Assembly: GCA_947630955.1 (NCBI GenBank)
Contig: CANRJK010000004.1
Span: 1 to 33,968 of the forward strand
Length of the DNA stretch: 33,968 nucleotides
Origin: an uncultured Bacilli bacterium
GTDB taxonomy: Bacteria > Bacillota_I > Bacilli_A > RF39 > UBA660
Direction: 5' to 3'
In this document: positions 1 through 33,968 of the stretch, piece by piece
Position numbering within the stretch: position 1 is the stretch's first letter
How the letters are laid out: each line of letters starts with the position of its first letter
The notes under the pieces: generated by a model
Told to the model about the DNA's origin: nothing
The model's input: only the letters and a program-made list of their open reading frames with translations
Databases searched by the model: none
Program-made: the position numbers and the translations under genes

Positions 1-2
1 TA

Positions 3-1733
3 GATGATATTTTAGCAAATAAGACTGCTGCTGGTGAAGTTGTTGAGCGTTGTTCATCAGTTGTTAAAGAATTAGTTGAAAATAGTATTGACGCCAAGGC
101 TTCGGATATAAAGATAGAGCTTATAGAATCAGGCGTTAAAGAAATTAAAGTTACCGATAATGGTAATGGTATGGATAGTGAAGATGCTGTTAATTGTTTT
201 TCACGTCATGCTACTAGTAAGATTCATGATGAAGATGATTTATATCATATTTCTACTTTAGGGTTCCGTGGTGAAGCTCTAGCAAGTATTGCTAGTGTCT
301 CAAAAGTTGAACTTACAACATCTTTAGGAAGTGTTGGTACTAAAGTTTTAATACATGGTGGAAAAATTATTAGTACTGAAAAAAGTGATGCTAGAAAAGG
401 TACTATTATTAAGGTAAATGATCTTTTTTATAATACGCCAGCCCGTTTAAAGCATTTAAAAAGTTTATATACTGAATTAGCAAATGTAACAGATTATATA
501 AATAAATTAGCTTTATCACATCCTGAAATACGTTTTACGTTAGCTAATGATGGTAAAGTTATATTTAAAACGGATGGTTCTAATAATCTATTAAAAGTTA
601 TAAATGCCATATATGGCTTAAGTGTGACAAAGAAAATGATTGCTATTGAAGGAGAAAACGATGACTATCAAATCTCAGGTTACATTTCTTTACCTGAAAT
701 TCATCGCTCTAACCGTAATGGTATTGTAACACTTGTTAATGGAAGAAATGTTCGTAATACTGAGTTAAACCATTATATTAATGAAGCATATCACTCATAT
801 AAACCAGATAATAGGTATCCTGTTGTAGTTTTAAATATTTCCGTTGACACAGGGCTAGTTGATGTTAATATTCATCCTACAAAAATGGATATTAAGTTTG
901 GAAAACAGGAAAATTTGAATAATTTAGTATTTGAAACTATTAGGAATAATTTAAAGAAGAAAACACTGATTCCCCATATTGAAGAGGTTAGCCTACCAAA
1001 GCCTAAAATCACACTACCAACTTTAAATTTTGATGATCCAAAAGAAGAAGTGAGCGAAGTTTTAACTATTAATGATGATTTAATCGAACCACCACTTGTT
1101 AAAGAGGAAGAAGTTACCTATGAAGTTCATGAAGATGTAAAAGAGAAAATGCCAATGATGTATCCTGTGGGATTAGTTCATGGGACTTATATTATTTGTC
1201 AAAATGAAAAAGGTATGTATATTATTGACCAACATGCCGCTAAAGAAAGAATTAATTATGAGTTAGTTAAGGAAAAATTAATGCATAAAAAAAAGGAAAA
1301 TATTTCTATGTTAATTCCTTTAACACTTGAATATACAAATAGTGATTTTATAATCTTAAAAGAAAATTTTGAATTATTAGAAGATATGAATTTTGTAATA
1401 GAAGAATTTGGAGTTAATTCTATTATTGTTAAAGCTCATCCTGTTTGGTTACCAAAAGGAAACGAAAATGAAGCAATAAAAAAAATAATCGATGTCGTTT
1501 TACAAAAAGAGAAGAATTTTGATTTGGTAAGATTTTATGATAATGTTTCAGCTACAGTTGCATGTAAAATGAGTATAAAAGCTAATACTAATATTACTCT
1601 AGATGAAATGAAGCAATTAATAGATGATTTAAGAAATTGTGACAATCCATTTAATTGTCCGCATGGAAGACCTACTACTATCTATTATACTAAAAGTGAT
1701 TTAGAAAAAATGTTTAAAAGAAGTGGTTTTTAA
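3..1733 (+). CDS. mutL: DNA mismatch repair protein MutL (5' truncated by window edge)
   Basis: The frame is open upstream of the listed ATG at 171: ..DDILANKTAAGEVVERCSSVVKELVENSIDAK.. (GHKL ATPase), GFRGEAL, DQHAAKERINYE (DQHA(X)2E(X)4E endonuclease motif), CPHGRP near the C-terminus. Confidence 0.97.
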   Translation, partial: DDILANKTAAGEVVERCSSVVKELVENSIDAKASDIKIELIESGVKEIKVTDNGNGMDSEDAVNCFSRHATSKIHDEDDLYHISTLGFRGEALASIASVSKVELTTSLGSVGTKVLIHGGKIISTEKSDARKGTIIKVNDLFYNTPARLKHLKSLYTELANVTDYINKLALSHPEIRFTLANDGKVIFKTDGSNNLLKVINAIYGLSVTKKMIAIEGENDDYQISGYISLPEIHRSNRNGIVTLVNGRNVRNTELNHYINEAYHSYKPDNRYPVVVLNISVDTGLVDVNIHPTKMDIKFGKQENLNNLVFETIRNNLKKKTLIPHIEEVSLPKPKITLPTLNFDDPKEEVSEVLTINDDLIEPPLVKEEEVTYEVHEDVKEKMPMMYPVGLVHGTYIICQNEKGMYIIDQHAAKERINYELVKEKLMHKKKENISMLIPLTLEYTNSDFIILKENFELLEDMNFVIEEFGVNSIIVKAHPVWLPKGNENEAIKKIIDVVLQKEKNFDLVRFYDNVSATVACKMSIKANTNITLDEMKQLIDDLRNCDNPFNCPHGRPTTIYYTKSDLEKMFKRSGF

Positions 1734-1794
1734 ATATATATTTGGTATAATAGTTATAGGTAATATAATTTGATAAAGAAAGGAAGATTTTATA

Positions 1795-2337
1795 ATGGAT
1801 GAAATTTTAATGGATGCAGAAATACAAATGCAATCAGCAATTGAAAATATGGAAAAAAGATTTGTTAATATTCGAGCAGGACGTGCTAATCCAGCAATGC
1901 TTGATGGAGTAATGGTTAGTTATTATGGTAGTGATACGCCATTAAAACAGCTAGCAACTATTTCTATACCAGAAGCTCGTCAATTATCTATTAAACCTTT
2001 TGATCGTAGTTCTATTGGTGCAATAGAAAAAGCTATTTTAGCAGCTAATATCGGGATAACTCCAAATAATAATGGTGATGTAATTATTTTAAATATTCCA
2101 GCTTTAACCGAAGATACTAGACGTGAATATGTAAAACAAGCTAAAGGTTATGCTGAGGATTGTAAAATTGTTTTAAGAAATATTCGTCAAGATACAAACA
2201 AAGATATTAATAAATTAGAATTACCTGAAGATAATCTTAAACAAGGAGAAGAAGAAGTCCAAAAATTAATTAATAAGTATAATAAAATAGTTGATGAAAA
2301 ATTTAAAAAGAAAGAAGAAGAATTAATGACAGTTTAA
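1795..2337 (+). CDS. frr: Ribosome recycling factor
   Basis: Full-length 180 aa RRF; MQSAIENMEKRFVNIRAGRANPAMLDGV...; AAAGGAAG RBS upstream. Confidence 0.97.
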   Translation: MDEILMDAEIQMQSAIENMEKRFVNIRAGRANPAMLDGVMVSYYGSDTPLKQLATISIPEARQLSIKPFDRSSIGAIEKAILAANIGITPNNNGDVIILNIPALTEDTRREYVKQAKGYAEDCKIVLRNIRQDTNKDINKLELPEDNLKQGEEEVQKLINKYNKIVDEKFKKKEEELMTV

Positions 2338-2352
2338 TTCTTCTTTTGCTTT
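2315..2352 (+). terminator. Rho-independent terminator overlapping the frr stop codon
   Basis: AAGAAGAATTAA-tgacagt-TTAATTCTTCTT 12 bp stem, followed by a T-rich tract; the stop codon lies within the stem. Confidence 0.75.
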
Positions 2353-2397
2353 TTTTCTAAATAAATGGTAGAATATGGGCATTTGAGGTGAGATGAT

Positions 2398-2934
2398 ATG
2401 ATTGATTTATCAAGTTTTGAATTATTAAAAAATGATGTTTTTTATCGTAGTTATCCTATTTTAGAATATTTAAGAAGACCTAATTTAGATGATTTAGATT
2501 ATCAAGCTATTATGGCTACGATTATGGATGCGCTTGTTTCTAAAAAATTAATTGATCCCCAAACACAATTTCTTGACATGAAAAATTTATGTATAACTAA
2601 TGTTAAAGATGATGCCACTTATAGTTATCAAAAAACACCATTTGTTATGGGCATACCATTATGGATTAAAGAGGAATCTCGTAAATATTGTCCAGCAATA
2701 ACTGGCTTTACTCCTATTTCTTTTTTCATTAGTAAAACACCATCAATTGTTCATTTTTGTGTTTATGATGTTAATACAGCTCTTAGCATCGTTTTTGATG
2801 AATTTACATTCTTACTTTGTGATTATGATTCACCAACACGAATTGGTCAAAGGGCCAAAGATCGTCCTTTTTTAGAAGCTAAAATTGAAGGTGTTCCTTA
2901 CTTATTTGATTTATTAACTAAAAGGGGTATTTAA
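2398..2934 (+). CDS. Uncharacterised protein, 178 aa
   Basis: ORF with GAGGTGAGATGAT RBS region; no family recognised. Confidence 0.8.
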   Translation: MIDLSSFELLKNDVFYRSYPILEYLRRPNLDDLDYQAIMATIMDALVSKKLIDPQTQFLDMKNLCITNVKDDATYSYQKTPFVMGIPLWIKEESRKYCPAITGFTPISFFISKTPSIVHFCVYDVNTALSIVFDEFTFLLCDYDSPTRIGQRAKDRPFLEAKIEGVPYLFDLLTKRGI

Positions 2935-2935
2935 A

Positions 2936-3238
2936 ATGGATGAATTTATAAAAAGATATAATTTAATAATAAAAAATAGTATTAGTAATAAAGATTTTGG
3001 ACATAAAGAGAAAAAACAATATGAAAAAGATAAAGAAAATCATCCAGAAAAATTTAGTTTATTTCTTTTAGCTACTTTACCTATTCTTAAGACACTAAAA
3101 GATTCTAAAGAAGAATACATATATGAATTAAAACAAAGCTATATTATGTATCCTGAAGCTTTTGACGATGCCCTAAAAATGGGTTCTGAGTTTGAAAAAA
3201 ATCTCGATAATAAAATGTTTTATATGAGGAAAAGATAA
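2936..3238 (+). CDS. Uncharacterised charged protein, 100 aa
   Basis: ORF starting 1 nt after the previous stop, so probably co-transcribed and coupled. Confidence 0.7.
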   Translation: MDEFIKRYNLIIKNSISNKDFGHKEKKQYEKDKENHPEKFSLFLLATLPILKTLKDSKEEYIYELKQSYIMYPEAFDDALKMGSEFEKNLDNKMFYMRKR

Positions 3239-3295
3239 ATTTCTTTTTATTGTATATAAAGCTTATATTTGGTATAATTATAATGGTGATGAACA

Positions 3296-4450
3296 TTGGA
3301 AGAGAAAGAAATCAAAAAGAAGATTAATTATAAAAAATTAAATGATATTTTAAAATTATCACATAAAGTTTTGAAGGTATTTTATGTTTTAATTTTTATT
3401 GTTTGTGTTTATGTTGTTCTTAAAATTTGCCAAGAATTAAAAGTTTTAAATTTTATTTTAGATATATTACGTATTTTAATTCCACTATTTATTGGCATAA
3501 TAATTGCTTGGTTATTTAACCCATTTGTTTCTTTTTTAGAAAAGAAAGGAATAAAACGGGTATTTGGAGTAATTATCGTTTATATTTTATTAATTGGTAT
3601 AATTGCTTTACTAGTTGGATCTATTTTACCGCTTTTATATGATCAAATTATTAGTTTTGCTCACACTATACCAAATTTAGTAGCGTCCTTAGAAGATTTA
3701 TTAAATAGTTTTATTAATAAATTTAATCATATCGATGTTATTGATATTGAAGCCGTTAAAAGTAATATTATTGGGCAATTAGATAAGATTGGTAAAAACA
3801 TATCTTCTTCTTTACCAGCCTATACAATTAATGGTATTAAAACTTTATTTTCTGGTCTTTCTAGTTTTATAATTGGTTTAGTAATTGGGTTCTTCTTATT
3901 ACTTCGCTCAAATGGTGTTGGTGATACTTTAATAGGCTTTGCTCCTAAAAAATGGCGTCAAGATGCCTATAAATTAGCTGAAACTATTAATGTTTCATTA
4001 CGTAATTATGTTTTAGGTGTTATTATTGATGCTTGTGTTATTTTCTTTATTTGTACTTTAGCCTTTAGCTTAATTGGCTTAAAAGCTCCTTTACTTTTTG
4101 CCGCTTTTTGCGCTATTACAAATGTTATACCTTATGTTGGACCTTATATTGGCGCCGTACCAGCTTTAATTGTTGGTTTTTCGGTAAGTCCTACTGTTGG
4201 TATTTTAACCCTAGCTGCTATTGTTATTATTCAATTTATTGAAGGAAACTTTTTACAAGAATATATTATGAGTAAAACAACTAAATTGCATCCTGTTACA
4301 ATCATTACTGGTTTATTAATTTTTGGTTATTATTGGGGAATATTAGGTATGGTTGTATCAACACCAATTATTTCAATTATTAAACAATTATGGCTATTTT
4401 TTGATGATAAATATGACTTCTTTAACTTAAGAGGTGAGGTAAGTGAATAA
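3296..4450 (+). CDS. AI-2E family transporter / multi-TM permease
   Basis: Multi-spanning protein with PYVGPYIGAVPALIVG and a GNFLQEYIMSKTTKLHPVTIITGLLIFGYYWGILGMVVSTP C-terminal signature; TTG start. Confidence 0.9.
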   Translation: MEEKEIKKKINYKKLNDILKLSHKVLKVFYVLIFIVCVYVVLKICQELKVLNFILDILRILIPLFIGIIIAWLFNPFVSFLEKKGIKRVFGVIIVYILLIGIIALLVGSILPLLYDQIISFAHTIPNLVASLEDLLNSFINKFNHIDVIDIEAVKSNIIGQLDKIGKNISSSLPAYTINGIKTLFSGLSSFIIGLVIGFFLLLRSNGVGDTLIGFAPKKWRQDAYKLAETINVSLRNYVLGVIIDACVIFFICTLAFSLIGLKAPLLFAAFCAITNVIPYVGPYIGAVPALIVGFSVSPTVGILTLAAIVIIQFIEGNFLQEYIMSKTTKLHPVTIITGLLIFGYYWGILGMVVSTPIISIIKQLWLFFDDKYDFFNLRGEVSE

Positions 4451-5096
4451 AATAGTCGCAATTGATGGCCCAGCCGGTAGTGGTAAAGGAACTATTGCTT
4501 CTGTGATTGCTGATAGGTGTCATTTAGTTAATATTGACACCGGCGCTACTTATCGTTGTTTAGCTTTAGCTACGTTAAAAAACAATATTGAAATAACTAA
4601 TCAAAAAGAAATTATCAAATTATGTTCTAAAATTAAAATCGATATTGATGCTGAAAATAAAGTCTATTTGAATGGTGAAGAAGTAACAGAAGCCATTCGC
4701 AGTGAAGATGTTACGAAAATAGTTTCAAATATTTCTAGTATTCCTGAAGTTCGAAATATAATGGTTGCTTTGCAAAGAAAGATGGCAGAAGGAAAAGATG
4801 TTATCATGGAAGGTCGTGACATAACTACAGTAGTATTTCCTAACGCACAATATAAATTTTATTTAGATGCTGATCTTAATGAGCGTGCGAAAAGAAGATA
4901 TAAACAGAATCAAGAAAAGGGCATTACTATGTCCTTTGAAGATATTTTAGATAATATTAAAAAAAGAGATTATAATGATATGCATAAAAAAGTAGGTGCT
5001 TTAATCAAAGCTGAAGATGCTATTTATATTGACACAACTAATATGACAATTGAACAAGTTGTCTTGAAAATAATAAAAATAATTGAAGGTGATTAA
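4443..5096 (+). CDS. cmk: Cytidylate kinase
   Basis: IDGPAGSGKGTIA P-loop, DTGATYR, EGRDITTVVFPNA; GTG start overlapping the previous stop. Confidence 0.96.
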   Translation: MNKIVAIDGPAGSGKGTIASVIADRCHLVNIDTGATYRCLALATLKNNIEITNQKEIIKLCSKIKIDIDAENKVYLNGEEVTEAIRSEDVTKIVSNISSIPEVRNIMVALQRKMAEGKDVIMEGRDITTVVFPNAQYKFYLDADLNERAKRRYKQNQEKGITMSFEDILDNIKKRDYNDMHKKVGALIKAEDAIYIDTTNMTIEQVVLKIIKIIEGD

Positions 5097-5098
5097 AA

Positions 5099-6808
5099 TT
5101 GAACTTAAAAGATTTATATATAGATTTTTTTGTAAGTAAAGGTCATAAACAAATTCCAAGTGCTCCTGTCGTTCCTGAAAATGATCCATCAGTATTATTT
5201 AATACAGCTGGTATGCAACCATTAATTCCTTATTTAATGGGACAAGAACACCCATATGGAAAACGTTTATGTGACTATCAAAAATGCATTAGAACTATTG
5301 ATTTAGATGCAGTTGGCGATACAACACATCATACTTTTTTCGAAATGCTTGGTAATTGGAGTTTGGGAGATTATTTCAAAGATGAATCAATAGCTTGGAG
5401 CTATGAGTTCTTGACAGATTGCTTAAAGATTCCTGTAAATCGTTTAGCTTTTACGGTTTTTGCCGGTAATGGTGACATTCCATTTGATGAAGTAAGCTAT
5501 AATAAATGGTTAAGTTTAGGCATAAAAAAAGAACGTATCGCTAAAACTGTTGATGATAATTTTTGGATTGCTGGCGATATCGGACCATGTGGGGGAGATA
5601 CTGAAATTTTTTATTGGCGTAGTGAAGAAGAAGTTCCTGATAAATTTGACCCTAAAGATGAACGTTGGGTAGAAATTTGGAATAATGTTTTTATGCAATA
5701 TAATAAAGACCAAGATGGTAAAATAACAGAATTACCAAAGAAAAACGTTGATACTGGAATGGGTGTTGAGCGAACAACGGCTATCTTGGAAGGTGTTAAT
5801 GATAATTACTTATCAAGTATTTGGAAAGATGTTATCGATTTAATATGTGAGATATCTAATCTTCCATATGAAGGTAATGAATTAAGTATGCGTATTATAG
5901 CCGATCACTTAAGAACAGCTGTTTTTATCGCAGCTGATCCTGCTGGAATTAAACCTAGTAATACTGATCAAGGTTATATTTTAAGACGTTTAATTAGAAG
6001 GGCTATTCGTCACGCTAAAAGATTAAATATTGATATTAATAGCAACTGGGATGAGTTAATAGCTAAAAAGTTACTAAATAAATATAAAGAATATTATAAA
6101 GAATTAGAATATAATTATGATTTAGTTTTAGATGTCTTAAAAAATGAGAAAATAAAATTTAACCGAACATTAGAAAAAGGATTAAAAGTTTTTGAAAAAA
6201 CAGTAAAAAATAATGCTAATATTGATGCTGATGCCGCTTTTCATTTATATGATACTTATGGATTTCCAATTGAACTGACAGTTGAACTTGCAACTGAACG
6301 TGGTCTTAAAGTTGATACCAAAGGGTTCGAACAAAAATTTAAAGAACATCAAGCTTTATCACGAACAGCTTCAGCTGGTAAATTTAAAGGTGGTTTGGCT
6401 GGTAATGGTGAAATAGAAACTAAATATCATACCGCTACTCATTTACTTAATGCCGCTTTAAAATTAGTCGTAGGTCCTGATGTTCATCAAAAAGGCTCAA
6501 ATATTACATCTGAGCGTATGCGTTTTGATTTTAGTTGTGATCATAAATTAACTGACGAAGAAAAACAAAAAACAGAACAATTAGTTAATCAATGGATTAC
6601 AGATGGATTAGACGTCACAGTTAAACAAATGCCAAAGGAAGAAGCTATTAAATCAGGGGCTGAATGTATGTTTATTGAAAAATATCCTGATATTGTAACT
6701 GTTTATAGTATTGGTGATATTTCTAAAGAATTATTAGGTGTATTTAAAATAAAAAAAGAAGAAGCTAGTAGTGCTGGGGTTCGCCGCATCAAAGCTATCT
6801 TAAAGTGA
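5099..6808 (+). CDS. alaS: Alanyl-tRNA synthetase-like protein, short form (catalytic + tRNA-recognition + incomplete editing domain; no C-Ala)
   Basis: N-terminal class II core (NTAGMQPLIPYLMGQEHP, TTHHTFFEMLGNWSLGDYFK, TGMGVERTTAIL), ADHLRTAVFIAADP, YILRRLIRRAIRH, LYDTYGFP, HTATHLL; ends 569 aa after ..SSAGVRRIKAILK. TTG start. Confidence 0.92.
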   Translation: MNLKDLYIDFFVSKGHKQIPSAPVVPENDPSVLFNTAGMQPLIPYLMGQEHPYGKRLCDYQKCIRTIDLDAVGDTTHHTFFEMLGNWSLGDYFKDESIAWSYEFLTDCLKIPVNRLAFTVFAGNGDIPFDEVSYNKWLSLGIKKERIAKTVDDNFWIAGDIGPCGGDTEIFYWRSEEEVPDKFDPKDERWVEIWNNVFMQYNKDQDGKITELPKKNVDTGMGVERTTAILEGVNDNYLSSIWKDVIDLICEISNLPYEGNELSMRIIADHLRTAVFIAADPAGIKPSNTDQGYILRRLIRRAIRHAKRLNIDINSNWDELIAKKLLNKYKEYYKELEYNYDLVLDVLKNEKIKFNRTLEKGLKVFEKTVKNNANIDADAAFHLYDTYGFPIELTVELATERGLKVDTKGFEQKFKEHQALSRTASAGKFKGGLAGNGEIETKYHTATHLLNAALKLVVGPDVHQKGSNITSERMRFDFSCDHKLTDEEKQKTEQLVNQWITDGLDVTVKQMPKEEAIKSGAECMFIEKYPDIVTVYSIGDISKELLGVFKIKKEEASSAGVRRIKAILK

Positions 6809-7437
6809 TAGGAAAAATTATGAATTATCAATTAAAAATGGAGTCTATTATCGAAAACCTCGGTTCTGAAAGGCCAACTTTATTGTTGCATGCTTGTTGT
6901 GCACCATGCAGTTCTTATGTCCTAGAGTACTTAACTAAATTTTTTAAAATAACTATTTTTTACTATAATCCTAATATCTATCCTGAAAAAGAATATAATA
7001 GAAGATTAAATGAATTAAAAACTTTTTTAAAAAAGCAATCATATGATACTAATATCACATTAATAGAAGAAAAGTACAATAAAGATGATTATGATAAAGC
7101 TATTTTAGGTTTAGAAACACTAGGAGAGAAAAGCAAAAGATGCTATGCTTGTTATAAATTTCGTTTAGAAAAAGCTGTTATATATGCTAAAGAACATAAT
7201 TTTGACTATTTTACGACTACTTTATCAATTAGTCCATATAAAGTGAGTGATTGGATTAATGAAATAGGAAGCGAATTCGAGAAAAAATATATGGTTAATT
7301 ATTTATATGCTGATTTTAAGAAAAAAAATGGTTATAAAAGATCTTTAGAGTTATCTTCAAAATTTAATTTATATCGTCAAGATTATTGTGGTTGTAAATA
7401 TTCAATGGAAGCTAAAAAAAGAGTAGGTAATGAATAG
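6805..7437 (+). CDS. queH: Epoxyqueuosine reductase QueH
   Basis: LLHACCAPCSSYVLEYL, RCYACYKFRLE, YCGCKYSM motifs; probable functional start at an internal ATG near 6820. Confidence 0.93.
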   Translation: MIGKIMNYQLKMESIIENLGSERPTLLLHACCAPCSSYVLEYLTKFFKITIFYYNPNIYPEKEYNRRLNELKTFLKKQSYDTNITLIEEKYNKDDYDKAILGLETLGEKSKRCYACYKFRLEKAVIYAKEHNFDYFTTTLSISPYKVSDWINEIGSEFEKKYMVNYLYADFKKKNGYKRSLELSSKFNLYRQDYCGCKYSMEAKKRVGNE

Positions 7438-7456
7438 TTCATTCTTACTCTTTTTC
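7417..7456. terminator. Bidirectional terminator between convergent queH and rarA
   Basis: AAGAGTA-GGT-AATGAA-tag-TTCATT-C-TTACTCTTTTT interrupted stem, with an A-run on the left and a T-run on the right. Confidence 0.65.
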
Positions 7457-8665
7457 CATTAAGGTATTTAATTTGTCATAAGTATTTTTTAGATTTATTT
7501 CATATTTACTCGTTGTTTTAGGTTCATAATATTTTCTTCCTTTTATAGCATCCGGTAAATATTGTTGTTTAACAAAAGCATGAGGATAATCATGAGGATA
7601 TTTATAGCCAATAGCAGAAGTTTTAATATGATTAGGAACACTACCAGTACTACCTTTTCTAATATCATTTAATGCATTGTCTAAAGCTGTTTTAGCGCTA
7701 TTAGATTTAGGAGATAAAGCCAGATCAATAACCATGACAGCTAAAGGAATACGAGCTTCAGGAAGGCCTAATCTTTCACAGGTATTAATTACAGCATCGA
7801 CTCTAGGACCCATACTAGGGTTTGCTAAACCAATATCTTCGTATGCAATAACAGACATTCTGCGATAAATAATATCTAAATCTTCAGCTTCGATAAGACG
7901 AGCTAGATAGTGTAGAGCTGCATTTACATCAGAACCTCTAATACTTTTTTGAAAAGCACTAATAACATCATAATGCCCATCTTCATTTTTATCATAAAGC
8001 ATAATAGGTTTGTTATTAACTTGTTCAACTACTTCTTTAGTTACTTTAAAATCATCAGTTGAGTAATAAGCCATTTCTAATAAATTATAGGCATTACGTA
8101 AATCACCACTAGACATCATCGCAATCAATTCTATGGTTTTTTTATCTATTTTTATACCTTTTAAATATTCACTTTTGCTAGCTTTTTTTAAACCTTCAAT
8201 AATATCTTCATTAGTTAATAGTTTTAATTCAAAAATTTGACATCTGCTTCTAATCGCAGGATTTATTTTATGATATGGGTTAGAGGTAGTCATACCAATA
8301 AGTGTAATTAAACCACTCTCTAAATAGGGAAGTAATAAATCTTGTTTATCTTTATTTAGACGGTGAATTTCATCCATTATAACTACTAAACCATTATACA
8401 TTTTAGCTTCTTCTATAACAATATCAAAGTCTTTTTTGTTGTTAATAGTTGCATTTAAACTACGACATTTTAAATTTAATTCATTAGTAATAGCTAAAGC
8501 AATACTTGTTTTACCAACACCAGGAGGACCATACAAAATCATCGAAAATATTTTTTTATTTTTAATTAAATTACTTAAAATTTTATTTTTACCTAGTAAA
8601 TGTTGTTGTCCTAAAATATCTTTACTGCATGTAGGACGCATCTTAATAGCTAGAGGTTCATTCAT
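7445..8665 (-). CDS. rarA: Replication-associated recombination protein A (RarA/MgsA AAA ATPase)
   Basis: LYGPPGVGKTSIA Walker A, IMDEIHRLNKDKQD, IGMTTSNPYHKINPAIRSRCQIFEL, RLIEAEDLDIIYRRMSVIAYEDIGLANP. Confidence 0.95.
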   Translation of the reverse strand: MNEPLAIKMRPTCSKDILGQQHLLGKNKILSNLIKNKKIFSMILYGPPGVGKTSIALAITNELNLKCRSLNATINNKKDFDIVIEEAKMYNGLVVIMDEIHRLNKDKQDLLLPYLESGLITLIGMTTSNPYHKINPAIRSRCQIFELKLLTNEDIIEGLKKASKSEYLKGIKIDKKTIELIAMMSSGDLRNAYNLLEMAYYSTDDFKVTKEVVEQVNNKPIMLYDKNEDGHYDVISAFQKSIRGSDVNAALHYLARLIEAEDLDIIYRRMSVIAYEDIGLANPSMGPRVDAVINTCERLGLPEARIPLAVMVIDLALSPKSNSAKTALDNALNDIRKGSTGSVPNHIKTSAIGYKYPHDYPHAFVKQQYLPDAIKGRKYYEPKTTSKYEINLKNTYDKLNTLMEKE

Positions 8666-8754
8666 GTTATCACCATCCTTATTTTATCATATTTTGACTA
8701 ATTATTTACAAGAAACTAGAGAAATGTTATACTTATAGTAGAGGAAATATAAAA

Positions 8755-9639
8755 GTGATTGTCATGAAAGAAGAAATTGATTTATTTGCTAATTATTTGT
8801 TAATTGATAAAAAATATAGTTCTAATACTATTGAATCATATAAAAGAGATTTATATAAAATGGATAATTTTTTACATAAAAAAATTCGTTTTGTGACAGA
8901 ACAAGATATAAAAAATTATTTAAAAGATATTAACGATAATCATGAAAGTAAAAAAACAGTAGCGCGTAATATATCTGCGTTGCGCTCTTTTTATAAATTT
9001 TTAATGATTGAAAAGATCGTAAGCAGTAATCCTATGGAAAATATAGAATTACCTAAACTGAATAAATCATTACCAAAAACACTAGATGAACAAGATATTG
9101 ATAAATTATTAGATATAAATTTAATTGATGCATTTAGTTATCGTAATAAAGCTATGTTAGAACTTATGTATGCGACAGGTCTTCGCGTAACTGAACTAGT
9201 TAACTTAAAAATTCATGACATTGACGATAAAATGGATTTGTTAAGAACGATGGGAAAGGGGAGTAAAGAACGAATTATTCCCATTGGTGATTATGCATTA
9301 TATTATTTAAAAAAATATCTTTATGAATATCGTGATAGCATGTTAAAAAAAGAATATAATGATTATTTATTTTTAAATAATCATGGTCAAAAAATGACGC
9401 GACAAGGTTTTTTTAAAATTCTTCAAAAAATAGCAAAAGAGAAGGGGATAAAAAAAGATATTTCACCACATACTTTAAGGCATACATTCGCAACTCATCT
9501 TTTAAACCATGGTGCTGATTTAAGAAGTATTCAGGAATTATTAGGTCATAGTGATATAGCAACCACACAAATATATACGCATGTTTCTAATCAAAAATTA
9601 AGACAAAATTATGATAACTATCATCCACATAGTAATTGA
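8755..9639 (+). CDS. xerD: Tyrosine recombinase XerD/XerC family
   Basis: SAM-like N-domain plus catalytic residues: ATGLRVTELVNL, GKGSKERIIPI, HTLRHTFATHLLNHGADLRSIQELLGHSDIATTQIYTHV. Confidence 0.93.
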   Translation: MIVMKEEIDLFANYLLIDKKYSSNTIESYKRDLYKMDNFLHKKIRFVTEQDIKNYLKDINDNHESKKTVARNISALRSFYKFLMIEKIVSSNPMENIELPKLNKSLPKTLDEQDIDKLLDINLIDAFSYRNKAMLELMYATGLRVTELVNLKIHDIDDKMDLLRTMGKGSKERIIPIGDYALYYLKKYLYEYRDSMLKKEYNDYLFLNNHGQKMTRQGFFKILQKIAKEKGIKKDISPHTLRHTFATHLLNHGADLRSIQELLGHSDIATTQIYTHVSNQKLRQNYDNYHPHSN

Positions 9640-9653
9640 AAAGAGGGGAATTT

Positions 9654-11024
9654 ATGAAAATAGTAGATATAAATAAAGAAATATTTAGAGAATATGATAT
9701 TCGTGGTGTTTATGGAAAGGATTTAGATATAAATGTTGCTTATACAATTGGTAAAAGTTTTGGAACATATATAAAACATCAAGGTCATGATACTGTTATT
9801 GTAGGCAATGATAATAGAGAATCGGGTCCAGTTTTATCAAATGGATTAATTAAAGGATTGACAGAAGCTGGCGCTAATGTTATTAATCTAGGATTGGTTA
9901 CAACGCCCATGTATTATTACGCCAAAAAGAAAAATAAAATTGATACAGGTATTATGATAACTGCAAGTCATAATCCAAGGGAATATAATGGTTTTAAAAT
10001 ATCATTTAATCTTAAAGGTAATGCTTGTGGTCAGGATATTTTTGATTTTAGAGATTTTACAGCTTTAAAACAATTTGACCAAGGTCATGGTAAAATAACG
10101 ACTTTAGATATTCGAAAAGACTACCTTGATTTAGTTAAAAATAGTATTAATTTAGGTCAAAGAAAAGTAAAAGTTGTCTATGACTGTGGAAATGGTACAG
10201 GTTCAATAATTATCAAAGATATTTTGGATATGTTTGATATTGACTACGAATTATTATACTGTGAGTCAGACCCTACTTTTCCAAATCATCATCCTGATCC
10301 TTGCGTTCATGAAAATATGAAAGACTTGAGCAATAAAGTTAAAAAATTAGGTTTTGATTTAGGAATTGGTATAGATGGTGATGCTGACCGCGTAGGATTG
10401 GTCGATGAAAATGGTAATATTATAAGTAGTGATTTGATAATGTTAATTGTTTATCGCCATCTAAAAGATAAAATGAAAAATAAAAAAGCTATTTATGACG
10501 TTAAATGTTCTAAAACGCTAATTGATGAAATTGAAAAATTAGGCTTAGAAGGTAAGATGAATAGAACTGGTAATTCTTATATGAATTTAGCAGTTAATGA
10601 TGGACACTATGATTTTGGTGGTGAGTATTCCGGACACTTATGGTTTACAGATAAATGGCCAGGTTTTGATGATGGAATATATGCCGGTTTAAGAATTATT
10701 GAAATATTATCACACACCGATAAAAATTTATCTGGTTTACTCGATAATATAAATCATTATTATTCAACCGAAGAATTAAAATTTAAAGCTGCTGATGATA
10801 TTAAATTTGATATAATCAGTAAAGTTAAAGATTATTGTGAGCAAAAGGATTATAAAATTATCGATGTCGATGGCGTTCGTGTAACATTTGATGATGGTTG
10901 GGCTTTAATTAGAGCCTCTAATACTGGTCCAAATATTACTGTTCGTTTTGAAGCTAAAAGTGAAGCTAGATTGACTGAAATTCAAAAAGAATTTACTGAT
11001 TTATTAAATAATTATTTAAAATAG
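9654..11024 (+). CDS. manB: Phosphomannomutase/phosphoglucomutase
   Basis: FREYDIRGVYG, ITASHNPREYNGFKI, GIGIDGDADRVGLVDENG, GGEYSGH; ATG with GAGGGG RBS (the ORF track start at 9636 is too early). Confidence 0.93.
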   Translation: MKIVDINKEIFREYDIRGVYGKDLDINVAYTIGKSFGTYIKHQGHDTVIVGNDNRESGPVLSNGLIKGLTEAGANVINLGLVTTPMYYYAKKKNKIDTGIMITASHNPREYNGFKISFNLKGNACGQDIFDFRDFTALKQFDQGHGKITTLDIRKDYLDLVKNSINLGQRKVKVVYDCGNGTGSIIIKDILDMFDIDYELLYCESDPTFPNHHPDPCVHENMKDLSNKVKKLGFDLGIGIDGDADRVGLVDENGNIISSDLIMLIVYRHLKDKMKNKKAIYDVKCSKTLIDEIEKLGLEGKMNRTGNSYMNLAVNDGHYDFGGEYSGHLWFTDKWPGFDDGIYAGLRIIEILSHTDKNLSGLLDNINHYYSTEELKFKAADDIKFDIISKVKDYCEQKDYKIIDVDGVRVTFDDGWALIRASNTGPNITVRFEAKSEARLTEIQKEFTDLLNNYLK

Positions 11025-11050
11025 AAGAATATTTGTTCTTCTATTTTTAT
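11019..11050 (+). terminator. Rho-independent terminator overlapping the phosphomannomutase stop codon
   Basis: AAATAGAAGAA-tatttg-TTCTTCTATTTTT, 11 bp stem. Confidence 0.8.
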
Positions 11051-11072
11051 ATGATATATTGGTGAACTTATA

Positions 11073-11807
11073 ATGAACTTTATGGCTTTATTGATGACTA
11101 CAATGGCTGGAATATCAACGATAATAGGTTTTTTTGCTATATACGTAAAAACTAAAGGAAACAATATCATACCTTATTCATTAGGTTTTTCAGCTGGAGT
11201 AATGATAATTATTTCGGTTATAGATTTACTACCAGAATCCCTTAATTTTTTTAAACTTAAATTCCCTTTTAGTTATAGTATCTTTTTCAGTATCTTTTTT
11301 ATGATAATTGGAATATCGATTGCCTTATCATGTAATAGTATAATCAAAAAAGATCATAAAGATAATCTATATCGTATTGGTATTTTATCATTAATTACTT
11401 TAATACTTCATAATATCCCTGAAGGAATTATAACATATTTAACAACGACCATTGAATTTAAAATGGGATTATTACTTAGTTTATCAATCGCAGCTCACAA
11501 TATACCTGAAGGAATTTGTATTGCTATTCCTATCTATTATAGTACTAAAAGTAAATCTAAAACCTTTTTCATGGTACTAGTTAGTGCTTTATCAGAGTTA
11601 GTGGGAGCGATTTTTTCAGCCATTTTTCTAGAAAAATATATTTCCAATACAGTAATTGGTGTCTTATTATCATTAGTATCTGGAATAATGCTAACACTAG
11701 CTCTTACTGAAATTTTAAAAGAAGCTAAAAAATATTCAGTAAATAAAACATTAAAAGCTTTAATTATTGGTATTACTTTAGCTTTCTTATCACATTTACT
11801 ATTATAG
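11073..11807 (+). CDS. ZIP family metal transporter (ZupT-like)
   Basis: Eight-TM-like protein with HNIPEGIITYL and AHNIPEGICIAIPIYYSTKS metal-binding helices. Confidence 0.9.
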   Translation: MNFMALLMTTMAGISTIIGFFAIYVKTKGNNIIPYSLGFSAGVMIIISVIDLLPESLNFFKLKFPFSYSIFFSIFFMIIGISIALSCNSIIKKDHKDNLYRIGILSLITLILHNIPEGIITYLTTTIEFKMGLLLSLSIAAHNIPEGICIAIPIYYSTKSKSKTFFMVLVSALSELVGAIFSAIFLEKYISNTVIGVLLSLVSGIMLTLALTEILKEAKKYSVNKTLKALIIGITLAFLSHLLL

Positions 11808-11829
11808 TTATATATGTTAAAATTAATAT

Positions 11830-12540
11830 ATGAAAAATGTAATAAATTGGAATAAACAAAATTATCAAAAACTTATAAAATATCTTTATGATAACAGTGA
11901 TAAAAAATACAAACAATTTCAATCTGGTTTAGCAATTAATAATGATTATTTAATAGGCGTTTCTGTTCCTAAATTAAAAAAAATAGCAAAAGAAATTGCT
12001 AAAACTGATTATCAAAAATTTATATATTATAATACGCATCAAACATATGAAGAAATTTTACTACATGGTCTTATTTTAGGGTATATTAAAATTGATTTTT
12101 CTATCCTTAAAAAATTATTTGACGATTATATTACCTATATAGATAATTGGGCGTTATGTGATATTGTTGTTACAAATTTACATATTTGGAAGAAAAATCT
12201 AAATGAAGGATTAATATTTATAAAAAAATGCCTAGAAAATAACAATCAATGGCATAAAAGGGTAGGGTATGTTTTATTATTAAATTACTATATTTTACCA
12301 GAATACATAGATAATATTTATTTATTCTGCGATGAAAATACGAGTGATGATTACTATGTAAAAATGGCCATAGCTTGGTTAATATCTTATTGTTATATTA
12401 AATATCCTAAACAGACTTTAAATTATATTAAAAACAATAAACTAGATAACTGGATACATAATAAAGCTATCCAAAAAATAAGAGAATCTAAACAAGTTTC
12501 CTTGAGTAAGAAAGATGAATTAATAAAATATAGACGATAA
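11830..12540 (+). CDS. DNA alkylation repair protein, AlkD-like HEAT-repeat glycosylase
   Basis: GVSVPKLKKIAKEIAK, EEILLHGLILGYIK, IDNWALCDIVVTNLHIW, YVKMAIAWLISYCYIKYP pattern. Confidence 0.88.
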   Translation: MKNVINWNKQNYQKLIKYLYDNSDKKYKQFQSGLAINNDYLIGVSVPKLKKIAKEIAKTDYQKFIYYNTHQTYEEILLHGLILGYIKIDFSILKKLFDDYITYIDNWALCDIVVTNLHIWKKNLNEGLIFIKKCLENNNQWHKRVGYVLLLNYYILPEYIDNIYLFCDENTSDDYYVKMAIAWLISYCYIKYPKQTLNYIKNNKLDNWIHNKAIQKIRESKQVSLSKKDELIKYRR

Positions 12541-12602
12541 CGATGAAAGGGGAAGATATATTATATAATAAAGTTTAAAAACAAATAAAAATAGTTAGAT
12601 TT

Positions 12603-12635
12603 AAGAGTTAATTATAATTTATCTCTTTTTTATCT
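12603..12635 (+). terminator. Possible terminator downstream of alkD-like gene
   Basis: AGAGTTAA-ttataat-TTATCTCTTTTTT, one mismatch in the stem, followed by a T-run. Confidence 0.5.
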
Positions 12636-12644
12636 TTTGATAGA

Positions 12645-12672
12645 AGTTAACATAATATACATTATAGGAATT
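12645..12672 (-). other. dif: Candidate dif site (Xer chromosome-dimer resolution site)
   Basis: - strand reads AATTCCTATAA TGTATA TTATGTTAACT. Spacer TGTATA and 10/11 of the XerD arm match E. coli dif as I recall it (GGTGCGCATAATGTATATTATGTTAAAT); 24/28 match B. subtilis dif as I recall it (ACTTCCTAGAATATATATTATGTAAACT). Sits at the convergent gene-strand switch. Confidence 0.88.
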
Positions 12673-13190
12673 TTATATTATATAATTAATATGAGTTTTT
12701 CTAGAAAAATATTAAGCATATTAATACATTAAATAATTGTTTTTAAATAACTCTAATATCCCCTTTTTTGAAATACCTAATATTAGATAAAATAATAAAT
12801 AATTTAACAAAGATCTTTTATATATAAATTTAGATAGTTTATTACACATTATCTTAAATATTATTCGAACAGATATTGTATTATCTTTTTAAAGTTTAAT
12901 TTCCCCTCTTATCATTACTAATTATTGAAATAAAAAAGGGGACTTAAATAAAAAATATTTAAAATAAAAGAATTGAGATGAATAATTAATCACTAATTTA
13001 ATTGTCGATGCACGAGAAGACGCTTAATATTTTTTATTAGGTTATTATATATTACTTATTAAGGGTTAAGATAGTTTATTATTGATGTAAGATTAATTTA
13101 ACTACTATTATAAAAGCGATAAAAATAGTCAAAATCTCCCCTTTTGATTAAAAAAAAATAATAGGGGATTTAGTCATAAAAAAAGTTGTA

Positions 13191-13976
13191 CTAGTTACCA
13201 ACTTTTCTTGATTGAATTTCTGCAATTTTTTCCAAAACTTCTGTAGCGTTTTCAGGATTAATTTCTGTATATCCAAGTTCTTTGAGTGCTAAAACTTTGA
13301 AATTATTTAGCTCTAAAGTTCTACTAAGTTTTTCTTCTCTTTTTTGTTCAATTTGATTTGTGAATCTTTTATGACATTCAGCTAATTTAGTTTTAGAGGC
13401 TCCCCCACTGTTATACAAAACGAAAGCAGAATACATAATACTTTCAAAGATAAATTGTTCTTCTTCGTTAAAAACAAATTCTAAAGGTTTTACAAAGCCT
13501 GTTTCCTTTGCAACATATCCAAGTATATATTTTAATTCTTTGGATGTATCAATAGATTGAATAAAATGGTATAAATATTCAACTGTATTATGACCGTCAT
13601 CATCATCAGGATCTTCTAGCTTTTCTTTTAATAAATCAATGATACTCAACAGCAATTCTTGTTCTTTTTTACCTAAGCCTGATAATAAGAAGTTAGATGA
13701 ATCAATACCAGGTAGTGTATCATTATCACTACAAATGCTATTTAATCGCATTTCTACTTCGTTAATATAATCGGTATCAATTTTAATATCATCTAGTTCA
13801 TCAGATGATTTAATTCCTAATAAATTTAAAAGTAAAACTTTTTTATCTTTTGGCCACTTATTAATATCTTCTAATTCCAAATAATTATAAATCATTTGTC
13901 TTGACACACCTAAAAATTTAGCAAGTTTGACTTTGGAGATGCCTAATTCTTTTAATATGTTATCTAGTCTTTCCAT
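13191..13976 (-). CDS. XRE/Cro-type helix-turn-helix regulator with an uncharacterised ~190 aa C-terminal region
   Basis: N-terminal LDNILKELGISKVKLAKFLGVSRQMIYNYLE HTH; rest unrecognised. Confidence 0.85.
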   Translation of the reverse strand: MERLDNILKELGISKVKLAKFLGVSRQMIYNYLELEDINKWPKDKKVLLLNLLGIKSSDELDDIKIDTDYINEVEMRLNSICSDNDTLPGIDSSNFLLSGLGKKEQELLLSIIDLLKEKLEDPDDDDGHNTVEYLYHFIQSIDTSKELKYILGYVAKETGFVKPLEFVFNEEEQFIFESIMYSAFVLYNSGGASKTKLAECHKRFTNQIEQKREEKLSRTLELNNFKVLALKELGYTEINPENATEVLEKIAEIQSRKVGN

Positions 13977-13997
13977 TTTCTACACCCTCCTATTATC

Positions 13998-14038
13998 ATT
14001 ATATCATTACCTTGTCAAATGTCAAGCGTAAAGTAATG
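13998..14038 (-). promoter_or_regulatory. Consensus sigma-A promoter with inverted repeat upstream of the XRE regulator
   Basis: - strand: TTGACA (14025-14020)-N16-TATAAT (14003-13998), then an AGGAGGG RBS; CATTAC/GTAATG arms at 14005-14010 and 14033-14038; TTGACA repeated with a 7 bp step. Confidence 0.8.
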
Positions 14039-14064
14039 TTAAATAGAGAATAAATTTTACATAT

Positions 14065-14928
14065 CTAATTATGCCTTAAATCAAGATCAACATTAACTAC
14101 TTTTATTTTGATATTCTTCATTTGTTTAAGTGTTCCAATAATTTTTTGTTGAACTTTTTTAGCCTTTTTTAATGTTATATCACCATCAAGACCAATAACT
14201 AAATGTACTTTGTAATATCGACCATATTTAATTAATTCAATTTTATATATTTCAAAATTACCTAAACCTGTTAATTCCGCTTTAATACTATCATTTAATT
14301 GTTCATTTAAATCAACTGTTCCTAGTAAATTTAAAATATTATTTTTTATAAGTTGCCATGAAGTTCTAAAAATCATTATAGATATAATTAAACTAGCAAC
14401 AACATCACAATATCTAAAGACAAATATTTTATCACTAAATTGTAATAAAATGACTGCAATTGTAACTAAAATAGTTGATATTAAATCAATAGTTGATTCT
14501 TCAATACCTTTAGTTAACGGTTGGCTTTTTATTTTTTTATTACTAATTTTAAGAAAAGTAATCATAATAATTTTAATTGTTATCGCAATTAATAAGATTA
14601 TAAGAATCGTTTTATCAGGTATTTCATAATCACTAATAAAACTATTATATAATAAAATACTTGAAACGATAACCATTAAAAGACCAATAAATAAATTAGT
14701 TAAATACTCAACTCTACCAAACCCAAAAGGGTGAAATTTATTAGGCCTTTTTCCAGCTAATTTTGATCCAACGATGGCAATAATATCGGTAACAAAGTCA
14801 CAGAAAGTATAAATACTATCTGTAATTAAGGAATTAACACCAAAAGTAATTCCCCCTATCATTTTTATGCTAGAAACAATAAAGTTAAAAATAGAGCCAA
14901 TAAAGATTGTTTTTCGTTCTTCTTTCAT
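14065..14928 (-). CDS. Cation diffusion facilitator family transporter
   Basis: SLITDSIYTFCDFVTDIIAIVGSKLAGKRPNKFHPFGFGRVEYLTNL; C-terminal cytoplasmic ferredoxin-like region. Confidence 0.92.
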   Translation of the reverse strand: MKEERKTIFIGSIFNFIVSSIKMIGGITFGVNSLITDSIYTFCDFVTDIIAIVGSKLAGKRPNKFHPFGFGRVEYLTNLFIGLLMVIVSSILLYNSFISDYEIPDKTILIILLIAITIKIIMITFLKISNKKIKSQPLTKGIEESTIDLISTILVTIAVILLQFSDKIFVFRYCDVVASLIISIMIFRTSWQLIKNNILNLLGTVDLNEQLNDSIKAELTGLGNFEIYKIELIKYGRYYKVHLVIGLDGDITLKKAKKVQQKIIGTLKQMKNIKIKVVNVDLDLRHN

Positions 14929-14998
14929 AAAACACCTTCTATTATTACTATTATTTTATCACATTTTATTAATATAAAACAAAAAAAGGGAATTTTCC

Positions 14999-16102
14999 CT
15001 ATAAATACCACAATTTTTGATTGTTTTTACGAACTTCTTTAATAATTCCCCCACCAATACATTTCTCGCCGTCATATAAAACACAAGCTTGACCTGGCGT
15101 AACAGCTTTAACTCCTTGAGGATATTTAACAAGAATTTCTTTATCATTTATGTATTCTAGTGTTACATCATTATCGTTTTGTCGGTAACGGAATTTCGCA
15201 CTACATTTAGTTGGCCTCTCATCACAATTAAAATTAATTGTATCGATAAGACAAGCATCACTAATTAAATAATCTGTATTGCCATAAGATATATATAAAA
15301 TATTTTTATTTAAATCTTTACCAACTACAAACATTCTTTCTTTTGAACCACCAATATTAAGTCCACGTCGTTGTCCAATTGTATAATACATTAAACCTAT
15401 ATGTTTACCAATAATTTTATTATTATCAATATCAACGATATCGCCTGGTGTGTTGGGTAAATAATTTTTTAAAAAATTAGTAAAATTTCTTTCGCCAATA
15501 AAGCATATTCCAGTGGAATCTTTTTTATCAGCTGTAATTAATTCATTATCTTGTGCAATACGTCTTACTTCGGTTTTATTCAAATTACCAATAGGAAATA
15601 ATACATTTTCAAGCTGCTTTCTACTAACTTGTGATAAAAAATAAGTTTGATCTTTGTCTTGATCTTTAGCTCTTAATAATTGATTATTTTTGATTCTAGC
15701 ATAATGTCCAGTCGCAATATAATCACAACCTAATTCTTGAGCTTTTTTAACAAACATATCAAATTTAATATATTTATTACACATAACATCAGGGTTTGGG
15801 GTTCTCCCCTTTTTTAACTCATCTAAGAAATAAGTAAATACATAATCCCAATATTCTTTAACAAAATCAACCCGATAAAGAGGGATATCTAGTTTTTCGC
15901 ATACTTTTTTAGCATCGTTGTAATCTTGCTCTTGAGGACATATATTATTATTTAAATCAGGGTTTCCTAAATAATCACCATTAATACTAGTATCCCAATT
16001 TCGCATAAATAGACCGATTACTTCATAACCTTGTTCTTTTAATAAGATAGCAGCTACACTACTATCAACTCCCCCACTCATCCCAATTACAACTTTTTTC
16101 AT
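14999..16102 (-). CDS. mnmA: tRNA-specific 2-thiouridylase MnmA
   Basis: VVIGMSGGVDSSVAAILLKEQGYEVIGLFMRNWD, NPDVMCNKYIKF, ATGHYARI, STGICFIGERNF, GQRRGLNIGG. Confidence 0.97.
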   Translation of the reverse strand: MKKVVIGMSGGVDSSVAAILLKEQGYEVIGLFMRNWDTSINGDYLGNPDLNNNICPQEQDYNDAKKVCEKLDIPLYRVDFVKEYWDYVFTYFLDELKKGRTPNPDVMCNKYIKFDMFVKKAQELGCDYIATGHYARIKNNQLLRAKDQDKDQTYFLSQVSRKQLENVLFPIGNLNKTEVRRIAQDNELITADKKDSTGICFIGERNFTNFLKNYLPNTPGDIVDIDNNKIIGKHIGLMYYTIGQRRGLNIGGSKERMFVVGKDLNKNILYISYGNTDYLISDACLIDTINFNCDERPTKCSAKFRYRQNDNDVTLEYINDKEILVKYPQGVKAVTPGQACVLYDGEKCIGGGIIKEVRKNNQKLWYL

Positions 16103-16118
16103 ATTACCACCAAGTATA

Positions 16119-16730
16119 TTATAACATAACCAATACTTTTTTCAATAATATTGGCATAATATAAGTTTCATATACACTACTTAATATCAATAGCAAAATT
16201 GCTACAGAAAAAACTAATAAATAACGATTAGTAATATTTTTAAAATTTAAATTTTTTTTATGTATGATAGCCTCAATGATATATGATGATAATTTAATAG
16301 AATATACACCTAAATAAAGATAAATAACCAAATTTAAAATTTGATGTGGCATATTATATATAAATCCTAAAAGAATTCCTTTAGTCTTATATTTCATAAT
16401 AAAACTAGTCATCGTAAAACTAAGTAAAAAAGATTTAATAAATAAGATAAAAATAACAATTGGAACACCAATGATAGATATTCCTAATAACCAAATTCCT
16501 AAAGCATATAATAAATTAATAATAAGATTATTTGATATTTCTGTTTTGAAGTTTAATTTTTCAAAATTAGAAATAAAATTATTTAAAGAAGTAAAGACGG
16601 TTTGCTTATCTTCATTACTTAAAACAGTCATAAAAACACTACCAGTAATAATACCTATAATACATATAATTATTAAAAATATTAATATCTTTTTATCTAC
16701 GTTTAATAGTTTGTCCATTATTTTTTTCAT
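16119..16730 (-). CDS. spoIIM: Stage II sporulation protein M
   Basis: INLLYALGIWLLGISIIGVPIVIFILFIKSFLLSFTMTSFIMKYKTKGILLGFIYNMPHQILNL pattern of SpoIIM. Confidence 0.85.
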   Translation of the reverse strand: MKKIMDKLLNVDKKILIFLIIICIIGIITGSVFMTVLSNEDKQTVFTSLNNFISNFEKLNFKTEISNNLIINLLYALGIWLLGISIIGVPIVIFILFIKSFLLSFTMTSFIMKYKTKGILLGFIYNMPHQILNLVIYLYLGVYSIKLSSYIIEAIIHKKNLNFKNITNRYLLVFSVAILLLILSSVYETYIMPILLKKVLVML

Positions 16731-16815
16731 TATTTCACCTACTTAATTATATTTAATTAATCTAATAATATTCCAATTTTTTTAAATATATATTATAATT
16801 ATGGTGAGGTGTCTT

Positions 16816-16908
16816 ATGAAAAATATAATCAAGAAAATAATTATTATTTTGCTAGTGGTAGGTATGCTTGGAACAATGATTATCATACCAGCTATGTCAT
16901 TATCATAA
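16816..16908 (+). CDS. Small hydrophobic peptide, 30 aa (absent from the ORF track)
   Basis: ATG..TAA encodes MKNIIKKIIIILLVVGMLGTMIIIPAMSLS; GGTGAGG RBS 7 nt upstream; strong terminator directly after the stop. Confidence 0.6.
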   Translation: MKNIIKKIIIILLVVGMLGTMIIIPAMSLS

Positions 16909-16940
16909 AAAAACAGTTAATTATTAATAACTGTTTTTTA
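16908..16940. terminator. Bidirectional terminator between the 30-aa peptide gene and the ARH-like gene
   Basis: AAAAAACAGTTA-attattaa-TAACTGTTTTTT, 12 bp perfect stem with an A-run and a T-run. Confidence 0.85.
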
Positions 16941-17891
16941 TTAGTCATTTTCATAACTTAACAAGCGTAAATAGCGTTCATATTTTTCGCTAATATCAAT
17001 TAAATAATCTTTTTTTCTAACATTTTCATACCAATCTTTAGGAATTTTATTTGTACCATAATATATACCAGCTATAGCACCAGCTAGGGCTCCGATAGCT
17101 GAAGTATCACCACCAATATTAGTTGTAGCGATGATACAATCTTTATAGTTATCTGATTTAATAAAACACCATAAAACGCATTCTAAAGTATCAACAACAA
17201 AACTGGATGATTTTATTTCATCAATATCTAACTCATATATATTACCTACTAAAATACGAGAGAAAAATTTTAATGTATTATTACTAAACATTGAATAGTC
17301 AATTGTTTTTATTTTTTTTATAGCTGCATATTTATTATTACCATTGAGTAAAAATAATAGATAATGAACATATATATAACATGCACAGATAGATATTTCA
17401 TGGCGATGAGTAATTGAACACAATTTTTTTATTGCATCATAAGTTTTTTCTTTGCTTTCTTTATTAGCATGAAAATAATAGATTAATGGTAACATCATTT
17501 TTAAAGAACTATTTCCGTTATCGTTAATTGAACTTTCACCACAATCATAAGCTTTATGTTCACGTTGCGTAAAGCGTATTAAAGATTTTAAAGTTGTTTT
17601 ACCTATACCAAAAGATTCATTTACAGCACAAAACTTATTACTTGTAAACCAACTAACACAATTTTCAGCTATATAATCATAATTTAATCCTTTTTTTGTA
17701 ATAGCGCTAGTTACAGCTAACATAAGTGATGTACTATCACCCCATGTTCCCTTTGGTAACCCTTTTTTTATACATGGACCCATTTTTAATACTGGATGTT
17801 CCAACAAGTAATTACGATCTTGATTTTTAGTAATAGTTCCTAAAGCATCAGCAATAGCGCAACCAATTATTCCTTCTTTTACTCTATACAT
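16941..17891 (-). CDS. ADP-ribosylglycohydrolase (DraG/ARH) family protein, probable degenerate metal site
   Basis: GIIGCAIADALG, KGTWGDSTSLMLAV, TTNIGGDTSAIGALAGAIAGIYYGTNKIPKDW align with DraG/ARH motifs. Confidence 0.88.
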   Translation of the reverse strand: MYRVKEGIIGCAIADALGTITKNQDRNYLLEHPVLKMGPCIKKGLPKGTWGDSTSLMLAVTSAITKKGLNYDYIAENCVSWFTSNKFCAVNESFGIGKTTLKSLIRFTQREHKAYDCGESSINDNGNSSLKMMLPLIYYFHANKESKEKTYDAIKKLCSITHRHEISICACYIYVHYLLFLLNGNNKYAAIKKIKTIDYSMFSNNTLKFFSRILVGNIYELDIDEIKSSSFVVDTLECVLWCFIKSDNYKDCIIATTNIGGDTSAIGALAGAIAGIYYGTNKIPKDWYENVRKKDYLIDISEKYERYLRLLSYEND

Positions 17892-18006
17892 ATATCAAAC
17901 CTCTATCTAATTAATTACACTATAATTATTATAATACATTTTTAGCTATTTTAATATAATAAACTTTCTTGAGTACAAAAAAACATCAAACGATGTCTTT
18001 TCATAA

Positions 18007-18738
18007 TTATTTTGTGGCGTCAGTAAATAAATATTTGCCATCAGAATTTTTAGTAAACTTGTAAGTATATTTACTAAATTTATTTTTATTTTCAATATCG
18101 ATTACATAAAATTGTTCATCAGATAAAGAAGCAATTTCCGTTTCTTTATTTACGTTATTGTAAACTTTTTTACCATCAATAAATCCAGAATATACAATAG
18201 CGTAGTAAAGGTTCCCATCATATTTTATATCTTCGATAAAAGAAATAATTTTAGGTTGTTCACTAGAACAATTTTCTTTAACATAATATATTTTCTTATC
18301 AGCATCATATATAAAGCTTGGACAAACGCCAACCACATTATTATAACTAACATTAGATGTATTAAATGTATCATTCATTTTAGTTTCAACATCTTGAATA
18401 TTAAGATATGATGTTACATCTTCAATCTTTTTCTTTTTTAAATCTTCTTTTTCACTATCAGTTAAATCAATGTTGTTTTCTAGGCTAAAACTACTAATTA
18501 AACCATATAGTAAAATATCTTCATTGTTATAATCACTAGCTTTAAAACTATCTTTTTTATATAATTCAATAGTCTTTGGTAAAGAAGTTAAAGCGATAAC
18601 TTGACTAGTAATAGAATTAATTATATTTTCATCTTTTACAGAACTTAAATTATCTGTTGAAGATGTAGTTTTTCCGCAACCAGTAACTAAAACAATAATT
18701 AAAAATATAAATGCAAAATTTTTAAACTTATTCATCAT
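18007..18738 (-). CDS. Predicted lipoprotein, uncharacterised
   Basis: Signal peptide with lipobox IIVLVTGCGK; no domain recognised. Confidence 0.8.
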   Translation of the reverse strand: MMNKFKNFAFIFLIIVLVTGCGKTTSSTDNLSSVKDENIINSITSQVIALTSLPKTIELYKKDSFKASDYNNEDILLYGLISSFSLENNIDLTDSEKEDLKKKKIEDVTSYLNIQDVETKMNDTFNTSNVSYNNVVGVCPSFIYDADKKIYYVKENCSSEQPKIISFIEDIKYDGNLYYAIVYSGFIDGKKVYNNVNKETEIASLSDEQFYVIDIENKNKFSKYTYKFTKNSDGKYLFTDATK

Positions 18739-18794
18739 TTACCCTCTTTTCTACTTTATACACTAATCATAACATAAAGCGAATAGAAAAGCAA

Positions 18795-19322
18795 TTATTT
18801 TTTTAAAATCATAGGATCGTCATCAATCATATTTTTAAGTATTCTTTTAAATAAATCACTATTTATTTCATCATCTAAATCAACAGTATCATCAAAAAAA
18901 GTTCTTAAATCACCAGTGCTTTTTTCTGGATGAAAACCAATCATAGTAGCATTTGGATAATGTTTCTTATAGTATGGAATTTCATTAAAAGCAACACTTA
19001 AAACAATAACTGGTGCTTGCCCATTATATAAGTCTGCAACCGCAGTTGCTAAAATGGTTGACGTATATCCACTAAAACCATGATCCGTAAAACCAACACT
19101 TTTAATCATGTTACCATCATCACAACTATCAATTAAGTTTAAATTTTGTTGGAAAACTTCATAATCAGTTAATTGATATAAAGAAGATTGGCTAGCTAAC
19201 TGATCATCATTAGTTAATCGAATAGGAATAATAACGTTATATTCGTCTTGCAATTTTTGTAAAAAATTTATTTTTTGTGTATTTTCTTTACCACTTATAA
19301 TAACTATTTTTAATCTATTCAT
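18795..19322 (-). CDS. Uncharacterised protein, 175 aa
   Basis: ORF with AGGAGG RBS; upstream TCGACA-N17-TATAAT promoter-like sequence; no P-loop or known motif seen. Confidence 0.8.
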   Translation of the reverse strand: MNRLKIVIISGKENTQKINFLQKLQDEYNVIIPIRLTNDDQLASQSSLYQLTDYEVFQQNLNLIDSCDDGNMIKSVGFTDHGFSGYTSTILATAVADLYNGQAPVIVLSVAFNEIPYYKKHYPNATMIGFHPEKSTGDLRTFFDDTVDLDDEINSDLFKRILKNMIDDDPMILKK

Positions 19323-19446
19323 AAATAAACCTCCTAAACGTACTTTATTTTATCACTATTTATTAAAAAAATATAGTGTTAAATTAGAAAAAACATTATA
19401 TTCATTATAACATTATACTTACTAATTGTCGAGTTTAAAGTTCAAT

Positions 19447-19475
19447 AAAAAGGATGAATTAATCATCCTTTTTTT
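19447..19475 (-). terminator. Terminator overlapping the spoIVB stop codon
   Basis: AAAAAGGATGA-attaa-TCATCCTTTTT on the + strand; transcribed on -. Confidence 0.75.
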
Positions 19476-20409
19476 CGGCTTCTTCTAACATATTAGTAAT
19501 GAGAATTCCATATCCTCTTTTTGGATCATCTACCACTACATGTGTTACAGCTCCAACAATATATTCATTTTGAATTATTGGTGAGCCACTCATACCTTGA
19601 ACTATTCCACCTACTTCTAATAATTTGGGATCAACAACTCTAAACATTATATTTTTAATAGTATCGTCAGCATCAACTTTCAAAATCTCAATTTCATATT
19701 TTTCTACTTTATTATCTTCCAACTCAGTTAACATATATGCAGTACCTAATTTTATGTCTTTTTTTGTTCCTACTTTATACAATTTAGTCGTATCTATATC
19801 TTCAATATAATCTCCAAATAGTCCTTTATCAGTATTACTATCAATATCACCCATGATTTCATTATTATCAATCGAAGCATTTTTTTCACCAGGACTACCA
19901 TCGTCACTACGTTTTATATCTACTATCTTAGACTCATATATATTACCACCATTACTATCGATAATATTTCCATTAGCAGAATTAATTATTTCATGTCCTA
20001 AAGCTCCAAAAATATTAGAGTTTGGATCAATAAAAGTTAATGTACCAATACCAGCTATGGTATCTTTTAAGTATAATCCAGTTTTACCATTTGTTATTTT
20101 TAAATCACCATTTTTTAATTTACCATTTCTAATGTAACCTATATTAACAGTATCACTACTATTATTAGAAATAGCTTCGGTGAAACTTTCAATATCGATA
20201 TTATTTTGATTATTAACTGAGACAATAATATCCCCTTTTTGAATAAACTGATTAGAATTATCGTAATTACCCATAACAATAATACCATCGCTTTTTAATT
20301 TAATCCCAATATTCGCACCACTCGCTACTATATAATCAGAATAGGCATAAGTATAAATTGGTATAGTTAAAAGAAGCATTAAAAATAAAGGTTTAAAATG
20401 CTTAAACAT
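19459..20409 (-). CDS. spoIVB: SpoIVB-like S55 serine peptidase with PDZ domain
   Basis: Signal anchor, PDZ-like region (FIQKGDIIVSVNNQ), GALGHEIIN, VQGMSGSPIIQNEYIVGAVTHVVVDDPKRGYGI. Confidence 0.92.
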   Translation of the reverse strand: MFKHFKPLFLMLLLTIPIYTYAYSDYIVASGANIGIKLKSDGIIVMGNYDNSNQFIQKGDIIVSVNNQNNIDIESFTEAISNNSSDTVNIGYIRNGKLKNGDLKITNGKTGLYLKDTIAGIGTLTFIDPNSNIFGALGHEIINSANGNIIDSNGGNIYESKIVDIKRSDDGSPGEKNASIDNNEIMGDIDSNTDKGLFGDYIEDIDTTKLYKVGTKKDIKLGTAYMLTELEDNKVEKYEIEILKVDADDTIKNIMFRVVDPKLLEVGGIVQGMSGSPIIQNEYIVGAVTHVVVDDPKRGYGILITNMLEEAEKKDD

Positions 20410-20435
20410 AACTCTCCTTTTATAGGTTACATAAT

Positions 20436-20464
20436 TAGTATGAATATGCTTTTTTATTTTATAC
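20436..20464 (-). promoter_or_regulatory. Candidate sigma-G-type promoter of spoIVB
   Basis: - strand: GTATA (20464-20460)-N17-CATACTA (20442-20436), 26 nt upstream of the ATG with an AAAGGAGAG RBS between. Confidence 0.5.
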
Positions 20465-20472
20465 TAACTAAA

Positions 20473-20500
20473 AATAATATTGCTTTAACACAATATTATT
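20473..20500 (-). terminator. Terminator downstream of the sortase gene
   Basis: AATAATATTG-ctttaaca-CAATATTATT; U-tract on the - strand transcript. Confidence 0.6.
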
Positions 20501-21961
20501 TTATTTTTTTACATTTTTAACTAATTTAGCCTGAACAACAATACGATTTCCTTTATAATCTTTACAAGTTGATAAAGTTAAAAATTTATCTTTAGTTGTA
20601 ACTTTAGTATTAAAGTTATAAATACTTCTTGATAACATTTTATTTATCCATTTTGAGAATGAAGCTTCGTTTTCAAAATTATGAGTTAAATAATAAGCCT
20701 CAGCTGGAACAACATAAATGGAAAAAATTTTCCATAAAGTATTATTTGTTGGGGTTGCCAATTTTATAATATGATTATCAGCATTTTTATACCAAGATGG
20801 TGATAGCGTTTTTTCTAGACTTCCAAACATAACTTGATCAGTACGGCCATGACCATAAATAACCGTGTTGCGTTTGAAATTTTTAAAGTCTGAACGATAA
20901 TCACCATAAATCCAGCCAGCAACATTAGATTTACGATTGAAAGAGTGATTTAGATAAAAACTATTATCGCTACTTTGAACAACAGGATAATTAACATTTG
21001 TGTTGTTAACATATATCCAAGCTACTGTATCCTTATTAGTAGCTTTTAATTTAGTAAAATTAACATTAACCATTGGAACATTTATGTAATTCCAATAATC
21101 ATCGCCATATTTATTTTTCTTCGTTACTTTTGGGGCGGTTTTATCATCAGCTACCGTATATTTTTCTTCTGGTTCTGATGGTGTTGGTTGCTCAGTTTCA
21201 GTTTCTTCTGGTTCTACTAGTGCTTCTTCAATAATATTATCTATTTCATTCTGTGTTTCTTCACCAGTTTTCTTCCACTCTTTTAACATTCCAAGACAAC
21301 TAACAAACCCAATAACACAAACAACAATAATAACCATATAAATATTTAAAATACGATTATTAAATAAAAAGTCGATTGGAGATTTACGATGAGCTTCATT
21401 TGATTTTTTTATACTTTCATAAACGATATCTTTGTTACTTTTATTATCTAACCAGTTTTGTGAAAGAAAAACATCATTAGCTTTTTCTTCATTTGATCGA
21501 AGTAAATCATTCAAAGTTGTTTTACGATACTTACCATTTAGTTTTTTTATGGTATTAGTTACTTCAAACATTGCTTTTTTATCAAAGATAAAACGAGCAT
21601 TACTATCAGTCATTTGTTTAATATAAGGATCATTGATAATTTTTTCGAATTGATAAATTATTTCTAAAATTTCATCTGAATCTGTAATATTACCTGTTCT
21701 AATTTTATAATTAACAGTATTTACAAAAGTATCCAAAATAACTTTGGTATTAAAAGTAGAAGCATTTTGATATTTAGGAAAAAGATGAACTAATTTTTCT
21801 AGCGAAACATATGTTACACGATCATGAACAATATTTTGCTTTAAATAAATTATCTTTTTACTATCAACAGCTACAAAGAAAGAAAAAACATTATCAGTAA
21901 ATTGAATACTTTTTATCATTACACATTCTTCTTTTTGATAAATAATTGCCTTCTTCATCAT
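20501..21961 (-). CDS. Class B sortase with a long N-terminal cytosolic extension
   Basis: VAWIYVNNTNVNYPVVQSSDNSFYLNHSFN, VIYGHGRTDQVMFGSL, FLTLSTCKDYKGNRIVVQAKLV; single TM at about aa 205-225. Confidence 0.9.
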   Translation of the reverse strand: MMKKAIIYQKEECVMIKSIQFTDNVFSFFVAVDSKKIIYLKQNIVHDRVTYVSLEKLVHLFPKYQNASTFNTKVILDTFVNTVNYKIRTGNITDSDEILEIIYQFEKIINDPYIKQMTDSNARFIFDKKAMFEVTNTIKKLNGKYRKTTLNDLLRSNEEKANDVFLSQNWLDNKSNKDIVYESIKKSNEAHRKSPIDFLFNNRILNIYMVIIVVCVIGFVSCLGMLKEWKKTGEETQNEIDNIIEEALVEPEETETEQPTPSEPEEKYTVADDKTAPKVTKKNKYGDDYWNYINVPMVNVNFTKLKATNKDTVAWIYVNNTNVNYPVVQSSDNSFYLNHSFNRKSNVAGWIYGDYRSDFKNFKRNTVIYGHGRTDQVMFGSLEKTLSPSWYKNADNHIIKLATPTNNTLWKIFSIYVVPAEAYYLTHNFENEASFSKWINKMLSRSIYNFNTKVTTKDKFLTLSTCKDYKGNRIVVQAKLVKNVKK

Positions 21962-22005
21962 GATCCTCCTTATTTAATAATTGTACCATAAAAAGGGAAT
22001 AAAAA

Positions 22006-22024
22006 AAAGAGCAAAAGCTCTTTC
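22006..22024 (-). terminator. Terminator at the end of the adhesin gene
   Basis: AAAGAGC-tttt-GCTCTTT plus T-run on the - strand. Confidence 0.8.
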
Positions 22025-23823
22025 TAAGCATGTTGTTTATTTAATTTAAAGATACTGAATCCAGCTAAAGCTACTGTTCCAATTAAGCCAGCAACAATAA
22101 GCGTTAAATTCATATCAGCTGTAACTGGAATTGGTGAATTGTACATAACAACCGTTTTTTCAACGCCACCATCAGCTTTTACTTCAAATTCGATAACTTC
22201 ATCACTAATACCATAACCAGCAGGTGATTTTGTTTCAATTAAAACATATTTACCTTCTTTTAAATCACTTAAATAGTGAGGTGAAGTTGTAGAAATCCAC
22301 TCATCAATAACTTTTCCAGTTGCATCTTTAACAACTAATTTAGCACCTGGTAATTCTTTTTTAGTAGTAACATCTTGTTTACTTATCTTAATTAAAGTAT
22401 TATCAGGAATTGGTGTATTATACATAACAACTGGTTTTTCAATACCACCATCTTTTTCAACGGTAAATGTAACTGTTTCAGTTGATAATAAATAACCTTC
22501 TGGAGCAATAGTCTCACTTAATGTATATTTACCTGGTGTTAATGTTTGAATGTAGTGAGGTGAAGTTGTAGAATCCCATTCATCTACTACTTTACCAAGT
22601 GCATCTTTTAAAACTAAGTGAGCACCAGCTAATTCAGCTTTTGTAGTAATATCTTGTTTGCTTATCTTTACTTTGGTTGGATTTTTTGAGTTAACTACTT
22701 TAACATCAATAGTTTGACCTGCTTTTGTTGTTACATTAATATTTGAAGATTTAATATATCCAGCAGGAGCAGATTCCTCAATAACAGTATAAGTACCTAA
22801 TGCTAAATTATTAATAACATAAGGGTTATTTGAATCAGTAGTTGTCCAAGTTGCAACTACATTACCAGCTGAGTTTTTAACTGTTAATTTAACACCAGCT
22901 AATTTAACTTCCGTACCTGTTGAATTATCTACTTTTGTTATTCTTAAAGAACCTTTTGGAACAACGTTTGTAGAAGTTTCAGCTGATACTGGAACTGATG
23001 AATTATACATCAAAGCAACATTTTGAACACTAGCACTACCAGCTGTATAACGATATATTTTTTTCATTGTACCAGCTGATGATACTTTGACTTTCATTGT
23101 AACACTAGAAGTTACTTTACTTACAGGAACAGAAACATAAAATTTCTTACCTAAATTAAGTTTAACACCACTATCTTTTTGTGAACCATCAACAACAATC
23201 TTTGTTCCTGCTGGGGCATTTACTAAAGAAACAGTAGCACTACTATAACCTTGTCCTCCTAATGTCATTGTATTACTTACATAAGATTTTCCATCACTAG
23301 ATAATTTCATAGAACCACCACTAGTAACTGAAATCTTTGGTGTAGAAATATTATAAGTTCTTGCTTTATTATATAACTTAATTGCACCACTACCAAGATG
23401 TCCATTAGCGTTTAGACTACTTGTTTTTAATGTTCCTTGAGCTAACCAAATAGCTAACTGTGTAACATAATATTTTTCATCATCAGAATAACCACTACCA
23501 ATGACACTTGTATTCCATACGCCACCATATCCATTATTTAATATGTAAATTAAACTTGGAGTAGTAACTTCTCCATCTAATTTTAATTTTGATTTTTCAG
23601 CTGGTGCACTTAAAACTTTGTTAAGGCAATAAGCTATTCTTGTTCCTGCTGATGTATCAACGTATTTAAATGATGTACCTGCTCCAATGTACTTATCGAC
23701 ACCATTTAAAACTCTTTTATGGAAAGTAACAGTTTGATCAACGGCCGAAACATTACTTATGCTTACAATGGCTAAGAAAGTTATCAAAAATAAACTAAAT
23801 ATTTTTTTTATCTTTTTCATCAT
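22024..23823 (-). CDS. Cell-wall-anchored thioester-domain adhesin with Cna-B/SpaA repeats
   Basis: Start corrected to ATG 23823 (GGAGGAG RBS; MMKKIKKIFSLFLITFLAIVSISNVSA signal peptide). AYCLN and VTQLAIW thioester-domain signature, three Cna-B-like repeats, C-terminal IPVTAD-hydrophobic-KLNKQHA sorting region. Confidence 0.9.
   Translation of the reverse strand: MMKKIKKIFSLFLITFLAIVSISNVSAVDQTVTFHKRVLNGVDKYIGAGTSFKYVDTSAGTRIAYCLNKVLSAPAEKSKLKLDGEVTTPSLIYILNNGYGGVWNTSVIGSGYSDDEKYYVTQLAIWLAQGTLKTSSLNANGHLGSGAIKLYNKARTYNISTPKISVTSGGSMKLSSDGKSYVSNTMTLGGQGYSSATVSLVNAPAGTKIVVDGSQKDSGVKLNLGKKFYVSVPVSKVTSSVTMKVKVSSAGTMKKIYRYTAGSASVQNVALMYNSSVPVSAETSTNVVPKGSLRITKVDNSTGTEVKLAGVKLTVKNSAGNVVATWTTTDSNNPYVINNLALGTYTVIEESAPAGYIKSSNINVTTKAGQTIDVKVVNSKNPTKVKISKQDITTKAELAGAHLVLKDALGKVVDEWDSTTSPHYIQTLTPGKYTLSETIAPEGYLLSTETVTFTVEKDGGIEKPVVMYNTPIPDNTLIKISKQDVTTKKELPGAKLVVKDATGKVIDEWISTTSPHYLSDLKEGKYVLIETKSPAGYGISDEVIEFEVKADGGVEKTVVMYNSPIPVTADMNLTLIVAGLIGTVALAGFSIFKLNKQHA
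22115..22685 (-). repeat. Tandem Cna-B coding repeats (two closely related ~280 bp units)
   Basis: KISKQD[IV]TTK.EL.GA.LV.KDA.GKV.DEW.STTSPHY..L..GKY.L.ET..P.GY repeated; DNA segments around 22277 and 22556 share 'agtgaggtgaagttgtagaa'. Confidence 0.85.
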
Positions 23824-23848
23824 AAATCTCCTCCACATCAATACAACG

Positions 23849-23877
23849 ATAATACCACAAAAATCCTTATTTGTCAA
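23849..23877 (-). promoter_or_regulatory. Sigma-A promoter of the adhesin gene
   Basis: - strand: TTGACA (23877-23872)-N17-TATTAT (23854-23849), upstream of the GGAGGAG RBS. Confidence 0.8.
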
Positions 23878-23895
23878 TGTAACACAAAAGTTACA
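23878..23895. promoter_or_regulatory. Perfect inverted repeat TGTAAC-N6-GTTACA abutting the -35 of the adhesin promoter
   Basis: TGTAACACAAAAGTTACA read directly; ends one base from the TTGACA box. Confidence 0.6.
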
Positions 23896-23919
23896 AGCTA
23901 ACAACCATTTATGATATTT

Positions 23920-24147
23920 CTAATCTTCAACTTTAAAATCTTCTTCTTGACCTTCTTCATTGATAATTTTATTAACTTGTTTTTCAATATTTTTTAATTT
24001 ATCATCACATTCTTTAACTAATTTCATCGCTTTAGTATATTTTTCAATTGATTCATCTAGATTAATTTCACCTGATTCTAACTCGTTAATAATTTTTTCT
24101 AGTTCTTTAATCTTATCTTCAAATTTTATCTCTTTTTCTTTGCTCAT
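23920..24147 (-). CDS. xseB: Exodeoxyribonuclease VII small subunit
   Basis: FEDKIKELEKIINELESGEINLDESIEKYTKAMKLVKECDDKLKNIE. Confidence 0.95.
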   Translation of the reverse strand: MSKEKEIKFEDKIKELEKIINELESGEINLDESIEKYTKAMKLVKECDDKLKNIEKQVNKIINEEGQEEDFKVED

Positions 24148-25444
24148 TACGTTTCTCCTCTACTATATTAATGATTTTCGCATCAATTTTCCCATCGATT
24201 AACTGAATTTTAATATCATCATTCTTTTTTAACTTAGTTACAGAATTAAGAATTTTGTCATTAGTATCTAAAGTAATACTATAACCCCTTTTTAAAACAT
24301 GAATTGGACTTACTAACTCTAATTTTTCAATCAACGAATTTAAATAAGTTATTTTCTCTTTATAAAGTAATTTAGGATTATTTAAAATATAACTATTTTT
24401 TAAATAATCTATTTTTTTATGATAATTATCTAATTTATTAGTTACTAGATTAGATAATTTATCGATGATAACATCTAGTTTTTGTTTTTTATTATCATAC
24501 ATAATCATCGGACTTTTAATAACAAAAGATCCTTTTAACGAATCTAAAACAAGTCTTTGATAATTTATATTTTTTTGAATAGCTTCCTTAGATCTTATTT
24601 TAAGTTGTTCTAAATAAGTTATTAAATCACTTAAATTAGGAACAGCTAACTCAGCTGCCCCAGTTGGAGTTGGAGCTCTTAAGTCAGCTACAAAATCAGC
24701 TATTGTGAAATCAATTTCATGACCAACAGCGCTAATGATTGGAATTTTCGAATTAAAAATAGCACGGGCAACTATTTCTTCATTAAAAGCCCATAAATCT
24801 TCAATCGAACCACCACCACGACCAACAATTAAAACATCCAAATTATATGCTTGAGCCTGATTAATTTTCGATACAATATCGCAAGCTGCATATTCGCCTT
24901 GAACTAAACAAGGAAATAAATAAGTTTCACATATCGGATAGCGTCTTTTAATAGTTGAAATAATATCTTTAATGGCTGCTCCAGTTTTGGCAGTTACAAT
25001 CCCAATTCGGTTGGGATATCTAGGAATTGGTTTTTTATATTTTTTATCAAACAATCCTTGTTTTTCTAAATCAGCTTTTAGTTTTTCATAAGCTAAGTAT
25101 AAATTACCTAACCCATCTTCTTGCATATCTTCAACATAAATTTGATAACTACCCGTTGCCTCATAAACACTAATTCGTCCAGTAACCAAAACTTTAGCAC
25201 CATCTACTGGTACAAAATTTAATTTTTTTGCATAACTAGAAAACATTATAGCGCTAATACGGCTATTTTCATCTTTTAAAGAAAAATACAAATGCCCAGT
25301 TGTATGTCCTTTAAAATTAGATATTTCCCCTTTTAAAAAAACAGTTCTTAAATGTTCATTACGATCAAATTGATTTTTTAGATATCTATTTATAACAGAA
25401 ACGGTTAAATATTTATTCGAATTATTCATTATCTTCCTTTTCAT
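24119..25444 (-). CDS. xseA: Exodeoxyribonuclease VII large subunit
   Basis: VFLKGEISNFKGHTTGHLYFSLKDENSRISAIMF, GIVTAKTGAAIKDI, IVGRGGGSIEDLWAFNEEIVARAIFNS, PTPTGAAELAVP. Confidence 0.96.
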   Translation of the reverse strand: MKRKIMNNSNKYLTVSVINRYLKNQFDRNEHLRTVFLKGEISNFKGHTTGHLYFSLKDENSRISAIMFSSYAKKLNFVPVDGAKVLVTGRISVYEATGSYQIYVEDMQEDGLGNLYLAYEKLKADLEKQGLFDKKYKKPIPRYPNRIGIVTAKTGAAIKDIISTIKRRYPICETYLFPCLVQGEYAACDIVSKINQAQAYNLDVLIVGRGGGSIEDLWAFNEEIVARAIFNSKIPIISAVGHEIDFTIADFVADLRAPTPTGAAELAVPNLSDLITYLEQLKIRSKEAIQKNINYQRLVLDSLKGSFVIKSPMIMYDNKKQKLDVIIDKLSNLVTNKLDNYHKKIDYLKNSYILNNPKLLYKEKITYLNSLIEKLELVSPIHVLKRGYSITLDTNDKILNSVTKLKKNDDIKIQLIDGKIDAKIINIVEEKRNEQRKRDKI

Positions 25445-25835
25445 GATAAATTTTATCTAAAACACCATTAATCATTTTTCGAACATCATCATCACTATAA
25501 AGCTTAGCTAAATCAACTGCCTCATTAATAGCCACAATATCTGGTGTATCCGTATATAAAAGCTCATATATTCCTAAACGTAAAATAGCTTGGTCAGTAA
25601 ATCCTAAACGATCAATTGTCCATTTATTTAAAAAAGTATTAGCTTTTGCATCTATTTGTTCTATATGCGTTGTTACACCATAAACACAATCTTTTACAAA
25701 ATCATTATCGATATCTAACACTTCTTTTATAATATCATCAACATCATAAGCAATTCGATTATTTTTATATACGTTAATTTGATATAAGATTGTCATAATT
25801 TTTTTTCTTAATTCACTACGAGTCATCTGTTTCAC
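25422..25835 (-). CDS. nusB: Transcription antitermination factor NusB
   Basis: MTRSELRKKIMTILYQINVY...RLGFTDQAILRLGIYELLYTDTPDIVAINEAVDLAKLY. Confidence 0.94.
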   Translation of the reverse strand: MKQMTRSELRKKIMTILYQINVYKNNRIAYDVDDIIKEVLDIDNDFVKDCVYGVTTHIEQIDAKANTFLNKWTIDRLGFTDQAILRLGIYELLYTDTPDIVAINEAVDLAKLYSDDDVRKMINGVLDKIYHEKEDNE

Positions 25836-25892
25836 ATAACCACCACCATCATTTTATCATAAACAAGGGAAAAGTTAAAGATTCTTATAAAC

Positions 25893-25922
25893 AAAAAAAT
25901 TTGATTTTAATTCAAATTTTTT
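25893..25922 (-). terminator. Terminator downstream of the 135-aa membrane protein
   Basis: AAAAAATTTGA-ttttaat-TCAAATTTTTT stem-loop. Confidence 0.65.
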
Positions 25923-26330
25923 CTACTTTAAAATAGCATTTAAACTATTTCTAATACTTTCTAACTCAACGAATTTTTTATTTCGAATTTTACGATCACG
26001 GTCTAAAGTTTTAATTAATTTATATACCATCCAAATAAAAGAAACCAAAATAAAGATAATACCTAAAACATAATCATTAGTCACAAGTAAGTATATACCA
26101 ATACAAAGAATAACAAAGGCAAAAACAAGTGTAATTAAGATAGTCATGTTATTATGATATTCATTTTCTAATGTTGTTATTTTTGTTTTCAAATAATCAA
26201 TTTGTTCTTGTTTTGTCATCTTTAGTTTATCCATTTGATCAACGATATTATTATAAACTATTTCATTTTTATTTTTTTCATCACCACTAATAGCGATATT
26301 TAAGATATCTTTTTCCATAAAACCTCCCAC
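25923..26330 (-). CDS. Uncharacterised coiled-coil / two-TM protein
   Basis: Coiled-coil-like N-terminus, two hydrophobic segments around aa 58-105; likely start MEKDILNIAIS. Confidence 0.75.
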   Translation of the reverse strand: MGGFMEKDILNIAISGDEKNKNEIVYNNIVDQMDKLKMTKQEQIDYLKTKITTLENEYHNNMTILITLVFAFVILCIGIYLLVTNDYVLGIIFILVSFIWMVYKLIKTLDRDRKIRNKKFVELESIRNSLNAILK

Positions 26331-26371
26331 GAATAATGCTATTCTAACACAAAATCTTTAATTTGTATAGA

Positions 26372-26695
26372 TTATTCTGTAATAAATTTAGATAAAAAAG
26401 AAAAGGCTTTAGTTAAAATATTACTCATAACATTGCTTACGGTATAAGAAAATTTTTTACCCGTATCAGCTATTTTATTATTATAATCAGTCTTTTCTTC
26501 CTGAATATAATCTTCAACATCAACTTTTTTCCCATCTTTAACATCCTGTTCAAATTTTAAAATTTGATCTTGAGTTAAAGTCATTTTCTTATAGTTTTGA
26601 TATTCATAATATCCAGATACACTAGAAAAATATAATGTTAAATAAGTAATTAGTAATAAACTAAAAAGAATTTTTAAAATATTATTTTTTTTCAT
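26372..26695 (-). CDS. Uncharacterised 107-aa exported/membrane-anchored protein coupled to spoIIP
   Basis: Start overlaps the end of spoIIP by 14 nt; N-terminal TM; MTLTQDQILKFEQDVKDGKKVDVEDYIQEEKTDYNNKIADTGKKFSYTVSNVMS. Confidence 0.75.
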   Translation of the reverse strand: MKKNNILKILFSLLLITYLTLYFSSVSGYYEYQNYKKMTLTQDQILKFEQDVKDGKKVDVEDYIQEEKTDYNNKIADTGKKFSYTVSNVMSNILTKAFSFLSKFITE

Positions 26696-27563
26696 ATAAA
26701 TATTCTCCTATAATTTTTGTAATAAGACCAATCGTATTATTTACTTCATCATATGTATTATAATTACCACCTAGTTCAATAAGAATAATATTACTACTTA
26801 AATTTTGATTATAAATGCCATTAACATTTTTACCACTTTTTAAGATTACACCTCTAGTTAAAGTAGGATATTTCTTTTTAATTAAATTATTTAAAGTGGT
26901 TGCTAAATTATAATTTACTTTGTATTTAGCGTGTTCCATCCCAACTACAAACATAATCTTGGCATATTGCTTATTACCTATTTTTACTGTTGAGACATTT
27001 TTAGGTACGGCATCACGATGTAAATCAATTAATAAATCTAATTTATTTTTAGCTAAAGCATCTTGAACATAAAATTTACTAGCATAATAACTATAATTAT
27101 AACTAATATTATTTGCTCGCATAAATTCTGTAATATCTCTTTGTTCAACTAAAACATCAACTTTATATTTACTAAATGCTTCTTTCATAGATTTAGCTGC
27201 ATCTAAAACCGTTTTTTGACCAACATATCCTTCTTGTTGGTGTGTATTATATATATAAATTAAAGGTTTACTTTTTTGATTATTATTAATATAAGTATAT
27301 TTTAAATTATTTTCTTTAGAGGGTTTAGTCGAAGGTTCTTGATAATAAGTAAGCATATAACTAGGATGATTAAGTGTTAAACTAGTTACATATTTTTTAT
27401 AATCATGTAGTTTATTATGACTAAAACTTAATTTTAAAAGAGGAGTTGTACTTACTAATAACAGACATAATTTAATAATTATGTAAGATATGATTATTAT
27501 AATTAAGTATTTAATAAAAATATCATGACGTAATTTTTTCTTAGATTTAAAATGTTTAGGCAT
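26682..27563 (-). CDS. spoIIP: Stage II sporulation protein P
   Basis: PLIYIYNTHQQEGYVG, VDVLVEQRDITEFMRANNISYNYSYYASKFYVQDAL, LLIDLHRDAVPK, ILIELGGNYNTYDEVNNT. Confidence 0.9.
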   Translation of the reverse strand: MPKHFKSKKKLRHDIFIKYLIIIIISYIIIKLCLLLVSTTPLLKLSFSHNKLHDYKKYVTSLTLNHPSYMLTYYQEPSTKPSKENNLKYTYINNNQKSKPLIYIYNTHQQEGYVGQKTVLDAAKSMKEAFSKYKVDVLVEQRDITEFMRANNISYNYSYYASKFYVQDALAKNKLDLLIDLHRDAVPKNVSTVKIGNKQYAKIMFVVGMEHAKYKVNYNLATTLNNLIKKKYPTLTRGVILKSGKNVNGIYNQNLSSNIILIELGGNYNTYDEVNNTIGLITKIIGEYLYEKK

Positions 27564-27626
27564 ATTTATATCACCATACTAGTTATATAATATAATCTTT
27601 AAAAAATATGTCAAAAAAACTATATA

Positions 27627-28334
27627 TTAAGCATATATAGTCTCATCATCTTCTTCTTTAAGTAAAAGATTTATTAATTCATTCATATTGTTTATTTTAC
27701 CATGGGAATATTTACTTAAATCTTCACTACTATTTTCTAAAATATAGCCATTATATTGTTCCATCAATTCTAAATCACTAATGTTTTTTCCAATAATGTA
27801 AATATCTTCTTTCTTTAAATTATAGTGCTGTTCTAAATATTCAAGAGCATTTTTTTTACTAACTTCAACATCAACAATATTAATCCACTGCCTACTCACT
27901 TGTCCATGAATACTAGGATATTTTAAAACAAGATTACTTAAAGTCATTTCAGCTTTTACCTCGTTATAATAATGCGCTACAATACCATTCGCACAACAAT
28001 CAGTCTTTTGAACATAACCATGACTTGTATCAATAAAAGATTCTAAAATATTATTGTCATCTTTTAAAATATTCATAATTGGTCTTACAATATCCTCTTT
28101 TAAATCTTTGCGATAAACAATATTAAAATAGCGATCAAAAATAACAGCTCCACTATTACAAATATAATAACCAATATCAAGGTTTAAAAAAGATATTTTA
28201 TCAACGACATAATTAATTGGTTTATCAGTCGCAACAATGAATAAATTACCACGAGCTATAAAATTTCTTATATTACTTATTAAACCTGTATTAAGTCTTA
28301 AATTATCATCAATATCACTAACCAACACTTTCAT
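27627..28334 (-). CDS. HAD-superfamily (Cof/IIB-like) hydrolase
   Basis: VSDIDDNLRLN motif I, FIVATDKP motif II, EDIYIIGKNISDLELME motif IV-like. Confidence 0.8.
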   Translation of the reverse strand: MKVLVSDIDDNLRLNTGLISNIRNFIARGNLFIVATDKPINYVVDKISFLNLDIGYYICNSGAVIFDRYFNIVYRKDLKEDIVRPIMNILKDDNNILESFIDTSHGYVQKTDCCANGIVAHYYNEVKAEMTLSNLVLKYPSIHGQVSRQWINIVDVEVSKKNALEYLEQHYNLKKEDIYIIGKNISDLELMEQYNGYILENSSEDLSKYSHGKINNMNELINLLLKEEDDETIYA

Positions 28335-28427
28335 ATAATCACGTACCTAATCAGTAGAAATATTAATTAATTTCTAATTGATTAATCCCTTTCTATTTAT
28401 ATTTTCTATTGTTAATTATTAAATTAG

Positions 28428-28970
28428 CTAACTAGTTAAAAAATAAGAAATAAGGTCACCTAAATTGTGAAAAGTATCTATAACTAAATAAAACTTATCT
28501 TTTAACCAATTATATTTAGCTTTACTACATTCAACTACGACTAAATAATTATTTTTATTTTGTTTACAAACAATATTAGTTTCATATCTTCTAAATTTTT
28601 TAGCAATTAGTTCAGCATTAATATAATCAGAACTACCATAAATATATATTTTTTTGTTGCAAATACAAATACTATTACTAGCTATATATTTATAATAATC
28701 AAATACATTGTTTAAATTAATAATTAAATAATCAATTGACTTCTTTTTAAATAAAGTACGAAACTTTTTAATTTTGACTGATTGACCAGTTTCAGTTTTA
28801 ATACGTTTTTTACGAGCAAAAAATCCCCTTTTTTCTGGTCTATTTAACTCATATAAACCTATCTTTTTATTTTTCTTTAAACTACTAATAATTTTACTAT
28901 TATCAACACCAATACACAAAACATTACCACTAAAATGAAAAATATCGTTTAATAATTCTTTCATAAACAC
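28428..28970 (-). CDS. Uncharacterised 180-aa protein
   Basis: ORF adjacent to the tcdA-like gene; alternating beta/alpha look, no clear motif. Confidence 0.75.
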   Translation of the reverse strand: MFMKELLNDIFHFSGNVLCIGVDNSKIISSLKKNKKIGLYELNRPEKRGFFARKKRIKTETGQSVKIKKFRTLFKKKSIDYLIINLNNVFDYYKYIASNSICICNKKIYIYGSSDYINAELIAKKFRRYETNIVCKQNKNNYLVVVECSKAKYNWLKDKFYLVIDTFHNLGDLISYFLTS

Positions 28971-29642
28971 CTACTTAACTATATCATTAATGATGTAACT
29001 TGTACATAATAACCCAGCCGTAGCCGGAACAAAGGAATTAGAAGGAATGGTATCTATTTGTTTAATAACTTTTTCTTCGTCACTACAAACAACAAAAATA
29101 TCTTCTTTTATCTTGTTATCTTTAACAAACTTTCTTAATTTTTTTGCTACTGGATCATATGATGTATCTTTTAATTTCATAATTTTTAATCTATCTGGAT
29201 GAAGTTTATTCCCTGTTCCCATACAACTAATAAGTTTTATCTTATTTTTCGTACAATAGCTTATTAGGGCTTGTTTAGTCTTAATGGTATCACAACAGTC
29301 AATAACGTAATCAATCTTCTTAACAAATAAAGAAGGAAGATTTTCTTCATTAATATATTTAGTTATTTTATTTACTATTAAATTAGGATTGATATCTTTA
29401 AGGCGCTTTTCAAAAGCATCAGTTTTAAATTGACCTATATTTTTTGTAGTAGCAATTATTTGTCGATTTAAATTAGATATATCGATACGATCTGCATCAA
29501 CAATAGTTACTTCTTTGATACCAGAGCGAACAATACTTTCTAAAGCGTAACCTCCTACACCACCAAGACCTAAAACTAAAACATGTAAATTTTTAATTAA
29601 TTTTATTTTATCATTAACTAATAACTCTAAACGATCTGTCAC
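28971..29642 (-). CDS. tcdA: TcdA-type tRNA threonylcarbamoyladenosine dehydratase (ThiF/MoeB superfamily)
   Basis: HVLVLGLGGVGGYALESIVRSGIKEVTIVDADRIDISNLNRQI, YVIDCCDTIKTKQALI, KLISCMGTGNKLHPDRLKIMKLKDTSYDPVAKKLRK. Confidence 0.9.
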   Translation of the reverse strand: MTDRLELLVNDKIKLIKNLHVLVLGLGGVGGYALESIVRSGIKEVTIVDADRIDISNLNRQIIATTKNIGQFKTDAFEKRLKDINPNLIVNKITKYINEENLPSLFVKKIDYVIDCCDTIKTKQALISYCTKNKIKLISCMGTGNKLHPDRLKIMKLKDTSYDPVAKKLRKFVKDNKIKEDIFVVCSDEEKVIKQIDTIPSNSFVPATAGLLCTSYIINDIVK

Positions 29643-29700
29643 ATTATCATCCTTAATATCATTATCAAATATATTTTATCACATGCTAATACAAAAAAAC

Positions 29701-29732
29701 AAGTAAGATTATCCTTACTTATTTTTCAAATT
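29701..29732 (-). terminator. Terminator of the ABC exporter operon
   Basis: AAGTAAG-attatc-CTTACTT inverted repeat with an A-rich flank (U-tract on the - transcript). Confidence 0.6.
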
Positions 29733-31653
29733 GAGAATTATATAATTTTGCATAAAAACCTTTTTTAGCAATTAATTCATCATGAGTACCTTGTTCTACA
29801 ATATTTCCTTCTTGCATAACTAAGATCAAATCAGCATTTTTAATAGTTGATAAACGATGCGCAATAATGAATGATGTCTTACCAATTGTTAACTTATCCA
29901 TTGCTTTTTGAACTAATTCTTCAGTTCTAGTATCAACGTTACTTGTTGCTTCATCTAAAATTAAAAATGGAGCATCTTTTAACATACCACGAGCAATAGT
30001 TATCAATTGTTTTTGGCCTTGGCTGACTGAATCATTATCACTTATACTAGATTTTATACCACCTGGTAACGTTTTAATAAAGTGATCTATTCCAACTGTT
30101 TTACATGCTTTTTCAATTTCTTCATCTGATACATTTTGACTATTAAATTTTAAATTATCATAAATTGAACCATCAAATAACCAAGTATCTTGTAAAACCA
30201 TGACAAACAGGTCGTGAACATTTTCACGTGTTAGCTGCTTAGTTGAAACACCATCGATTAAAATATCACCATCATTTATTTCATAAAATTTCATAAGTAA
30301 ATTAACCATTGTTGTTTTCCCTGCTCCTGTAGGACCTACAATGGCTACTTTTGCGCCTGGTTTAACTTTAACATTAAAATCTTTGATGATTGTCTTAGAA
30401 CTATCATAACCAAATTTAACATGTTTAAATTCAATTGAACCTTTAGCTTTATCACGTGGTAAAAGAGTTGTTAAATCATCTTCTTTTTTCATCTGTTTTT
30501 CACCTAAAAACTCAAAGACACGCTCTGAAGCAGCAGCTGTTGATTGTAATGAGGTCATAGCTTGAGCTATTTGTGATAAAGGATTAGTAAATAGACGTAC
30601 ATAGATCATAAACGCTACAATTACGCCAAAAGATATTACATTGTTTGAAGTTAAAATAGCTCCAACAATACATACGGCAACATAACCAAAATTACCAACA
30701 AAAGCCATAAATGGTTGCATCAATCCTGATAAGAACTGACTCATACGATTACAAGTATATAAATTATTGTTTAACTTATCAAATTCTTCACGAGCCAGAG
30801 CTTCACCATTATAAGCTTTAACAATATTATGTCCCGAATATATTTCCTCAATATGACTATTTAATTTTCCTAATTCTTCTTGACGTCTAATAAAATATTT
30901 TTGTGATTTACCTAAAATAATACCCATAAAAATAAAACCAGCTAAACTAGCTATAATAGCTGTTATAGCCATAATCCAATTAGTTACAAACATCATTATT
31001 ATAGAACCGACAAACAAAGTAATACTTGTAACTAAAGTAGATAAACTCTGATTCATACTTTGACCAATTAAATCAACATCATTAGTAATTCTAGATAAAA
31101 CATCTCCTGTTTCATGTTTATCGAAATAAGAAAGAGGTAACTTATTAATTTTATTAGTAATACGACTTCTTAAATTTTTAGCAAAGTTATTAGAAACACT
31201 AGTCATTGATAGTGACTGAATATAGTTAAAAATAGCACTAACAATATAAATAGTTGCTAAAAGCAAAGCTATCTTTTTAACTTTTTCTAAATTCATCTCA
31301 GGTTTTATCTCATTATAAATAGATTTAGGTAATTTATCTAAACTAACTAATAATTCATCTTCCTTACCTTTACTAGTTAACATTTCTTGAAAAGTCATTT
31401 TATCTTCCATCGGAATATCTGGGTTTGCCATTATCTGTTTTATTTTTGTTTCACTAATATTAGGTTTTAAACCATCAGTAACTATATCTGTTAAATCAGA
31501 TAATTTATTAGGCGCAATTAATGACAAAATAGCACTAATCATCGCTAAAGTTAAAGATAAAGTAAGAAGAAAACGCCAAGGAGATAAGTTAGCAAATAAT
31601 TGTTTTATAGCTGTTTTAAAATTTTTGGATTTTTCAAAATTACGTCTAGGCAT
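29719..31653 (-). CDS. ABC exporter subunit (TM-NBD), canonical Walker B
   Basis: IVGPTGAGKTTMVNLL, VSQGQKQLITIARGML, FLILDEATSNVD, IAHRLSTI. Confidence 0.95.
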   Translation of the reverse strand: MPRRNFEKSKNFKTAIKQLFANLSPWRFLLTLSLTLAMISAILSLIAPNKLSDLTDIVTDGLKPNISETKIKQIMANPDIPMEDKMTFQEMLTSKGKEDELLVSLDKLPKSIYNEIKPEMNLEKVKKIALLLATIYIVSAIFNYIQSLSMTSVSNNFAKNLRSRITNKINKLPLSYFDKHETGDVLSRITNDVDLIGQSMNQSLSTLVTSITLFVGSIIMMFVTNWIMAITAIIASLAGFIFMGIILGKSQKYFIRRQEELGKLNSHIEEIYSGHNIVKAYNGEALAREEFDKLNNNLYTCNRMSQFLSGLMQPFMAFVGNFGYVAVCIVGAILTSNNVISFGVIVAFMIYVRLFTNPLSQIAQAMTSLQSTAAASERVFEFLGEKQMKKEDDLTTLLPRDKAKGSIEFKHVKFGYDSSKTIIKDFNVKVKPGAKVAIVGPTGAGKTTMVNLLMKFYEINDGDILIDGVSTKQLTRENVHDLFVMVLQDTWLFDGSIYDNLKFNSQNVSDEEIEKACKTVGIDHFIKTLPGGIKSSISDNDSVSQGQKQLITIARGMLKDAPFLILDEATSNVDTRTEELVQKAMDKLTIGKTSFIIAHRLSTIKNADLILVMQEGNIVEQGTHDELIAKKGFYAKLYNSQFEK

Positions 31654-33445
31654 TTTCTAACTCCTCCTTTGATAATTGTGATAAGGCTATTTCCTTATAA
31701 ATATCACAGTTTTTCATTAACTGTTTATGATTACCAATTCCAACGCATTCACCACGATCTAAAACAACAATCTTATCAGCATTTAAAATTGTACCAATAC
31801 GTTGCGCAACAATCAAAATCGTCGCATCTTTAGTATATTTTTTTAATTCTTTTCGAAGTGTTGCATCTGTTTGATAATCTAAAGCACTAAAAGAATCATC
31901 GAAAATATATATTTCAGGATCACGAGCAATAGCTCTTGCAATCGCTAAACGTTGCTTTTGCCCGCCAGAAATATTAGTTCCTCCACGAGCTATGTGGGCA
32001 TTGTATTGTTTATCCATTTTAGTTACAAAATCAGTTCCTTGAGCAACTTCAATTGCTTCTTTTATTTTTTGACTACTAATTTTCTTTCGCCCATTATCAC
32101 CATAAGCGACATTATCAGAAACAGTGCCATCAAACATGAAAGCCTTTTGTGATACATAACCTAATTTATTATGTAAAGCCTTTAATTTATAATCTTTGAC
32201 ATTGACGCCATCAATTAAAATTTCCCCATCAGTAACATCATAAAAACGTGGAACTAAATTTATCAAAGTACTTTTACCACTACCTGTTGAACCAATAAAA
32301 GCTATCGTTTCGCCTTTTGAAACTTTAAAAGAAATATTTTTTATCAAATAAGCATCAGCATCAGGGTACTTAAAAGATACATTTTTAAATTCAACGGTTC
32401 CCTTTTCACCTTCAAGTCCCTCTTCCTTAGTACCATCAACAATAGTTGATTTTGTATCTAATACTTCAGAAATACGACTAGCTGAGACTTGCGCTCTTGG
32501 AAAAATCATAAAAATCATTGCTAACATTAAAAATGACATAATTACTTGCATCGCATAACTAGAGAAAACGACCATATTACTGAATAAATTTAATTTATCA
32601 ACCATACCAGCTTCATTAATTAAAATAGCGCCAATAAAATAAATACCAAGTGTTAAAAAGTGCATGACTAAATACATAATTGGATTTAAAGTCGCAAAAC
32701 ATCTTTGATTAAATAATTGGGTATCAGTTAACTCATTATTGGCCTTTTCAAATCTATCTGTTTGATATTCTTCAGCATTAAAAGCTCTAATTACTCTAAT
32801 ACCAGTTAAATTTTCACGTGTTAAACTATTTATCTTATCGATAAGTTTTTGAACTTTTTTAAATCTTGGTAAAACAATAACCATAATAATGCTAACAGTA
32901 CCAAGTAAAATAACAACTCCAATCCCTGTTAAAATACTCCACTGAATATTTTTACCAATAATCTTGCATATTGCCCAAATAGCCATAATTGGAGCTTTAA
33001 TAAGAAGTTGTAGGCCCATTGAAAGTAACATTTCAACTTGCGTAACATCATTTGAAGTACGAGTTATTAAGCTACTAGTTGAAAATTTCTTAATTTGTTC
33101 CATTCCAAAATCTTCAACAGCATCAAAGATTTCTTTACGCAAACTTCTTGAGAAAGAAGAACCAACTAAAGATGCAAAATAACCAACGACAACAGCTGAT
33201 AATAAACTACCAATCGCACATAATAACATATAAAAACCTTGCGTTAAAATATCTGTTATATCACTACCACTTGTTTGAACTAATCGTGTTATCTCACTCA
33301 TATAATCAGGTAACTTTAAATCTAACCATACCTGAAAAAAGATTAATAAAAAACATATAAAAATGTAAATAACGTCTTTAAAACTTAATTTTTTAAATAA
33401 CTTTAACATAATTACCTCCTTATTTATAAATACCTTTTCGAACAA
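31646..33445 (-). CDS. ABC exporter subunit (TM-NBD), non-canonical catalytic site
   Basis: IGSTGSGKSTLINLV, ISGGQKQRLAIARAIARDPEIYIFDDSFSALD (E to D), IVAQRIGTI (H-loop H to Q). Confidence 0.95.
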   Translation of the reverse strand: MFEKVFINKEVIMLKLFKKLSFKDVIYIFICFLLIFFQVWLDLKLPDYMSEITRLVQTSGSDITDILTQGFYMLLCAIGSLLSAVVVGYFASLVGSSFSRSLRKEIFDAVEDFGMEQIKKFSTSSLITRTSNDVTQVEMLLSMGLQLLIKAPIMAIWAICKIIGKNIQWSILTGIGVVILLGTVSIIMVIVLPRFKKVQKLIDKINSLTRENLTGIRVIRAFNAEEYQTDRFEKANNELTDTQLFNQRCFATLNPIMYLVMHFLTLGIYFIGAILINEAGMVDKLNLFSNMVVFSSYAMQVIMSFLMLAMIFMIFPRAQVSASRISEVLDTKSTIVDGTKEEGLEGEKGTVEFKNVSFKYPDADAYLIKNISFKVSKGETIAFIGSTGSGKSTLINLVPRFYDVTDGEILIDGVNVKDYKLKALHNKLGYVSQKAFMFDGTVSDNVAYGDNGRKKISSQKIKEAIEVAQGTDFVTKMDKQYNAHIARGGTNISGGQKQRLAIARAIARDPEIYIFDDSFSALDYQTDATLRKELKKYTKDATILIVAQRIGTILNADKIVVLDRGECVGIGNHKQLMKNCDIYKEIALSQLSKEELENA

Positions 33446-33968
33446 TATTAATTTGTTTGTTAAATTTTGTTTTAACTAAATCTAAATCTAGATTTAAAAT
33501 ATAATATTCAGCTAAACAATGAATTAAAATATTAGTTAATAAATCAAGAATATTAATTAAATCTTTACCAAACTCATCATTAAACTTTTCTTCAAAGATT
33601 TTGTATAATTCATCATTCTCACCACATAAAGAAACCTTAAAGACTTTATTTTCAATATTGTGATTTAAACCTATAAAAAATTTTTTCAATAAATCTTTGT
33701 GATAACCAGCAACACCATATTCGATAATTGATAGAAAAATATTTTGATAAATACCTATTAAGTCATTATCGTTTTTAAGAATAATATTACTAATAAAGTC
33801 CAATAAAATATTATGATATTTTCTAAAGATATATAAATATAAATCTTCTTTATCATTAAAATAAAGATAAAAACTACCTCGCGGCATATCAATACCTTGA
33901 ATTATTCGATTAATTGATATTTGATCATAAGTATATTTTGAAAATTCTTCTAAAGCTGCTTGTTCTAA
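33420..33968 (-). CDS. TetR/AcrR family regulator (N-terminus beyond the window edge)
   Basis: The frame is open upstream of the listed ATG: LEQAALEEFSKYTYDQISINRIIQGIDMPRGSFYLYFNDKEDLYLYI. Confidence 0.9.
   Translation of the reverse strand, partial: LEQAALEEFSKYTYDQISINRIIQGIDMPRGSFYLYFNDKEDLYLYIFRKYHNILLDFISNIILKNDNDLIGIYQNIFLSIIEYGVAGYHKDLLKKFFIGLNHNIENKVFKVSLCGENDELYKIFEEKFNDEFGKDLINILDLLTNILIHCLAEYYILNLDLDLVKTKFNKQINIVRKGIYK

Follow-up and report, generated by a model that had tools for sequence, protein, structure and literature searches.

A predicted thioester-type adhesin with an IPVTAD sorting signal adjoins a class B sortase in an uncultured Bacilli bacterium

The 33,968-nucleotide stretch of an uncultured Bacilli genome analysed here (the window) encodes on its minus strand, at 22024..23823, a 599-aa protein composed of a signal peptide, a Class II thioester domain, three Cna-B domains and the C-terminal sorting signal IPVTAD, and we consider it very likely that this protein is a monomeric TIE adhesin anchored through IPVTAD by a dedicated class B sortase encoded next to it. 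The adhesin itself is of an already known type; what is new is the pair of sortase and signal, together with an extra domain of the sortase, and IPVTAD is a class B sorting signal specific to the lineage. Domain content, fold prediction, residue conservation, gene adjacency, the sortase tree and the signal pattern are observed, and the pairing of the sortase with its substrate is deduced from adjacency, which does not prove it. The initial annotation of this DNA had described a thioester-type adhesin whose stalk is made of Cna-B domains and whose sorting signal, at PVTAD, departs from LPxTG; HMMs, relatives in the PDB, an AlphaFold model and conservation give this description good support.

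The bounds of the ORF were borne out exactly, and its strand, previously unstated, is minus. The ORF has an ATG start with a GGAGG ribosome-binding site, and its Sec signal peptide (MMKKIKKIFSLFLITFLAIVSISNVSA; 23743..23823, minus) was read from the sequence with a predicted cleavage site. In a consensus scan, the adhesin gene showed a good promoter-like site of its own, TTGACA-17-TATTAT preceded at the second hexamer by TG (23849..23877, minus), with 11 of 12 matches, and consensus matches also point to a terminator-like hairpin between the adhesin and sortase genes (22004..22025, minus) and to a ribosome-binding site of the sortase gene's own. Genes resembling xseB and xseA, assigned by eye from the translations, lie directly upstream of the adhesin in the same direction; the class B sortase gene starts 62 bases downstream and is followed by a SpoIVB-type S55 peptidase gene (19459..20409, minus). 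This 1.08 Mb genome (83 contigs, 88% complete) also encodes Spo0A, indicating that sporulation genes persist, and a sporulation gene beside the sortase is therefore unsurprising. An ADP-ribosylglycohydrolase-family protein is encoded near the locus (16941..17891, minus), and proteins with a similar C-terminus occur near the sortase in several other genomes of the genus. An alignment-based scan of the genome contigs gave 10 named loci, and a scan of the contigs with a single sortase protein as query returned no matches. The named relatives are uncultured metagenomic Bacilli (isolate names 'Lapin' and 'BRZ') and Bacillales bacterium UBA5578.

The head (22999..23742, minus) is matched by Pfam TED (PF08341) over residues 63-153 with 36.1 bits against a cut-off of 22, and a profile of nine orthologous heads matches BaTIE (PDB 6FWV, E 5e-16) and EfmTIE86 (PDB 6FWY, E 2e-12). 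The AlphaFold2 model of the head has a pLDDT of 91.7, and Foldseek with this model placed 6fwy and 6fwv at the top (E about 1e-14, with 1.1e-14 for 6fwy; TM 0.69-0.74 on the query, with 0.74 for 6fwv), Class I domains ranking far below. The sequence and fold features of Class II were all found, namely a Cys in a [YFL]C motif, a distant PhiQ-type Gln and, as an insert separating helix 3 from the strand that bears the Gln, a beta-sandwich. The Cys-Gln pair had been assigned to AYCLN...VTQLAIW, and one half of this assignment was right: Cys66 (AYC; 23626..23628, minus), the predicted thioester Cys, aligns with Cys88 of EfmTIE86, in which Cys88-Gln292 is the bond-forming pair (PMC6194298). The other half has to be moved, as Gln122 of TQLAIW (23458..23460, minus) belongs to the structural, helical TQxxPhiW motif, whose Gln is dispensable for the thioester (PMC4450167, PMC6194298), and the Gln that aligns with Gln292 is Gln267 in VQNVALMYN (23023..23025, minus), separated from TQLAIW by about 145 residues. 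A chain offset of 36 in the EfmTIE86 numbering fits both Cys88 and Gln292. In the orthologue alignment, Gln267 is kept in all Cys-bearing proteins and is Lys in the one without Cys. This protein, from genome G001 (L047:5423-6694), has changed both Cys66 (to Phe) and Gln267 (to Lys) and kept the TQ motif, along with the signal and the sortase, a natural variant that supports Gln267 over the Gln of VTQLAIW as the bond residue. The head reads as a Class II thioester domain with a predicted Cys66-Gln267 bond. In G009 and G002 the proteins at the same locus have no head at all, with signal and sortase kept. Elsewhere, the heads of L230:2494-4071 and L231:5401-6897, with FCT... and (V/N)QNIT, look like divergent thioester domains, both without the TQxxPhiW motif; the L231 protein, the one of the two that was scanned, gave no match to Pfam TED.

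SpaA/Cna-B (PF17802) matches the adhesin in three stretches with 154.9 bits: domain 1 at 22687..22953, domain 2 (ISKQD...ETIAPEGY...MYN) at 22441..22674, which aligns with SpyCatcher/CnaB2, and domain 3 (ISKQD...ETKSPAGY...MYN) at 22150..22392, also defined by the orthologue alignment, all on the minus strand. The isopeptide-position Lys, Glu and Asn are nearly invariant in domains 2 and 3 across orthologues, and each Cna-B domain is probably locked by a Lys-Asn isopeptide bond. A wall-spanning spacer is absent (22114..22155, minus): Asn562 of the last Cna-B domain stands two residues before the sorting motif, and this spacing is identical in the orthologues that have this Asn.

The C-terminus, which was quoted correctly as having no LPxTG, consists of the motif IPVTAD (I565-D570; 22114..22131, minus), defined by alignment and by comparison of neighbour signals, followed by a hydrophobic segment with a short basic tail (22027..22113, minus; from the sequence and a signal scan), in which only two basic residues and a His come after the transmembrane segment. 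PF00746 had no match over its cut-off anywhere in the genome. P566 and T568 are invariant in the alignment of 10 proteins, and Pro and Thr occupy these positions in 14/14 signals compared, with variable flanking residues, so IPVTAD is more than a chance string. The 12 signals of the genus have I (10) or V (2) at P4, Pro at P3 and Thr at P1 throughout, A (10), Q or G at P1' and D (10), G or N at P2'; one sister species has the near-canonical IPNTGD, and two further genera have TPVTAD and TPDTAD, again adjoining the same type of sortase. Asn at P4, as in the canonical class B substrates NPQTN/NPxTG, is absent from all 14 signals beside this sortase clade, which carry I, V or T. Whether PxTA[DE] recurs had been raised as a check on the signal, and the outcome is divided: no such signal was found elsewhere in the genome (about 95% scanned), and in each of the 11 species of the genus that have the locus this gene ends in a PxT(A/G/Q) signal, with PxTAD in two further genera. 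Since such signals recur in orthologues, always beside the same class B sortase, PVTAD is not a lone oddity. Cleavage is predicted between Thr568 and Ala569. A literature word search for names of PxTA-type motifs found nothing relevant. The internal MYNSSVPVSAETSTN (PVSAE), which had been pointed out as a signal-like repeat, reads MFNNSTPLSAETS, MYNEAVSVSASTT, MYNNTSNISTSTN and LFNETTKVKAETS in orthologues; this unconserved string is the end of the last strand of the thioester domain, and we rejected it as a sorting signal.

The neighbouring sortase (486 aa; 20501..21961, minus) scores 158.5 bits with TIGR03064 (cut-off 153.75), has SrtB relatives in the PDB and carries the His371/Cys466/Arg473 triad, which places it in class B. 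Its transmembrane segment was located by hydropathy at 21287..21343 (minus). The odd sorting signal is thereby explained, because class B enzymes are expected to use signals other than LPxTG. The conserved D at P2' also fits the requirement of baSrtB for Asp at P2' for full activity (PMC11987632). Val377 and His427, near the active site, are among the positions that separate the sortase clades in the genus sequences. The residues equivalent to the P4 Asn binders Tyr191 and Ser231 of baSrtB are conserved as Tyr424 and Ser464, which counts against a specialisation at P4.

Three sortases in the genome exceed the Pfam cut-off: the neighbouring SrtB, a short class B paralogue on contig C2 and a small class C/D-like enzyme on contig C16. 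By Pfam, the protein behind a weak SrtB match on contig C18 is no sortase. Only two proteins of the genome contain Cna-B domains of the PF17802 family; the second, also with a thioester domain (L108:786-2511, G000 contig C16), ends in VPDTG and adjoins the small class C/D-like sortase as its own, which we count in favour of dedicated pairing. The other sorting signals in the roughly 95% of the genome scanned are VPDTG, NPETLD and NPETSD. The adhesin and sortase genes are both found in 11 of 12 genus genomes, and G004 (88% complete) has neither; the short paralogue is present in most of them. In the tree, the sortases with this N-terminal domain from the genus, G059 and G085 group in a single clade (13 sequences, 3 genera, support 100/98), and each of the 13 directly adjoins a Cna-B protein ending in (I/V/T)PxT(A/G/Q)(D/N/G). 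The short SrtBs of the same bacterial family mostly lie beside NPxT(S/A/G/L/I/V/F/Y)D proteins. A Fisher test of I/V against N at P4 (p = 3e-9) is descriptive only, as it counts related sequences as independent and uses a hand-picked NPxT list that omits a divergent SrtB clade; the clade tree is the better test.

The sortase has about 200 residues ahead of its transmembrane segment (21347..21961, minus). From the topology this N-terminal domain is expected on the cytosolic side of the membrane, and AlphaFold2 gives five strands and then helices, with a confident prediction for residues 1-140. Searches against Pfam, NCBIfam and PDB folds gave no convincing match. Related domains are found on SrtBs of G017 (two in tandem), G030, G059 and G085, and the G017 enzyme, which falls outside the clade, adjoins NPNTSG; this counts against the explanation favoured here. 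We put forward tentatively, as close to an even chance, that these sortases are a distinct class B subclass defined by a cytosolic N-terminal domain that fits no known family, by (I/V/T)PxTAD specificity against the usual NPxTxD and by a closed system of one enzyme and one adhesin, in which the domain may link anchoring to an intracellular signal. Another SrtB clade (L055, L056, L058, L213-L216) carries a second, apparently unrelated N-terminal extension of about 270 aa before the transmembrane segment, with mostly NPxTG-like neighbour signals.

In the anchoring that we propose, the adhesin would be exported by Sec, and its stalk of three Cna-B domains would carry a tip thioester domain (Cys66-Gln267) able to form a covalent bond with a nucleophile (probably a lysine) of a presumed target. 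The neighbouring class B sortase, which probably anchors the adhesin, would cut the unit of IPVTAD, transmembrane segment and basic tail between Thr568 and Ala569 and join Thr568 to a peptidoglycan precursor. The clade with the N-terminal domain would be specialised on (I/V/T)PxT(A/G/Q)D, and the short SrtB paralogue would probably serve NPxTxD proteins.

The missing spacer before IPVTAD is unusual for a monomeric wall protein and counts against this explanation. In pilins, the last strand runs into the sorting motif without a spacer, and here too the last Cna-B strand enters the motif directly, so the class B sortase could instead polymerise the adhesin or attach it to a pilus, like Streptococcus pyogenes SrtB with its pilin. 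Some class B sortases do build pili (PMC11987632), and in one species two tandem adhesins stand at the locus. A pilus is nevertheless improbable in our view, as the adhesin has no YPK pilin motif, a sortase of its own accompanies the other of the genome's two Cna-B proteins, and in the species whose locus was read no separate backbone pilin could be recognised there; neither a backbone pilin with a pilin-motif Lys nor a pilin cluster was seen, and a pilus would have to use a different linking Lys. It is also unlikely that the short housekeeping class B sortase on contig C2 is the enzyme that recognises IPVTAD and that the neighbouring sortase has another role. That paralogue shares the catalytic fold and is widespread in the genus, but the N-terminal-domain sortase invariably stands next to the signal, both being missing from G004, and the short SrtBs adjoin NPxTxD signals, which differ at P4, held to be the likely determinant of specificity (PMC5118464).

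The sparse charge after the hydrophobic segment, together with the Q at P1' in one relative, could mean that the C-terminus is a plain transmembrane anchor with IPVTAD left uncut. We regard this as very improbable, because Pro and Thr stay fixed in every signal compared while the flanks vary, one sister species has IPNTGD and the sortase always adjoins. A different question, compatible with sortase anchoring of a monomeric adhesin, is whether the thioester reacts with another bacterial cell instead of a host surface. This is a serious possibility, if not the expected one: a Class II thioester-domain adhesin is reported to be required for efficient conjugation in Bacillus subtilis (PMC8092201). 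Nothing counts directly against it, but no mobile-element genes were recognised beside the locus among the genes examined.

The results show that small-genome uncultured Bacilli carry predicted thioester-type adhesins, and that proteins without the head still retain the anchor. Within a single family of bacteria and a single class of sortase, enzymes that adjoin substrates with different P4 and P1' residues offer a natural comparison, and the determinants of class B specificity are therefore testable by loop swaps. The data also suggest that some sortases carry a fused, unfamiliar domain facing the inside of the cell.

The protein has the secretion signal, N-terminal thioester domain, isopeptide stalk and C-terminal anchoring signal of TIE proteins, with IPVTAD instead of LPxTG, and is not an LPxTG protein. 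The closest known counterpart is BaTIE (BasC/BA5258, Bacillus anthracis, PDB 6FWV), in which three Cna-B isopeptide domains likewise follow a Class II thioester domain, and with which the whole ectodomain (residues 55-559) aligns at E 7e-37. BaTIE ends in LPATG after a 38-residue stretch predicted to be unfolded (PMC6194298), whereas in the present adhesin IPVTAD directly follows the last Cna-B domain and a class B sortase adjoins. The thioester domain of EfmTIE86 (PDB 6FWY) shares the Class II fold and the aligned Cys/Gln positions, at about 20% identity to the head. The SrtBs of S. aureus, B. anthracis, C. difficile and L. monocytogenes resemble the neighbouring sortase in catalytic domain, triad and TIGR03064 match and in using non-LPxTG signals with a PxT core, and the acidic P2' of the adhesin signal is as in NPKTGD of class B systems. 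They differ in having N or S/P at P4, against I/V/T with mostly Ala at P1' in the neighbouring substrates here, and the cytosolic N-terminal domain of about 200 residues before the transmembrane segment sets the present sortase apart from them. The class D LPxTA-type systems, whose NCBIfam model is named LPxTATN-specific, also place Ala after the motif Thr, but with a sortase of another class and Leu at P4.
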